A DNA stretch of 64,000 bases from Gammaproteobacteria bacterium (lineage in GTDB: Bacteria; Pseudomonadota; Gammaproteobacteria; SZUA-140), in the NCBI GenBank assembly GCA_016218365.1, contig JACREF010000005.1, forward strand, positions 64,130 to 128,129. The letters are read 5' to 3'. The translations under genes and the position numbers were made by a program. The first letter of the stretch is position 1. The number at the start of each line of letters is the position of its first letter. A model generated the notes under the pieces. That model ran no database searches. It saw nothing but the letters and a program-made list of their open reading frames with translations, and had not been told where the DNA came from. This document shows, piece by piece, positions 1-64,000 of this stretch.

Positions 1-893
1 AACGGTTGCAGCAGCGCAAACAGCGCCCCCGGCCGGTTGGGCGCTGCCAGCAGCAACGAGGTCTTGTCCTGACCGCTGGCGGCCGCCATCTTGCGTCCGA
101 TCACCAGGAAACGTGTGGTGTTGTCCGGCTCATCCTCAATATTGGATGCAATACGCTGCAGGCCATAGATCTCGGCGGCCATGTCGCCGGCAATCGCCGC
201 GCTGCCGGGCTGCTGTGCCGCCAGACGCGCCGCCTCACCGTTGCTGCTGACGGCAATCCGTTCAATACCCGGCAGATGGCTGTCGAGCCAGCCACGGCAT
301 TGCGCCAACGTCTGCTGGTGGGCATAGATGCGGGTCAGCGTACCACGCTGGGCTGATGTTGCCAGCAGATGATGATGGATGCGCAGCTCGATCTCGCTGC
401 AGATCAGCAACGGCGAACTCAGAAACATATCCAGCGTGTGATTGACGACCCCCTCGGTGGAGTTCTCGACCGGCACCACGCCATAGTGGGTGTTGCCGGA
501 TTCGACCTCGCGAAACACCTGATCGATGGTCGGCAGCGGCCGAGTCTGTGCCGCATGGCCGAAATGTTTCAGCGTCGCGGCATGGGTATAGGTACCCTCG
601 GGACCAAGATAGGCGACCTGCATCGGTTGCTGCAGGGCCAAACAGGCCGACATGATCTCGCGAAATACCTGAACCACTGCGTCATCGGACAACGGGCCGT
701 GATTGCGGCCCTTGACGGTGCGCAGCACCTCGGCCTCGCGTTCCGGACGATAGTATTCGGCGCTGTCGCTGATGACCTTGTTGTGCGCCACCTGCTGTGC
801 GCACTCGGCACGTTCAGTGATCAGCTGCTGCAGCTGGGCATCGATGGCGTCGATGCGGGCCCGGATGGCCTTCAGCTTGCCTTCGTCACTCAT
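1..893 (-). CDS. pheA: Chorismate mutase / prephenate dehydratase (P-protein), 3' end cut by window edge
   Basis: Bifunctional cytoplasmic enzyme of phenylalanine synthesis: chorismate to prephenate, then to phenylpyruvate. The minus-strand frame opens with ATG at 893 and is still open at base 1. About the first 90 residues form the AroQ-type mutase helix region (starts MSDEGKLKAIRARID), followed by the dehydratase domain beginning near VAYLGPEGTYTH and containing ENSTEGVV and the diagnostic NTTRFLVIG motif. The C-terminal ACT regulatory domain is only just entered (PNRPGALFALLQP). It starts 12 bp after the serA stop, so it is probably last in a gyrA/serC/serA/pheA run. Family assignment is secure; the missing C-terminus prevents any comment on feedback regulation. 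Confidence 0.96.
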   Translation of the reverse strand, partial: MSDEGKLKAIRARIDAIDAQLQQLITERAECAQQVAHNKVISDSAEYYRPEREAEVLRTVKGRNHGPLSDDAVVQVFREIMSACLALQQPMQVAYLGPEGTYTHAATLKHFGHAAQTRPLPTIDQVFREVESGNTHYGVVPVENSTEGVVNHTLDMFLSSPLLICSEIELRIHHHLLATSAQRGTLTRIYAHQQTLAQCRGWLDSHLPGIERIAVSSNGEAARLAAQQPGSAAIAGDMAAEIYGLQRIASNIEDEPDNTTRFLVIGRKMAAASGQDKTSLLLAAPNRPGALFALLQP

Positions 894-904
894 CACGCTC
901 CCCG

Positions 905-2074
905 TCAACCAAACACCAGCACATTGCTGACGCCTTCGATGGCACGGATCCTGGCCACCACATCGTCCGCCACCGTACCCTCGACATCGAGCAACGTATA
1001 GGCCAGATCGCCGCGCGACTTGTTCAGCAGCTCGACGATATTGAGCCTGGCCGCGGCCAGCACGGTTGAGAACTGGCCGACCATGTTCGGCACATTGGCA
1101 TTGACGATGCCGATGCGGCTGGCACCGGCCACCCGCGGCATCACGACCTCGGGGAAGTTGACCGAATTGACGACATTGCCGTGTTCGAGGAAATCACGCA
1201 CCTGGTCAGCGACCATCACCGCGCAGTTGTCCTCGGCCTCGTTGGTCGAGGCGCCAAGGTGCGGCAGCGTGATGACCCGTTCATGATTCTTCAGCAGGTT
1301 GCTGGTGAAATCGCTGACATAGCCATAGACCTTGCCGGCCTTGATCGCCGCGCATACCGCCTGATCATCGACGATGCCCTCACGGGCAAAATTGAGGATC
1401 ACCACGTTATCCTTCATGATGCGCAACCGGTCGGCATTGATCATATGGCGCGTCGCATCGACCAGCGGTACATGGAAGGTGACGTAATCGGCATTCGACA
1501 TCAGTTCGTCGATGCTCAGCGCCTGCCGCACACCGGATGACAGTTGCCAGGCATTGCGCACCGTGATCTGCGGGTCATAACCGATGACCTTCATGCCCAG
1601 CTGCAGCGCCGCATTGGCCACCTTGATACCGATCGCGCCCAGACCGACGACACCCAGTGTGCGCCCCGGCAGTTCGACGCCGACAAACTGGCTCTTGCCG
1701 GCCTCGGCCTTCTTGTGCACCTCGTCATCGGTGCCCTGCAACGAACGCGAATATTCCCAGGCCTGGCAGATGTTGCGGCTGGCGATCAGCATGCCGGCCA
1801 GCACCAGCTCCTTGACTGCATTGGCATTGGCGCCCGGCGCATTGAACACCGGGATGCCGCGGCGGCTCATCTCATCGACCGGGATGTTATTGACGCCGGC
1901 GCCGGCACGGCCGACCGCCTTCAGCGAGGCCGGGATCGCCATGCCGTGCATCTTGAACGAGCGCAGCAATATCGCGTCCGGGTTCGGCATCTCCGATGCA
2001 ATCTCATACTGACTGCGCGGCATCCGTTCGAGGCCGAGGGCCGAAATGCTGTTCAACGTCTGGATCTTGAACAT
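905..2074 (-). CDS. serA: D-3-phosphoglycerate dehydrogenase with C-terminal ACT domain
   Basis: Oxidises 3-phosphoglycerate to 3-phosphohydroxypyruvate with NAD, the first committed step of serine synthesis. The 389-residue protein has the Rossmann fingerprint GVVGLGAIG near residue 140, the catalytic NFAREGIVDD and the histidine motif LPHLGAST, and ends in an ACT domain (IGIVNANVPNMVGQ onward) of the type that senses serine. It lacks the extra intervening domain of long SerA forms. It lies between serC and pheA on the same strand, separated from serC by a MITE-like repeat, so the first two serine-pathway enzymes are adjacent. serB is not in the window. Confidence 0.97.
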   Translation of the reverse strand: MFKIQTLNSISALGLERMPRSQYEIASEMPNPDAILLRSFKMHGMAIPASLKAVGRAGAGVNNIPVDEMSRRGIPVFNAPGANANAVKELVLAGMLIASRNICQAWEYSRSLQGTDDEVHKKAEAGKSQFVGVELPGRTLGVVGLGAIGIKVANAALQLGMKVIGYDPQITVRNAWQLSSGVRQALSIDELMSNADYVTFHVPLVDATRHMINADRLRIMKDNVVILNFAREGIVDDQAVCAAIKAGKVYGYVSDFTSNLLKNHERVITLPHLGASTNEAEDNCAVMVADQVRDFLEHGNVVNSVNFPEVVMPRVAGASRIGIVNANVPNMVGQFSTVLAAARLNIVELLNKSRGDLAYTLLDVEGTVADDVVARIRAIEGVSNVLVFG

Positions 2075-2104
2075 GGTGTGTACTCCGCTGCTGTAGAGAC
2101 GGCT

Positions 2105-2239
2105 TAGGGAAGCTCTGATTAATTCGAGTTGTCGTCATGCCTGCGGAAGCGGGCATCCATAACGGCCTGTAATACCTGGACTCCCGCTTTCGCGGGCATG
2201 ACGGCCGTGGTATTTTTTGAATTAATCATAGGTTCCTTA
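2105..2239. repeat. MITE-like palindromic element between serC and serA
   Basis: The ends are near-identical inverted repeats of about 21 bp: 2105-2125 (TAGGGAAGCTCTGATTAATTC region) against the complement of 2219-2239, with about four mismatches. Inside are two opposed copies of a motif of the form CATGCCYGCGRAAGCGGG (2138-2156 and 2188-2204). The right end covers 2237-2239, which is the TAA stop of serC. No ORF is contained. Similar CATGCCCGC motifs recur at 48.0-48.2 kb. The transcript should fold into a long hairpin within the serC-serA mRNA. Confidence 0.75.
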
Positions 2240-3319
2240 GCCGTTGGTTTTCTCGAAATCCTTCATATAGGCCACCAGCGCATCGACGCCGGCCTCCGGC
2301 ATCGCATTGTAGATGCTGGCGCGCATGCCACCGACCGAGCGGTGTCCCTTCAACGTCACCAGACCGGCCTTCTTGGCACCGGACAGGAAGGCACCATCGA
2401 GCTCGGCATTGGCCAGCGTGAACGGCACGTTCATCCACGAGCGGCAGGACTTGTCGACCGGGTTGCTGTAGAAGCTCGAACCATCGATCGCCGCATACAA
2501 TTTGGCGGCCTTGCGCTGGTTGATCTCGGCCATCTTCTTCAGTCCGCCCTGCCCCTTCAGATATTCGAACACCAGCCCGGCCAGATACCAGGCATAGGTC
2601 GGTGGCGTGTTGTACATCGACTCGTTGTCGACGTGGATCTTGTAGTCGAACATCACCGGCATGTTCGGCAGCACCTGGCCGACCAGATCGTCACGCACGA
2701 TGACCACCGTCAACCCGGCCGGGCCAATGTTCTTCTGCGCGCCGGCGTAGATAACGCCGAACCGGCTGACATCGATCGGCCGTGACAGGATCGTCGATGA
2801 CAAATCGGCGACCAGCGGCACCGCGCCGGTGTCAGGGATAAACGGGAATTCGACACCGCCGATGGTCTCGTTCGGCGTGTAATGGACGTAGGCGGCCTGC
2901 GGATCGAGCTTCCAGTCCTGTTGCGCCGGCACGGTCTTGAAGCCACCGGCCTCAGACGAGGCAGCGACATTGACGGTGCAGAAGCGCTTGGCCTCCTCAA
3001 TCGCCTTCTTCGACCACATGCCGGTGTTGATGTAATCGGCGCGGGTCTTGCCACGCAACAGATTGATCGGCACCATCGCAAACTGCGCGCTGGCACCACC
3101 CTGCAGGAACAGCACCTTGTAATTGGCCGGGATCGCCATCAGCTCACGCAGGTCGGCCTCGGCCTGGGCGGCGATCGACATGAATTCCTTGTCACGATGG
3201 CTCATCTCCATCACTGACATGCCACTGCCCTGCCAGTCGAGCATCTGTTCAGCCGCCTTGAGGATCGCCGCCTCCGGCAACATCGCCGGTCCCGCACTGA
3301 AGTTGTATACACGTTTCAT
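2237..3319 (-). CDS. serC: Phosphoserine aminotransferase
   Basis: PLP-dependent transaminase converting 3-phosphohydroxypyruvate and glutamate to phosphoserine; it also acts on the pyridoxal-pathway analogue. The 360-residue protein begins MKRVYNFSAGPAMLP, the SerC N-terminal signature, and carries the PLP-lysine region YAGAQKNIGPAGLT. ATG 3319 is chosen because AGGGG lies about 7 bases upstream and the family starts there; a longer frame with a TTG start exists but adds only eight unconserved residues. It follows gyrA by 30 bp. Its TAA stop lies in the terminal inverted repeat of the neighbouring MITE-like element, yet the protein ends at the usual family length. Confidence 0.97.
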   Translation of the reverse strand: MKRVYNFSAGPAMLPEAAILKAAEQMLDWQGSGMSVMEMSHRDKEFMSIAAQAEADLRELMAIPANYKVLFLQGGASAQFAMVPINLLRGKTRADYINTGMWSKKAIEEAKRFCTVNVAASSEAGGFKTVPAQQDWKLDPQAAYVHYTPNETIGGVEFPFIPDTGAVPLVADLSSTILSRPIDVSRFGVIYAGAQKNIGPAGLTVVIVRDDLVGQVLPNMPVMFDYKIHVDNESMYNTPPTYAWYLAGLVFEYLKGQGGLKKMAEINQRKAAKLYAAIDGSSFYSNPVDKSCRSWMNVPFTLANAELDGAFLSGAKKAGLVTLKGHRSVGGMRASIYNAMPEAGVDALVAYMKDFEKTNG

Positions 3320-3349
3320 CGTTCTACCCCTGTCATAGTTCAAAAACCG

Positions 3350-5896
3350 TCATTCTTCGGCTGCGGATTCACCTTCACAGCGATCCAGCCCCGCCAATCG
3401 TTCATTATCCGCCATGCGGATCAGCCGCACACCCTGGGTGTTGCGCCCCTGCACCGAGATCTCGTCGACCCGGGTCCTGACCAGCGTACCGCTGTCGCTG
3501 ATCAACATGATCTCATCGTTGGCATGCACCAGCACCGCCCCGATCACCTTGCCGTTGCGTTCGGTGGTCTGGATCGAGATCACACCCTGGCCAGCACGGC
3601 CATGCAGCGGATATTCAGCGACCGGCGTGCGCTTGCCATAGCCAAACTCCGTCACCGTCAGCACATCGCCGTCCTCGGCGACCAGCGAGGCAATAACCTG
3701 CTGTCCTTCCTGCAGCTTGATGCCGTGTACACCACGCGCGCTGCGTCCCATCGGCCGTACCGTCTGCTCATGGAAGCGGATCGCCTTGCCGGCGCTGCTC
3801 ATCAACAGGATCTCGCGCGTGCCATCGGTGATGGTCACACCGATCAGCCGGTCGTCGTCGACCAGGTCGATGGCGATGATGCCACTGCTGCGTGGCCGCG
3901 AGAATTCACTGAGTGCGGTCTTTTTGACATAGCCGTCATGGGTGGCCATGAAGATGAACTTGTCGTCGGCATAGTCGCGCACCGGCAGCACGGCACTGAT
4001 GCGTTCGCCCTCCTCCAGCGACAGCAGGTTGACGATCGGCCGGCCGCGCGACTGGCGCGCCGCCTGCGGCAGTTCATAGACCTTCTTCCAGTACACCTTG
4101 CCACGGCTGGAGAAACACAGGATGGTGTCATGGGTGTTGGCGATGAACAGTTTGTCGATGAAATCCTCTTCCTTGACGGTGGCCGCCATCTTGCCACGCC
4201 CGCCGCGGCGCTGCGCCTGATAGACATCGAGCGCCTGGTATTTGACATAGCCGCTGTTCGACAGTGTGACGACGACATCTTCCTCGGTAATCAGGTCGGC
4301 GATAGTCAGATCATGTTGCAATGACAGGATCTCGGTACGGCGCGCATCCCCGAACTGTTCGCGGATCTGTGCCAGCTCATCACGGATCACCTGACGCAGC
4401 CGGTCCGGATTGGACAGGATCTCCAGCAGTTCACCGATCGTCACCAGCACCTCGCGGTATTCGGTGACGATCTTGTCCTGCTCCAGGCCGGTCAGGCGGT
4501 GCAGCCGCAGGTCGAGGATCGCCTGGGCCTGAACCTCGGACAAACGATACGCCTGCTGTTCAACCAGGCCGAAGCCGCTGTCCAGCCATTGTGGCCGCGT
4601 CGCGCTGGCATCACTGCGCGCCAGCATCTCGGTGACGATGCCGGGCGGCCAGGTCTGCGCCGTCAAGGCGGCCTTGGCCTCGGCCGAGGTCTTCGCCGCC
4701 TTGATCAACGCGATGATCGGATCGATGTTGACCAGCGCCACGGCCAGGCCTTCCAATACATGGCCCCGGTCGCGGGCCTTGGCCAGTTCAAAGATCGAAC
4801 GCCGGGTCACGACCTCGCGGCGGTGCTGGATGAAATATTCCAGCATCTGTTTCAGGTTCAGCAACCGCGGCTGGCCGTCGACCAGCGCCACCATGTTGAT
4901 GCCGAAGACATTCTGCAGCTGGGTGTGCTGATACAGATTGTTCAGCACCACATCGGCCATCTCGCCGCGCCGCAGTTCGATGACCATCCGCATGCCGTCC
5001 TTGTCGGACTCATCACGCAGCTCGGTGATACCCTCGATGCGCTTGTCGCGCACCAGTTGGGCGATCTTCTCCAGCAGCAGCGCCTTGTTGACCTGATACG
5101 GCAGCTCATGAACGATGATGCGCTGGCGACCGGTCTTGTCGTTGGTCTCGATCGCGGTACGCGCCCGGACATGGATGCGGCCCCGACCGGTGGCATAGGC
5201 CTCCTGGATGCCGCGGGTGCCATTGATGATGGCGGCGGTCGGGAAATCCGGCCCCGGCACGATCTCGATCAGCTCGGCGATGCTGATCTCCGGAGTATCG
5301 ATGACGGCCAGACAGGCATCAACGATCTCGCGCAGGTTATGGGGCGGGATGTTGGTCGCAAGTCCGACGGCGATACCGGCCGAGCCGTTGACCAGCAGGT
5401 TCGGCACCCGCGTCGGCATGACCACCGGTTCCTGCTCGGTTTCATCGTAATTAAAGGAAAAATCGACGGTCTGCTTATCAAGGTCGGCCAGCAGCTCATG
5501 GGCGATGCGCGACATCCGCACCTCGGTATACCGCATCGCGGCCGGGGCATCGCCGTCGATCGAACCGAAGTTACCCTGGCCATCGACCAGCATATAGCGC
5601 AGCGAGAACGGCTGGGCCATGCGGACGATGGTGTCATAGACCGCCGAGTCGCCGTGCGGGTGGTATTTACCGATGACATCCCCGACGATACGCGCCGATT
5701 TCTTGTAGGGCTTGTTCCAGTCATTGCCCAGGCCATGCATGGCAAACAGCACGCGCCGGTGCACCGGCTTGAGGCCATCGCGGACATCGGGCAACGCCCG
5801 GCCGACGATGACACTCATCGCGTACTCCATATACGACTGCTTCATCTCGTCAACGATGTTGGTGGAGATGATTTCCTTCGCGACTGTTTCTGTCAT
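3350..5896 (-). CDS. gyrA: DNA gyrase subunit A
   Basis: Breakage-reunion subunit of the GyrA2B2 type II topoisomerase that introduces negative supercoils. The 848-residue protein has the N-terminal winged-helix/tower region and the catalytic tyrosine in [10 protein letters not shown]. The quinolone-determining segment [11 protein letters not shown] carries Ser84 and Asp88 (Ser83 and Asp87 in E. coli numbering), so it is wild type at the two main resistance positions. The beta-pinwheel C-terminal domain contains the GyrA-box-like QRRGGRGK. The start has only AGG close upstream. The 207-bp gap upstream contains TTGATA and TAATGT boxes that could form a promoter, but this is weak. Confidence 0.98.
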
Positions 5897-6070
5897 CCTG
5901 GGCGTGCGATTCTGGTAATTAGTACATTAAAAAACAGGCTGTTACTATCAACCTGGACAAGCGCAGGATGATAGCATAAAGGCCGCGATACGACACTATT
6001 ATTTAGGTAATCCCGACGGTCGTCCCGGAGCAGGTGAACACCGCTTGCAACTGCCGGGTCTGAACGCCAA

Positions 6071-6092
6071 GAAAGGCCAGGGATGGCCTTTT
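6071..6092 (-). terminator. Hairpin after mtnA
   Basis: An 8-bp perfect stem AAAGGCCA/TGGCCTTT (6072-6079 with 6084-6091) and a 4-base loop lies just past the mtnA stop. The following T-run is short, so termination strength is uncertain. Confidence 0.5.
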
Positions 6093-6103
6093 CAACCATC
6101 CTG

Positions 6104-7156
6104 TTAGCGCCCGCCCATCAGGGAGGCCATCTTGCCGGCATCGGGACGCAACACCACACCCTTTTCAGTGACGATGGCATCGACCAGTGCCGCCGGCGTC
6201 ACATCAAACACCGGATTCCACGCCCCGACGCCGTCAGCCGCCACCCGTTGCCCAGCCAGCGACAGCACCTCGTCCTCACCACGGCGTTCGATCGGGATCG
6301 CATCGCCATGGGCCACCGTCATGTCGATCGTCGACGTCGGCGCCACGACCATGACCTTGACGCCGTGGTGACGGGCGGCGATCGCCGCATGATAGGTGCC
6401 GATCTTGTTGGCGACATCACCGTTGGCGGCGATGCGGTCCGAACCGACGATCAGCCACTTCACATCCCCCTGTTTCATCAGATGGGCCCCGGCCCCCTCA
6501 CAGACCAGCGCTACCGGTATCCCGTCGCGATGCAGCTCCCACGCCGTCAGCCGCGCCCCCTGCAGCCAGGGCCGGGTCTCGTCGGCATAGACCTGGCGGA
6601 TCCGCCCGGCCTGGAAACCGGAACGGATGACACCCAGCGCGGTCCCGTAGCCACCGGTGGCCAGCGCCCCGGCATTGCAGTGGGTCATGACCGCGCAGGG
6701 ACTGTCGATCAGCGCCGCTCCCAGCTCCCCCATGGTGTAATTGGCCGCGATATCCTCGTCATGGATACGCTGGGCCTCGGCCAGCAACGGCGGGTATGGA
6801 TCACCGGCCGTGATCAACTCAACGGCGCGGCGCATCCGTGCCAGCGCCCAGAACAGGTTGACGGCCGTCGGCCGGGAGGCCGCCAGTGTGGTCAGATCCT
6901 GTTCAATGGCGGCACGCCAGCCGGTCCCGACCTGCTGATAACGTGCCCGCGCCGCCAGCACGACGCCGAACGCCGCGGCGATACCGATGGCCGGCGCACC
7001 GCGCACCACCATATCGGTGATCGCCTGGGCCACGGCGCCGGCATCACGGTAGCTGTGCTCGTGATACTGGCGCGGCAGCAGCCGCTGATCCACCATGACC
7101 AGCGCCCCATCGTCCCAGCGCACCGGCCGTATCGAATCCAGACGTTTCAAAGCCAT
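6104..7156 (-). CDS. mtnA: S-methyl-5-thioribose-1-phosphate isomerase
   Basis: Methionine salvage enzyme converting methylthioribose-1-phosphate to methylthioribulose-1-phosphate; it belongs to the eIF2B-like fold family. The 350-residue protein shows [16 protein letters not shown], the catalytic-cysteine segment [19 protein letters not shown] and the aspartate segment [22 protein letters not shown] 7156 is preferred because AGGGTGG precedes it at normal spacing; frames extend upstream without conservation. Gene order beside gyrA and near mtaD matches a salvage arrangement in which MtaD deaminates methylthioadenosine. Other salvage genes (mtnP, mtnB/C/D) are not in the window. Confidence 0.95.
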
Positions 7157-7266
7157 ATCATCCACCCTGTTGTTTATCGTCATTCTCGCGTTATATGCAC
7201 CGCGTGGCCGCAACCCGCCACGGTCTGGCAATAAAGTCCGCATGGGACCCTGCCGATAGAACGGCC

Positions 7267-7767
7267 ATGCACACCCGTTTTCTGACACCACTGACACTGC
7301 TGCTGGCATCCATGCTCGCCACCGCGCCGCTGTATGCCGATCACAAGGTCAGTCCGGAGCTTGCCGCACTGGAAACACTGGGCAATCAGCCGCGGCATGC
7401 GTTTGGACGCGGATTCAACTTCCTGACACTGGGACCGGTCTATTTCGGCCACAACGAATCCCGCCTCGATCCACATGCCCAGGACACGCTGCGCGACATC
7501 GCTGACTACCTGGTCGCGCATGATAACACGATCGAACGGATCATCATTCATGGCCATGCCAGTTCACTGGCCGGTGAGGACTACAACCTGAAACTGTCAG
7601 ACAGCCGCGCCTACCGGGTCCGCGACTATCTGCTCCGTCAGGGCGTCGAACCGCAACGCCTCCAGGTCGCAGGCTTTGGCGAAATCATGCCGGTCGATGA
7701 AAACTGGACCCGGGCCGGCCGCTCCCGCAACCGGCGTGTCGAGATCTATGTGATCCGCATGCCCTGA
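7267..7767 (+). CDS. Small OmpA-family (peptidoglycan-binding) envelope protein
   Basis: A 166-residue exported protein. It has a signal peptide ([17 protein letters not shown], cleavage near LYADHK) and an OmpA-like C-terminal domain: [24 protein letters not shown], the [28 protein letters not shown] helix region and the NRRVEIYV end. This fold binds diaminopimelate of peptidoglycan, so the protein probably tethers the outer membrane or periplasm to the wall. There is no lipobox cysteine and no beta-barrel, so it is neither Pal nor full OmpA. It is divergent from mtnA and followed by a hairpin, so it is probably monocistronic. The specific role is unknown. Confidence 0.85.
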
Positions 7768-7773
7768 GCATCC

Positions 7774-7794
7774 CCTGGCATCCTCGATGCCAGG
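7774..7794 (+). terminator. Hairpin after the OmpA-like gene
   Basis: A perfect 9-bp stem CCTGGCATC/GATGCCAGG with a 3-base loop lies 6 bp past the stop. Only a weak T-rich stretch follows (CTACACTTTC), so it is a possible but not classical intrinsic terminator. Confidence 0.55.
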
Positions 7795-7817
7795 CTACAC
7801 TTTCAGTCAATTCCCGC

Positions 7818-7823
7818 TATACT
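7818..7823 (+). promoter_or_regulatory. Possible -10 box for the mtaD-hpnE operon
   Basis: TATACT lies 43 bp before the mtaD start and after the preceding hairpin, the only short gap where a promoter for the seven-gene operon would fit. The -35 position (CTACAC) is poor. Confidence 0.4.
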
Positions 7824-7865
7824 CGCGGAAACAACTCCGCGACCCCTCTTTACCGATGCAGACCG

Positions 7866-9209
7866 ATGCAACAGATAGACACACTGCTTGATGCCCGCTG
7901 GATCATCCCGGTGGAGCCCGCCGGCGCCGTCCTTGAACACCACAGCCTGGCGCTCCATGACGGGCAGATCCTCGACCTGTTGCCAAGCGAGCAGGCGCGG
8001 CAGCGCTACCAGCCCCGCGAGCATCATCAATTCCCCTCCCACGCGCTGATCCCGGGGCTGATCAACACCCATACCCATGCCGCGATGACGCTGTTCCGCG
8101 GACTGGCCGATGATCTGCCGCTGATGACCTGGCTCAATGACCATATCTGGCCGGCGGAAGGGGCCTGGGTCAACCCCGAATTCGTCCACGATGGCAGCGA
8201 ACTGGCGATCGCCGAGATGCTGCGCGGCGGCACCACCTGTTTCAGTGACATGTATTTCTTCCCCGATATCACGGCCCGCGCCGCGGCCAGCAGCGGTATC
8301 CGTGCCACGATCGGCCTGATCATGATCGACTTCCCGACCGCCTGGGCGGCCCACCCGGATGAATATCTGGACAAGGGACTGAAGCTGCATGACAGCTACC
8401 GCCATCACCCGCTGATCCGCACCGCCTTTGCCCCGCATGCCCCGTATACGGTATCCGATGCCCCGCTGTCGCGGATCCAGACCCTGGCCGAGGAACTCGA
8501 CATCCCGATCCATATCCACGTCCATGAAACCGCCAGCGAGATCGAGCAATCACTGCAGGCCCATCACCAGCGGCCGCTGGCGCGGCTGCAACAGCTCGGT
8601 CTGCTGTCACCGCGGCTGCTGGCGGTACACATGACACAACTGACTCACGAGGAGATCAGCCAGCTGGCCGTCAGCGGCAGCCATGTCATCCATTGCCCGG
8701 AATCGAACCTGAAACTGGCCAGCGGCTTCTGTCCGGTCCATGCGCTGGACCAGGCCGGCGTCAATGTCGCGCTCGGCACCGACGGTGCCGCCAGCAATAA
8801 CGATCTGGACATGTTCAGCGAGATGCGAACCTGCGCGCTGCTGGCCAAGGCCGTGGCCGGCGATGCCAGCGCGGTGTCGGCCGAGACCGCGCTGCGCATG
8901 GCGACCTTGAATGGCGCCCGCGCCCTGGGCATCGACGATATCACCGGTTCGCTGCGCCCGGGCAAGGCGGCCGATGTCGTCGCCGTCGATCTGGGCGACA
9001 TCGAGACCCAGCCGCTGTACCACCCGATCTCGCAGCTGGTGTATGCAACCGGGCGTGACAAGGTCAGCGATGTCTGGGTCGCCGGGGTGCAGCTGCTGGC
9101 TGGACGCCAGCTAACCCGGCTGGACAGTCAACAGCTGCGCCAGCGTGCCGAACTGTGGCGTGCCCGCATCGCCGCCAGCGATGAAAACCACCAGCACCAC
9201 CAGCCATGA
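7866..9209 (+). CDS. mtaD: 5-methylthioadenosine / S-adenosylhomocysteine deaminase
   Basis: Zinc amidohydrolase that deaminates methylthioadenosine (to methylthioinosine) and/or adenosylhomocysteine. The 447-residue protein has the metal motif [16 protein letters not shown], the [11 protein letters not shown] segment, the catalytic LAVHMTQLT histidine region, and [18 protein letters not shown] near the C-terminus, all typical of the MtaD/TrzA-ATZ family. Together with the nearby mtnA it indicates methylthioadenosine recycling through the deaminase route known in pseudomonads. It is the first gene of a tight operon; its stop overlaps the ubiG start by 4 bp. Confidence 0.94.
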
Positions 9210-9925
9210 CCACTGCATCCGGGACCAATGTCGATGCGGCCGAGGTCGCCAAGTTCAATGCCATCGCCAGCCGGTGGTGGGATCGAGACGGCGAATTCAA
9301 GCCGCTGCATGATATCAACCCGTTGCGTGTGGACTACATCGAGGCCCGCAGCAACGGCCTGCACGGCAAACAGGTGGTCGATATCGGCTGCGGTGGCGGC
9401 ATCCTGTCCGAGGCCATGGCCGCCCGTGGTGGACAGGTCACCGGCATCGACATGGCCGAGGCTGCGCTGCAGGTCGCGCGTCTGCATCTGCATGCCAGCG
9501 GTCTGCAGGTGAACTACCAGTTGATGGCCGCCGAACAACTGGCCACGCAACAACCCGGCCAGTTCGATGTCGTGACCTGTATGGAGCTGCTGGAACATGT
9601 GCCGGACCCTGCGGCCCTGGTCGCGGCCTGCGCCCGGTTGGTCAAACCCGGTGGACAGGTGTTTCTATCAACGCTCAACCGTACCGCCAAGGCCTATCTG
9701 TTGGCAGTGATCGGCGCCGAATATCTGCTGCGGATGCTGCCGCGCGGCACCCATGATTATCAGAAATTCATCCGCCCGTCGGAGCTGGGTCACTGGCTGC
9801 GCGACAGCGCGCTGGAGCTGCGCGATATCCGCGGCATCAGTTACAATCCATTGTCCCGACGTTATGCACTTGGACGCGACATCGACGTCAATTATCTCGT
9901 CCACGCCACACGCCCCGGGGCATGA
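9206..9925 (+). CDS. ubiG: Ubiquinone O-methyltransferase UbiG
   Basis: SAM-dependent enzyme carrying out both O-methylations of ubiquinone synthesis at the inner face of the membrane. The 239-residue protein starts with the UbiG-type [30 protein letters not shown], followed by SAM motif [14 protein letters not shown] and [13 protein letters not shown]. It overlaps mtaD by 4 bp and the following phosphatase by 4 bp, implying translational coupling. MtaD can clear adenosylhomocysteine, the by-product of UbiG, which is a plausible functional link. Confidence 0.96.
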
Positions 9926-10614
9926 CGATGCCCGGTCTGCGCGCTGCACTGTTCGATCTCGATGGCACACTGGCCGACACGGCGCCGGATCTGGCCTATG
10001 CGCTGAACTGCGTCATCGAGGAACAGGGCAAGGACCCGCTGCCCTATGCCACGATACGCCCGCATGTCTCACACGGCGCCAGCGCACTGATCCGGCTCGG
10101 CTTCCCGGAATTGCTCGCCAGCTCCGGCGAATTTGATCAGTGCCGACAGCGGCTGCTCGCCGTCTATCGCGACAACATCGCGCTGCACACCCGGCTGTTT
10201 GCCGGCATGGATCTGCTGCTGGACTGGCTGGATGGCCAGGGCCTCAAATGGGGCGTGGTCACCAACAAACCGGCCTGGCTGACGCAGCCGCTGATGGAAC
10301 AGCTTGGCCTCGCGACACGTGCCGCCTGCATCGTCAGCGGTGATACCACCGCGCTGCGCAAACCGGACCCGCAGCCGATGTTTCATGCCTGCCAGCTGAT
10401 GGGGTTGGCGGCAGCTGATTGTCTGTTCATCGGCGATGCCGAACGTGACATCGAGGCCGGCCGCCGCGCCGGCATGAAGACGCTGGTGGCGCTGTTCGGC
10501 TATCTGGGCAATAACGACCACCCGGAGCAATGGCAGGCCGATGACATGGTGGAACAGCCGCAGCAGATCATTGACTGGATCGTCGGCTATAACCAGCAAC
10601 GGCGTCGCAGCTGA
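9922..10614 (+). CDS. HAD phosphatase, Gph/MupP type
   Basis: A 230-residue HAD-superfamily phosphatase. The nucleophile motif is [10 protein letters not shown], motif II VVTNK, the motif III lysine lies in [10 protein letters not shown] and the acidic motif in [12 protein letters not shown]. By sequence it could be phosphoglycolate phosphatase (Gph). By position directly after ubiG it matches MupP, the N-acetylmuramate-6-phosphate phosphatase of the Pseudomonas peptidoglycan recycling shunt. The partner genes amgK/murU/anmK are not in the window, so the substrate is undecided. It shares one base with the rmuC start (TGATG). Confidence 0.88.
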
Positions 10615-11855
10615 TGGTCTGGTTGCTGACAGTGGCGGGCTTTGCCTTAGGGATGACCTGCAGCTATCTGCTGCTGCAACGCCGCATGCAGCAGCTGCAG
10701 CAGCACAACGCGCAGCTCACCACCGAGATCGAGGTTGAGAAGGCCACCCACCAGGAGCGGATCAACGCCTATGACCGGGTGCAACAACAGTTGTCGGCCA
10801 ATTTCGCCGCCTTGTCCGGTGAGGCACTGAAGCATAACAACGAGCAGTTCCTGAAGCTGGCCCAGGAAAACCTCAAGCAGTTCACCCAGCAGGCCCAGCA
10901 CGAACTCGGCAAGAAGGAACAGAACATCGAGCACATGGTCAAGCCGATCCGCGAACTGCTGGAAAAGACCGAAAAGCAGCTGCAGGAGCTCGACCGCGAC
11001 CGCAAGGAGGCGCACGGCTCGATCTCGCGTTATCTGGAGACGATGTCACAGACCCAGCAGGCACTGCATGGCGAGACCCGCAATCTGGTCCAGGCGCTGC
11101 GCCGGCCCGAGGTGCGTGGCCAGTGGGGCGAGATCACGTTGCGCCGGCTGGTCGAACTGGCCGGCATGGTCCAGCATTGTGATTTCTTTGAACAGGAACA
11201 CACCATCACCGATGACGGCGCGATCCGCCCCGACATGATCGTACGGATGCCTGCGGGCCGCGAGATCATCGTCGACGTCAAGACGCCGCTCGATGCCTAC
11301 TTAAATGCGATCGAGGCCAAGGACGACAGCGAGCGGCAGCGTCAGCTCGAACATCACGCCCGCAAGGTCCGCGAACGGGTCCGGGAGCTGGCCAGCAAGG
11401 CCTATTGGAGCCAGTTCAAGAACAGCCCAGACTTTGTCGTGCTGTTCATCCCCGGTGATCACTTCCTCAGCGCCGCGCTCGACAATGACCCGGGTCTGCT
11501 GGAAGACGCGCTGCGCCAGAAGGTCATCCTCGCCACCCCGAGCAGTCTGGTGGCCTTGTTGCGCGCGATCGCCTATGGTTGGTCGCAACAGGCAGTGGCC
11601 GCCAATGCCGAGAAGATTCGCGAGCTCGGCGAGGAGTTATACAAGCGGCTGCAGACCTTCTCGGGACACCTGGGCAAACTCGGCAAGAGCCTGGGCAGCA
11701 GCCTCGAGCATTACAACAGCGCCGTCGGTTCGTTCCAGCGCCAGGTGCTCAGCGGTGCCAGAAAGTTCAACGATATGGGCCTGCAGACCAGCGCCGAGCC
11801 GCTGTCGCTGGAGCCGGTCGAAAAGGTGATCCGCGAACTGGATCAGGATCCATGA
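10614..11855 (+). CDS. rmuC: DNA recombination protein RmuC
   Basis: A 413-residue RmuC homologue. An N-terminal membrane helix ([21 protein letters not shown]) is followed by a long coiled coil to about residue 150, then the RmuC nuclease-like domain with the hallmarks LRRPEVRGQWGE, IIVDVKTPLDAYL, FVVLFIPGDHFLSAAL and VILATPSSLVALLRAIAYGW. RmuC limits recombination at inverted repeats and has been linked to anti-plasmid/phage nuclease activity in some species. The ATG overlaps the previous stop by one base and the stop overlaps hpnC by 4 bp. Confidence 0.95.
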   Translation: MVWLLTVAGFALGMTCSYLLLQRRMQQLQQHNAQLTTEIEVEKATHQERINAYDRVQQQLSANFAALSGEALKHNNEQFLKLAQENLKQFTQQAQHELGKKEQNIEHMVKPIRELLEKTEKQLQELDRDRKEAHGSISRYLETMSQTQQALHGETRNLVQALRRPEVRGQWGEITLRRLVELAGMVQHCDFFEQEHTITDDGAIRPDMIVRMPAGREIIVDVKTPLDAYLNAIEAKDDSERQRQLEHHARKVRERVRELASKAYWSQFKNSPDFVVLFIPGDHFLSAALDNDPGLLEDALRQKVILATPSSLVALLRAIAYGWSQQAVAANAEKIRELGEELYKRLQTFSGHLGKLGKSLGSSLEHYNSAVGSFQRQVLSGARKFNDMGLQTSAEPLSLEPVEKVIRELDQDP

Positions 11856-12742
11856 CCGGTGGCGTAGCTGCCGATACCGCACAGGCCTACCGCTGGTGCC
11901 AGGATCTGGCCCGCCGCCATTACGAAAACTTTCCGGTCGCATCCTTGCTGTTGCCCGCAGCCATCCGCCCCTCCGTCGCCGCCATCTATGCCTTTGCCCG
12001 CCAGGCCGATGATATAGCAGATGAAGGGACTGCCCCGGCCGCGCAGCGTTTGGTGCAACTTGACGATTATGATCGGCAGCTGATGCGGCTGGCGCAGCAG
12101 CAGCCGGTCAATGATCCCGTGTTCATCGCGCTGTCTGATACCATCCGGCGCCATCAGCTGCCGTTGCAATTGTTTCATGATCTGATCTCGGCCTTCCGCC
12201 AGGATATCACCGTCACCCGTTACCACAGCGATGCCGAGGTCCTCGATTACTGCCGCCGCTCGGCCAATCCGGTGGGGCGCCTGTTACTGCATCTGACCGG
12301 ACAGGCTTCACCTGAGAATCTGCGACAGTCCGACCTGATCTGCAGCGCACTGCAACTGATCAACTTCCTGCAAGACCTGGCCCAGGATTATGATGAGAAC
12401 AACCGGATCTACCTGCCGCTCGACCTCATGCAGCAGTATGGCGTCAGCGAGACCCATTTCCGCAACAAACTCGGCGATGACGCGCTGCAACATCTGATGG
12501 ATGACCGGATCCGCTATGCACAAGACCTGCTGTTGCGCGGCGCCCCGTTGGCCTGGCGCCTGCCAGGACGCCTGGGGCTTGAAATCAGGCTCACCGTGTT
12601 CGGTGGTTTGCGTATCCTGCAACACAAAAGACGGGCTACAATGGATGCCTTCAGCCGCCCACGCCTGGATACCCGTGACAAGATATGGATAGTGGCGCAG
12701 GCCCTGACCCGTTCCCAACCCGAAGCGAAGCCTGAGACATGA
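11852..12742 (+). CDS. hpnC: Squalene synthase HpnC (hydroxysqualene synthase)
   Basis: Trans-isoprenyl diphosphate synthase-like enzyme; in the HpnCDE pathway HpnC converts presqualene diphosphate to hydroxysqualene. The 296-residue protein has the first aspartate-rich motif FARQADDIADE and a second LQDLAQDYDENNRIYLP in place of the canonical DXXXD. YRWCQDLARRHYENFPVASLLLP is the typical HpnC opening. ATG 11852 overlaps the rmuC stop by 4 bp and the gene overlaps hpnD by 4 bp. Confidence 0.93.
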   Translation: MTGGVAADTAQAYRWCQDLARRHYENFPVASLLLPAAIRPSVAAIYAFARQADDIADEGTAPAAQRLVQLDDYDRQLMRLAQQQPVNDPVFIALSDTIRRHQLPLQLFHDLISAFRQDITVTRYHSDAEVLDYCRRSANPVGRLLLHLTGQASPENLRQSDLICSALQLINFLQDLAQDYDENNRIYLPLDLMQQYGVSETHFRNKLGDDALQHLMDDRIRYAQDLLLRGAPLAWRLPGRLGLEIRLTVFGGLRILQHKRRATMDAFSRPRLDTRDKIWIVAQALTRSQPEAKPET

Positions 12743-13611
12743 CGCCCGATGAGTTTTGCCAGGACACGGCTGCAAAGAGCGGATCCAGCTTTTATTACAG
12801 CTTTCTGTTTCTGCCACCCGAGCGCCGTCAGGCCATCACCGCGTTATATGCCTTTTGCCGGCTGGTTGATGACGTCGTCGACGAATGTCAGGACCCGCAA
12901 CTGGCGCGCACCAAGCTGGAATGGTGGCGTAACGAGATCCGCCAGCTGTTCGCCGGCACACCACAACACCCGGTCAGCCGGGCGCTGGCCGTTGCGCTTG
13001 CGCGCTTCAACCTGCCCCAGGAGCATTTTGAAGAGATCATCGACGGCATGGAGATGGATCTCGATTTCAATATCTATCCAAGCTTCAAGGAATTGTCACT
13101 GTACTGTCATCGGGTCGCCAGTGTGGTCGGGATCATGGCCGCCGAGATCTTCGGCTTCCAGGACCGCCGTACGCTCAAATATGCCCATCACCTGGGCATG
13201 GCCTTCCAGCTGACGAATATCCTGCGCGATGTACGCGAAGACGCCGCACGGGGCCGGACCTACATCCCGCTCGATGAACTGCAGCAGTTTGGCGTCACCC
13301 CGGAACAATTACACGGCCCGGCAACCACCCCTGCCATGCAAGCGCTGTTCGCCCGCCAGGCCCAACGTGCGGAGGAGTATTATGACAAGGCCATGGAGAT
13401 GCTGCCTGAATGTGACCGCTATGCCCAGCTCAGCGGGCTGATCATGGCTTCCATCTACCGCGCCACCTTGCAGGAACTCAGGCAGGACGGCTTCCATATC
13501 CTGGAAAAACGCCTGACACTGACACCGCTGCGCAAGCTGTGGCTGGCCTGGAAGGTTTCGCGTCAGGAACGGCGGCGGCGCAACAAACTGGCCGCCTCCG
13601 CCCCGGCCTGA
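12739..13611 (+). CDS. hpnD: Presqualene diphosphate synthase HpnD
   Basis: Condenses two farnesyl diphosphates to presqualene diphosphate. The 290-residue squalene/phytoene-synthase fold has both catalytic metal motifs intact: FCRLVDDVVDE near residue 40 and ILRDVREDAARGRTYIP near residue 160. The opening SGSSFYYSFLFLPPERR is typical of HpnD. It is tightly coupled to hpnC upstream and followed 2 bp later by hpnE. Confidence 0.95.
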   Translation: MTPDEFCQDTAAKSGSSFYYSFLFLPPERRQAITALYAFCRLVDDVVDECQDPQLARTKLEWWRNEIRQLFAGTPQHPVSRALAVALARFNLPQEHFEEIIDGMEMDLDFNIYPSFKELSLYCHRVASVVGIMAAEIFGFQDRRTLKYAHHLGMAFQLTNILRDVREDAARGRTYIPLDELQQFGVTPEQLHGPATTPAMQALFARQAQRAEEYYDKAMEMLPECDRYAQLSGLIMASIYRATLQELRQDGFHILEKRLTLTPLRKLWLAWKVSRQERRRRNKLAASAPA

Positions 13612-13613
13612 TC

Positions 13614-14918
13614 ATGCATGTCGTGATCGTCGGCGGTGGTTGGGCCGGGCTGAGCGCCGCGGTCACCTTGTGTAGCCATGGCATCCGGGTCACGCTCTGT
13701 GAATCCGCCCCACAACTTGGTGGCCGGGCTCGCGGACTGCGCTGGCATACGCATACCGTCGATAATGGCCAGCACCTGCTGATCGGCGCCTACCGCGCAA
13801 CCCTGTCCCTGCTCGATACCATAGGCCTTGATCACAGGCAGTTATTCCAACGGCAGCGGTTGTCGCTGCACCTGATACAGCACGGCCAGCCAGCCATTGG
13901 TCTGCATACCCTGCGCTTACCGGCCCCGCTGCACCTGATCGGTGGCCTGATGATGACACAAGGGCTGAATTGGCGTGAGCGCTGGGCGGCGCTGCGCTTC
14001 TGTGTCCAGCTCCGCGCCCGGCCACCAGCCGACGATTGCTCTGTTGCAGACCTGTTACTGCAACATACTCAACCAGCGGCGCTGACCACCAGGCTATGGG
14101 AACCGTTATGCCTGGCAACCCTGAATACCCCGATACACATCGCCTCGGCCCGGCTGTTTCGCAGGGTGTTGCTGGATGCCTTTACCGGTCATGCCGGCAA
14201 CTCAGACCTGTTACTGCCGCGCACCGATCTGGGCCGCTTGCTGCCAGAACCGGCGACCAACTATATCAAACAACGCGGTGGCACCGTGCGCTGCGGCAGC
14301 CGTGTTACCGAATTATCGTATGGTAATAATCGAATCAGCAGTGTCCGGCTGGATGACGCAACAACCCTGGAGTGCGATCAGCTGATCCTGGCGGTCCCAC
14401 CCTATGCCTGCGGCCGTCTGCTGGCCCCGCTGCCTGGATGCCAGGGACTGGTTGATCAACTCCAGCAGTTCACCTACAGCCCGATCTGCACGGTCTATCT
14501 TCAATATCCGGAGTCTGTGCAACTGCCGACAGCCTTGGCCGGCAGTGCCGGCACCCTCACTCAATGGATCTTCGACCGTCGCACCAGCGGACAACCCGGC
14601 CTGATGGCGGTGATCATCAGCGCCGATGGCCCCCATGTCAGTCTCGATCAGGACGCGTTGGCCACCGCCGTGCAACATGAACTGGCCAGGATGTTTCCGA
14701 CCTGGCCAACACCGCTTGACCGGCTGGTGATCCGGGAAAAACGTGCAACATTTCTCAGTGCCATCAACATTACCCGGATCCGTCCCCAGGCGCATACCAA
14801 GCTGCCGAACCTGTGGCTGGCCGGCGACCATGTCGCTACCAGTTATCCCGCCACACTTGAGGGTGCTGTGCTCAGTGGCCGGTCCGCGGCACAGGCCTTG
14901 CTGGCCGCTGCATCATAG
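13614..14918 (+). CDS. hpnE: Hydroxysqualene dehydroxylase HpnE
   Basis: FAD-dependent amine-oxidase-fold enzyme that reduces hydroxysqualene to squalene, completing HpnCDE. The 434-residue protein starts with the dinucleotide motif VVIVGGGWAGLSAAVTL and has LGGRARG and the C-terminal FAD motif LWLAGDHVATSYPATLEGAVLSG. ATG 13614, 2 bp past the hpnD stop, places the Rossmann strand at the N-terminus; an upstream in-frame extension is not conserved. It is last in the operon and convergent with the next gene at 5 bp. No squalene-hopene cyclase is in the window, so the final lipid is unknown. Confidence 0.93.
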   Translation: MHVVIVGGGWAGLSAAVTLCSHGIRVTLCESAPQLGGRARGLRWHTHTVDNGQHLLIGAYRATLSLLDTIGLDHRQLFQRQRLSLHLIQHGQPAIGLHTLRLPAPLHLIGGLMMTQGLNWRERWAALRFCVQLRARPPADDCSVADLLLQHTQPAALTTRLWEPLCLATLNTPIHIASARLFRRVLLDAFTGHAGNSDLLLPRTDLGRLLPEPATNYIKQRGGTVRCGSRVTELSYGNNRISSVRLDDATTLECDQLILAVPPYACGRLLAPLPGCQGLVDQLQQFTYSPICTVYLQYPESVQLPTALAGSAGTLTQWIFDRRTSGQPGLMAVIISADGPHVSLDQDALATAVQHELARMFPTWPTPLDRLVIREKRATFLSAINITRIRPQAHTKLPNLWLAGDHVATSYPATLEGAVLSGRSAAQALLAAAS

Positions 14919-14923
14919 CCGGG

Positions 14924-16672
14924 TCATTCCTGACCGATCGCCAGCGCCTCATCCAGCGTTACCTGTCCCGTCACCGCCAGATCCAGGGCCTGCCGCTCCA
15001 AACGTAACATGCCGGCCCGTTCCGCGCGCTCAATCAGCACGGTTGCTGGCGATGCATCATTGATCAGCGTGCGCATCTCGACATCAATCGTCATGACCTC
15101 GGTCAGCAACAGCCGTCCCTGGTAACCGCTGTCCTGACAGTGCTCACAACCGAGGCTGCGATAGACGATCTGATCAGGACCGATACCAGTCTGCAGCCTG
15201 CGTGCCACACTCACATCTTCGACCTGCTTGCAAACCGGGCATAACCTGCGTATCAAACGCTGCGCCACGATCCCGACCAACACGGCACTGAGCACATAGC
15301 GCTGTATGCCCATATCCAGCAGCCGGGTCAGCGTCTCATGTGCGGTACGGGTGTGCAGCGTCGTCAGCACCAGATGGCCGGTCAGTGCGGCACGGCAGGC
15401 GATCTCGGCCGTTTCCTGGTCCCGGATCTCACCAATCATGATGACATCGGGATCGTGGCGCAGAAAATGACGCAATGCCGAGGCAAAACCCAAGCCCTTG
15501 CGCCGCGACACCTGCACCTGCTCGACCCCGGCAATCTCATATTCAATCGGTTCTTCGACAGTCAGGATATGCAGCTCTCGTTGCTGCAATTCATTCAATA
15601 CCGAATAGAGCGTGGTCGACTTGCCACTGCCAGTGGGGCCGGCAACAACAAACAGACCGGCGCCACGCCCAATACAGCCCCGCACCTGCTGCTGTGCGAC
15701 CGGTGACAAACCCAGTTCATCAAAAGACCGCAACCCGCGGTCACGATCCAGCACCCGGATGGCAAGGCTCTCGCCCTGCACCGTAGGAATCACCGACACA
15801 CGTAAATCGATGCTACGATGTCCGTGCTGCATGCGTATATGTCCATCCTGGGCCAATCGCCGCTCGGTAATATCCATACCGGCCATGATCTTGATGCGGC
15901 TGACCAGCGGATTGAGATCCTCCACCGGAATGGTGCGCGCCCAGCGCATCAGACCGTCGATCCGGTAATAGACATGGACCTGGGCCGGCAAGGGCCTGAT
16001 ATTGATATCAGAGGCGCTACGGATCAGCGCCTGCAAAAAGATGGCATTGACCAGACGGACGATGGGCCTGCGATTCGCGGCCAGCTCCAGCATCCGCGCC
16101 TGCGGCGAGCTGGCCTGACGCGGGGCATCATTGAACGACAACGGAATGGCATCCAGCTCTGGCTGATCACCCACGCGGCTGTAATGACGTGCAATCAGTC
16201 TGGCCAGGTCCGCCGCCGAGGCCATGACCGGAATGACCTGCAGTCCGGTCTTGAACTGCAACAGTTCAATCCCTTCCATACGCAACGGGTTGTCGCTGGC
16301 GACAATCAGGCGCCGCCCGACGACTGCCAGCGGCACCAGGTTGTATTGAATCACCAGCTGTGCCGGCACCTGCTGCAAGACCAGCCGACTGATCTCACAA
16401 CCCTCCAGCCCGACATATGGGATGCCACACTTCAGCGCCAGTGCCGCCATGACCTGGCCAGGCGAGACCAGCCCCATTTCGACCAGGATATACCCCAGTT
16501 GCTGGTGTTGCTCGTTTCGCTGGCGCCGCAGCGACAGCATCAGCTGGTGTTCGGTGATCAGTCGCGACGCCAGCAGGATCTCCCCCAGCGGACGCGATGC
16601 CTGGTCGACAGGGCGTTGCAGCAAATCGAAGATTTCGTGGACATCCGTGATCGCGACCTTGGCCAGCATCAT
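14924..16672 (-). CDS. Type IV pilus / type II secretion assembly ATPase, MshE/PilB-like with MshEN domains
   Basis: Hexameric cytoplasmic motor ATPase of the GspE/PilB family, 582 residues. Two MshEN-type repeats (around R27-PLGEIL...LSLRRQ51 and L59-GYIL...ALALK) match the known c-di-GMP-binding pattern RLGxxLxxxGxxxxxxLxxxLxxQ. The ATPase core has Walker A GPTGSGKST (345-353), the Asp box, Walker B IMIGEIRDQE (411-420), the His box LTTLHT, and two CxxC pairs at 478/481 and 509/512 for zinc. ATG 16672 follows AAGGAGGAGGG at ideal spacing. It is away from the pilin genes and divergent from a diguanylate cyclase. The pilus or secretion system it drives is not in the window. Confidence 0.9.
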   Translation of the reverse strand: MMLAKVAITDVHEIFDLLQRPVDQASRPLGEILLASRLITEHQLMLSLRRQRNEQHQQLGYILVEMGLVSPGQVMAALALKCGIPYVGLEGCEISRLVLQQVPAQLVIQYNLVPLAVVGRRLIVASDNPLRMEGIELLQFKTGLQVIPVMASAADLARLIARHYSRVGDQPELDAIPLSFNDAPRQASSPQARMLELAANRRPIVRLVNAIFLQALIRSASDINIRPLPAQVHVYYRIDGLMRWARTIPVEDLNPLVSRIKIMAGMDITERRLAQDGHIRMQHGHRSIDLRVSVIPTVQGESLAIRVLDRDRGLRSFDELGLSPVAQQQVRGCIGRGAGLFVVAGPTGSGKSTTLYSVLNELQQRELHILTVEEPIEYEIAGVEQVQVSRRKGLGFASALRHFLRHDPDVIMIGEIRDQETAEIACRAALTGHLVLTTLHTRTAHETLTRLLDMGIQRYVLSAVLVGIVAQRLIRRLCPVCKQVEDVSVARRLQTGIGPDQIVYRSLGCEHCQDSGYQGRLLLTEVMTIDVEMRTLINDASPATVLIERAERAGMLRLERQALDLAVTGQVTLDEALAIGQE

Positions 16673-16900
16673 CACCCTCCTCCTTGAGAGCCCATACCGC
16701 CACACTAGCACAGCGTCAGCGAGCAAAAAATATCTGCCATCACGTCGCCCTGTACAACTCTATGACGGCAAAAGATTTCCAGTCGATGATCCGCCAGAAA
16801 TATGGCGCCATTATCCATACCCCGCTTGTGTATATATAACTATCTGTGATAGAAAGGATTTATATATTTGACGGTATCTCCGAACGGCGCGGGAGCCAGT

Positions 16901-16916
16901 TGGCATAGAATCTGCA
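16901..16916 (+). promoter_or_regulatory. Sigma-54-type promoter (-24/-12) upstream of the GGDEF gene
   Basis: TGGCATAGAATCTGCA matches the RpoN consensus TGGCACG-N4-TTGCA, with GG and GC at the required 10-base separation. It lies 37 bp before the GGDEF start, giving a leader of about 26 bases. No comparable sigma-70 pair is seen in the same place. Confidence 0.65.
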
Positions 16917-16952
16917 AATCCAAGCTTGTCTAATTGTATCCACGGAGGCACC

Positions 16953-17885
16953 ATGCCTTTATCGCAACGAAGACAAACGGATAACGAAGTCGTCTTTGAA
17001 CTGGGCAATCTGGCCCTGATGTCCCAATTCATCGAAGGCGATGAAGGCAAGAAGGCGGGTGCCAGAAAGGCCCTGCAGATCGCCAATGTCCTGCAAACCT
17101 CACTCGAGGTCGATCGTCTGATCGATATATATTCCAGTGAAATCAAAAGCCTGATCCCACATGACGGAATCCGGTTCGAAAACGAGCTGTATCAGCTGGA
17201 TGTAGAACTTGGCAGCAAGGAGAAGAACAGCTGTTCTTTCCAGCTGGTGGTCGCAGCCACCGCCTTGGGTCAGTTGACGCTGTACCGTAAGCGCAAATTC
17301 ACCGCCCATGAAACCATGATGCTCGAATACCTGCTGTGCGCCCTGGTCTATCCCTTGCGCAATGCCATTACCTATCGCCAGGCGCTGACGGCCGCGCTGA
17401 AGGACCCGCTGACCGGGGTCAATAACCGGATGGCGCTGGAAAGTACGCTGCTGCGTGAAACCGAGGTGGCGCGTCGTTATAACAATCCATTGGGCATTGT
17501 AGTCATCGATATCGACCACTTCAAACAGGTCAACGACCTGTACGGTCATGCTGCCGGCGACCATGTGTTACGCCTCGTCGCCCAGGTCATGTCCAACAGC
17601 ATCCGCAGTACCGATATCCTGTTCCGCGCCGGCGGTGAGGAGTTTATCCTGCTGCTGAGCAATACCGATATCAATGGCGCATTGCTGATCTCGGAACGGA
17701 TCCGCCGCAATATCGAGGAGACCCAATACTCTTTCGACAATCACCAGATCCCGGTAACTGCCAGCTTTGGTGTTGCCAACTTCAAAGACGGTGACAGCAG
17801 TGAAACCCTGCTGGCACGCGCCGACAAGGCGATGTACAAGGCCAAGCATAACGGCCGCAACAACGTCCAGATGCTGATCGAATGA
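16953..17885 (+). CDS. Diguanylate cyclase (GGDEF) with N-terminal sensory region
   Basis: A 310-residue cytoplasmic protein. The C-terminal GGDEF domain starts at DPLTGVNNR (151-159), has IDIDHFKQVND and the active-site variant GGEEF at 227-231, and carries an intact inhibitory RxxD site (RSTD, 218-221), so it should make c-di-GMP and be feedback inhibited. Residues 1-145 hold a GAF-like region with no membrane segment. ATG 16953 is set by GGAGG six bases upstream. It is divergent from the MshEN-containing ATPase, a potential c-di-GMP effector, and sits behind a sigma-54-like promoter. Confidence 0.93.
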   Translation: MPLSQRRQTDNEVVFELGNLALMSQFIEGDEGKKAGARKALQIANVLQTSLEVDRLIDIYSSEIKSLIPHDGIRFENELYQLDVELGSKEKNSCSFQLVVAATALGQLTLYRKRKFTAHETMMLEYLLCALVYPLRNAITYRQALTAALKDPLTGVNNRMALESTLLRETEVARRYNNPLGIVVIDIDHFKQVNDLYGHAAGDHVLRLVAQVMSNSIRSTDILFRAGGEEFILLLSNTDINGALLISERIRRNIEETQYSFDNHQIPVTASFGVANFKDGDSSETLLARADKAMYKAKHNGRNNVQMLIE

Positions 17886-18044
17886 AGTCTGCTTGATGCA
17901 CGGGTAACCGCACCCCCTGTGCTCTTGCCACATAGGCGGGAAAATCACTGTCGCCCCCAGTTTTCTCTTGCCAGAATGGCCATCTGCCGTCATCATTGGC
18001 CGGATATTTTTGGCCCTCTGTTCTAATTGCACACTGATAACATC

Positions 18045-19076
18045 ATGCGCCGTCTGCCCGCCGAATGGGAACCCCAAAGTGCCGTAATGCTGACCTGGCC
18101 TCATGACCGCAGCGACTGGCGCCCATGGTTGCAGGATACCGATCGGGTCTTTACCGCGCTGGCCGCACAGATCACCCGTTACCAGCAACTGCTGATCATC
18201 TGCCGCGATGACAGCCATCGAAGTCATATCCGCAATCTGCTGCGTGCCAGCAACACCGCTGTCCTCAACCACAGCCATTTCGCCATCGCCGCATCGAATG
18301 ACAGCTGGGCACGGGACCATGGACCCATCACCGTTATTGACAACCAGCAGCCGCGGTTGCTGAATTTCATCTTCAATGGCTGGGGAGGCAAATATACTGC
18401 CGACCTGGATAACCAGATCACGGTGTCGGCCCGCGCCCAGGGCGTATTCGCTAACCGCCAATACCAATCGATACCGCTGGTACTCGAAGGCGGCAGCATC
18501 GACAGTGATGGACATGGCACCCTCCTGACCACCAGCGCCTGCCTGCTGGCCCCTACCCGCAATCCCGGGCTCAGCCGTAACGATATTGAAGGCCAGCTGA
18601 AACAGCATCTGGGTTGCAGCCGGGTGTTATGGCTGGAACATGGCTGGCTGGCCGGAGATGATACCGACAGCCATATCGATATGCTGGCACGTTTCTGCAG
18701 TCCGGACACCATCGCCTTCACCAGTTGCGATGATCATGACGATCCGCACCACACCCCGTTACAGGCCATGCGCAGCGAGCTTAAAAGTCTCAGACAAATC
18801 AACGGTGAACCCTACAGATTGCTGCCATTACCGATCCCGCGTCCAATCTATCATGAAGGACGACGGCTGCCAGCCAGCTACGCCAACTTCCTGATCATCA
18901 ACCGGGCCGTACTGGTCCCGACCTATGGCGACCCTATGGATCAGATTGCACTACGACGTCTGGGCTGGGCCTTCCCGGGCAGGGACATCATCGGCATCGA
19001 CGCCCGGCCGCTGATCCGGCAATTCGGCAGCCTGCATTGTGTCACGATGCAACTGCCGGCTGGTATACTCGGCTGA
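18045..19076 (+). CDS. aguA: Agmatine deiminase
   Basis: Hydrolyses agmatine to N-carbamoylputrescine and ammonia in polyamine synthesis. The 343-residue guanidino-modifying-fold protein has MRRLPAEWEPQSAVMLTWPH, the substrate-binding NDSWARDHGPI, the VLEGGSIDSDG segment, GWLAGDDTDSHIDMLARF, and the catalytic cysteine in GSLHCVTMQLPAG near the end. The ATG at 18045 fits the family start; a TTG six codons upstream is possible and neither has a strong ribosome site. aguB follows after 25 bp. Confidence 0.94.
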   Translation: MRRLPAEWEPQSAVMLTWPHDRSDWRPWLQDTDRVFTALAAQITRYQQLLIICRDDSHRSHIRNLLRASNTAVLNHSHFAIAASNDSWARDHGPITVIDNQQPRLLNFIFNGWGGKYTADLDNQITVSARAQGVFANRQYQSIPLVLEGGSIDSDGHGTLLTTSACLLAPTRNPGLSRNDIEGQLKQHLGCSRVLWLEHGWLAGDDTDSHIDMLARFCSPDTIAFTSCDDHDDPHHTPLQAMRSELKSLRQINGEPYRLLPLPIPRPIYHEGRRLPASYANFLIINRAVLVPTYGDPMDQIALRRLGWAFPGRDIIGIDARPLIRQFGSLHCVTMQLPAGILG

Positions 19077-19101
19077 CCACCGCCGAGACCCGGACACTCC
19101 G

Positions 19102-19992
19102 ATGACTGCAAGAACACTTCGCACCGCGCTGATCCAGCATGCCGCCACATCTGATGTCGCCGCCAATTTCGCTGCCACATTGCATGCCATACGGACCGCT
19201 GCCACCCAGGGGGCCAGGCTGATCCTGCTGCAGGAATTGCATCGCAGCATGTATTTCTGCCAGCAGGAGCAAACTGAATGTTTTGACCTAGCCGAAACCA
19301 TCCCGGGACCAAGCACCGATGCCCTGGCTGAGCTGGCACACACACTGAATATCGTTATTGTCAGCTCGCTGTTCGAGAAACGCGCCGCAGGCCTGTACCA
19401 TAATACCGCTGTAGTGCTGGACAGCGATGGCAGCATCGCCGGTTGCTATCGCAAGATGCACATCCCGGATGACCCTGGCTTCTATGAAAAATTCTATTTC
19501 ACACCGGGTGATCTGGGCTTCACCCCGATAGCGACCTCGGTTGGCAAGCTCGGTGTATTGGTATGTTGGGATCAATGGTTCCCGGAGGCCGCACGGCTGA
19601 TGGCGCTGGCCGGTGCGGATCTACTATTGTATCCAACGGCCATAGGCTGGAACCCTGCAGATCCTGCCGATGAGAAACAGCGCCAGCTGCAGGCATGGAT
19701 CACGATCCAGCGCAGCCATGCAATCGCCAACGGCCTGCCGCTGCTGTCCTGCAATCGTACAGGTCATGAAGGTGATCCATTGCACCAAACCCCAGGCATC
19801 GAATTCTGGGGCAACAGTTTTGTTGCCGGCCCGCAGGGTGAAATCCTGGCACATGCCACTGCAGAAGAGGACACTATCCTCATGGCTGATATTGACCTGG
19901 CCCGCAGTGAATCCGTACGCCGGATCTGGCCTTACCTGCGCGATCGCCGCATCGATGCCTATCAGGGGCTGATGGCCCGTTATCTGGATTGA
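19102..19992 (+). CDS. aguB: N-carbamoylputrescine amidase
   Basis: Nitrilase-superfamily amidase releasing putrescine, CO2 and ammonia from N-carbamoylputrescine. The 296-residue protein shows the Glu-Lys-Cys triad: ILLQELHRSMYFC (Glu), GCYRKMHIPDDP (Lys) and GVLVCWDQWFPEAARL (Cys), plus the family's NSFVAGPQG. With aguA it gives a complete agmatine-to-putrescine route; an arginine decarboxylase (speA) is not in the window. ATG 19102 aligns with the family N-terminus. Confidence 0.95.
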   Translation: MTARTLRTALIQHAATSDVAANFAATLHAIRTAATQGARLILLQELHRSMYFCQQEQTECFDLAETIPGPSTDALAELAHTLNIVIVSSLFEKRAAGLYHNTAVVLDSDGSIAGCYRKMHIPDDPGFYEKFYFTPGDLGFTPIATSVGKLGVLVCWDQWFPEAARLMALAGADLLLYPTAIGWNPADPADEKQRQLQAWITIQRSHAIANGLPLLSCNRTGHEGDPLHQTPGIEFWGNSFVAGPQGEILAHATAEEDTILMADIDLARSESVRRIWPYLRDRRIDAYQGLMARYLD

Positions 19993-20019
19993 TCACGCTA
20001 CGCAAATTCATACCACGGC

Positions 20020-20040
20020 CCCGGTTTTCAAATCACCGGG
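20020..20040 (+). terminator. Hairpin after aguB
   Basis: CCCGGT...ACCGGG (6 bp, loop of 9) followed by TTTAGTT lies 28 bp beyond the aguB stop. It is a modest intrinsic terminator candidate. Confidence 0.45.
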
Positions 20041-20046
20041 TTTAGT

Positions 20047-20052
20047 TATAAT
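20047..20052 (+). promoter_or_regulatory. Consensus -10 box before the DAHP synthase gene
   Basis: A perfect TATAAT lies 33 bp before the ATG at 20085; the -35 region (about 20024-20029) is unlike consensus and overlaps the preceding hairpin. Confidence 0.45.
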
Positions 20053-20084
20053 CCACTACTACCAAGCACTATAGAGTAACCACC

Positions 20085-21206
20085 ATGATCCTGATCCTCC
20101 GGCCCAATACCGACCATAACAGCGCGGATTACCGCAAACTGATGGATTATCTTACCAATCTGCCGAACATCCAGTCCCGTATTCATCAGGAGGTTGGCAC
20201 CCAGCAACACCTGACCGAGGTTTACCTGATCGGTGATACCAAGGCCTTGTCGATCGAGGATATGCAGACGCTGCCCACCGTCGAACGGGTGGTCCGAATC
20301 TCGGAAGAGTATCGCGTACTGGGGCGTCACAAGTCAGGCGACAATCGCCCCACGTCTTTCGAATACAACGGCGTACATTTCGGCCAGAACAATCTCAACA
20401 TCTTCGCCGGGCTATGCGCCGTTGATAACCCCCAGCATGTCGAACTGATGCTGAAGGCGCTACAGGAAAATGGCCAGACCTGCACCCGGATGGGCGCCTA
20501 CAAACCCCGCACCAATCCTTATTCTTTCCAGGGCCATGGCAAAAATTGCCTGCCCTATGTCTTCGAACTGGCCGGAAAATACGGCATGCGCGTTATTGCT
20601 ATGGAAGTCACTCACGAGAGTCATGTCGAGGAGATTCGCCAGGCCCTGCATATCACCGGCAATCCAACCGGTGTCCTGCTGCAGATTGGCACCCGCAACA
20701 CCCAGAACTTCGAGTTACTAAAGATCGTCGGCCGGCAGCATGAATTTCCGGTGCTGCTGAAACGCGGCTTTGGCATCACACTGGAAGAATCTTTGAATGC
20801 CGCTGAATATCTGGCGTCTGAAGGCAATCGCAAGGTGATCTTTGGCCTACGCGGCATGAAGACCAATATGGGTGACCCGCACCGCAACTTCGTTGATTTC
20901 GCCCATGTGCCGGTGATTCACCGCCTGACGCGAATGCCAGTCTGTATCGATCCATCCCATTCAGTAGGCTCACGTGAACAGTCGCCAGATGGCATCCTTG
21001 ACATCATGAGTGTCACCGCCCAGGGGATCATCGCCGGCGCCAACATGGTCTTGATCGACTTCCACCCTGCCCCAAGCAAGGCGTTGGTCGATGGCCCTCA
21101 GGCCATGCTGTTGAAGGAACTGCCACACTTTTTAGAAGATGTTGCGATCGCCCGCAAGGCGTATGAGGCAAGGACTGCACTGGCTAAACGCTACCAAACC
21201 AAATAA
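20085..21206 (+). CDS. aroF: 3-deoxy-7-phosphoheptulonate (DAHP) synthase, type I-beta
   Basis: Joins phosphoenolpyruvate and erythrose-4-phosphate as the first step of the shikimate pathway. The 373-residue protein has an N-terminal ferredoxin-like regulatory domain (MILILRPN... to about residue 70) like Thermotoga-type enzymes, then the TIM barrel with GAYKPRTNPYSFQG, LLQIGTRNTQNF, VLLKRGF, VIFGLRGM and the metal-binding CIDPSHSVGSREQ. This class differs from the AroFGH enzymes of E. coli and is related to KdsA, which is also in this window. It is monocistronic, between aguB and the convergent pilin cluster. Confidence 0.93.
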   Translation: MILILRPNTDHNSADYRKLMDYLTNLPNIQSRIHQEVGTQQHLTEVYLIGDTKALSIEDMQTLPTVERVVRISEEYRVLGRHKSGDNRPTSFEYNGVHFGQNNLNIFAGLCAVDNPQHVELMLKALQENGQTCTRMGAYKPRTNPYSFQGHGKNCLPYVFELAGKYGMRVIAMEVTHESHVEEIRQALHITGNPTGVLLQIGTRNTQNFELLKIVGRQHEFPVLLKRGFGITLEESLNAAEYLASEGNRKVIFGLRGMKTNMGDPHRNFVDFAHVPVIHRLTRMPVCIDPSHSVGSREQSPDGILDIMSVTAQGIIAGANMVLIDFHPAPSKALVDGPQAMLLKELPHFLEDVAIARKAYEARTALAKRYQTK

Positions 21207-21251
21207 ATCGCATCAGCAATACGCAGTGATATCCTCAGTAATGACCGGTCT

Positions 21252-21278
21252 CCTGGCCTGTGATGATCACAGGCCAGG
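21252..21278. terminator. Perfect 12-bp inverted repeat between convergent genes
   Basis: CCTGGCCTGTGA and its complement flank a 3-base loop, between the ends of the DAHP synthase gene (+) and the pilin gene (-). The position suits a two-way terminator, but neither side has a T-run, so it could also be an mRNA end stabiliser or protein site. Confidence 0.55.
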
Positions 21279-21292
21279 GCTTGCATCATCAA

Positions 21293-21688
21293 TTAACCCG
21301 GCCAGCAATCCGCACCACCGCCGGTAGATCCCTTGACGCCACGCGACGTCAAGGTCAACGAACCACAACCGGTATCCTGATCCTGACCCTTGCCGGCCAC
21401 AGGTGCCGCCGTCAGAGTGTAGGAATTCCCGTCAACCGCAATGGCAACCGAGACCGCATAGAGCCCGAACTCAGTGGTCGCGGGTACCGTGCACCCGGTA
21501 TAGGTTGACAGATCCGAGCGACAGCTCTCCATCTTAAAACTGGCCTTGGTCAGCGCAACCTGCGCATCCGATCTACGGGACTTCATCGCCTGGTTGCGAT
21601 ACGACGGATAGGCAATCATAATGATGATCCCCAGAATGACAACCACCACCATCAGCTCGATCAGCGTAAATCCTCGTTGTCTATTCAT
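21293..21688 (-). CDS. pilE: Type IV pilin, PilE-like minor pilin
   Basis: A 131-residue prepilin with a short leader (MNRQRG) cut before FTLIELMVVVVILGI, Glu at position 5 of the mature chain, then a soluble domain with four cysteines (CRSD, GCTVP, GCGS, DCWPG) able to form two disulfides. ATG 21688 is chosen because it gives the canonical six-residue leader. It is last in a fimT-pilVWX-pilY1-pilE cluster, the position of PilE in Pseudomonas, where it is part of the minor-pilin priming complex. Confidence 0.88.
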   Translation of the reverse strand: MNRQRGFTLIELMVVVVILGIIIMIAYPSYRNQAMKSRRSDAQVALTKASFKMESCRSDLSTYTGCTVPATTEFGLYAVSVAIAVDGNSYTLTAAPVAGKGQDQDTGCGSLTLTSRGVKGSTGGGADCWPG

Positions 21689-21708
21689 ACAGCTGCCCTC
21701 TCTCCACA

Positions 21709-24700
21709 TCAATATCTGATCTGCCAATAGGTCCTCTGTACAGGAAGCTTCAGAGGGGCCTCACCAATCTTGTCAGCACCGACCAGAATCACCGGGTCAC
21801 TGCCATCTGGTGGGAAGATGATCGTCGGCTCCGGCGGGATACCACCACGTGTTAACACCAGAGAACGGTCCGACAGCGTCAGATTGGCATCAAGATTATC
21901 CAGATTAAAGGCCGGACTTGCATCTGCGGTCTTGACGATATAGGTCCGACCCACCCCCTGACTGGGCGCGCAGGTATTTGCATTATTGGCAGCCACAGGC
22001 GTAAAGGTTGTGAAGGTCGTGTAACCACCAAAGGTGCGTGACTCGGCCAGAACCTTTTCGCCCAGATTACCCGCCAGCCTGATATACCAACCCTTTGAGT
22101 TGCTAAGATTGGGAGCAAGGGTATTGGTGACATCGGTCAAGTCTGCTTCAGTCAATGTTGTGTAGCTTATCGGCGCTACAGACACATTGCTATCCATAAC
22201 CATATAAAACCTGTCTATGGTCTGCGTATCCAGCGGATGTTCACGGTAACCCGATCCAATGGTGATTGCATAGACATTACCGGTGGCGGTCTGCATCAAA
22301 GACACATCCGGTTTATAGTAAAAACGCCGATTATCCGCTACAGCCGCCCCACCCAGACTGGCAATGACGCCGCCTCTAGCCAGATTGACCGACCCGGTGT
22401 TTGCCATGTCAAAATCAAATCTCCACAGCTGCCCTGTCATATCACCGAAAAACAGCGTGTTGATATACCCATCCCCATCAATATCCACCGGCACAACACC
22501 GCCCGGAACACTGTTGGTCATGTCGGTCAGCACCAGATCAGCACCACTTCCCGCCGGCCCTGCCCACCACAGACGTTGGCCGGTATCGGCATCAACAATA
22601 TAGATGGCCCGGCCCGCGGTGTCATCAAGATGGCCACCGATGGTATCCTGTGTTGTATCGTAGCCACCGCCAAATACCAGAACCGTATGCGTGACGCCGT
22701 TCAGTTTCAGCTTGGCCAGCGATGGCCGTGACCAGGTCTCAGCCAGCTCGGCAAAATCACCCGTACCACCTTTGATCTCCCATTTAAGAACCGGATTACT
22801 GCGATCGGTCACATTCAGCGCGTAGTAATTCATACCACCACGGCGCATGCCGGCATAGATGTAGACAAACTCTCCACTCTCTACATTGCCATTGACATCC
22901 AGGATCACACCATTATTATTGGCATCATTGACCCAGCCCGTGATCTGCCCATCCATCCCATAGGGATGCGGTACTGTCGGCAAGTCCTCATAGACCTTCT
23001 CCAAATTAGGAAGGAGTTCCGGCGGAATAAAGGAGAAACGCTCAGAGCCATCACTGGCATTGATGGCATGCAAAAATCCTTCATTGGTACCAACGAAAAG
23101 CGTAATATCCGGGTTGTTGGCCGTACCTCCGTAATTGATCAATAACGGATTACTGTGCAACGGGTCGCCCATCGCATGCCTCGCATCCGTCACTGATCCA
23201 TTGGCATTCTCATCAAAAATGTCCACACCGCGCGACCATTTCATTAAATCGATACGATATTGATCGGTCTGCGCATTAATGTTTAACATGGCCTTGGTGA
23301 TCAAGGCATTATTCTCATGAAACAGGTTATTTGCACTAATGAGTGATACATTAACCGGGTCAACGCCTCCGGTATAAGTAAAAATATTACGATTGGCGGT
23401 TTGAACACTGATCGCACCACCTTTACCTACCTCATCACCATCCGGCGCATCGGCCACTGGCGTCCAGTAGCTGGTCGAGGTACTGCTGAAGAATCCGGTA
23501 TTGGCATCCACAGCCAGCGCACCATTCACATCACGCACATCAACCGGATTGCCACCAAACCCGTAGCGCTTGATATTACCTGCCCAGTCCGGGGTCAAGC
23601 CCGGCTTGAAAAGTGCGTAATATAATTCACCACGGTGTGTCAGCCTGTTAAAGGCATTCACTGGTACTGCAGGTGCAACAAACATGGTATTGACTGCCAG
23701 AATCTGCGTCAAAATAGCAGTAAAGGCCTCGGTCAATCCAGTTATATTATCTACAGTATAGTATTTACCCCCGCCCTTTAACGCCGCATCGCTGAGCAAC
23801 TGCTGAGCAGTGGTGAACCCTATGAAGTAGTTTACGCTATTCTGTGTACCTGGCAGGGCTGTACTCTGATCTGCCGAATACATATACTTCGACAACTCAT
23901 CAAGACAGTCATTGCCATTATTAAACGAGCACGATCCTGCCACACTATTAAAACCCGGAAGAAGCGCAATATCTGCATCGGCGTCATAGTCAGAGGTGGG
24001 ATCACCATCTGTCAGCAGCACAGTGAAGTTTTTCTGACATTGATATTGGACTGGCGTATTATATTTACTTGAGTTCCCGGTAACGAGGACGTCTGAATGA
24101 TTTTGTCCTGGGGTCGTGGAGTTGCCAAACTTCACGTTCTCGCCCCGATAGAATCGCGCCACTTCATACATGGTCTCGGCCAGCGGGGTGTTGCCTGCAG
24201 CCGTCAGATTATTTACCGTCTGCTTGATAGTCGGGCGAGTAACATCTGTCACCTGCGTCATCGGCAGCAGGAAATAACCACCCTTATTGCTGGTTCCACT
24301 GTCACCATCATAACGCACAACAGTGATATTCACGCCGGCCGTGCTATCCATGACCTTGCCAAACACCTCCTTGACAATTTCCAACCTGGACTTCTGGGTA
24401 AATCCGCTCGAACCATTGGCCCAGTTCAAATAATTTGCACTGTATAGGGTGTAACTACCCCCCACGCTGTTCCAGTTCACGGCATTGGTAGAATTGGCGC
24501 GCCATGGACCACCATTGGTCGAATTAGCCGGGTAATTATTGGCCCCACCATTACCATGAATACCCCAATCGGCCTGACACTCGACACTATCCGTATGAAC
24601 ACTTGAACTTAGATTCTGCCAGGTAAAATTCTTTTTATTGGCCCCGTAGCGCGCCAGCCGTCCTACATATACCCCGGTTGAATGCGGTTGATCACCAAGA

Positions 24701-25056
24701 TTAACACTAGAGTCCAGGCAGAAGTTCTTGGACGCATCAAACCATTGATTATTGCTGGCACATGACGGTGGAGTGGTGCTGCTGCCAGCCGTCGTTGATT
24801 GCCAATAAATCTTGGCCGGGTCGCAGACGCCGTCATAGATCTGATTAGGATCAAAGATACCATTTACAACATCGACCATGGTACTCATGCTGCCGGAGGT
24901 ATCGATGATGAATACAATATTTGGCAATACCGTCGACAGATTATTGGTACCCATGTATATCTCGGTATCATCCGCCCACGCTGGGGCTGATATCATAATG
25001 GCCAGCGTACCGCCTGCACAGGCATTGATAAATCTCTTCATATAATAGGCAACCAT
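21709..25056 (-). CDS. pilY1: PilY1 pilus-tip adhesin / assembly protein
   Basis: A 1115-residue secreted protein with a signal peptide (MVAYYMKRFINACAGGTLAIM...AWA). The N-terminal von Willebrand A domain has the MIDAS motif DTSGSMS near residue 52 and LLTDGDPTSDYD. The C-terminal PilY1 beta-propeller region carries Ca-binding-type loops DIDGDGYIN and DANNNG. ATG 25056 follows AGGAGG at 7 bases. PilY1 sits at the pilus tip, promotes pilus extension and adhesion, and in Pseudomonas reports surface contact to c-di-GMP signalling. Confidence 0.94.
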   Translation of the reverse strand: MVAYYMKRFINACAGGTLAIMISAPAWADDTEIYMGTNNLSTVLPNIVFIIDTSGSMSTMVDVVNGIFDPNQIYDGVCDPAKIYWQSTTAGSSTTPPSCASNNQWFDASKNFCLDSSVNLGDQPHSTGVYVGRLARYGANKKNFTWQNLSSSVHTDSVECQADWGIHGNGGANNYPANSTNGGPWRANSTNAVNWNSVGGSYTLYSANYLNWANGSSGFTQKSRLEIVKEVFGKVMDSTAGVNITVVRYDGDSGTSNKGGYFLLPMTQVTDVTRPTIKQTVNNLTAAGNTPLAETMYEVARFYRGENVKFGNSTTPGQNHSDVLVTGNSSKYNTPVQYQCQKNFTVLLTDGDPTSDYDADADIALLPGFNSVAGSCSFNNGNDCLDELSKYMYSADQSTALPGTQNSVNYFIGFTTAQQLLSDAALKGGGKYYTVDNITGLTEAFTAILTQILAVNTMFVAPAVPVNAFNRLTHRGELYYALFKPGLTPDWAGNIKRYGFGGNPVDVRDVNGALAVDANTGFFSSTSTSYWTPVADAPDGDEVGKGGAISVQTANRNIFTYTGGVDPVNVSLISANNLFHENNALITKAMLNINAQTDQYRIDLMKWSRGVDIFDENANGSVTDARHAMGDPLHSNPLLINYGGTANNPDITLFVGTNEGFLHAINASDGSERFSFIPPELLPNLEKVYEDLPTVPHPYGMDGQITGWVNDANNNGVILDVNGNVESGEFVYIYAGMRRGGMNYYALNVTDRSNPVLKWEIKGGTGDFAELAETWSRPSLAKLKLNGVTHTVLVFGGGYDTTQDTIGGHLDDTAGRAIYIVDADTGQRLWWAGPAGSGADLVLTDMTNSVPGGVVPVDIDGDGYINTLFFGDMTGQLWRFDFDMANTGSVNLARGGVIASLGGAAVADNRRFYYKPDVSLMQTATGNVYAITIGSGYREHPLDTQTIDRFYMVMDSNVSVAPISYTTLTEADLTDVTNTLAPNLSNSKGWYIRLAGNLGEKVLAESRTFGGYTTFTTFTPVAANNANTCAPSQGVGRTYIVKTADASPAFNLDNLDANLTLSDRSLVLTRGGIPPEPTIIFPPDGSDPVILVGADKIGEAPLKLPVQRTYWQIRY

Positions 25057-25083
25057 ATCTCTACCTCCTGGACACGATCCAGA

Positions 25084-25398
25084 CTAGTACATCTCAACTG
25101 AAATTGCGTTGAAGGTCTTTGGATCATAGATCACCAGACCACCGCCATAATTTCCCGTCAATTCCTTGGTAACAGACAGTTTCTTTTTCTTCTTTATAAA
25201 TTTAGTCTTTGCTGTAACAATAAGGACCTTGGCCTTACAGTTACTACACTCTGCCGCCCTGACCTGCCCAGTCACATCCGTATCCATGGTGATAACCATG
25301 TAACTGGCCTCGACCGCCTCTTCAAGCAGGACAATCCTGGCCTGCGCGACACCTGGCGCTGTCAGCAGGGCTGCAATCAATACATATACTGATCTCAT
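25084..25398 (-). CDS. Small secreted CxxC protein inside the pilin cluster, function unknown
   Basis: A 104-residue protein with a signal peptide (MRSVYVLIAALLTAPGVAQA) and a mature part of about 84 residues containing one CxxC pair (ECSNCK) and a lysine run KKKKK. The ATG at 25398 is supported by GAGGTG six bases upstream; a GTG start three codons earlier is possible. It lies between pilX and pilY1, where standard clusters have no gene. I do not recognise the family. Its place suggests a periplasmic partner of PilY1 or the minor pilins, perhaps metal- or disulfide-related; this is inference. Confidence 0.75.
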   Translation of the reverse strand: MRSVYVLIAALLTAPGVAQARIVLLEEAVEASYMVITMDTDVTGQVRAAECSNCKAKVLIVTAKTKFIKKKKKLSVTKELTGNYGGGLVIYDPKTFNAISVEMY

Positions 25399-25413
25399 AT
25401 GGCTCACCTCACA

Positions 25414-25866
25414 TTAAAGTTTAGGCCCGACCCGCTGCAGACCCTGAACATGTTTTTCCTGGGAGCTGGTTGCACCCACGGTGGCACTGGACTCTACGGT
25501 GAATGGATACACGGCAAAATCCGAGATACTGTATCCGACGGCAGGCCCTGAGGCACCACCCGTCACCGTGGCCGTCGAGCTGATGGCAGGACCACCGGCC
25601 ACACCGTTATGGGTAAAATTTCTCGTCACGACACCTGCGCCAGACAGCGCCGAGACTATCGCTGAATTATCATTGACCGTCCCTTCGATTGCAGACTCGG
25701 CGGCCTGGAACATAACCGTCTGATTTTGGGAGTTTGATGCCATATTCTTCTCAAATACCGTTGTTCTTACTCCATTTACTGCCAGCAGGGTCAAGATCAG
25801 CAGGATGATCAGCCCCATCAGCATCGCCACCCCTTTTTGATGCATACCTGATGATTTCATAATCAT
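25414..25866 (-). CDS. pilX: Type IV pilus minor component PilX
   Basis: A 150-residue PilX family protein with the N-terminal hallmark QKGVAMLMGLIILLILTLLAVNGVRTTVFEKNMASNSQNQTVMFQAAESAIEG, a membrane helix lacking the classic Glu5 motif. ATG 25866 overlaps the pilW stop by 4 bp. PilX bridges PilVWE to PilY1 in the pilus-priming complex. Confidence 0.9.
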   Translation of the reverse strand: MIMKSSGMHQKGVAMLMGLIILLILTLLAVNGVRTTVFEKNMASNSQNQTVMFQAAESAIEGTVNDNSAIVSALSGAGVVTRNFTHNGVAGGPAISSTATVTGGASGPAVGYSISDFAVYPFTVESSATVGATSSQEKHVQGLQRVGPKL

Positions 25867-26597
25867 CCCCTCTTGTTTCTGAGCGTAACGGTGGTGACAT
25901 ACAGACGACGTCTTAACTTATCATTGGCTGCCGCCTTGACCACCTGGTCAATGACGCGATAACTGTTGGTATCCGGATCCGGGATTATGCTGTTCACTGA
26001 ATTGACAAGCACCCCGATCCTGACGCTTACCACCTGAGTCCAGTCTGGAACACGGTCGGCACGCAGATATTTGGTAGCATTGACGACGCCGTCTGCGGCA
26101 TTCCCATCAACACCATACAACACCTGAAACGACTCCACACCCTCGGCAATAATCTGATCATTTATGACTGTATCATCCTCAGCCAGCGTCGAGCATTTCA
26201 TATTCGTACCATTCACATAATAGACATTCTTTGCATATTGCATGGTATCCGCATAGACCGGGGTTGCATTACCCAAACAATCTGTAGATGATTCATAGCG
26301 CACTGCTATGGCGTCATTACCCGCCCCGCCATCAGTCGAACGCGCGGTCACAAAGGCGTTGATCCCGGATACCTGCGGATAACCGGCCATGGCAATATCC
26401 TGCGATAACATATCAATCACCGTCCGCCCATTCTCCTGCATCACAGACATTCCTGTCTGCAGGCTATATGCCTGCCTGGAGGAACCAAACACTGCAATCA
26501 ATCCGCCAATCAGAAATACACCAAGCGTCATGGCCACCATGGCCTCAACGATGGTGAATCCCTGCTGCCTGTTAAAAGAGAACGACAGTCGATACAT
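25863..26597 (-). CDS. pilW: Minor pilin PilW
   Basis: A 244-residue prepilin-like protein: leader MYRLSFSFNRQQG cut before FTIVEAMVAMTLGVFLIGGLIAVFG, then a long soluble domain with CLGN and MKCST cysteines. ATG 26597 gives a normal leader and a 26-bp overlap with pilV; longer reading is open but would give an atypical N-terminus. It is a member of the priming complex. Confidence 0.88.
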   Translation of the reverse strand: MYRLSFSFNRQQGFTIVEAMVAMTLGVFLIGGLIAVFGSSRQAYSLQTGMSVMQENGRTVIDMLSQDIAMAGYPQVSGINAFVTARSTDGGAGNDAIAVRYESSTDCLGNATPVYADTMQYAKNVYYVNGTNMKCSTLAEDDTVINDQIIAEGVESFQVLYGVDGNAADGVVNATKYLRADRVPDWTQVVSVRIGVLVNSVNSIIPDPDTNSYRVIDQVVKAAANDKLRRRLYVTTVTLRNKRG

Positions 26598-27072
26598 TTT
26601 TGTTAACCTGATTGCCATCAACGTCTTGTTGCTGCCAGGATATGACCACATCAAGACCAGCGCCCGACGCAGCAACACTTGCGGTGGCGTTGGGAATTGC
26701 CGCCTTCACGGCACACACCCATGCCTTGGAGTCATCAGCCGCGACCTGGGCGGCGGTACAATCTATGGCATTTCCGTTGATCGTATCGCTGCATATCAGC
26801 ACCGGTGGTGTTGCGCAGCTGATCCCGGCATAGTTGATCGCCGCATAATCCCCTGCCCTGGCGCCTACAACATTGGCCCTGATACGCTCTGACATATCAT
26901 TAATAAATAATGAAGCCTGGGTCTGCATCTGCGCATCGCTATTGCCACGAACCCCTACCGTCATCTGCAACTTGGCCACACCCAGTATCCCGATCGCAAG
27001 GATCAGCACGGTCACCAAGATCTCCATCAGCGTAAACCCGCTTTCCTTTGTCCAATGAAGCGGCATCATCAT
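26572..27072 (-). CDS. pilV: Minor pilin PilV
   Basis: A prepilin of about 166 residues whose leader MMMPLHWTKESG is cut before FTLMEILVTVLILAIGILGVAKLQ. The start is one of a run of three ATGs at 27072-27064, or an ATG at 27078; the first overlaps the fimT stop (ATGATG). The soluble domain has several cysteines (SCATP, ICSD, DCTA, VCAV). Confidence 0.88.
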   Translation of the reverse strand: MMMPLHWTKESGFTLMEILVTVLILAIGILGVAKLQMTVGVRGNSDAQMQTQASLFINDMSERIRANVVGARAGDYAAINYAGISCATPPVLICSDTINGNAIDCTAAQVAADDSKAWVCAVKAAIPNATASVAASGAGLDVVISWQQQDVDGNQVNKNVSTVVLF

Positions 27073-27644
27073 GCACATACCAGCACCATAGCATTACTGT
27101 CCTTGGTCGATATTTTCCCTGCAAAACTCAGATCTATAGCCCGGGCCTTAGCAACCCCGCGGCTATCGCAATAGGTAAACGTCCCAAGGCCAACCGGATA
27201 ACCACGAGCCTGGTAGGTGACCGCAGAGGCCGCAACACCCGTACCAATCATCGTTACCGTGCCATTAATCCTTTCATGGTTTTTCAGGATCTCATCACCT
27301 GCATCGATACTGGCCGGCGCCATATCATTATTCACAAAGATCAGCCAACCGTTCTCCCAATTCTGCCCGGAACATTGCGCCCCATTCACAGTCGGGCACA
27401 CCGATACCTGGCGGCCCCTCTTGACGGCCTCGCTGCGGGCATAGTGGAAACTGGAAACCAGATCATTTACTGCAGCAAGACGACGATTATCCAGGATCAA
27501 CCCCTGGAAGCTTGGGACGCCAACAGAGACCAGGATCCCGGCGATCACTATCGTGATGATCAGCTCATACAGGGTAAATCCCCGCTGCAGGGCTGGCAGC
27601 GATGACTGCAGCAGCTTTGCACTTCCAGACCCATAAATATTCAT
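27069..27644 (-). CDS. fimT: FimT/GspH-type pseudopilin
   Basis: A 191-residue protein with a longish basic leader ending QRG before FTLYELIITIVIAGILVSVGVPSFQGLI, and a GspH domain with RRLAAVNDLVSSFHYARSEAVKRG, the usual FimT/GspH signature. Cysteines (VCPTVNGAQCSG, TYCDS, LVCA) may pair. ATG 27644 is set by AGGAG six bases upstream. It is the first gene of the minor pilin cluster. Confidence 0.88.
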   Translation of the reverse strand: MNIYGSGSAKLLQSSLPALQRGFTLYELIITIVIAGILVSVGVPSFQGLILDNRRLAAVNDLVSSFHYARSEAVKRGRQVSVCPTVNGAQCSGQNWENGWLIFVNNDMAPASIDAGDEILKNHERINGTVTMIGTGVAASAVTYQARGYPVGLGTFTYCDSRGVAKARAIDLSFAGKISTKDSNAMVLVCA

Positions 27645-28054
27645 CTCGGACTCCTGCATCGCATCTAACATATGACCGCCTAGCTCCACCATTCGACCTG
27701 CGTCTATTAAATTCAAAAAGTTACATATCCCTTACAATGATTATCGGCCCTCTATCCAGTGAATTCCGTGAAGGGCGTCGTGGTTCGCCTTAAAACGCCA
27801 ACATGCTATATATGTCAGATTTGGCAACAGGTTATCGGTCAGGAGACCATATTCTTGACGTCCCGGACGTTAGGATTATCTTTACGGAACAAATAACTAG
27901 CTAAACGGATACACTGCGGCCGGGATGGGTCAGCGATACATGCCGCACACACGATAGGAGGCCTGCCAAATTCGCAGTGATATTAAATACCAACGCAGCG
28001 CAGGTTTATTTAATATGTCTTAAAAATAGATATTATTTGAGCTGGACGCCTTAG
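27645..28054. other. Intergenic stretch between fimT and truD
   Basis: About 400 bp, more AT-rich than the flanks, with no credible ORF. It must hold the promoter of the pilin cluster, but I see no convincing -35/-10 or sigma-54 pair. A short inverted repeat ACGTCC-C-GGACGT lies near 27858-27870. No terminator is evident after truD. Confidence 0.5.
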
Positions 28055-29068
28055 TCATACCGAGGCAATTTCACGAATCACAGAGGTCGCGTAACCGCCC
28101 GAAGGCAGGAAAAATTCGACGCCAACGCCGCAATCCGTGAAGCTCCATTTAAGATCTGCAGGGCAAAGACGCAACGAGCGTCGTGATGCATCGATATCCT
28201 GTCCCAGCAGCCCTTCTGCAAACTCATGATAGGGCGCGATGGCACAGGCCTCGATTGCATCTACGATAACGCCCGGCCTCTTCCCGCCTTTGCCAAACAA
28301 CGGACCGGTGGGATGAATATCATGGCGATTACAGCGATCAATGATATCATCTGTCACCTCATCAATTGAGAATACGCTAGACGTGCCATCTAGCATCATG
28401 ACATCACCCGGAAGCGCCATATCCCAATTGCTTAGCCGCACGCGCTCGGATAGAACCGCATTGAATAGCAATGACCTGGCCGCAGACAGCATCATACCTT
28501 GATTGCCACGTCTTACCTTGCGCTCACCACGCAGATAGGCGAGAGACTGATCGATATTGTCACGACCAAAACGCTGATCACCGAAATAATTGGGAACTCC
28601 ACAGCGACCGATCCTATCCAGTCTTGAGGTGATCTCTGCGTTATCACCAGATAGCTCATGCAACATAAGCTGGAAACGATTACCAATATGTATCCCGCGA
28701 CGCAACTTCTTGCCATGTCGAGCTACAGCAAGAACCTTGATTTTACCCTCGCTGTCCAGCTGCTTCCAGTCCGGTTCAACATGACCCGTTGTACAGACAC
28801 TGAACCATTACACAGTTACTGCATGCCGGTCCTTCAGTCCGCAATATCCAACATCACGCTCGCGAATCCCAACCAGATCGGCGATCAGTCGCGCCACATG
28901 GGCGGTATTTTGGTTACGTTTACGAATCTTCAGCAGTGTGTGCTCACCCACCCCATCCGGCTCAAAGCCCAACACTTCATCAACCTGAAAATCCTCAGGG
29001 GTGGCGCGTATCACTGCCTGCGCCAATGGCTTGCCCAGCGCACAATTCCAGTCCTGCATCGACAGCAT
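28055..29068 (-). pseudogene. truD: tRNA pseudouridine synthase D, interrupted by an in-frame TAA
   Basis: TruD makes pseudouridine 13 in tRNA. The frame from ATG 29068 encodes the family N-terminus and the catalytic segment YCGLKDRHAVTV, then meets TAA at 28808-28810. The same frame continues without any shift: WFSV, then LAVARHGKKLRRG, GNRF and the rest of the TruD domain to 28055. TAA sits where homologues have Gln (AVT-Q-WFSV), so one C-to-T change (CAA to TAA) explains it. Total length, 337 codons, is normal. An internal start near 28705 could yield only a fragment without the catalytic Asp. Alternatives are a sequencing error or recent loss. Confidence 0.88.
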
Positions 29069-29085
29069 CTCTCTAAAATGAGTTG

Positions 29086-29556
29086 TTATTCGCTCAACAA
29101 CACCACGGCATGAACAGCAATGCCTTCATTACGACCGGTAAAACCCATGCCTTCTGTCGTAGTCGCCTTGATATTCAGACGGGAAGTATCTACCCCTATA
29201 TCCTCCGCCAGCACCTGGGTCATCCTTGATCTGTATGGTGCCAGCCTGGGTGACTGGGCAACAATTGTGATATCGGCATTACTGAGTTGCAGCTGCCGCC
29301 CTCGAATCTTGGCCATCACCGCACGCAGCAGTATCCTGCTGTCAATGCCGCGGTATTGCGGATCAGCATCTGGAAAATGCTGGCCGATGTCACCCAGTCC
29401 GGCAGCGCCCAACAATGCATCACACAAGGCATGAATCACAACATCACCGTCCGAATGAGCCTCCATACCTTGCGGATGATCGATCCGGACCCCCCCCAGG
29501 ACCAGTGCAGCCCCTGTAGCGAAGCGATGCGCATCAAAGCCGTGTCCGATTCTCAT
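29086..29556 (-). CDS. ispF: 2-C-methyl-D-erythritol 2,4-cyclodiphosphate synthase
   Basis: Fifth enzyme of the MEP isoprenoid pathway, a zinc-dependent trimer. The 156-residue protein has the metal motif [10 protein letters not shown], the [38 protein letters not shown] region and the end [23 protein letters not shown] 29556 overlaps the ispD stop by 4 bp. The MEP pathway supplies the C5 units for the ubiquinone and squalene genes at 9-15 kb. Confidence 0.97.
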
Positions 29557-30260
29557 GATTGATCCACCTGTTGCCTTAGAAAATGTTCGGCCAGCCCCAG
29601 ATCCTGCGGCTCAGTAATCTTGATATTGTCAGCATGCCCTGGGACGATGCGCGGCGCCATGCCACAATATTCCATGGCACCGGCCTCATCGGTTACTAAT
29701 TGCCTGTCGGATACCACCTGCTCCAATGCTTGCAACAAGCTCTGCAGTCTAAACATCTGCGGCGTCTGGGCGCGCCACAGATGCCGCCGATCCACCGTCT
29801 CGATAACGCGCTGATCCTCGGTTGCCCGTTTGACAGTCTCGGTCACAGGAACTGCCAGCAAGCCTCCAACCGGATCATCACGCACGCTGTGAATCAGTCG
29901 TGAAATGTCTTCATTGCGGACACAGGGGCGCGCGGCATCGTGAACCAGCACCCAATCATCCGGCGCGGCAAATGACGCAAGATCACGCAGCGCATAGAGA
30001 ACAGACAGATGACGTTCGCTGCCACCACCCGCGGTATACAGTGGAATATCGCTTTTAATCGCCAATGTAGCCCAGTACTCATCATCGGCAGACAATGCGA
30101 CGACGATACCGGCCAGCTCCGGCTGCCGGGCCAGCCTTACCAGCGTATGTTCCAGGACCGGCCGACCTGCCAGCGACAGATACTGCTTGGGGACTATGCT
30201 CTGCATCCGCCGACCGCTGCCGGCGGCCGGCACCACGGCCCAGTAACGAGGCGTTGTCAT
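29553..30260 (-). CDS. ispD: 2-C-methyl-D-erythritol 4-phosphate cytidylyltransferase
   Basis: MEP-pathway enzyme attaching CMP to methylerythritol phosphate. The 235-residue protein opens with [21 protein letters not shown], the nucleotide-binding loop, and has [11 protein letters not shown] and [10 protein letters not shown]. It is coupled by 4-bp overlaps to ftsB upstream and ispF downstream. Confidence 0.97.
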
Positions 30261-30583
30261 TTCTTGGGAACCTGCACAGTAGCGGGTGGCGGTTGTGCTG
30301 GATTGGGCGGTGGTTCTACCGTCTGGTAAAACACCTCGCCTTGGCGGATCATGCCAAGTTCACTGCGCGCACGCTCTTCGATGGCAGCAGTCCCCTGTTT
30401 CAGGTCATTTACCTCGGCCGCGAGATCTTCGTTGCGTTCACGCATGACCTCATTCTGCTGACGCTGTACCTGTTGAGCCTGCTTCACACTGTGAATCTGC
30501 AGGATACCGCCATCACCAAACCACAGGCGGTATTGCAGCAACAACAGTATTACCGCCAGGGTGATGAGCAGCGCTTTCTTCAT
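30257..30583 (-). CDS. ftsB: Cell division protein FtsB
   Basis: A 108-residue bitopic membrane protein of the FtsQLB divisome complex. MKKALLITLAVILLLLQYRLWFGDGG is the conserved transmembrane start; a leucine-zipper-like coiled coil (about residues 28-70) and a proline-rich tail (EPPPNPAQPPP) follow. ATG 30583 is chosen over an upstream start because it aligns with the family. It sits between eno and ispD, the usual gammaproteobacterial order. Confidence 0.94.
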   Translation of the reverse strand: MKKALLITLAVILLLLQYRLWFGDGGILQIHSVKQAQQVQRQQNEVMRERNEDLAAEVNDLKQGTAAIEERARSELGMIRQGEVFYQTVEPPPNPAQPPPATVQVPKK

Positions 30584-30694
30584 GGCCAACTGTCCAGCAG
30601 ACACCCCCTACCAGACACACATTTGATGCCGACCAGGCGCCGGCCGCTGGTGTCAGCCCCTTGGCAGCCAATGTCACGGCGATAAGCCGCCCGC

Positions 30695-31981
<1,287 letters not shown>

Positions 31982-32066
31982 TTAGTACGCCTTTTCCTTC
32001 TTATACTTACAGACTGGAGTTAATCCCGTTTTTCGGGCAGCTAGTTTACGCGGGTTCGGGAAAATA

Positions 32067-34582
<2,516 letters not shown>

Positions 34583-34669
34583 CTACGCGCCAAGACGGGA
34601 TTACAAGTTACCAGAAAGGCTGCGCCATCTCAATGGAAAATTGCCCTGGCCACCGATCGATCCGTCACC

Positions 34670-34930
34670 TCAGGCCCGACGCCGCCGGCACTCCACGGCC
34701 GGACAATCGGCGCACCCCTCCGGGGTGGGCTCAGGCAACAGCGACTGTAAACGGCGACGGGTGAAATCAGCCACCGGAGAGTCATGCTGTTTGATGCGCT
34801 CCAGGTGAAAATCGACAAAACGTTCGAGATCCTGCGCATGACGCACCGCCCCCGGGTCGGCCGCCACCAGTGATACCAGCTGCCGCCGTTCGTCACGGGT
34901 CAATCGAATCTGGGAACCACACCTCAACAT
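34670..34930 (-). CDS. Small hypothetical protein with a cysteine-rich tail
   Basis: An 86-residue soluble basic protein, starting MLRCGSQIRLTRDERRQLVSL. The middle is helical (DLERFVDFHLERIKQHD) and the end is proline-rich with GCADCPAVECRRRR, a CxxC plus one more Cys that could bind metal. Amino-acid composition looks coding. The start is uncertain; the frame is open to 34993. I do not recognise the family. It lies 123 bp before pyrG on the same strand. Confidence 0.55.
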   Translation of the reverse strand: MLRCGSQIRLTRDERRQLVSLVAADPGAVRHAQDLERFVDFHLERIKQHDSPVADFTRRRLQSLLPEPTPEGCADCPAVECRRRRA

Positions 34931-35098
34931 CTGCCGCCCCCCGCTGATAAGACATCCTCCATGTCCAGGGTCGTCGGCCCTGCCACCCATCAATCTGCCA
35001 CTGGGTAAGCATGCCGCTCCTCTATCCCCTGCCGTATTACCCCCAGTAGAATACTAGGATATTATCAACACAGCAAACCCTGCCACTGGGTGAGAATC

Positions 35099-35641
35099 AT
35101 GCAAAACTCCGGTCCATCTGCATCCAGCATCGCAACCTTTGCCGGTGGCTGCTTCTGGTGCATGCAACCCCCGTTTGACCAGCTGGCTGGTGTGCTCGCC
35201 ACCGAGGTGGGCTACAGTGGCGGGACTGTCCCGAATCCCAGCTACCAGCAGATCTGCAGCGGAACCACCGGCCACGCCGAGGTCATCCAGGTCCGTTATG
35301 ATGCTGCCCGAGTCAGTTATCAGCAGCTGCTCGATTGCTTCTGGCACAATATCGATCCAACCGTCGTGGACCGGCAATTCGTCGATACCGGAAGCCAATA
35401 TCGAACGGTGATCTTCTATCATGATGAGGCGCAGCGGCAACTGGCCGAACACAGCAAACGTGAACTGCAACAATCCGGCCGCTACCCGCAACCGATCGTT
35501 ACCTCCATCATCGCTGCGATGCCGTTCTACCCCGCCGAGGATTATCACCAGGATTACTATCAGAAATGCCCGTTACGCTATCAGAACTACCACCATCACT
35601 CGGGGCGCGATGAGTTTCTCGATAAGGTCTGGGGAAGATAA
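35099..35641 (+). CDS. msrA: Peptide methionine sulfoxide reductase MsrA
   Basis: Reduces S-methionine sulfoxide in proteins. The 180-residue protein has the catalytic GGCFWCMQPPFDQL, GYSGGTVPNPSYQQICSGTTGHAEVIQV, and the aromatic box FYPAEDYHQDYY. The start is ATG 35099 behind GGGTGAG. There is no signal peptide, so it is cytoplasmic. A small DUF2892 membrane gene follows 62 bp later. Confidence 0.96.
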   Translation: MQNSGPSASSIATFAGGCFWCMQPPFDQLAGVLATEVGYSGGTVPNPSYQQICSGTTGHAEVIQVRYDAARVSYQQLLDCFWHNIDPTVVDRQFVDTGSQYRTVIFYHDEAQRQLAEHSKRELQQSGRYPQPIVTSIIAAMPFYPAEDYHQDYYQKCPLRYQNYHHHSGRDEFLDKVWGR

Positions 35642-35703
35642 CAGATGTTGACGATCTGGCAATCAGCGCTATAGGGTATTAACCTAACCTTCAAGGAGAA
35701 ACA

Positions 35704-35898
35704 ATGAATAAAAACATGGGTAATATCGATCGCACGATCCGCATCATTGCTGGTGTGGCATTGTTGAGCCTGGTCTTCGTCGGTCCGAAAACGCTCTGGG
35801 GCTGGCTCGGCCTGATACCACTGGGTACCGCACTGCTCGGCTGGTGTCCGCTATACACACTGCTTGGCATCAAGACCACCACAGCCAGCAGGGACTGA
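35704..35898 (+). CDS. Small DUF2892 (YgaP-type) inner membrane protein
   Basis: A 64-residue protein starting with the family sequence MGNIDRTIRIIAGVALL, two transmembrane helices and the GWCPLYTLLGIKT end. AAGGAG precedes the ATG by 6 bases. These proteins occur alone or fused to rhodanese; function is unknown, though the conserved Cys-Pro suggests a link to sulfur or thiol chemistry. Confidence 0.85.
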   Translation: MNKNMGNIDRTIRIIAGVALLSLVFVGPKTLWGWLGLIPLGTALLGWCPLYTLLGIKTTTASRD

Positions 35899-35900
35899 CA

Positions 35901-36326
35901 TCAATCTTCAATACCGGGGCGCCGCCGCATCATTTTAGTCTTGCCCTGTTGCTGCTTGATGTCCAATCGGCGTTGCCGGGCGCCGGCGCCTGGCCGGGTC
36001 GCGACCCGTTTTTTCTGGCGCTGCGCCGCCGCGCTGACCAGCTCTGCCAGCCGGGCAATCGCATCGGCCAGATTCTTTTCCTGGCTGCGGAAGCGCTGCG
36101 CCTTGATGATCAGCACACCGTCGGCCGTGATGCGCCGATCCCCTGAAGCCAGCAGGCGTTGCCGGCACTCCTCCGGCAAGGATGAGGCCTTGATGTCAAA
36201 ACGCAGATGGACCGCACTCGACACCTTGTTGACGTTCTGGCCACCACTGCCCTGGGCGCGGATCGCATGCCACTCCAGCTCCTGTTCGTCAATCGCAATA
36301 TGATTGGTCAGCTGGATCAGTGCCAT
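35901..36326 (-). CDS. arfB: Peptidyl-tRNA hydrolase ArfB (YaeJ)
   Basis: Rescues stalled ribosomes by hydrolysing peptidyl-tRNA. The 141-residue protein has the release-factor GGQ motif in AQGSGGQNVNKVSSAVHLRFD and the basic C-terminal tail (QRQKKRVATRPGAGARQRRL...KMMRRRPG) that enters the mRNA channel. ATG 36326 is preferred over a GTG three codons upstream. It follows the yheS stop at 2 bp spacing, so it is co-transcribed with that gene. Confidence 0.94.
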   Translation of the reverse strand: MALIQLTNHIAIDEQELEWHAIRAQGSGGQNVNKVSSAVHLRFDIKASSLPEECRQRLLASGDRRITADGVLIIKAQRFRSQEKNLADAIARLAELVSAAAQRQKKRVATRPGAGARQRRLDIKQQQGKTKMMRRRPGIED

Positions 36327-36327
36327 G

Positions 36328-38235
<1,908 letters not shown>

Positions 38236-38415
38236 TCCGTCACCGTATCTGCCCAGCGCGCCGCGTCGACCCTGGCTCACTTTTAATATAAACAATCAAC
38301 ATATTAACATCACCAGCAACAGGGCAAGCGATTGCCCGCTATAGATTCACTGGAATTTCATCGTGTCAGGGTCGATAACTTCCACAATGGCGCCCCTGAC
38401 CTGTCAAGGTAAGCA

Positions 38416-38571
38416 ATGCATCTGATCGAGACCCATATCAAGACGTTTATCGCCCGCTGCCCGCTGCCACCCTGGCTGCAGCGTCTGAGCCTGTATGGAT
38501 TCCTGTTCTTCCTGATCAAGGGATTGTTGTGGCTGGTGATACCGGCGAGCCTGATCATGTTCAATCAATAA
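38416..38571 (+). CDS. 51-residue single-pass membrane protein
   Basis: ATG 38416 to TAA 38571, with AAGGT 5 bases upstream. The predicted protein begins MHLIETHIKTFIARCPLPPW, then has one hydrophobic helix (about residues 27-48, rich in Phe/Leu/Ile, ending in ASLIMFNQ). It fills the gap between the divergent yheS and convergent globin genes with codon choice like its neighbours. Family not recognised. Confidence 0.6.
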   Translation: MHLIETHIKTFIARCPLPPWLQRLSLYGFLFFLIKGLLWLVIPASLIMFNQ

Positions 38572-38607
38572 GCCGCTCCCTGAGGACCGTGACACTGCAG
38601 CTGCACG

Positions 38608-38994
38608 TCACTGGTTACGCATATGATTCGCCAGATTATACAATGACTGCTGCAGATGACCCAGCAACAACGGATCATCGATCTGCTGCTCTGCCAACGC
38701 CCGTCGCATACACAACATCCACGCATCACGCTCGGCCTCGCCAATCGTAAACGGCAGATGTCGAGCACGCAGCTTGGGGTGGCCGAAGCGCTCGATATAA
38801 AGTTGCGGGCCGCCCAGCCAGCCTGACAAAAACATGAACAGCTTGTCACGCGAGCTCTGCAGCAACTCAGGGTGCATCGCGCGGATACCCGCCGCCTCGG
38901 GCAGGGTGCTCATCAGATCGTAGAATCGATCGACCAGCCGTCTGACCGCAACCTCACCCCCGAGCCGCTGATACAACGATATGTCAGGATTCAT
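38608..38994 (-). CDS. Truncated hemoglobin, group II type
   Basis: A 128-residue 2-over-2 globin: SLYQRLGGEVAVRRLVDRFYDLM at the N-terminus, LFMFLSGWLGGPQLYIERFGHPKLRARHLPF with the proximal His and the group II Trp region, then WMLCMRRAL. Such proteins bind O2/NO and protect against oxidative or nitrosative stress. It starts at one of two adjacent ATGs (38997 or 38994). Confidence 0.92.
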   Translation of the reverse strand: MNPDISLYQRLGGEVAVRRLVDRFYDLMSTLPEAAGIRAMHPELLQSSRDKLFMFLSGWLGGPQLYIERFGHPKLRARHLPFTIGEAERDAWMLCMRRALAEQQIDDPLLLGHLQQSLYNLANHMRNQ

Positions 38995-39142
38995 CATGCC
39001 TACTCAAACCAGTTCTCCGAACAAGGATCTCCGGCCGGCCACATCATACTGGACCAACCGCATGCGGTTAATTTTACCCCAGCCCGCGCGCCAGCAGTGA
39101 ATCTGAGATAAAATTACCCCTTTTCCGAAGATAGCCCACGCC

Positions 39143-41314
39143 GTGTCCAGATATTCGTTTTTTGCCACCACCCCGAAGAATCTCGAAGGCCTGCTGGTCG
39201 ACGAACTGCGCCAGCTCGGGGTCGATGAGCTGGCCGAGACCCGCGCCGGCGTCCGCTTCACCGCCGAGCTGGCCACCGCCTACCGGGTCTGCCTGTGGTC
39301 CAGGGTTGCCAATCGGGTATTGCTGCAACTTGCCAGCTTTCCGGCCGCCGACCCGGAACAATTATACGCCGGCGCACTGCAGATCGACTGGCGGCAGCAT
39401 TTGACCGCCGCTGACACCTTTGCTGTTGAACTGAACACCACCGCGCAATCAACGATCACCCACAGCCACTTTGCCGCGCTGAAGATCAAGGATGCCATCG
39501 TCGACCAGTTCCGCGAGGCCACCGGCGAACGCCCATCGGTGGATACCGATCACCCTGATATCCAGATCAATGCCTATCTGTACAACAATGAGGCGACGCT
39601 GAGCCTGGACCTGTCCGGCGAATCGTTGCATCGGCGCGGCTATCGCGAACAGGGGGCCGGTGCGCCGTTGAAGGAAAACCTTGCAGCAGCGATGCTGCTG
39701 CGCGCCCACTGGCCGCAGATTGCGCAACAGGGCGGCGCGCTGCTCGATCCGATGTGTGGTTCCGGCACGCTGCTGGTCGAGGGCGCCTTGATCGCCGCCG
39801 ACATTGCCCCCGGCCTCAACCGCCGGGCGTGGGGATTCCTGCGCTGGCCGCATCATGATGGCGAGGCGTGGCAGACCCTGCTGGCCGAGGCCGGGCAACG
39901 CCGCCAGCACGGGCTGCAACAGCTGCCGCCCATTGTCGGTCATGACCGCGACGGCAAGGCGGTCGCCATTGCCCGCGCCAACATCCGCCGTGCCGGGCTC
40001 TCTGATTACATCAAGGTTGAACAGACCGACGTCGCGCACTGCGCGCCGCCGCCCGGGGTGAGCAGCGGCCTGCTGATCACCAACCCGCCTTACGGCCAGC
40101 GCCTCGGTGCTGAATCAGAGCTGCCTGCTCTATATGCCGAACTGGGCCAGACCATGAAAAAACACTTCACCGGCTGGCAAGCGGCAATCATCACCGACAA
40201 TGCCGAACTGGGCAAAAACATCGGGATGCGTGCCCATCGCATCCATACCCTGTTCAACGGCGCGATCGAATGCAAGCTGCTGCACTTTTCCATCGATGCT
40301 GAATCCTTTTATGCCGAGCGCGCCGGGCCACGGCCGCTGCCGGCAGATCAATGGAGCGACGGCGCGCAGATGCTGGCCAACCGGCTGAAAAAAAACCGCC
40401 GTCACCTGAAGTCCTGGCTGCAACGCGAACAGATCCATTGTTACCGCGCCTATGACGCCGACCTGCCGGAATATGCGCTGGCCATCGATGTCTATCAGGG
40501 GCAGCAATGCTGGATCGTGGTCCAGGAGTACGAGGCACCACCCACCATCGACCCGCGCAAGGCGCGGCTCAGGTTACGTGAGGCACTGGCCGTGACCCTG
40601 GCCGAGTTCGCCATCCCGGAGCAGCAGTTATTCTTGAAGATCCGGCGCCAGCAAAAGGGCACCGCCCAGTATGAAAAGCTGGCCTCGACACAACAGTTCC
40701 ACGAGGTACAGGAGGATGGTTGCCGCCTGCTGGTCAACTTCACCGATTATCTGGACACCGGATTGTTCCTCGATCACCGACTGACCCGCCGGATGATCGC
40801 GGCGCGCAGCGCCGGCAAACATTTTCTCAATCTGTTCGCCTACACCGGCACCGCCAGTGTCTATGCCGCCCACGGCGGGGCCGCCTCGACCACCACGGTC
40901 GACATGTCCAACACCTACCTCGACTGGGCGCGGCGCAACATGATGCTGAACGGTTACAACGGCGCGAAACATGAATTCATCCAGGCCGACTGCATGGAGT
41001 GGCTACACCGCAGTGCTAAACGCCGCTACGACCTGATCTTCCTCGATCCACCGAGCTTCTCGTCGTCCAAGCGCATGGCCGGCACACTGGATATCCAGCG
41101 CGACCACGCCATGCTGATCAGGGATGCGATGCAACGGCTGGCGCCGGGTGGCACGTTGATCTTCTCCAACAACCTGCGCCGCTTCAAGCTGGACAGTGCA
41201 ACGTTACATGACCTGGAGATCAGCGATATCTCGCGCGACACCTTGCCGCAGGATTTCAGCCGTGACCCGAAGATCCATCACTGCTGGCTGCTGCGCACCA
41301 AGACTGCGGGGTAA
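39143..41314 (+). CDS. rlmL: Bifunctional 23S rRNA methyltransferase RlmKL
   Basis: Makes m2G2445 and m7G2069 in 23S rRNA. The 723-residue fusion has an N-terminal THUMP domain, the RlmL methyltransferase (LLDPMCGSGTLLVEGALIAADIAPG; LLITNPPYGQRLG) and the RlmK methyltransferase (HFLNLFAYTGTASVYAAHGGA; LIFLDPPSFSSSKRM). The start is GTG (39143), giving the conserved MSRYSFFATTPKNLEGLL. The fused form is typical of Gammaproteobacteria. Confidence 0.96.
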   Translation: MSRYSFFATTPKNLEGLLVDELRQLGVDELAETRAGVRFTAELATAYRVCLWSRVANRVLLQLASFPAADPEQLYAGALQIDWRQHLTAADTFAVELNTTAQSTITHSHFAALKIKDAIVDQFREATGERPSVDTDHPDIQINAYLYNNEATLSLDLSGESLHRRGYREQGAGAPLKENLAAAMLLRAHWPQIAQQGGALLDPMCGSGTLLVEGALIAADIAPGLNRRAWGFLRWPHHDGEAWQTLLAEAGQRRQHGLQQLPPIVGHDRDGKAVAIARANIRRAGLSDYIKVEQTDVAHCAPPPGVSSGLLITNPPYGQRLGAESELPALYAELGQTMKKHFTGWQAAIITDNAELGKNIGMRAHRIHTLFNGAIECKLLHFSIDAESFYAERAGPRPLPADQWSDGAQMLANRLKKNRRHLKSWLQREQIHCYRAYDADLPEYALAIDVYQGQQCWIVVQEYEAPPTIDPRKARLRLREALAVTLAEFAIPEQQLFLKIRRQQKGTAQYEKLASTQQFHEVQEDGCRLLVNFTDYLDTGLFLDHRLTRRMIAARSAGKHFLNLFAYTGTASVYAAHGGAASTTTVDMSNTYLDWARRNMMLNGYNGAKHEFIQADCMEWLHRSAKRRYDLIFLDPPSFSSSKRMAGTLDIQRDHAMLIRDAMQRLAPGGTLIFSNNLRRFKLDSATLHDLEISDISRDTLPQDFSRDPKIHHCWLLRTKTAG

Positions 41315-41379
41315 TTCAAGCTATACATCATAAAATTGTTTGTTTATAGTCGCAGCATCATGCCTGCAAGGAGGAAACC

Positions 41380-41694
41380 ATGAAACGCCACGCCCTGATA
41401 CTGCTGCTCATTACATCATCCGCACTGCCGAATTTTGCCGCCGCCCAGGATCTGGCCGCGGGTGAGGGCGTGTACAACAAGGCGTGCAAGATGTGTCATG
41501 CCACAGGGATGATGAGCGCGCCCAAAGCCGGCGACAAGACAGCCTGGGAAGGCAGGATTGCCAAGGGTGAAGCCGCGTTATTCACCAGTGTCAGCAATGG
41601 ATTGAACAAGATGCCGGCACGCGGCAATTGCAAGTCCTGCAGCGATGATGACCTGAAGAACGCCACCGCCTACCTGTTATCGCTGGTGAAATAG
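41380..41694 (+). CDS. Cytochrome c5-type monoheme protein
   Basis: A 104-residue periplasmic cytochrome: signal peptide to about FAAAQ, heme site CKMCH (about residue 36), axial-Met candidate in LNKMPARG, and an extra CKSC pair typical of the c5 group (disulfide). It is preceded by AAGGAGGAAACC. It probably shuttles electrons to a terminal oxidase or peroxidase. Confidence 0.92.
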   Translation: MKRHALILLLITSSALPNFAAAQDLAAGEGVYNKACKMCHATGMMSAPKAGDKTAWEGRIAKGEAALFTSVSNGLNKMPARGNCKSCSDDDLKNATAYLLSLVK

Positions 41695-41703
41695 CTATTG
41701 CTG

Positions 41704-42774
41704 TTATCCCCTGAACAACCACTCCAGCCGCACGACAAACTGCGGTTCGGCATCGTGGCCGTTGGCCTGGTTAAACAGGACCCTGGGAATGGCCTCGATG
41801 AACACCACGTCCTGATGGATGGCCTGACGATAGCGCACCGCAAACAGATAATCGGTTGTTAATGATTGATTGAGCGCATCCACACCCGTAACGCCCAGCT
41901 CGTACACCAGTTCGCGCAGATTATCCATGGCATGGAAGATATAAAAGGTCTGGCCGGGACTGCTGGTCTCCGGCTCGATCTCATACTTGACAAAACTGCG
42001 TGAACGGAACAACCAGTGGTCCGCCAGCAAATGATCGAACTCGATGGCGGCATCGATGCCGGCCCCGGCCTGCCCATACATAAACCAGGAACCGTCCCGG
42101 CGCAGCGTCCAGCCACCGAGCGGGATCACCTTGGATAAGCGGAGCCTGAGAAAATAATCCGGACTCCCCCCATCCAGCTTGAGGCCGATGCTGGACCCGG
42201 TCTGCCAGCCCTGCCCCACGTCAGCCAGCCATTGCAGGCCGGCATAATAATCAGCCTTGGTGACCGCTGTCGTTGGCGAACCGTGGAAACCGGTATCGGC
42301 AGTGTTACGTTCGATCTCTGGATCACTCTCCAGCGTCAAACGCAACTTCTTCTCGGTACGCGGCAACTTGAGCCGCAGCTTGATCTTGCCCTCGAAGCCG
42401 ACCTCACCGGCATCATTAAAAATCGTATCACCATTGACGCGCAAGATACTGCCGGTCGTGTCCTGGTACAGCTTTTCATTGGCAAAGAATGAATCGATAC
42501 GGGCAGACAGGGCATGGACGCTGTGCGCCAGCGCGCCACCCTGCAACACAGGACGCGGCTGATCAGGCGGCGCTGCGGGAGCCTGGATGCAGTCATCCTG
42601 GCCAGACGGACAAGGTATCCCAGCATCCTGGGCCGGTTCGGTATCCGCCGCCCAGACAACCCCACCGATCAACAGACACATCAGCAGGACCGGTACACGC
42701 ACGCAATGACGCAGACGCGATACATCCATGATCAAACGAAACATCCTGTCGACGACAACATTCAATAGATCCAT
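41704..42774 (-). CDS. Predicted outer-membrane beta-barrel protein, unknown function
   Basis: A 356-residue exported protein: signal peptide (VPVLLMCLLIGGVVWA), a Pro-rich linker with a Cys pair (PCPSGQDDC), a short helix (ALSARIDSFFANEKLYQ), then many alternating strands such as FEGKIKLRLKLPR, KKLRLTLESDPEIE, DYFLRLRLSKVIPLGG, FVVRLEWLFRG. The C-terminal residue pattern resembles barrel ends. The start could be 42774, 42744 or 42729; the latter two give shorter signal peptides. It starts 3 bp after the ychJ stop. Family not recognised. Confidence 0.75.
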   Translation of the reverse strand: MDLLNVVVDRMFRLIMDVSRLRHCVRVPVLLMCLLIGGVVWAADTEPAQDAGIPCPSGQDDCIQAPAAPPDQPRPVLQGGALAHSVHALSARIDSFFANEKLYQDTTGSILRVNGDTIFNDAGEVGFEGKIKLRLKLPRTEKKLRLTLESDPEIERNTADTGFHGSPTTAVTKADYYAGLQWLADVGQGWQTGSSIGLKLDGGSPDYFLRLRLSKVIPLGGWTLRRDGSWFMYGQAGAGIDAAIEFDHLLADHWLFRSRSFVKYEIEPETSSPGQTFYIFHAMDNLRELVYELGVTGVDALNQSLTTDYLFAVRYRQAIHQDVVFIEAIPRVLFNQANGHDAEPQFVVRLEWLFRG

Positions 42775-42777
42775 ACA

Positions 42778-43284
42778 TCATAGTGTGTCATAAGCACCTG
42801 ATCGGCGCCCGCAACACTGCTTGTATTTGCGACCGCTACCGCATTCGCAGCGGGCATTGCGTCCCGTTTTGACGGCTGCCGTTGTCGGCAGCAGCCCACC
42901 ATCGACATACAGCCACTGACCCTGCACGCGTGAGAATCTGCTGCGCTCGTGATGGCTCTCCACCCTGCCGTTCATGCGGTATCTGGCGATGAACTCGACC
43001 TCTCCGTGCTGATCCTGTTCACCGCCCGACGCGACATCCGTGATCTGTAATGACAGCCATTGCACATCCCCCAGGTCCTGGGGCTTAAGCTGTGGCGGAC
43101 GGGTCTGCGGATGCCAGGTCGCCAGCAAATATGCGGCATCGTCCACGGCAAAGGCCGCATAGCGCGAGCGCATCAACGCACTGGCCGTGGCCGCCTGCCG
43201 CACCCCGCTCAGCAAAGGCTGACAACATTCCGCGCAGGCCAGGCCCGACCCGCAGCAGCATGAATTTCCAACGGCCTCCGGCAT
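42778..43284 (-). CDS. ychJ: YchJ family SEC-C domain protein
   Basis: A 168-residue UPF0225-type protein: N-terminal SEC-C zinc motif CCCGSGLACAECC, a central NTF2-like part with ALMRSRYAAFAVDDAAYLLATWHPQTRP, and a second SEC-C motif ARCECGSGRKYKQCC at the end. Function unknown; SEC-C motifs bind zinc and nucleic acid or ribosome-related partners. Confidence 0.92.
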   Translation of the reverse strand: MPEAVGNSCCCGSGLACAECCQPLLSGVRQAATASALMRSRYAAFAVDDAAYLLATWHPQTRPPQLKPQDLGDVQWLSLQITDVASGGEQDQHGEVEFIARYRMNGRVESHHERSRFSRVQGQWLYVDGGLLPTTAAVKTGRNARCECGSGRKYKQCCGRRSGAYDTL

Positions 43285-43291
43285 GACTCAG

Positions 43292-43843
43292 CTACATGTC
43301 AAAGAAGATGAGCAGCCTGCCGTCGCGCACCTCGACAGACTTCATCCGCCTTTTCATCATCCGCTGCCGCGCATCCTGCTCATCGAGGACATACAGCGGG
43401 TGATGATCCAGCACCCCGCGCACCAGCTCATTGATCGAGTTCTCGACTGCAGGCGCCAGCTCCGGCGCCAAACGCGACAGATCGAGGTTGGCCGCCCGGG
43501 CGTCGCGCAGATAGAACTCGCCGCTGTCCGGGGTGTATTCCAGCCGCCCGACCACCTCAGCGCGCGTGTGGCCAAGCGGGAGGTCGCCCAGAAACAGCTG
43601 CACCGTCAGAGCCAGCGCTAGCTGGTTTTCCTTCGGGTGCAGCTGCACCAAGGGATCGGACAACACGACCTTGGCATACGGCGTCGTGCTGTGCTGCGGA
43701 AACAGCTTGACGGTCCGCGCCTGCAGATCGGCCTGGCTGATCTCCATCGAGGTCTCAAAGGCCCATAATGCGCAGCTGCCACAGCTGAGCAGCAGCACCA
43801 GCAACATCGCCCCGTGGCGCAACATCATCTGTGCACGGCGCAT
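43292..43843 (-). CDS. DUF1439 envelope protein (YceB-like)
   Basis: A 183-residue exported protein with a hydrophobic leader (MLLVLLLSCGSCALWA; the LLSC could be an imperfect lipobox) and a DUF1439 domain: MEISQADLQARTVKLFP, VVLSDPLVQLHPKENQLALALTVQLF, GRLEYTPDSGEFYLRDA, and a basic end. This resembles E. coli lipoprotein YceB. ATG 43843 follows GGTGAGGG; the frame upstream overlaps the YfiF-like gene and is not used. Confidence 0.8.
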   Translation of the reverse strand: MRRAQMMLRHGAMLLVLLLSCGSCALWAFETSMEISQADLQARTVKLFPQHSTTPYAKVVLSDPLVQLHPKENQLALALTVQLFLGDLPLGHTRAEVVGRLEYTPDSGEFYLRDARAANLDLSRLAPELAPAVENSINELVRGVLDHHPLYVLDEQDARQRMMKRRMKSVEVRDGRLLIFFDM

Positions 43844-43853
43844 CGAACAGCCC

Positions 43854-44783
43854 TCACCGCCGCGCACCGTTGCGATTGCTCGGTCTGACAGCAGGTCTGC
43901 CGCCATATCTGCTGTCAGACCTGCTGTCAGACCGGGGCCGTTGCAAACGCTGCCGGGTATATTCTGCGGCGATGACGGCAAAGGCCACCGACACATTCAG
44001 GCTCTCGACCTGCCCTGAACCGGGGATCGCAACGATGCGATCGGCACGGGCGCGTAAGCCGCTGGACACACCGCCCCCCTCAGCCCCCATGACCAGCACA
44101 CTGCGCGCCGGCAAGGGTTGGTCATACAAGGGTTCGCCGTCCGCCCCGGCCGCGATCAGCTGAAACCCTTGCGCATGCAATGCATTCAGCTCTACATCGC
44201 GATCCTGCAGCAGCACCAGCTGGACATGTTCGGCCCCGCCCTCGGCAATCCGGCAGGCCGACGGCGACATCCGCGGCAACCTGCCCTGTTCACCGAGCAG
44301 GTATTCAACCCCAAAATGGGCACAGCTGCGTACCACTGCACCGAGGTTATGCGGGTTCTCGACCCCATCGAGGTAGCCGAGCAGATGAGGGCCGTCCCGG
44401 GAGGCGAGCGCGCTGTGCAGCTGGGCAAACTCACAGGCCACTGGTTCACGCGCCAGCACACAGATCCCCTGATGATGGATCGATTCGGTCAGCCGTTGCA
44501 GATCCTCTTCGGGCACCAGATGATAGGCCAGCCGTTGCGCCGCCGCCCATTTCAGCATCGCACCGAATTGCTTACAGCTCTGCTCGGTGACATAGATACG
44601 AATGACATCCTGCGGACGCTGCTGCCACAAGGCCAGACAACATGCCACGCCATAATATTTCAGCTCCTGACGCGGCCGCGGTTCTCGCGGTTCTGATCTG
44701 GGCGCTGATCCAGGCGCAGGACGGGACGGTGGTGCACCTTTGCGATGACGGCGCGCGGGGTCTTTACCTTTATATAAACTCAT
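43854..44783 (-). CDS. SpoU/TrmH-family RNA methyltransferase, YfiF-like
   Basis: A 309-residue SPOUT methyltransferase. A basic disordered N-tail (to about residue 40) is followed by a substrate-binding domain (YYGVACCLALWQQRPQDVIRIYV) and the SpoU domain with GYLDGVENPHNLGAVVRSCAHFGV, RIAEGGAEHV, VLVMGAEGGGV and SGQVESLNVSVAFAVIAAEY. It fits the YfiF branch better than RlmB. The C-terminal tail (RSDSRSDSRYGG...) is encoded by an inverted repeat and looks added. RNA target unknown. Confidence 0.9.
   Translation of the reverse strand: MSLYKGKDPARRHRKGAPPSRPAPGSAPRSEPREPRPRQELKYYGVACCLALWQQRPQDVIRIYVTEQSCKQFGAMLKWAAAQRLAYHLVPEEDLQRLTESIHHQGICVLAREPVACEFAQLHSALASRDGPHLLGYLDGVENPHNLGAVVRSCAHFGVEYLLGEQGRLPRMSPSACRIAEGGAEHVQLVLLQDRDVELNALHAQGFQLIAAGADGEPLYDQPLPARSVLVMGAEGGGVSSGLRARADRIVAIPGSGQVESLNVSVAFAVIAAEYTRQRLQRPRSDSRSDSRYGGRPAVRPSNRNGARR
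43882..43933. repeat. 13-bp inverted repeat with a doubled arm
   Basis: GGTCTGACAGCAG at 43882 faces two successive copies of its complement CTGCTGTCAGACC (43909-43921 and 43921-43933). It lies in the last codons of the YfiF-like gene and could act as its 3' hairpin. Confidence 0.7.
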
Positions 44784-44924
44784 GGTGTCTTGCCTGCAAA
44801 ATCATGATCTGAAACGAGAGTGTACAGAAACCGGGTACTCCGGTGTAGTTGATATCGAAGTAGCCATGGCATGACGGCCTGCCATCCCCGGACGCGAACA
44901 GCGCCGTTTGCTGTCAGCGGTCAC

Positions 44925-44953
44925 TTGACGATGCCGGTACCGGCACCGATAAT
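44925..44953 (+). promoter_or_regulatory. Promoter with palindromic operator before the MarR-emrAB operon
   Basis: TTGACG (44925-44930) and GATAAT (44948-44953) are separated by 17 bp. A perfect 12-bp palindrome GCCGGTACCGGC occupies 44933-44944 inside the spacer, an ideal repressor site. The MarR gene starts 39 bp later. Confidence 0.6.
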
Positions 44954-44991
44954 TGATAGTGTGCTAATTAATGTAAGGCTATCTAATCACC

Positions 44992-45432
44992 ATGGCCAGT
45001 GAGGACAATTTCGGCCTGCTGCTCGGCGAGACCGCGCGGATCTGGCGCAACCGCCTCGATCAACGGCTGCGCCCGCTCGGCCTCAGCCAGGCCAAATGGC
45101 AGCTGCTGGTGCAGCTGCATCTGGCCGAGGACGACCTGACCCAGATCGAACTGAGCAGCCGCCTCGGCATCGAAGGCCCGACGCTGGTGCGGCTGCTCGA
45201 CCGCATGGAGGAGGATGGCTGGGTCGAACGCCGGCTGTCCAGCAGCGACCGCCGCGCCAAGACCGTGCATGGCACGGCCAAGGCCCGCGCCATCATGCGC
45301 GACATCCGCCAGATCGCCGGCCGCCTGCGCGCCGAATTGCTCAGCGGCCTGTCGCCACAGGACCTGGCCGTTGCCAGCGCGGTACTCAAACAGATCAAGC
45401 AACGCGCTGAACAGAACACCGACGAACATTGA
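44992..45432 (+). CDS. MarR/SlyA-family transcriptional regulator
   Basis: A 146-residue winged-helix regulator: RLRPLGLSQAKWQLLVQLH, LTQIELSSRLGIEGPTLVRLLDRMEEDGWVERRLSSSDRRAKTVHGT (recognition helix and wing), and dimerising helices at both ends. It is the first gene of an efflux operon, so autorepression relieved by a lipophilic substrate is likely by analogy with EmrR. The site is probably the palindrome in the promoter spacer. Confidence 0.93.
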   Translation: MASEDNFGLLLGETARIWRNRLDQRLRPLGLSQAKWQLLVQLHLAEDDLTQIELSSRLGIEGPTLVRLLDRMEEDGWVERRLSSSDRRAKTVHGTAKARAIMRDIRQIAGRLRAELLSGLSPQDLAVASAVLKQIKQRAEQNTDEH

Positions 45433-45442
45433 TGGAGCCGTC

Positions 45443-46432
45443 ATGAAAAAACGCCTGATCATCACCGTGGCCGCCGTCGCCGCCGTCGGGGGTGGATTCT
45501 ATGGCTATCATTTATATAGCCTGCATTACCCTGCCACGGACAACGCCTACATCACCGCCAGCGTGGTCCATATCGCCCCGCAGGTCAGTGGCCGCGTAGC
45601 CGAGGTAGCGGTCAGCAACCAGCACTATGTCCATGCCGGCGATGTGCTGTATAAGATCGATCCCAGCAGTTTCCGTCTGGCGCTGGACCGGGCGCGCGCC
45701 ACGCTCGACCAGGTGCGGCAGGATGTCTCCCACGACACCGCCACCGTGGTCTCCGCCGAGGCGGAGGTGACACGGCTGGAGATCCTGCTCGACAACAGCA
45801 CGCGCCGCGCCCAGCGTGCCCGCGACTTGCAGACCGGCAATTTTGTCTCGGCGCAGGCCAGCGAAGACGCTGACGCCGAACAGCGCGCCAATGCCGCGGC
45901 GCTGGCCGTCGCCCGCGCCCGGTTGCGTGAGGCCCGTGAACGCCTCGGTGCACCGGGCGATCAGAATCAATCGGTGCGCGTCGCGCTGGCCGCACTGGGC
46001 GAGGCACAGTGGCAGCTCGACAACACCACCGTCAACAGCAGCTGCGATGGCACGGTGACCCAGCTGTCGTTGCAGCCGGGTGATGCCGTGCAACAAGGGC
46101 TGTCCAACTTTGTCGTGGTCTGCGACCACAACTTCTGGGTCGAGGCCAATTTCAAGGAGACCGAGCTGGAACGGATCCGGCCCGGCCAGCCGGTCACGAT
46201 CGATGTCGACATGTATTCGAACCGGACCTTCCGGGGCAAGGTGGAGAGCATCAATGCCGCCAGCGGTGTCGCCTTCTCGATGCTGCCGCCGCAGAACGCC
46301 AGCGGCAACTGGGTCAAGATCACGCAACGGGTACCGGTGAAGATCCGGGTACTGGATGTGGAACCGGAACATCCATTGCGGGTTGGCACCAGTGCCCATG
46401 TCCGCATCGACACCACCAGCGATGGCCACTGA
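45443..46432 (+). CDS. emrA: HlyD/EmrA-type membrane fusion protein
   Basis: A 329-residue periplasmic adaptor of a tripartite pump: N-terminal anchor (MKKRLIITVAAVAAVGGGFYGYHLY), lipoyl halves (TDNAYITASVVHIAPQVSGRVAEV and NTTVNSSCDGTVTQLSLQPGDAV), a coiled-coil hairpin (about 85-190) and beta-barrel (WVEANFKETELERIRPGQPVTIDVD). ATG 45443 has GGAG upstream. It overlaps emrB by 11 bp. No TolC-like gene is in the window. Confidence 0.93.
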   Translation: MKKRLIITVAAVAAVGGGFYGYHLYSLHYPATDNAYITASVVHIAPQVSGRVAEVAVSNQHYVHAGDVLYKIDPSSFRLALDRARATLDQVRQDVSHDTATVVSAEAEVTRLEILLDNSTRRAQRARDLQTGNFVSAQASEDADAEQRANAAALAVARARLREARERLGAPGDQNQSVRVALAALGEAQWQLDNTTVNSSCDGTVTQLSLQPGDAVQQGLSNFVVVCDHNFWVEANFKETELERIRPGQPVTIDVDMYSNRTFRGKVESINAASGVAFSMLPPQNASGNWVKITQRVPVKIRVLDVEPEHPLRVGTSAHVRIDTTSDGH

Positions 46433-47975
46433 ACACAGCGCCCCGGCCCATGATGTAAAGGACATGCAGCGCCACCGGCTGCTGACCAGCATCGCGGTGA
46501 TGTCGGCGACGGTGATGCAGGTGATCGACACCACCATCGTCAACGTCGCATTGCCGCAGATGCAGGGCCAGCTCGGCGCAACCCCGGACCAGATCAGCTG
46601 GGTGCTGACCAGTTACCTGGTCGCCTCGGCCATTGTCATGATGCTGACCGGTTATCTGACCGATCGCCTCGGCCAGCGCCGCTTGCTGATCGCGAGCATC
46701 GCCGGCTTCACGATCACCTCGGCGCTGTGTGGCATCGCCAACTCGCTCGAAGAGATGGTGGCGTTCCGGTTGTTGCAGGGAATCTTCGGCGCCGCATTGG
46801 TACCGTTGTCGCAATCGATCATGCTGCAGATCTTTCCACAGGAGGAGCGCGGCCGCGCGATGGCGATCTGGGGTGTCGGTGTCATGGTCGGACCGATCCT
46901 CGGCCCGACACTCGGCGGCTGGCTGACCGATGCCGCGAGCTGGCGCTGGACCTTCTTCATCAATCTGCCGGTCGGCATCTTTTCGGCGCTGCTGACCTGG
47001 CGCGTCGTCGCCAACAGCCCGCTGCGCGAGCGCCGCATGGACTGGTGGGGGCTGGCGTATCTGATCGTCACCATCAGCGGCGCACAGTTCGTCCTCGATC
47101 GCGGCAGCCAGCTCGACTGGTTCAGCTCGACACAGATCCAGATCGCCGCCACCCTCAGCATCCTCAGCCTGCTGGCCTATGTCTGGCACAGCCTGCAGAT
47201 GCGCGAACACGCGATCATCAATCCGCTGATCTTTCGCGACCGCAACTTCGCGACCTCCAGCCTGCTGCTGGCGATCTTTGGCCTCGGCCTGTTCGGCACC
47301 TTGATGCTGCAACCGTTGATGCTGGCCAATCTGTTCGCCTACCCGGCGCTGACCATCGGCTTTGCGCTGGCGCCGCGTGGCATCGCCAGCATGATCAGCA
47401 TGATGGTGGTCGGCCGCATCATCCGCCGCGTCGATCCCCGGCTGCTGATCGCTAGCGGCATCACCATCTTCACCTTCGGTTCCTATCTGACGACCCAGTA
47501 TTCACTGAATATCGACATCTTCTGGATCGTGGTGCCGGCCATCATCCAGGGCTTTGGCCTCGGCCTGGTGTTCGTGCCCTTGTCGACGGTGGCGTTCTCG
47601 ACACTGGAGCCGCGCTTTGCCGCCGAGGCCGCCGGGGTCTACAGCGTGCTGCGCACCATCGGTTCAGCGATTGGCATCTCGATCGTTGCCAAGGTGCTGA
47701 CCGATCATGCGCAGATTGCGTGGAACCAGCTCGGCGGGGCGCTGCATGAAGGCAACCCGGCGTTGCGCGACTATCTGGCGCAGGCCCAGCTCGGCATCCA
47801 TGCCCCGTCGGTCGCACCGCTGCTGGCCACCGAGCTGGGACGTCAGAGCCAGATGCTCGGCATCCTCGACGCCTTCTTCCTCGTCACCTGGAGTTTTGCC
47901 GCGATGCTGCCGTTGTTGTTAGTGCTGCGGCTGCCAAAAAAGACCGGCGCCGCAGCGGCGCCTGGCAAAGGTTAA
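46422..47975 (+). CDS. emrB: EmrB-type MFS multidrug transporter (DHA2, 14 TM)
   Basis: A 517-residue drug:proton antiporter. Motifs: VMQVIDTTIVNVALPQMQGQLG (TM1), LTGYLTDRLGQRRLL (motif A), FRLLQGIFGAALVPLSQ (motif B), GVMVGPILGPTLGGWL (motif C), about 14 hydrophobic segments. ATG 46422 overlaps emrA. It works with EmrA to export hydrophobic compounds or uncouplers. Confidence 0.94.
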   Translation: MATEHSAPAHDVKDMQRHRLLTSIAVMSATVMQVIDTTIVNVALPQMQGQLGATPDQISWVLTSYLVASAIVMMLTGYLTDRLGQRRLLIASIAGFTITSALCGIANSLEEMVAFRLLQGIFGAALVPLSQSIMLQIFPQEERGRAMAIWGVGVMVGPILGPTLGGWLTDAASWRWTFFINLPVGIFSALLTWRVVANSPLRERRMDWWGLAYLIVTISGAQFVLDRGSQLDWFSSTQIQIAATLSILSLLAYVWHSLQMREHAIINPLIFRDRNFATSSLLLAIFGLGLFGTLMLQPLMLANLFAYPALTIGFALAPRGIASMISMMVVGRIIRRVDPRLLIASGITIFTFGSYLTTQYSLNIDIFWIVVPAIIQGFGLGLVFVPLSTVAFSTLEPRFAAEAAGVYSVLRTIGSAIGISIVAKVLTDHAQIAWNQLGGALHEGNPALRDYLAQAQLGIHAPSVAPLLATELGRQSQMLGILDAFFLVTWSFAAMLPLLLVLRLPKKTGAAAAPGKG

Positions 47976-48035
47976 AAACCAAGGAACATCCGCGTAATTC
48001 AACAATCTCAACCACCGCCATCCCCGCGCAAGCGG

Positions 48036-48220
48036 GAATCCATCATTGAGTTTCTGGTCTATCAAATATGGATTCCGGGTCGCAGCGTGGCTGCGCCCGG
48101 AATGACAGTTAAGGAGATCTTGTCATGCCCGCAAAAGTGGGAATCCAGGTCTTATAGATCGTTATGGATATCCGCTGGAGCCTGCCCTCGTCCCCGATCA
48201 GGGGCGGGCATGACGACACT
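48036..48220. repeat. Cluster of REP/MITE-like intergenic repeats
   Basis: The 303-bp gap after emrB holds several imperfect palindromes: CCCCGCGCAAGCGGG near 48043, the pair ATTCCGGG/CCCGGAAT (48071-48105), and an outer pair CATGCCCGC (48123-48131) facing GCGGGCATG (48205-48213). The CATGCCCGC/CGGGAATCCA modules match those in the element at 2.1 kb, indicating a dispersed family. No gene is seen. Confidence 0.7.
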
Positions 48221-48244
48221 ACGACAATCAAAGCCTCCCACGGT

Positions 48245-48278
48245 GAAAAACGCGCTCAGCCGAGGCAGCGCGTTTTTC
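48245..48278. terminator. Bidirectional intrinsic terminator
   Basis: GAAAAACGCGCT and its exact complement AGCGCGTTTTTC (12 bp, loop of 10) give a GC stem with A-run and T-run on both sides. It ends both the emrAB operon (+) and the SemiSWEET gene (-), whose stop abuts it. Confidence 0.88.
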
Positions 48279-48578
48279 TCATAACGTGCGCTGTTCAGCC
48301 TGCTGCAGACGCGAGCGCGCTGCCACAACATCCATGACCTTCAGATACAGCATCGACAGCGCCAGCAGCAAGGTGATGCCATTGGCGATGATCATCGGCC
48401 ACGAGTGCAGCACCACGCCATAGACCAGCCACAGCAACACGCCGCAGCTGAACAGGATGAACATGAACAGCGAGATATCGTGCGCCGAACGTGAGCGCCA
48501 GGTCTTCAGCACCTGCGGGATGAAGGCGACCGTCGTCAAGGTGCCGGCCAGGGTACCGATCCAGTCAAACGCCGTCAT
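48279..48578 (-). CDS. SemiSWEET-type sugar transporter
   Basis: A 99-residue, three-helix PQ-loop protein: WIGTLAGTLTTVAFIPQVLKTWRSRSAHDISLFMFILFSCGVLLWLVYGVVLHSWPMIIANGITLLLALSMLYLK, with the Pro-Gln pair and conserved Asn of the family. It dimerises to form a bidirectional sugar carrier. It stands alone before a two-way terminator. Confidence 0.9.
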   Translation of the reverse strand: MTAFDWIGTLAGTLTTVAFIPQVLKTWRSRSAHDISLFMFILFSCGVLLWLVYGVVLHSWPMIIANGITLLLALSMLYLKVMDVVAARSRLQQAEQRTL

Positions 48579-48608
48579 ATCAGCAGGGGATCAAGCAGGT
48601 GACAGCCG

Positions 48609-49355
48609 TCACCACGGCATCAGCTGGTCGCGCACCGCGCCCAGCACACGTCCACCGCTGACGATGCGCTTTTTCCAGTAGGGATTATTGAGGTTGGCAA
48701 AGGTGACGAACTTGCCGGTGCGCGGCGCATGGATGAAACGCCCGGCCGCAATGTAGATGCCGACATGCGACACCGTGTTGTTGCGCACCTTGAAGAACAC
48801 CAGATCACCCGGCAGCAGATCATCCAGCGCCACCGGCGTCACCCGGGTGAACATCTCGCGGACCGTGCGTGGCACCTGCAGCCCGGCCTGGCGAAAGGCA
48901 TAGGCGACCAGCCCGCTGCAATCCACACCGCTGGTTGACGTGCCGCCGCGCACATAGGGCACATCCAGCATCCCCATGGCCAGCAATGCCGGTAACGGGA
49001 ACAGCGTGTTCAAGGCCTCGGCGGCATGGCCGGGAGATTCCGCGGGCATCACTTCTGAGTCATTGACGGCAGTGGTCGAGGACTCAGCCGCGGGCGGCGG
49101 CGGGACCTGTTCAGCCGGGAGCAGATCGAATTCACTCAAGGGATTGCGGCCAACGGCGCGGGCCACCAGCTGCGGCAGCGCCTGATGCAAGGTCACCGAT
49201 CCACCCTCAGCGGGGGCCGGGGCCTCGCCATCCGGACGGGCGGCCCACACCGGCACCGTCACACACAGCGCCAGCGTCGCGCCCAGCAGCAGCGCCGGCA
49301 GCCGGGCGCTGCGCGTCCTGCGGGATAGAGGCGTCCTGTAAAAACCCAATTCCAT
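48609..49355 (-). CDS. NlpC/P60 family cell-wall peptidase
   Basis: A 248-residue exported protein. A signal peptide (LPALLLGATLALCVTVPVWA) follows an Arg-rich start; a low-complexity Pro/Glu linker reaches about residue 110; then the NlpC/P60 domain with catalytic Cys (VDCSGLVAYAFRQAG), His (NTVSHVGIYIAAG) and the third polar residue region FIHAPRTGK. It likely cleaves peptide crosslinks of peptidoglycan. Confidence 0.92.
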   Translation of the reverse strand: MELGFYRTPLSRRTRSARLPALLLGATLALCVTVPVWAARPDGEAPAPAEGGSVTLHQALPQLVARAVGRNPLSEFDLLPAEQVPPPPAAESSTTAVNDSEVMPAESPGHAAEALNTLFPLPALLAMGMLDVPYVRGGTSTSGVDCSGLVAYAFRQAGLQVPRTVREMFTRVTPVALDDLLPGDLVFFKVRNNTVSHVGIYIAAGRFIHAPRTGKFVTFANLNNPYWKKRIVSGGRVLGAVRDQLMPW

Positions 49356-49475
49356 GGGGCGTTATTATAGGGAATACTCAATCTAATTCAACTTCTTCGC
49401 CACCAAACAGCCGACCTGGGCATACACTGACCGCAATGCTTGCCTTGCCGCCCGTACACTGTTTAATGTGTCCTG

Positions 49476-49850
49476 ATGTCTGACATCACCCCGTGCAACC
49501 GCTGTGGCGCCTGCTGCGCCGCATACCGCGTCAGTTTCTACTGGGCCGAGGCCGCGCCGGAACTCGGCGACGCTGTGCCGCTCGAGCTGACCGAGAAGGT
49601 GTCGCCGACGCTGCTGGCCATGCAGGGCACGTGGGACAAGACCCCGCGCTGCATCGCGCTGCGCGGCGAGGTCGGCGCACAGACCGCGTGCTCGATCTAC
49701 CCCTCCCGCCCCTCGACCTGCCGTGAGCTGCAGTATTCCTGGCAGCATGGCCAGCCGAACGAACGCTGTGACCAGGCGCGGGCGGCGTGGAATCTGCCGC
49801 CGCTGTCCAGTTTGTCAGTTTGGGGTCAGAGTAAAAACTCTTCGCCATAG
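49476..49850 (+). CDS. YkgJ-type cysteine-cluster protein (zinc/iron chelating domain)
   Basis: A 124-residue protein with the cluster CNRCGACCAAYRVSFYW, then TPRCIALRGEVG, ACSIYPSRPSTCRELQ and ERCDQAR, the family's set of metal-binding cysteines. The last 12 or so residues (SVWGQSKNSSP) are encoded by a dispersed GGGGTCAGAGTAAA repeat, so the original C-terminus was probably a little different. Function unknown. Confidence 0.88.
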   Translation: MSDITPCNRCGACCAAYRVSFYWAEAAPELGDAVPLELTEKVSPTLLAMQGTWDKTPRCIALRGEVGAQTACSIYPSRPSTCRELQYSWQHGQPNERCDQARAAWNLPPLSSLSVWGQSKNSSP

Positions 49851-49933
49851 TGACTGGTTCTCTATAGTGGCGGAATGAGTATTTACTCTGACCCCAAACT
49901 GCAAACTGACCCTTTACTCTGACCCCAAACTGC
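49816..49933. repeat. Inverted and tandem copies of a GGGGTCAGAGTAAA repeat
   Basis: CAGTTTGGGGTCAGAGTAAA (49816-49835) faces two direct copies of its complement (49882-49902 and 49913-49933), 31 bp apart. This is a REP-like module of the kind often associated with IS200-like RAYT transposases; related copies occur near 50.6, 50.75, 52.6 and 53.4 kb. Confidence 0.75.
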
Positions 49934-49935
49934 AC

Positions 49936-50583
49936 TCAGGTATTTCGCTGCTGCAGCGCGCGCACCAACTCCGTCAGTTCGGCCACCTGTTCCTCCAGGG
50001 CCTGCAGCCGCGCCTCATGATCCGGCGCCGCCGCCCGTTGTATGGCGGCAGGCGCTGTGGCGGCCTCCTCGGCCGGCATATCTGTCCACAAACAGTGATA
50101 ACGCGCCTCGCGGCGGCCGGCCTGGCGCGGCAGCTCGATGACCACCGGCTCCTTGCGGGTCGCCAGCCCCAGCAATACATTTACCACCTCGTCATGGTCG
50201 GCAAACGGATGCATGCGCGCCGCCCGGGTGCGCAGCTCACCGGGTGTCTGCGGGCCACGCACCAACAACTCACACAGGATGGCCAGCTCGGCAGGTGAAA
50301 ACTCCGTGGGGCGGGTCAGCGTACCGGTCAGCTTGTGCGCATACTTGGGCACCCGCGCGCTGAAATCGCTGCGCTGCGCCGCCAGATTCTGTTTGATCAG
50401 CTGATCCAGCGCCTCCTGCACCTCGCGCTCGCTCAGGCTCAGCACCGGATCGCGGTTGGATTTCTGATTGCACGCCGCGGTCAGCGAGTTCAGTGACAGC
50501 GGGTAGTAATCAGGAGTGGTCATCTCCTTCTCGATCAAACAGCCCAGCAGCCGCGCCTGGACAGGCGTTAATGTAATGTTCAT
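49936..50583 (-). CDS. yceH: YceH family (DUF480) protein
   Basis: A 215-residue protein with two winged-helix domains: LTPVQARLLGCLIEKEMTTPDYYPLSLNSLTAACNQKSNRDPVLSLSE at the N-terminus, LCELLVRGPQTPGELRTRAARMHPF in the middle, and a C-terminal coiled coil (ARLQALEEQVAELTELVRALQQR). Function unknown; the fold suggests nucleic-acid or regulatory binding. Both ends are bordered by dispersed repeats. Confidence 0.92.
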   Translation of the reverse strand: MNITLTPVQARLLGCLIEKEMTTPDYYPLSLNSLTAACNQKSNRDPVLSLSEREVQEALDQLIKQNLAAQRSDFSARVPKYAHKLTGTLTRPTEFSPAELAILCELLVRGPQTPGELRTRAARMHPFADHDEVVNVLLGLATRKEPVVIELPRQAGRREARYHCLWTDMPAEEAATAPAAIQRAAAPDHEARLQALEEQVAELTELVRALQQRNT

Positions 50584-50598
50584 GGTGATAGCGTGCCT

Positions 50599-50760
50599 GG
50601 ATGATGAATTGAGTTTTTACCCTGACCCGAATGGCACTTACTTAAGGAGGTAGCCGGCGGGTAGCCTGGGTTGAGCGACAGCGAAACCCGGGTTTCACTC
50701 CGTTCAACCCAGGCTACCTCCTATTAAAAACGCTTAAGTGCCATTCTACCCTGACCCTAA
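50599..50760. repeat. Large imperfect inverted repeat (MITE-like)
   Basis: The left half reads CCCTGACCC..AATGGCACTTA..TTAAGGAGGTAGCC..GGTAGCCTGGGTTGAGCG; the right half is its approximate complement (CGTTCAACCCAGGCTACCTCC..TTAAGTGCCATT..ACCCTGACCC). No ORF is present. The left edge (50599-50628) recurs at 53356-53385 with one mismatch. Confidence 0.75.
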
Positions 50761-50766
50761 ACTTTC

Positions 50767-51816
50767 TTATGAGTCGACCTGATGATACAGCGTATCTGCA
50801 GGCCTTGGGAACAGCGCCGGTTTCTCCAGCACCACGAACCAGGTACCGTTAAAGACGCCTTCATCCACGATGGCCAGGCCAGCACGCACCGCCATCTCTT
50901 TCCAGGCCGTGCGGGAGCTCAGCAGCCAGGACAACACATTGGCCACTGTAAACATGCTCCAGCCCGGCACCCATACCGCCATCAGAAAGCAGCCGCCCGG
51001 TTTTAATACCCGGCGTATCTCACGCAAACACACCTCCTTGTTGCGCCCCAGATGATCAAACACATGTGTGCTGACGGCACTGTCAAAATGATTGTCGGGA
51101 AACGGCAGCGCCGTCAGGTCCCCGGTCTCGATCTGCACCCGGTCCGCCAACGAGGCCAGACGCAAATTCGACTCCAGCAGCGCCCGGCCGCCATCGTCGA
51201 TGTAGCCGGCGTCGAATCGATCCAGCGCCACGATCCGGCCCTTTTTCAGCACCCGACCCAGTGCGATCGACGTCCGTCCAGTCCCGCACCCTGCATCCAG
51301 CACCAGGTCTTCGTCGCCGGACAGCACATCGACCATCGGCAACACGACATGGTCGGGCCTTCTGATTGAGCGCATGAGCTGATTGCCGGCGATAAAGTTC
51401 GCCGCCAGAAATATCAGCAGGAACGACAGCGGCCACCAGGCCGGTGCCAGCGTCTGCACCGCAACGGCAATAAATGCCGTCACCAGCGCGGCGATGGCCA
51501 AGCCGTTCATCCATGCCGGCCCCCAGCCAAAATTGAACTGCTGCACATCGGAAACCCTGCCATGGGTCTGCGGCCGTATCAGCCGCCTTAGCAACCTCCT
51601 CAGTGCAATGAAATAAAGCGTGGCACCCAGCACCAACGCACCCATCAGATGAAAACCGGCGAACAACAGCAAGGATCTGGATACTGCCTCAAGCGTCGGA
51701 ACATAGACCAGCAAGATCAGCCCGGCGATCAGGCCGAACGCGCCGAAGATCCACATATGGGCACGAAATTGCCGATGCGCCTTCGGCAGGCCGGTGAGTG
51801 GATAGTGGTGTGTCAT
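50767..51816 (-). CDS. Membrane-anchored SAM-dependent methyltransferase
   Basis: A 349-residue protein with two pairs of N-terminal transmembrane helices (about residues 21-75 and 105-150) followed by a class I methyltransferase domain: motif I LVLDAGCGTGRTSIALG, IVALDRFD, the acidic GDLTALPFPDNHFDSAVSTHVFDHL, and VLKPGGCFLMAVW. The start is ATG 51816 behind AGGAG. It is divergent from a TetR gene that probably controls it. Substrate unknown; the membrane part suggests a lipid or quinone-like target. Confidence 0.85.
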   Translation of the reverse strand: MTHHYPLTGLPKAHRQFRAHMWIFGAFGLIAGLILLVYVPTLEAVSRSLLLFAGFHLMGALVLGATLYFIALRRLLRRLIRPQTHGRVSDVQQFNFGWGPAWMNGLAIAALVTAFIAVAVQTLAPAWWPLSFLLIFLAANFIAGNQLMRSIRRPDHVVLPMVDVLSGDEDLVLDAGCGTGRTSIALGRVLKKGRIVALDRFDAGYIDDGGRALLESNLRLASLADRVQIETGDLTALPFPDNHFDSAVSTHVFDHLGRNKEVCLREIRRVLKPGGCFLMAVWVPGWSMFTVANVLSWLLSSRTAWKEMAVRAGLAIVDEGVFNGTWFVVLEKPALFPRPADTLYHQVDS

Positions 51817-51880
51817 ACAGGACTCCTGTTCGGTGAGCAATAGCTTATGGACTATGTATTCAATAATGAACATCATGTCC

Positions 51881-51886
51881 TATAAT
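51881..51886 (+). promoter_or_regulatory. Consensus -10 box in the divergent TetR/methyltransferase region
   Basis: TATAAT lies in the 148-bp gap between the divergent genes and is flanked by TCATG and CATGA half-sites (51875-51897), a possible operator. The -35 match is weak. Confidence 0.35.
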
Positions 51887-51964
51887 GACCATGACTGAAC
51901 CTGCCCTGATGTCCCATATCGAACAAATGACGCAAAACAGTCCGATAACCCGGAGAGCAGGCCT

Positions 51965-52567
51965 ATGAAAAAAGACCTCACCGACCGCCGGATGCTGCGC
52001 ACCCGGGCCTTGCTGCACGAGGCGCTGATCAGCCTGATCCTGAAAAAAGGCTATGACGGCATCACGATCCAGGACATCATCGACAAGGCCAATGTGGGAC
52101 GCTCGACATTTTATGCCCATTACACCGGCAAGGAGGATTTGCTGCGCAGCGGCTTCACGCACCTGCGCGAGCTACTGCTTGAACAGCAAAAACAGGCGCT
52201 GGCCAAGCGTGGCGATCCCAAGGCACGCAGCCTGGGGTTCAGCCTGGCGATGTTTGAACATGCCCTCGAACACCGGGAGCTTTACATGGCATTGGTCGGT
52301 CAACGCGGCGGCACGGTGGTGATGCAGCAGCTACGCAAGGTGTTGGCAGAACTGGTGCATGATGACATCGCCGCGACGCTGAAAATAACCACGCCCGATG
52401 CAAAGAAACGCGAAGTCATCGTTGAATTTGTCGTCGGCGCATTCATCACCCTTCTGACCTGGTGGCTCGACCACAAGGCAAAGATATCCCCGGCCGAAAT
52501 CGATAGTATCTTCCGGGAGCTCGTGCTACATGGGATTACCCGCAGCCAAGACCTGCCGCAGAAGTAA
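51965..52567 (+). CDS. TetR/AcrR-family transcriptional regulator
   Basis: A 200-residue repressor: N-terminal HTH with LLHEALISLILKKGYDGITIQDIIDKANVGRSTFYAHYTGKEDLLRSGF, the canonical TetR DNA-binding region, and a helical ligand/dimer domain. It is divergent from the membrane methyltransferase gene, the likely target. GGAGAG upstream supports the start. Confidence 0.93.
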   Translation: MKKDLTDRRMLRTRALLHEALISLILKKGYDGITIQDIIDKANVGRSTFYAHYTGKEDLLRSGFTHLRELLLEQQKQALAKRGDPKARSLGFSLAMFEHALEHRELYMALVGQRGGTVVMQQLRKVLAELVHDDIAATLKITTPDAKKREVIVEFVVGAFITLLTWWLDHKAKISPAEIDSIFRELVLHGITRSQDLPQK

Positions 52568-52727
52568 ACACATTGGTTACCAGATGAATGGGTTGAGTTT
52601 TCTCTGATCCCAAATATTGCCAAATATTGTTTACCTTTCCGCCAAATATAGGTGCATGATACCGCCATGGCATCCGGCGCCTTCCACCATCAAGCCTGAT
52701 CGATCATTTATCAGCATGGAGAACGAT

Positions 52728-53162
52728 ATGACACTGCAGTTACTGCGCGGCCAGGTGAATCAGTTAACGCCAGCGGCCAGCAATGGTGAAATGGATTGCA
52801 TACTCGGGAAATACAAGGTCAAGATTCATGGTGATCTGGCCCGCTATGTAGGCATCGGAGATGAGATCCTCGTCGCATGCCATCAGAAAAACGACACGTA
52901 TCATACGCTGGCCGCAAGAAACATCGATACAAGCAAAACGATGACCATTGATCTCACCAACAACATCCTGCTCATGCTCGGCAGCGGCTTTATATCCATG
53001 ATGGGCTTTGCAGTCGCCCCGAACGCAGAGTTCATCAGCAGCTTTTTAGAATTTGCCTGTATCGGCCTGGGCCTCATCGGCCTGGTCGGTCTTGGCCTGA
53101 CGATTCGACAAGTCTTTCTGATCAACAGAGCGGGCGCATGGGTTCGCACCGCCGCTCTTTAG
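52728..53162 (+). CDS. Hypothetical two-helix membrane protein
   Basis: A 144-residue protein: a soluble N-part (LLRGQVNQLTPAASNGEMDCILGKYKVKIHGDLARYVGIGDEILVACHQKNDTYHTLAARN) resembling a small beta-rich domain, then two hydrophobic helices (about residues 83-100 and 107-130). ATG 52728 follows GGAGAACG. Family not recognised. It sits at the border of the accessory region. Confidence 0.6.
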   Translation: MTLQLLRGQVNQLTPAASNGEMDCILGKYKVKIHGDLARYVGIGDEILVACHQKNDTYHTLAARNIDTSKTMTIDLTNNILLMLGSGFISMMGFAVAPNAEFISSFLEFACIGLGLIGLVGLGLTIRQVFLINRAGAWVRTAAL

Positions 53163-53355
53163 CATCTTGAAACGAAACCTTCGCAATATATTGCGGTCAG
53201 GCACATACTCTTTGAAGCCACGTGCTGTACTACCATATCTGGAAGAGGTTACAGCGAGGGGTACCCCAAGAAAGTACGGGGACGAAGGTCACATACGGCA
53301 GTTGTTCAAAGAACTCTCATTCCCCCGTTGAGATGTTCATAGTGATATATCGTTT

Positions 53356-53385
53356 GGATGATGAATTGAGTTTTTACTCTGACCC
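53356..53385 (+). repeat. Second copy of the 50.6-kb repeat edge
   Basis: GGATGATGAATTGAGTTTTTAC-type sequence matching 50599-50628 with one mismatch, followed by two TACCCTAAACATT-like units. The surrounding 53163-53415 has no credible gene and includes GGGGACGAAGGTCACAT, another IS/REP-type scar. Confidence 0.7.
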
Positions 53386-53415
53386 TAAACATTACCCTAA
53401 ACATTCCGTTTATCG

Positions 53416-53595
53416 TTACAATTTTTCGTGGAATGCTGGAAATTCACTGTAATGCAAAAGATAGACACCAACAGTTGCAGCAAGCTGCTTTGTGGAAGGG
53501 GTAAAAGTTGAATTTGTAACTACCGCGGCGATATGAGCCTGCTCAAATGCTTTGCCAGTCGTTATCACGGCGCCGTGCTCCCGATACCAAATCAT
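53416..53595 (-). pseudogene. Remnant of an Mrr-like restriction endonuclease domain
   Basis: A 59-codon ORF (ATG 53595, TAA 53416-53418) reads GAVITTGKAFEQAHIAAVVTNSTFTPSTKQLAATVGVYLLHYSEF. This resembles the last strands of Mrr-type restriction endonuclease domains (VVTN-FTP--K-LA---GV-L). The N-terminal catalytic region is absent, so it is a fragment. It lies next to the Abi remnant; assignment is tentative. Confidence 0.4.
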
Positions 53596-53722
53596 GATCG
53601 CATCTATTCATAATGATGCCCTGACTATGCCATAGGCGTCAAAACATTCACAAGGCACTGCTGTCCCAGTACTATCGAGGATTAATCCCTGCCAGACACT
53701 GCGCCAGACTCGATCAAAATGG

Positions 53723-54624
53723 CTATTGCGGCGATGCCCGCCATATCGGCCGGCCTTGCCAGTCATCGGGGAAGCCCATGGCCAAGACATTGGCGACAGG
53801 ATGCTTGTGCAGCAGATCCAGCAGCCGATTTTTCCAATGATGGTCGGGGCTGATGATATTCATAAAGTATTCCAGCATCACCAGCGTGTTATACAACAGC
53901 CTGGGCTCTTGATGGTTCATGCTGCGATAGAGCTGCTCTGGACGGCGCGGTATCTTTATTTGGAAGCTGAGCCGGCGACTCCACAGGCGGCCGTGATGGG
54001 CACAGATGTTCCGCACAATAGTCAGGTGGTGCAAAAATGAAGTCAGCACGGTTTCATCCACGCCGTAGCAACGGGCGATGCCCTGCCGATCCCGGCCATG
54101 CTTTAGCTCGGCGACCCATCTGGACAGCTGCCCTAGCGATATCACCTCTGCCACCACCCAGATCGGCGGCAGGGCGGGGTCAGTGTACGTGTTGTGATAG
54201 TGTGTCACGAACACTTCTTTACTACGGTCCAGCTCATCTTTCAGTTTGTCCAGGCAGCGTTGATACGCCCCCGGGTCTTTGAAGATCGGCTGCTCAAGAT
54301 AGGCATGAGGGCCATACGTGTGGGCGAGATAATGGGCCCATTGAGCACGGATCGACACTTCTAAGCGTTCGATGGCGTCCATGATAAGCAATCGTAATTC
54401 ACGATCAAAGATATACAGGTTCAGCACATCTTCAAATGTGACGCCTGCCCGAAAGGCATGGGAGGCGTGATCGGCTTCAAATGAAAGCCAGTAGGCCCCA
54501 AGGCGGTATAGCTGATATGGTTGAGGTAGTGCCGGGCCTTATCCCTGTCCGGGATTGCCATGCCCCGGCTGACAAGCAGGTCAATCTGCTGATCGATGGT
54601 CGTGGCGGGTTTGGAAAACTTCAT
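53723..54624 (-). pseudogene. Abi_2 family (AbiD/AbiF) abortive-infection gene, frameshifted
   Basis: The frame from ATG 54624 reads MKFSKPATTIDQQIDLLVSRG and [13 protein letters not shown], then shifts near 54507. The continuing Abi_2 sequence ([48 protein letters not shown]) is in the next frame to 53723. One missing T (TAT-TAC read as TATAC) explains it, and the repaired product would be about 300 residues, normal for the family. The HEPN RNase motif RxxxxH is present in [12 protein letters not shown]. Upstream are a promoter and an intrinsic terminator. As it stands it is inactive unless frameshifting occurs. Confidence 0.85.
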
Positions 54625-54637
54625 TTCCCTGGCCCCG

Positions 54638-54692
54638 AAAAAAAGAAACCCCCCATGGTGCGCTTCCGAGGAGAGGCGTGGGGGGTGTTGTT
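54638..54692 (-). ncRNA. Short leader RNA ending in an intrinsic terminator before the Abi_2 gene
   Basis: From a predicted start near 54692 the transcript contains CCCCCCA (complement of 54679-54685) pairing with TGGGGGG (complement of 54649-54655), 23 bases apart, then a U-rich tail from the A-run at 54638-54648. The stem is only 14 bases before the Abi_2 ATG. The layout of a strong terminator between a short RNA and a HEPN toxin gene is what is seen in RNA-antitoxin systems. Alternatively it is a simple attenuator. Confidence 0.6.
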
Positions 54693-54698
54693 GCAAAT

Positions 54699-54727
54699 AG
54701 TATCGGGCATCCTTTCCCCAAACTCAA
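54699..54727 (-). promoter_or_regulatory. Promoter for the Abi_2 leader RNA
   Basis: On the minus strand TTGAGT (54727-54722), a 17-bp spacer and GATACT (54704-54699) form a good sigma-70 pair directly before the leader RNA. Confidence 0.55.
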
Positions 54728-54815
54728 GCGATATGAACAGGCTGAATATGTTACTCAGAATAATCCTGAGTGTCTATTTACAGACATCGCACTAATGATT
54801 TTCTAAAACAGTGAG

Positions 54816-55001
54816 TTATAGATCCAGCCTGTGCGCGGCGGGGTGCCCGATCAGCGGGTGACGCTGCAATACCGAGGTGGCATCGACGATCGCTTCACCC
54901 GCCGTCATGGCGAGATCCGGTGCGTCCTGTTCGAGAAATTGGAATATCCGTTCGAGGTCGGACAGTACGCGCCCGGTGAAATGCACGGTGGGCATGAGCA
55001 T
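54816..55001 (-). pseudogene. ParE/RelE-type toxin, C-terminus lost
   Basis: Starts MLMPTVHFTGRVLSDLERIFQFLEQDAPDLA, a ParE N-terminus, and reaches GHPAAHRLDL before TAA; the last third of the family (the LVISRG..GYVALYR strands) is missing. Homology stops near 54820, where unrelated AT-rich sequence begins, indicating a deletion or recombination junction. Its ATG shares one base with the TGA of the repaired antitoxin frame. Confidence 0.75.
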
Positions 55002-55326
55002 CACCGCGTGGTGCGTTTGGCTGTGCGCTTCCTGGCCTTGGTGTCGGTGCCGGTGACGGGTTTGGGGCGCTTCGCGGACGTGCCGGCGGTGCGCGCGAGG
55101 ATGTAGCCTGCACGTCTTCCATCGCATAGAGTGCGCCGCCGGCATCCACCTCGGTGGCAGAGGCGATGGCGTCACTGATAAAAGACTGCCGCATTTCAGC
55201 TAAACGGGCCTGGGTTTCCAGCGCCTCGACCATGAAGGCGTGCGGAGTCCTGCCGGACGCCTGAGCGACGGATGCAATGCGCGCCTTCAATTCTTCAGGC
55301 AGTTTCAGCGTGGTGGTGGATGCCAT
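55001..55326 (-). pseudogene. ParD/CopG-type (ribbon-helix-helix) antitoxin, frameshifted
   Basis: The N-terminus MASTTTLKLPEELKARIASVAQASGRTPHAFMVEAL is a ribbon-helix-helix DNA-binding domain. After YAMEDVQ (near 55110) the natural continuation GYILARTAGTSAKRPKPVTGTDTK...RTTR lies in another frame and ends at TGA 55003-55001, overlapping the toxin start. A one-base loss in GTGCA-GGCTAC explains it. In the present frame the protein runs on as an unrelated Pro/Arg-rich tail to 54895. Confidence 0.78.
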
Positions 55327-55377
55327 GACGGTCCCCTTACAAAGGTACCACCAAGGTAAAACCTTGACGCGGGCTCG

Positions 55378-55680
55378 TCAATTGGCCTTGAGCATTTCAA
55401 TTGAGTCTGACCCTTTGGACTCTCTGGCAGTAATCGAATAAATAAATCTGTCCCCGTTTCTGGTCCGAAACTGACAGGTATCCAGATGTCGCCACACTCG
55501 CTCTTCGGCATGGTCCCGGCAGGACAACCCATGCCCACACTGCGGGCAGCTCCACACCGTCCCATCCTCATGCTCCACCCAGATGTCTACCCGCTGACCC
55601 GCCACATCCAGGTTAACCCGCTCCACAGTCCAGGGCTTATCCAGCCCCAATACCTGCCGGTACAGATCGGTGTCTCGCAT
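55378..55680 (-). pseudogene. ISL3-family transposase, N-terminal fragment
   Basis: MRDTDLYRQVLGLDKPWTVERVNLDVAGQRVDIWVEHEDG, the zinc motif CPQCGHGLSC and EERVWRHLDTCQF are the start of ISL3 transposases. Similarity ends at about 55463 where a copy of the 28-bp AAATCTGTCCCC repeat begins; the catalytic domain is absent. The rest of the ORF is repeat-derived. Confidence 0.82.
55435..55462 (+). repeat. 28-bp direct repeat, copy 1
   Basis: CGAATAAATAAATCTGTCCC... extending to 55462; identical to 55745-55772. It interrupts the ISL3 remnant on its downstream side. Confidence 0.85.
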
Positions 55681-55744
55681 GAAGGCTTCCTCTTAAAACT
55701 TCCTTCATACATAATCTATCAACCCACGGCAATTCCGGAAGGAC

Positions 55745-55772
55745 CGAATAAATAAATCTGTCCCCGTTTCTG
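55745..55772 (+). repeat. 28-bp direct repeat, copy 2
   Basis: Identical to 55435-55462 and in the same orientation, 310 bp away. The GGGGACAGATTTATT core is common beside IS200-like/RAYT elements in Gammaproteobacteria. The two copies bracket the ISL3 fragment. Confidence 0.85.
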
Positions 55773-56052
55773 CCGTTTCTGCGTTTGATGCCGAGCCACA
55801 GCTTCTGTGAGCAACGTATTGGACACGGTGTGGCACCGAGTATTTTGTGGGGCGCCTGCAGGCGCCAGGGGCCGCTCAGGCTACATCGAGCAGGCCTTGA
55901 TCCCGATGGGTGACTGATGCGGATGGTTTCATCCGACATCAACAGCGGAAAGACCGGGCGCGAACAGGGCGAAGCGATGGCAAGCAGGCAGCGCCAACAT
56001 CGTTGGCAGAAATGTTATTGTCCACTTGCAGGAAGCTGGCTAATAGGTGTCC
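55773..56052. other. Non-coding remnant sequence before the TIR gene
   Basis: No convincing gene. It contains a palindrome around GGCGCCTGCAGGCGCC (55851-55866). Likely decayed mobile-element DNA. Confidence 0.5.
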
Positions 56053-58530
56053 CTAAATATTTTTCACTTTTCTAAAATGATCCTGAAAGCTGCGTAGTAT
56101 TTTATCCTTTGTATCTAATGGATAATCTGTTAAACCACTTAATAGAACCTTCTCACCTCCTTCGAGGTTTCCTTCATATCCCATCAGATAGGCCTTTTGT
56201 TTTGTGAACGTTCTTTCAGAAATTGCATGCGATTTATGAAGCTTCTCTAATTCTGTCATAGCCTCTTTCATGCATAAAATGTCACCGCCTTTAACGGCTA
56301 ACTCGAATTTCATAAGATAAGGATAATGAATATCATGGTATGTGCTTATTGCATCATTGATAACATTTATGGCACCCCTATAGTCACTGCAGCATCTCGC
56401 CAAGTAGAGCGCTTTCGATGTCATTGCCATTTGACGGCCCACATCAGACCCACTACTTTCGAGCTCTTCATATAACATTCGCAACGTGTCCTTATGCTGA
56501 AAATAATCATTGCTATAAATCAGACAATTAAAATAAGCATGTACATGGTGAATATTACCTCTATTTTCCGAATAGTTTTGCCTCGCATAAATTAAGGCGC
56601 TGTCGTACTCTTCAATCTGTATAAGCACCTGCACAAGCTCTCTTTTTGCACGCGCGCCGACATATTGTTTATTTAGGATAGGCTCCAGCCTGCTAATAGC
56701 ATCTCTATGCCTGCCTTTAAGTCTATAATAATATCCTAGTAAAAAATTGTGCTCGTCACCCTGAATATTTTGCACTTCCCTTAAAAGCCTATCATTTTTG
56801 AGCCTCGCCAAAGAGAGACAAAGGTAATATCTTACATCAGAAACAAAATCTGCGTCCAAGTTGCTTGCTCTATCGAGCAAAATATCAGCTAATTCGATTA
56901 TGCGCTCATAGCCCTTGCGCTTTTGATAAAGATCCTTCATGCATCGAAGCATGTGAGAGGGGATAATTTTTGAATAATTTATATTAACACCCTCCTCTAG
57001 CGCCTCTTTAACTGAAAATAGATAATCAGAAGAGTCACGATCCAACCATTTATCTTCCTCTATAAAGGTTTTTACATGTTTCTTTATCCTAATCTTATAC
57101 TCTTCTTTTATCTCGAACTGATTTCTTTTAATAAAATCTCTAACCACATCATTTAATCGAATATATATCGCTTCAGATCCAATAAATTCACATATATTTT
57201 CAGCCATCAGCATTTCTAGAACAGGCGCATACTTAGCCTCTTCTACAATATCAAATATAAAATCTATGCTAATAAACTCAAACTGGGCCAAGAGTCTTAT
57301 GAATTGAAGGTATCCTTCATTTTCATCATAATTTCTTAAAAGCACAGAGGCCCTATCTGTGTTATATGCGGTGAGCTGATATACATCTTTTTTCGCCTTA
57401 TCAAGGCCATGTCTTTCGATAAGTTCAATACAAAATATTATTTGATCAGGAAAGCCATAAAACTGTTCAGAAAACATATCAAAATCATGTGCATCCATAA
57501 TAATATTATGAATCTCTAAGAGCTTGCTAAACAACCTTCTCCTCTCTGAGACTGAAAGCTCTGGCAAGTTGATAAACAAATAGCTATCCTTGTTTTTTCT
57601 ATCGCTGTAGCTAACTTTGTACTTCGAGGCACAGGCAATGACAGCCTGATTACTAAGGTGATGGTCGTTAATAATACGGTCAAACCAGCCCGCCACCTCT
57701 CTCTTATAGTTGACGATACAACCGTCATCAAGAACCAGAATAATATCTTTGCTATCTTGCGCCGCCTTAACTAAATTTGCTGCAATATAAATTTTATCAT
57801 TTAGAGACTTATCTATAAGGCTAACAATGTCATCAGTTGCGTCCGCATAACCAAGATCATTTAGCTTTACAATAAAATCCTCGACACTATCATTGCGACC
57901 CAAATAAATTGACGGGTACTCATAACTACTTTTAGTGATATTTGATTTTAATAGTGCGTTCTTAACAAATGTCCGGCGACCAATGGCTGGCAATCCTGAC
58001 ACGATCACGCATTTTGGCTTTGATGCATAGAAATCATCAATTCTTTCCTCAAATTCTTCAAGTTTATCATTTCTCCCAACAAAAAGATTTTGTCGCCTTT
58101 TAACCTCTGGATGATTATCCCAACTGATCTCACGAAGCTTTCCCCGAATCCTTCTTGCAGCAATAGTCGGTCTTGATATTAGCCGGATATTATAATCATC
58201 TTTTAGCCAGCTTTTTATTCTTGAATCATCATGAGTTATGCTGCTATCAATGAGGATCGGGTATATCTTTCGCAGATCACTACTATTCAGCTTGCCATAT
58301 GCCTCATCAAGCTCTTTGCTTACATGTGGCGAGTCAAGAGAATGGTTAGATACAAAAAATACAAATAATGCTGACTTATCAAGACCGAGCAATATTTCGG
58401 AAATCGTTCTCTCACCCTCTTCAAAAGAATACTCATCGTAAATAACATTTTCTTTCCCTAAGCAGTTAGCGACGATCCTGACATAGCGATCTTTATCCTT
58501 ACTTGAATGCGATAAAAAAGCTCTAATCAT
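56053..58530 (-). CDS. TIR-NTPase-TPR (NLR-like) protein, candidate antiphage effector
   Basis: An 825-residue cytoplasmic protein from an AT-rich gene unlike the backbone. Residues 1-130 are a TIR domain (IRAFLSHSSKDKDRYVRIVANCLG) with the catalytic-type Glu73 in SLDSPHVSKELDEAYG, suggesting NADase activity. Residues 145-480 are a STAND/NB-ARC-like NTPase: FVGRNDKLEEFEE, P-loop GLPAIGRRT at 179-187 with Arg where Lys is usual, Walker B ILVLDDG (264-270), ELSVSERRRLF and a GFPD motif (359-362). Residues about 520-825 are TPR-like helical repeats. AAGGGATGG precedes the ATG. It stands alone between IS debris and tRNA-Asn. The architecture matches bacterial NLR-like immune proteins; the Arg substitution is unusual. 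Confidence 0.85.
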   Translation of the reverse strand: MIRAFLSHSSKDKDRYVRIVANCLGKENVIYDEYSFEEGERTISEILLGLDKSALFVFFVSNHSLDSPHVSKELDEAYGKLNSSDLRKIYPILIDSSITHDDSRIKSWLKDDYNIRLISRPTIAARRIRGKLREISWDNHPEVKRRQNLFVGRNDKLEEFEERIDDFYASKPKCVIVSGLPAIGRRTFVKNALLKSNITKSSYEYPSIYLGRNDSVEDFIVKLNDLGYADATDDIVSLIDKSLNDKIYIAANLVKAAQDSKDIILVLDDGCIVNYKREVAGWFDRIINDHHLSNQAVIACASKYKVSYSDRKNKDSYLFINLPELSVSERRRLFSKLLEIHNIIMDAHDFDMFSEQFYGFPDQIIFCIELIERHGLDKAKKDVYQLTAYNTDRASVLLRNYDENEGYLQFIRLLAQFEFISIDFIFDIVEEAKYAPVLEMLMAENICEFIGSEAIYIRLNDVVRDFIKRNQFEIKEEYKIRIKKHVKTFIEEDKWLDRDSSDYLFSVKEALEEGVNINYSKIIPSHMLRCMKDLYQKRKGYERIIELADILLDRASNLDADFVSDVRYYLCLSLARLKNDRLLREVQNIQGDEHNFLLGYYYRLKGRHRDAISRLEPILNKQYVGARAKRELVQVLIQIEEYDSALIYARQNYSENRGNIHHVHAYFNCLIYSNDYFQHKDTLRMLYEELESSGSDVGRQMAMTSKALYLARCCSDYRGAINVINDAISTYHDIHYPYLMKFELAVKGGDILCMKEAMTELEKLHKSHAISERTFTKQKAYLMGYEGNLEGGEKVLLSGLTDYPLDTKDKILRSFQDHFRKVKNI

Positions 58531-58821
58531 GTCGACACCATCCCTTATAAATACTAATGATTGGAAAAAATTCGCAAAGTGTCGCAGCTACCTAACCTGC
58601 GATTGACCAACCCCAGCTCTCGTTTTACTAATCAGGGTTTGAGCTATAACAGCTACCGATAATAGCGATACTTGCTACCGCCGGCTACGGATTAATCCCT
58701 GCCCAGCCTAAGCAGCCATTCGTTGCAAGGCATGGAATACGAAAAATAAATGACGCCACAGCGCCAAGGTATGTTGCCATGCCCTGTCACTGCGGAACGA
58801 TCATCTAGGGGGTGAAAATAA
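58531..58821. other. Spacer between TIR gene and tRNA-Asn
   Basis: Holds the likely promoter of the TIR gene (TTTATAAG and TAGTATTT boxes 15-30 bp before the ATG) and a 15-bp sequence GGATTAATCCCTGCC at 58689-58703 that also occurs at 53679-53693. No gene seen. Confidence 0.5.
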
Positions 58822-58850
58822 CAAGGCCTGGACGCACTCTCCAGGCCTTG
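58822..58850 (-). terminator. Intrinsic terminator of tRNA-Asn
   Basis: CAAGGCCTGGA and its complement (11 bp, loop of 7) followed on the minus strand by TTATTTT, 6 bp after the tRNA end. Confidence 0.85.
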
Positions 58851-58856
58851 GGAATA

Positions 58857-58932
58857 TGGCTCCCCGAGCAAGACTCGAACTTGCGACCAACGGATTAACA
58901 GTCCGCTGCTCTACCGACTGAGCTATCGGGGA
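58857..58932 (-). tRNA. tRNA-Asn (anticodon GUU)
   Basis: 76 bases on the minus strand from TCCCCGA to encoded CCA. Acceptor stem TCCCCGA/TCGGGGA, D arm AGCTCAGTCGGTAGAGC, anticodon loop ACTGTTAATC giving GUU, T arm GTTCGAGTC. It marks the end of the accessory island and is a typical integration point. Confidence 0.97.
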
Positions 58933-59076
58933 TCGGTTGAGCCGGCTATATTACTGATCGGCTTTCCAAAGGTCAACCCGGGCGCGCGCTGGATCGGCGG
59001 CTAAGGTCTTGTATTTACGATGACTGCGCTGAATTCGCCGCCGTCTTGGCGGGCATCTTCAGCTCGTGCGGGATGC

Positions 59077-59871
59077 CTAGGCCGGCAAGGCCGACACGCT
59101 GACCGGCCGGCCCAGCAAGGCGGCCATGACCGGCTGCGCGGCCGCGGCCGGCCCACTACTATAGAAGCGCTCGCTGCCCGCCCGGCCCTCGTCGGCGAGC
59201 GCGTCGATCTCCCTCAGCCGGTGCATCAGCTGCCGCGCCACCGCCGGACTGGGGTCGATGATGATCATGTGCGGGCCGGCCACCTGACGGATCAACGGTA
59301 GTAGATACGGATAATGGGTGCAGCCCAGCACCAGGTGATCGACGCCCTGCGCCAGCAATGGCGCGATGGCCTGCTCGACCCGCTGGCGGATGTCCGGGGT
59401 GTTAAGCTGCCCGCGCTCGACGGCCTCGACCCAACCCGGACAGGGCTGGACCAGCACCTTGCGGCCCTGACCATAACTGGCGACCAGCGCGGCGAAGCGG
59501 TCGCTGTTCAAGGTACTGTGGGTCGCCAGGATGCCGACGACGCCGGTGGCGGTGGACATCACCGCCGGCTTGACCGCCGGCTCGATGCCGATGATCGGGA
59601 TCGCATAGCGGGTGCGCAGGGTCGTGATCGCGGCCGCGGTCGCGCTGTTGCAGGCAACTACAATCCCCTTGACCTGCTGCGTGAGCAGAAACTCGCTGAT
59701 CGCCAGCGCGCGTTCGATGATCTGCGCGGCCGGTTTCGTGCCATAGGGCAGGTAGGCGGTGTCGGCGACATAGATCAGGTCTTCGTGCGGCAGCAGGCGC
59801 TGGATCTGCGCCAGCACGGTCAGGCCGCCGAGGCCGGAGTCAAAAATCCCGATGGGACGATTATCTGTCAT
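59077..59871 (-). CDS. murI: Glutamate racemase
   Basis: Makes D-glutamate for peptidoglycan. The 264-residue protein has IGIFDSGLGGLTVL, the two catalytic cysteines in VVACNSATA and LGCTHYPYLLPL, and YVADTAYLPYGTK. ATG 59871 is the family start; upstream in-frame sequence overlaps the divergent Smr gene. The protein ends in a short Ala/Val-rich tail. Confidence 0.96.
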   Translation of the reverse strand: MTDNRPIGIFDSGLGGLTVLAQIQRLLPHEDLIYVADTAYLPYGTKPAAQIIERALAISEFLLTQQVKGIVVACNSATAAAITTLRTRYAIPIIGIEPAVKPAVMSTATGVVGILATHSTLNSDRFAALVASYGQGRKVLVQPCPGWVEAVERGQLNTPDIRQRVEQAIAPLLAQGVDHLVLGCTHYPYLLPLIRQVAGPHMIIIDPSPAVARQLMHRLREIDALADEGRAGSERFYSSGPAAAAQPVMAALLGRPVSVSALPA

Positions 59872-59995
59872 GGGCGCTATTCTAGCAGCCTGCTTCAATC
59901 CGCGCTGAGGGGCGACGCGGCCTTGGACCCGGCCTGTGGCGCCGCCCCCACGGCGCCATGTTACGATAATCACTGGGACCGCGGGTGATGCAGCG

Positions 59996-60535
59996 ATGAC
60001 AGGCGACAAAAAGACCGAACTCGATGCCGAGGAACGCGCGCTGTTTCGTGACAGCGTCGGCCCGGTGCAGCCCGTCATCAGCAACCGGGTCATCCCGGAG
60101 CGTCCGAAGCCCAAGCCGCAACCGCTGCCGCAGCCGCTGCAGGTCGATGATGACATCGATGACGTGTTGTCCGATGCCTTTGATCCGGTCGCGGGCAACG
60201 ATTTTGTCTTCATGCGCCCCGGCATCCAGCGCAACCGGCTGCGCAAGCTGGCCCAGGGGCAGCTGCCGATCCTGGCCGAGCTCGACCTGCATGGCCTGAC
60301 GATCCCGCAGGCACGGCGGGTCATCCTCGGCTTTATCGACGAATGCCAGCGGCGCCGCATCACCTGCGCGCTGCTGATCCATGGCAAGGGCACGCTGTCG
60401 CAGGACAAGCCGGTGCTCAAGCACAAGGTCAATATCTGGCTGCGCCAGCTGCCGGCGGTGCTGGCCTTCACCCCGGCCCAGCCGCGCCATGGCGGGGGCG
60501 GCGCGCTCTATATATTGCTGCGGCTGCCGGGCTGA
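59996..60535 (+). CDS. Smr-domain endonuclease (SmrA/SmrB type)
   Basis: A 179-residue protein with a disordered Pro/Lys N-part (RPKPKPQPLPQPLQ) and a C-terminal Smr domain: AELDLHGLTIPQARRVILGFIDECQRRRI, LLIHGKG, and HGGGGALYILLR. DLHGL plus HGKG are the putative catalytic elements. The KHKVNIWLRQLPAVLAF..HGG end resembles E. coli SmrA, while the intact LDLHGL is like SmrB, which cleaves mRNA between collided ribosomes. Confidence 0.9.
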   Translation: MTGDKKTELDAEERALFRDSVGPVQPVISNRVIPERPKPKPQPLPQPLQVDDDIDDVLSDAFDPVAGNDFVFMRPGIQRNRLRKLAQGQLPILAELDLHGLTIPQARRVILGFIDECQRRRITCALLIHGKGTLSQDKPVLKHKVNIWLRQLPAVLAFTPAQPRHGGGGALYILLRLPG

Positions 60536-60594
60536 GCGCCGGCAGCCAATTCTGCTAAACTGGCCGCCCCGGCCACTACGCCCCTGTACGATCC

Positions 60595-64000
<3,406 letters not shown>

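Follow-up and report, generated by a model that had tools for sequence, protein, structure and literature searches.

TruD is the pseudouridine synthase that acts on U13 of tRNA-Glu, and it has been studied in E. coli and V. cholerae. In V. cholerae the enzyme makes a single Psi13, in tRNA-Glu(TTC) (PMC12588516). The gene is dispensable in both bacteria: the E. coli deletion strain is viable (PMC13062092) and so is that of V. cholerae, where no growth defect was reported without stress (PMC12588516). Deletion of truD in V. cholerae did, in turn, increase stop-codon readthrough in reporters, with UGA being most affected (PMC12588516). A literature search for natural truD loss in Gammaproteobacteria found nothing on that point.

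The truD gene considered here is located in a 64-kb window, i.e. the whole stretch of DNA that was analysed (G000:C18:64130-128129), from a genome of 2.26 Mb in 33 contigs with a completeness of 97%. Its closest named relatives by TruD are Gammaproteobacteria. The gene carries an internal stop codon, and the reading that accounts best for it is a very recent, probable inactivation of a dispensable tRNA-modification gene.

The internal stop of truD

The locus consists of the following features:

28055 to 29068, minus strand: truD (tRNA-Glu U13 pseudouridine synthase), 337 codons, full length except for the internal stop
28808 to 28810, minus strand: in-frame TAA, truD codon 87, at an invariant Gln position (100/100 relatives)
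28811 to 29068, minus strand: N-terminal truD fragment of 86 codons that would be translated, with the GLKDRH motif and the presumed catalytic Asp80
28055 to 28807, minus strand: truD portion past the stop, 250 codons, still open, with all 33 of its highly conserved columns intact
29086 to 29556, minus strand: ispF, intact, directly upstream of truD
29553 to 30260, minus strand: ispD-like gene, intact, upstream of ispF (name based on sequence and position)

The frame of truD opens with the ATG at 29068 and closes with a stop whose last base is 28055, and the uninterrupted frame expected of a single TruD enzyme is broken once, by the TAA at codon 87. The initial annotation had described an in-frame TAA at this place in a TruD that is otherwise full length and in one frame, replacing a conserved Gln and separated from CAA by one C-to-T transition; all of this was borne out. 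Its motif, AVT-Q-WFSV, correctly placed the stop at the Gln before WFSV but omitted a Val, the actual flanking peptide being GLKDRHAVTV-[TAA]-WFSV. The Pfam TruD family (PF01142) matches residues 1-86 alone (E=1.3e-18) as well as the post-stop residues alone (E=4e-35), and the read-through frame gives a full-length family match (E=5.7e-60). A frameshift or indel origin of the break is rejected: a single codon is substituted, and the frame aligns fully before and after it.

TruD was aligned to 100 relatives from the family, the class and beyond. The column of the stop holds Gln in every one of them, encoded by CAA in 40 and CAG in 60, and Gln is also found at this position in the solved structure of E. 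coli TruD (1sb7). A stop at codon 87 occurs in none of the 100. There are 46 columns with at least 90% conservation, and this truD agrees with the consensus in 45, the sole exception being Gln87; 33 of the 45 are situated past the stop. The TruD motifs are intact (the catalytic Asp in the GxKDRxAV segment, GNxF, PNYFGxQRFG and LPxGxxATxxxRE), and no second lesion was found in the alignment. The interruption is judged to be well beyond chance, as a single stop, placed at an invariant Gln, breaks what is otherwise a match to the family over its full length. By our own rule-of-three arithmetic (0 changes in 45 columns), the number of replacement changes since constraint ended would be below about 0.07 per conserved residue. 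When TruD divergence is scaled by that of IspF, this genome gives ratios of 1.55-2.03, which is within the range of the other pairs (1.35-2.16), and these ratios give no sign of long relaxed selection on truD. Taken together, the intact columns and the ordinary ratios imply that the break is very young, that the base is wrong, or that the protein is still made.

Interrupted genes elsewhere in the genome were sought by homology, since a scan for interrupted genes by codon usage is insensitive to truD, whose own codon-usage score is low. An antisense ORF overlaps truD. About 2.25 of the 2.26 Mb was covered, and the ORFs of one relative from the same family (157 conserved genes) were compared together with other loci, adding up to some 210 distinct conserved loci. 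Among these, no gene but truD is clearly interrupted. What else was flagged consisted of alignment tails, shadow frames on the antisense strand, and fused or tandem genes, plus two matches of low identity (C22:269023 and C9:85662). From a set of 200 in-frame-stop candidates, 17 highly ranked ones besides truD were scanned with Pfam; none showed a single family match spanning the stop, and most turned out to be two neighboring genes (e.g. thrS and infC). Judging from this survey, the TAA in truD is not part of a general genome defect. The remaining eight pseudouridine synthase genes are all open and free of stops, and the genome contains no second copy of truD.

Elsewhere in the window, the G+C content drops to 46-52% at 20000-28000 and 56000-60000 (59% for the genome), and 21709-27716 contains a type IV pilus-type gene cluster, whose members were named by eye as PilY1-like and minor pilin-like.

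Absence of truD in relatives and the tRNA-Glu substrate

Four genomes of the same family, representing three other genera, contain ispF with no truD behind it: G001 and G006 (g2), G003 (g4) and G008 (g5). The stretch downstream of ispF could be seen over 1.2 to 1.5 kb in each of them, one of the two G008 copies of ispF being cut by the contig end, and no TruD match was found anywhere in these four genomes. Some of the truD-less assemblies are incomplete, but the absence beside ispF is independent of completeness. A further genome, G004 (g5), lacks a TruD match as well; it counts for less, as ispF was not found there either. In the wider class sample, TruD is present in 23 of 42 good-quality genomes, so about half of the relatives are without it. 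On this comparison, absence of truD is common in the family, while the IspF tree lacks the resolution needed for counting independent losses. The two ispF matches of G008 lie on different contigs (L238 and L248) and reflect either a duplication or a strain mixture. The surE gene, which often adjoins truD in Gammaproteobacteria, has no match in the present genome; of the other 19 genomes of the family, 16 have it.

Loss of the substrate is ruled out as the cause of truD decay: U13 is kept in the only tRNA-Glu gene found here, as it is in the truD-less relatives whose tRNA-Glu was read. This gene, a tRNA-Glu (TTC) and the presumed TruD substrate, lies on the minus strand at G000:C1:74995-75070 (L269). 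Its anticodon stem has a C28-A42 mismatch (GGCAG, not GGCGG) that is not shared by any other tRNA-Glu gene read in the family. Several relatives also have a tRNA-Glu (CTC), which was not found in this genome.

Readings of the stop codon

The initial annotation had left three options side by side, namely that Psi13 is lost, that the stop is read through, or that the base is wrong. The first is now favored, for truD is absent in three other genera of the family, is dispensable in model bacteria, and is the only one of the tested conserved genes to be clearly broken; a wrong base is kept as a rival, and readthrough is disfavored. The gene is thus best read, with reasonable though not full confidence, as a very young nonsense pseudogene. 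A C-to-T transition would have turned the codon of the invariant Gln87 into TAA, translation would most likely stop after 86 residues, just past the catalytic-loop segment, and no TruD would be made, leaving U13 of tRNA-Glu unmodified. We infer that the TAA is real in the living population and that termination at it is efficient, in which case Psi13 has probably been lost from the tRNA-Glu of this organism. Several marks of a nonsense pseudogene are found here, namely a premature stop, relatives whose orthologue is intact, and a genome without another functional copy, while the mutation is presumed to be real and fixed in the population. The position of the single stop, at a residue that is Gln throughout the alignment, speaks for this reading, as do the lack of a second truD or of any other broken conserved gene, the open frames of the remaining pseudouridine synthases, the truD-less genera and the viable deletions elsewhere. 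Against it stand the 45 other conserved columns, all intact with no second lesion, which would fit a fresh mutation and equally a wrong base or minority variant, and the normal TruD/IspF ratios, in which long relaxed selection leaves no visible trace.

If the base is real, we see truD just as it is being lost, in a family of Gammaproteobacteria that already has three other genera without it, and the locus adds a single example of how readily tRNA-Glu can do without Psi13 while keeping U13. Ideas on tRNA modification are unchanged by this, since truD was already known to be dispensable and patchily distributed. The inactivation is an ordinary event of a known kind.

The main rival holds that the TAA stems from an erroneous base, or from a minority strain variant that entered the consensus, and that the population has an intact truD and normal TruD. 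This is a serious possibility, albeit clearly the less probable one. The TAA is known from one assembly consensus, that of the one genome of its genus (and species) compared, and the rest of the gene looks fully constrained. Neither 16S rRNA nor tmRNA was matched, and several tRNA species (e.g. Ile and His) were not found; the missing 16S rRNA and the incomplete tRNA set suggest a metagenome-assembled genome, and together with the 33 contigs they are what short-read metagenome assemblies often show. On the other hand, lone substitution errors are rare in short-read consensus sequences, the approximately 210 loci, with no further gene clearly broken, point to a consensus of generally good quality, and absence of truD is already common in the family.

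Readthrough, by which some full-length TruD would be made with Gln or another residue at the UAA, is improbable. It would explain why all conserved downstream residues are preserved, and the increased readthrough of the V. cholerae deletion strain (PMC12588516) lends it some plausibility. Reassignment or suppression of the stop would call for a suppressor tRNA, a rare TAA or several conserved genes with in-frame TAA, none of which was found: no ochre suppressor is present among the 36 tRNA genes found, and TAA terminates 348 of the 1430 ORFs of at least 200 aa, making it by this count a normal terminator in the genome. These two observations render recoding at the truD TAA unlikely. Recoding would, moreover, be expected to come with a stop conserved among relatives or a downstream structure. 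The stop is absent from all 100 aligned relatives, and the 100 bases around and after it fold no better than shuffled sequences (z -0.80). The base after the stop is a U, and UAA-U is an efficient terminator context in E. coli. The ordinary use of TAA, the missing suppressor, the UAA-U context and the unremarkable downstream RNA are the reasons for which readthrough is disfavored.

The same must be said, even more strongly, of a TruD composed of two chains, the fragment of 86 residues and a C-terminal piece reinitiated at the TTG at 28705. From this TTG onward 216 codons are open, but it is the earliest in-frame start and lies 35 codons past the stop (the first ATG follows at 48 codons), which would deprive the protein of part of its core, and none of the relatives has a split TruD. 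Just as far-fetched is a self-regulating switch, analogous to prfB (release factor 2), in which low Psi13 in tRNA-Glu would cause more readthrough and hence the production of full-length TruD: such a feedback loop would be notable, and no sequence feature supports it.

Comparison with known systems

The E. coli TruD (1SB7, 1SI7 and 1SZW), a tRNA-Glu Psi13 synthase, can be aligned with the present protein over residues 9-335 and shares its intact conserved motifs. The two differ in the stop that occupies the invariant Gln87 position here. With programmed recoding, as in the autoregulatory frameshift of prfB or the use of UGA for selenocysteine, truD has in common an internal stop in a conserved frame. 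It differs in that the codon is UAA instead of UGA, there is no frameshift, no suppressor tRNA was found, relatives do not share the stop and the RNA shows no special structure. Closely similar as well are the unitary nonsense pseudogenes known for dispensable genes of bacteria. Compared to these, truD is unusual only in having no second lesion yet, the fixation of its mutation being putative. It shares with them the single-copy gene, the one premature stop in a sequence that is otherwise intact, and the related genomes from which the gene is absent.

Follow-up and report, generated by a model that had tools for sequence, protein, structure and literature searches.

The leader and the abiF gene described here very probably make up an AbiF module of the type III toxin-antitoxin (abortive infection) kind, in which the toxin gene has been disabled. 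This assignment is based on four observations, namely the family membership of the RNA and the protein, the conserved layout of promoter, hairpin and terminator, the covariation within the hairpin, and the break in the toxin reading frame. The window (the whole stretch of 64,000 nucleotides that was analyzed) carries the leader and the AbiF gene on the minus strand, and every feature named in the original prediction was present in the sequence. The features were as follows.

54722..54727, minus strand: -35 element TTGAGT of the leader promoter, read from the sequence
54699..54704, minus strand: -10 element GATACT, after a 17-nt spacer from TTGAGT, in the register of the TAtaaT box of relatives
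54637..54692, minus strand: abiF ncRNA, predicted transcript of 56 nt, from the first A of AACAACA to the end of the U-tract
54686..54692, minus strand: conserved 5' tail AACAACA, beyond the 37-position Rfam model
54649..54685, minus strand: abiF hairpin with a 6-bp outer stem, a 3-bp inner stem and the 6-nt 3' bulge CACCAT
54637..54648, minus strand: U-tract TTTCTTTTTTTC, read from the sequence, which together with the hairpin makes an intrinsic terminator
54508..54624, minus strand: first coding segment of abiF (Abi_2/HEPN), ATG at 54624-54622, located by tblastn of the AbiF relatives L003, L004, L033 and L056
53723..54508, minus strand: second coding segment of abiF, read in a different frame and ending at the stop codon, with the Abi_2 match
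53996..54013, minus strand: HEPN motif RNICAH (RNxxxH), aligned to RNSCCH of 8vz6

The link between AbiF and an RNA antitoxin and the kinship with Cas13, both invoked in the original prediction, are published (PMC12373285; PMC12165695; review PMC12737573). The AbiF RNA antitoxin system is already known, and the window locus adds a member to it. This member is a divergent, toxin-broken addition to a family thought to be ancestral to Cas13.

The AbiF gene and its frame break

The AbiF type of the HEPN gene was confirmed by profile and structure searches. PF07751 (Abi_2) matched the window ORF at 53723-54427 with E 3.5e-44. In the genome-wide search, AbiF was matched with E 3.8e-54 and 184.1 bits over profile positions 7-183 of 184. 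The nearest solved structure was PDB 8vz6, which shows AbiF in its published complex with RNA (E 7.5e-41, residues 2-230), and the RNxxxH motif was found. The PADLOC AbiD model also matched AbiF (E 5.8e-56), and an NCBIfam search with the AbiF piece returned no name.

Tblastn with four intact relatives gave two collinear pieces in different frames, with the junction at about 54508. This corresponded to a single frame break at about codon 39 in a gene that is intact in the relatives. A full-length ORF was not found, and the window AbiF is a broken member of the AbiF/AbiD family, not a working one. The downstream frame contained no ATG, GTG or TTG before 54427, and therefore any product of that frame would be without about 65 N-terminal residues. 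Programmed frameshifting was also weighed as an explanation for abiF and dismissed, because the relatives are unbroken and there is no slippery run at the junction.

The break that had been predicted was thus located by the two tblastn frames. The loss of the toxin, predicted along with it, fits a single frame break, although the break could instead be a sequencing or assembly error in an intact module, an unlikely alternative but one with appreciable weight. There is one break only, the genome is a 33-contig assembly, and the remaining coding sequence is well preserved, including RNICAH and the C-terminus MGFPDDWQ, all of which would suit such an error. However, the junction at about 54508 does not lie in a homopolymer. 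No split gene was found among the neighbouring ORF pairs tested elsewhere in the window, each of which matched its own family, so that split genes are uncommon in the window, and the adjacent RelB/ParE-type pair looks degraded too. We favor a toxin gene that is truly broken.

The AbiF gene was located within a stretch of lower GC content at 52.5-58.8 kb (0.35-0.58, compared with 0.60-0.67 around it), which adjoins a tRNA-Asn gene at 58857-58932. Within its order, one other of 20 genomes had a detectable relative, and this was a short fragment only. The AbiF region has the look of a defence island that was acquired and is now in partial decay. A TIR protein of 825 aa with low GC is encoded beside the tRNA-Asn gene at 56053-58530 (minus strand), and its match to PADLOC TIR-NLR runs along the full length (860 bits). 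Directly upstream of the abiF promoter (54816-55326, minus strand) are reading frames for a RelB-like antitoxin and a ParE-like toxin, which look broken or truncated. The direct repeat GAATAAATAAATCTGTCCCCGTTTCTG was found at 55436-55462 and 55746-55772, where it flanks a fragment of an ISL3-type transposase.

The leader and its relatives

The promoter TTGAGT-N17-GATACT was present at 54727-54699 on the minus strand, exactly where relatives carry theirs, and it matched the consensus at 8 of 12 positions. The 5' end of the RNA (54692) was placed from the promoter position. The length predicted in this way was about 50-56 nt, in agreement with the short RNA of ~55 nt that had been proposed. The C6A/TG6 terminator with its U-tract corresponded to a stem-loop at 54685-54649 followed by the U-tract at 54648-54637. 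Its placement 5' of the gene was correct, but the spacing was 12 nt from the end of the U-tract to the AbiF ATG (54624-54622) instead of 14 nt. The hairpin has the layout CCCCCC-A-CGC-loop-GCG-CACCAT-GGGGGG with an outer stem made entirely of C-G pairs, and the window leader forms all 9 pairs of the two-helix structure. A scan with generic promoter and terminator consensus sequences did not return the leader, and its folding energy was no better than that of shuffles (z 0.28). These two measures were set aside, and comparison with relatives was used instead.

AbiF relatives were collected from genomes and plasmids, and their leaders were then read. According to the original prediction, the lack of a conserved leader structure upstream of close relatives would have refuted it. 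A total of 33 relatives, drawn from several phyla, had the same hairpin at the same place upstream of AbiF, with covariation. The order in these relatives was promoter, 5' tail, two-helix hairpin, T-rich tract and AbiF start codon. Their promoter has TTG ~42 nt and TAtaaT about 13-19 nt 5' of the stem. Among 27 non-redundant relatives, TTG was the commonest triplet at the -35 register, with T in 23 of 27 at 42 nt 5' of the stem. The 5' tail AACAAnA occupies positions -7 to -1 before the stem (A at -6 in 26/27 and at -1 in 27/27), and nearly all relatives have a T-rich tract at the position of the U-tract. Across phyla, conservation extended to the 5' tail and to letters of the loop (CGCCTCTC) and of the bulge (CACC).

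Covariation was tested with 27 relatives. Pairing was kept in 98.8% of the pair cells, and changes on both sides were found at 8 of the 9 base pairs. The observed covariation score was reached by none of 500 shuffles, and pairing fell to about 46% when the partner was slid by one base. A separate count, in which whole 3' arms were shuffled, gave the same outcome. Two variants were also observed. Tandem abiF hairpins were located upstream of one AbiF gene or stub in three cases (L014, L072 and G283:C21:42246-42442). In the Halomonas group (L016, L020, L021, L023), whose hairpin is a distinct sub-form, the innermost pair of the outer stem is a conserved C-C mismatch and the bulge is 7 nt long.

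The Rfam model RF03085 matched the leader at 54685-54648 (minus strand) with 34.0 bits, compared with a gathering score of 37, which is a curation threshold and not a biological feature. In the 2.26-Mb genome, RF03085 had no match at E<=10 other than the leader (E 2.1e-4). A second abiF RNA or AbiF copy elsewhere in the genome was not found by the RF03085 and Abi_2 searches. We also trained a covariance model, R1, on the relatives' leaders only, with the window leader left out. R1 gave the window leader 62.3 bits (E 1e-12 genome-wide), whereas its next-best match in the genome had 15.3 bits (E 6.8). The comparison with relatives, through covariation and R1, was the only test showing that the leader is not a chance hairpin. 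The matches of RF03085 and of the independent R1 indicated that the leader at 54692-54637 (minus strand) is, as judged from its sequence, an abiF RNA of the antitoxin RNA family of AbiF, as had been proposed.

The 369 genomes of the class were surveyed with RF03085 at E<=0.01, and Abi_2 neighbours were joined by hand from coordinates. There were 32 matches, of which 22 lay directly upstream of Abi_2 on the same strand. Among the 17 matches below 37 bits, 14 were still directly upstream of Abi_2, and for this reason the 34 bits of the window leader are credible. The Rfam cut-off is conservative for abiF RNAs of this branch. A hairpin was also seen by eye before several Abi_2 genes for which no RF03085 match was listed (L051, L054-L057, L060, L066). 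The cut-off and the model ends of RF03085 thus miss real members and the conserved 5' tail. No hairpin was seen by eye at the Abi_2 genes L049, L061 and L064. At L049, AbiF starts directly after an upstream reading frame and looks like part of a restriction-modification operon.

The remaining 10 of the 32 class abiF RNAs had no Abi_2 gene after them (L072, L075, L076, L080, L083, L084, L088, L094, L097 and L098). At L072, L094 and L098 an N-terminal AbiF stub alone remains. By eye, L075, L080 and L083 adjoin apparent type I restriction genes, and L088 precedes an AbiEi/AbiEii-like pair.

Proposed working of the locus and comparison with known systems

We infer transcription, read-through, binding and loss of activity at this locus, with the mechanism of binding taken by analogy from published studies of related systems. 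The single promoter at 54727-54699 would give a transcript that usually stops at the abiF hairpin and U-tract. The stopped transcript would be the abiF RNA of ~50 nt, and rare read-through would yield an mRNA for AbiF. When the system is intact, the abiF RNA would bind the dimer of the AbiF HEPN RNase and block its active site, and AbiF would be set free only when the balance is upset, for example by a phage. At the window locus the RNA is probably made and a working toxin would be absent, because the AbiF frame is broken at about codon 39. The promoter and terminator signals around the RNA are conserved in relatives as sequence signals, and the window RNA retains both stems, the loop start and the 3' bulge CACCAT.

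The closest parallel in regulation is in C. difficile, where abiF RNA and abiF are transcribed from one promoter and most transcripts end before abiF (PMC12373285). The C. difficile RNA, RCd22, neutralises AbiF in cis and in trans through direct binding, and the same Arg and His of the HEPN motif are required for the toxicity of its AbiF (PMC12373285). The window locus shares with AbiF_Cd-RCd22 the unit of promoter, abiF RNA, premature terminator and abiF, together with the HEPN RNxxxH toxin. However, RCd22 measures ~100-130 nt and contains two abiF motifs, its terminator being separate (PMC12373285), whereas the window RNA has one motif in ~50 nt that is itself the terminator hairpin, and the window toxin frame is broken. 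The toxin of the Prevotellaceae PbAbiF-AbiFr complex (8VZ6) is homologous, and its RN...H motif is conserved. In that complex, the RNase is blocked by nucleotides from a single-stranded bulge of its RNA partner (review PMC12737573). PbAbiF is intact, whereas the window protein is without its N-terminal ~39 codons in frame.

The window RNA and RF03085 share the outer 6-bp and inner 3-bp stems, the CGCCTCTC loop start and the CACC-type 3' bulge, and both lie directly upstream of an Abi_2 gene. The differences are the score below the cut-off, the outer stem of C-G pairs only, and the 5' tail AACAAnA, which is common to the relatives and the window and is not covered by the Rfam model. In type III ToxIN, too, the RNA antitoxin is encoded ahead of its RNase toxin, and a terminator separates the two. 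However, ToxN does not belong to the HEPN proteins, and ToxI folds as a repeated pseudoknot (PMC8860590, PMC5772629). Phage mimicry of ToxI by RNA (PMC3475682) sets a precedent for the phage abiF RNAs without a toxin described below. The window protein is a single-HEPN Abi_2 by Pfam, whereas Cas13 (CRISPR type VI) has two HEPN domains in one protein and goes with a CRISPR array, and the kinship of AbiF and Cas13 is ancestral only (PMC12165695).

Three other explanations of the leader were weighed. The RNA could be kept as an antitoxin acting on its own, shielding the cell from the AbiF of incoming plasmids or phages. Every element, from the promoter and 5' tail to the hairpin, its bulge and the U-tract, is intact despite the broken toxin, and 10 of the 32 class RNAs are toxin-less, three of them with AbiF remnants, which is consistent with this explanation. 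However, after a single recent break the RNA would still be intact even if no selection acted on it, and we consider such a role rather unlikely. It is improbable that the leader is a mere transcription attenuator, limiting AbiF in cis with no trans-acting antitoxin RNA. The hairpin and U-tract do make a good intrinsic terminator just 5' of the ribosome site, and cis repression through termination was demonstrated for RCd22 (PMC12373285). However, a terminator needs a stem and U-tract alone, whereas relatives of different phyla share the loop and bulge letters as well as the 5' tail, all of which toxin-less phages also retain; moreover, RCd22 acts on AbiF in trans. The notion of a chance GC-rich terminator resembling the hairpin, which the shuffle-like folding energy and the RF03085 score under the cut-off might suggest, was refuted by the comparative data (the genome-wide R1 match and the covariation that no shuffle reached) and has almost no probability left. 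We retain the toxin-antitoxin module with a disabled toxin gene.

abiF RNAs without a toxin in viruses and phages

The wider occurrence of abiF RNAs without a toxin deserves further study and matters more than the window locus. A strict hairpin pattern found 91 contigs in IMG/VR (L101-L191). The 86 contigs with at least 300 nt downstream were taken as informative and were searched with a profile made from 39 AbiF proteins. No AbiF was found within 2.6 kb downstream in 83 of the 86, and AbiF was present in three, two of them full and one partial at a contig end. PF07751 was absent from all 20 whole viral records tested. The 5' tail lay outside the hairpin pattern by which the contigs were picked, and AAYA was nevertheless found in 44 of 68, compared with 4-8 of 68 in control windows. 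PHROGs matches identified phage genes in many of the hairpin-bearing viral contigs.

Nine named phages carried an abiF RNA (30-58 bits), and their records contained no Abi_2 at all. In the T7-like phages PZL-Ah8 (L195), T7-Ah (L201), CRP-143 (L197) and Pasto (L198), the RNA lies in the gap between the head-tail connector and major capsid genes, and the hosts differ (Aeromonas for the first two, Roseobacter for CRP-143 and Rhizobium for Pasto). The RNA is located inside a tRNA array in S-CREM1 (L192) and S-SZBM1 (L200), near tRNA genes in Acj61 (L196) and Thibault (L199), and inside or near a phage tRNA array in the viral contig L169, in each case without AbiF. The available part of the S-CREM1 report describes its abiF RNA and proposes no anti-AbiF role (PMC9964418).

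These results suggested that the toxin-less RNAs are an RNA-only counter-defence against AbiF. By analogy, we infer that phage abiF RNAs may disarm AbiF. Our tentative proposal, which falls somewhat short of an even chance, is that abiF RNAs outlive the toxin as RNA-only anti-AbiF agents, with phages disarming host AbiF and with bacteria that no longer have the toxin, such as the one carrying the window locus, perhaps being protected from incoming AbiF modules. With the same reserve, the carriers would include T7-like, T4-like, cyano- and mycobacteriophages, in some of which the RNA follows a phage promoter or sits within tRNA arrays. If phage RNAs neutralise AbiF, they would be a compact counter-defence of about 50 nt, which would explain why phages keep them. 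A description of RNA-only counter-defence against AbiF was not found in the open-access literature that was searched. A DNA region of the lactococcal phage sk1 is said to protect against AbiF (Rince 2000, as cited in PMC12737573). The idea that this region is an abiF RNA was dropped, because the sk1 genome gave no RF03085 match at E<=10, a search that a divergent RNA would escape.

In the Aeromonas phages PZL-Ah8 and T7-Ah, a sequence like a T7/T3-type promoter was seen by eye 5' of the abiF RNA, and the two phages differ from each other by a compensatory change in the stem. In three of the viral contigs (L102, L119 and L128), about six codons that resemble the AbiF N-terminus (LKFAKP) come after the RNA, with unrelated DNA beyond them, as if the toxin had been cut away after the RNA.
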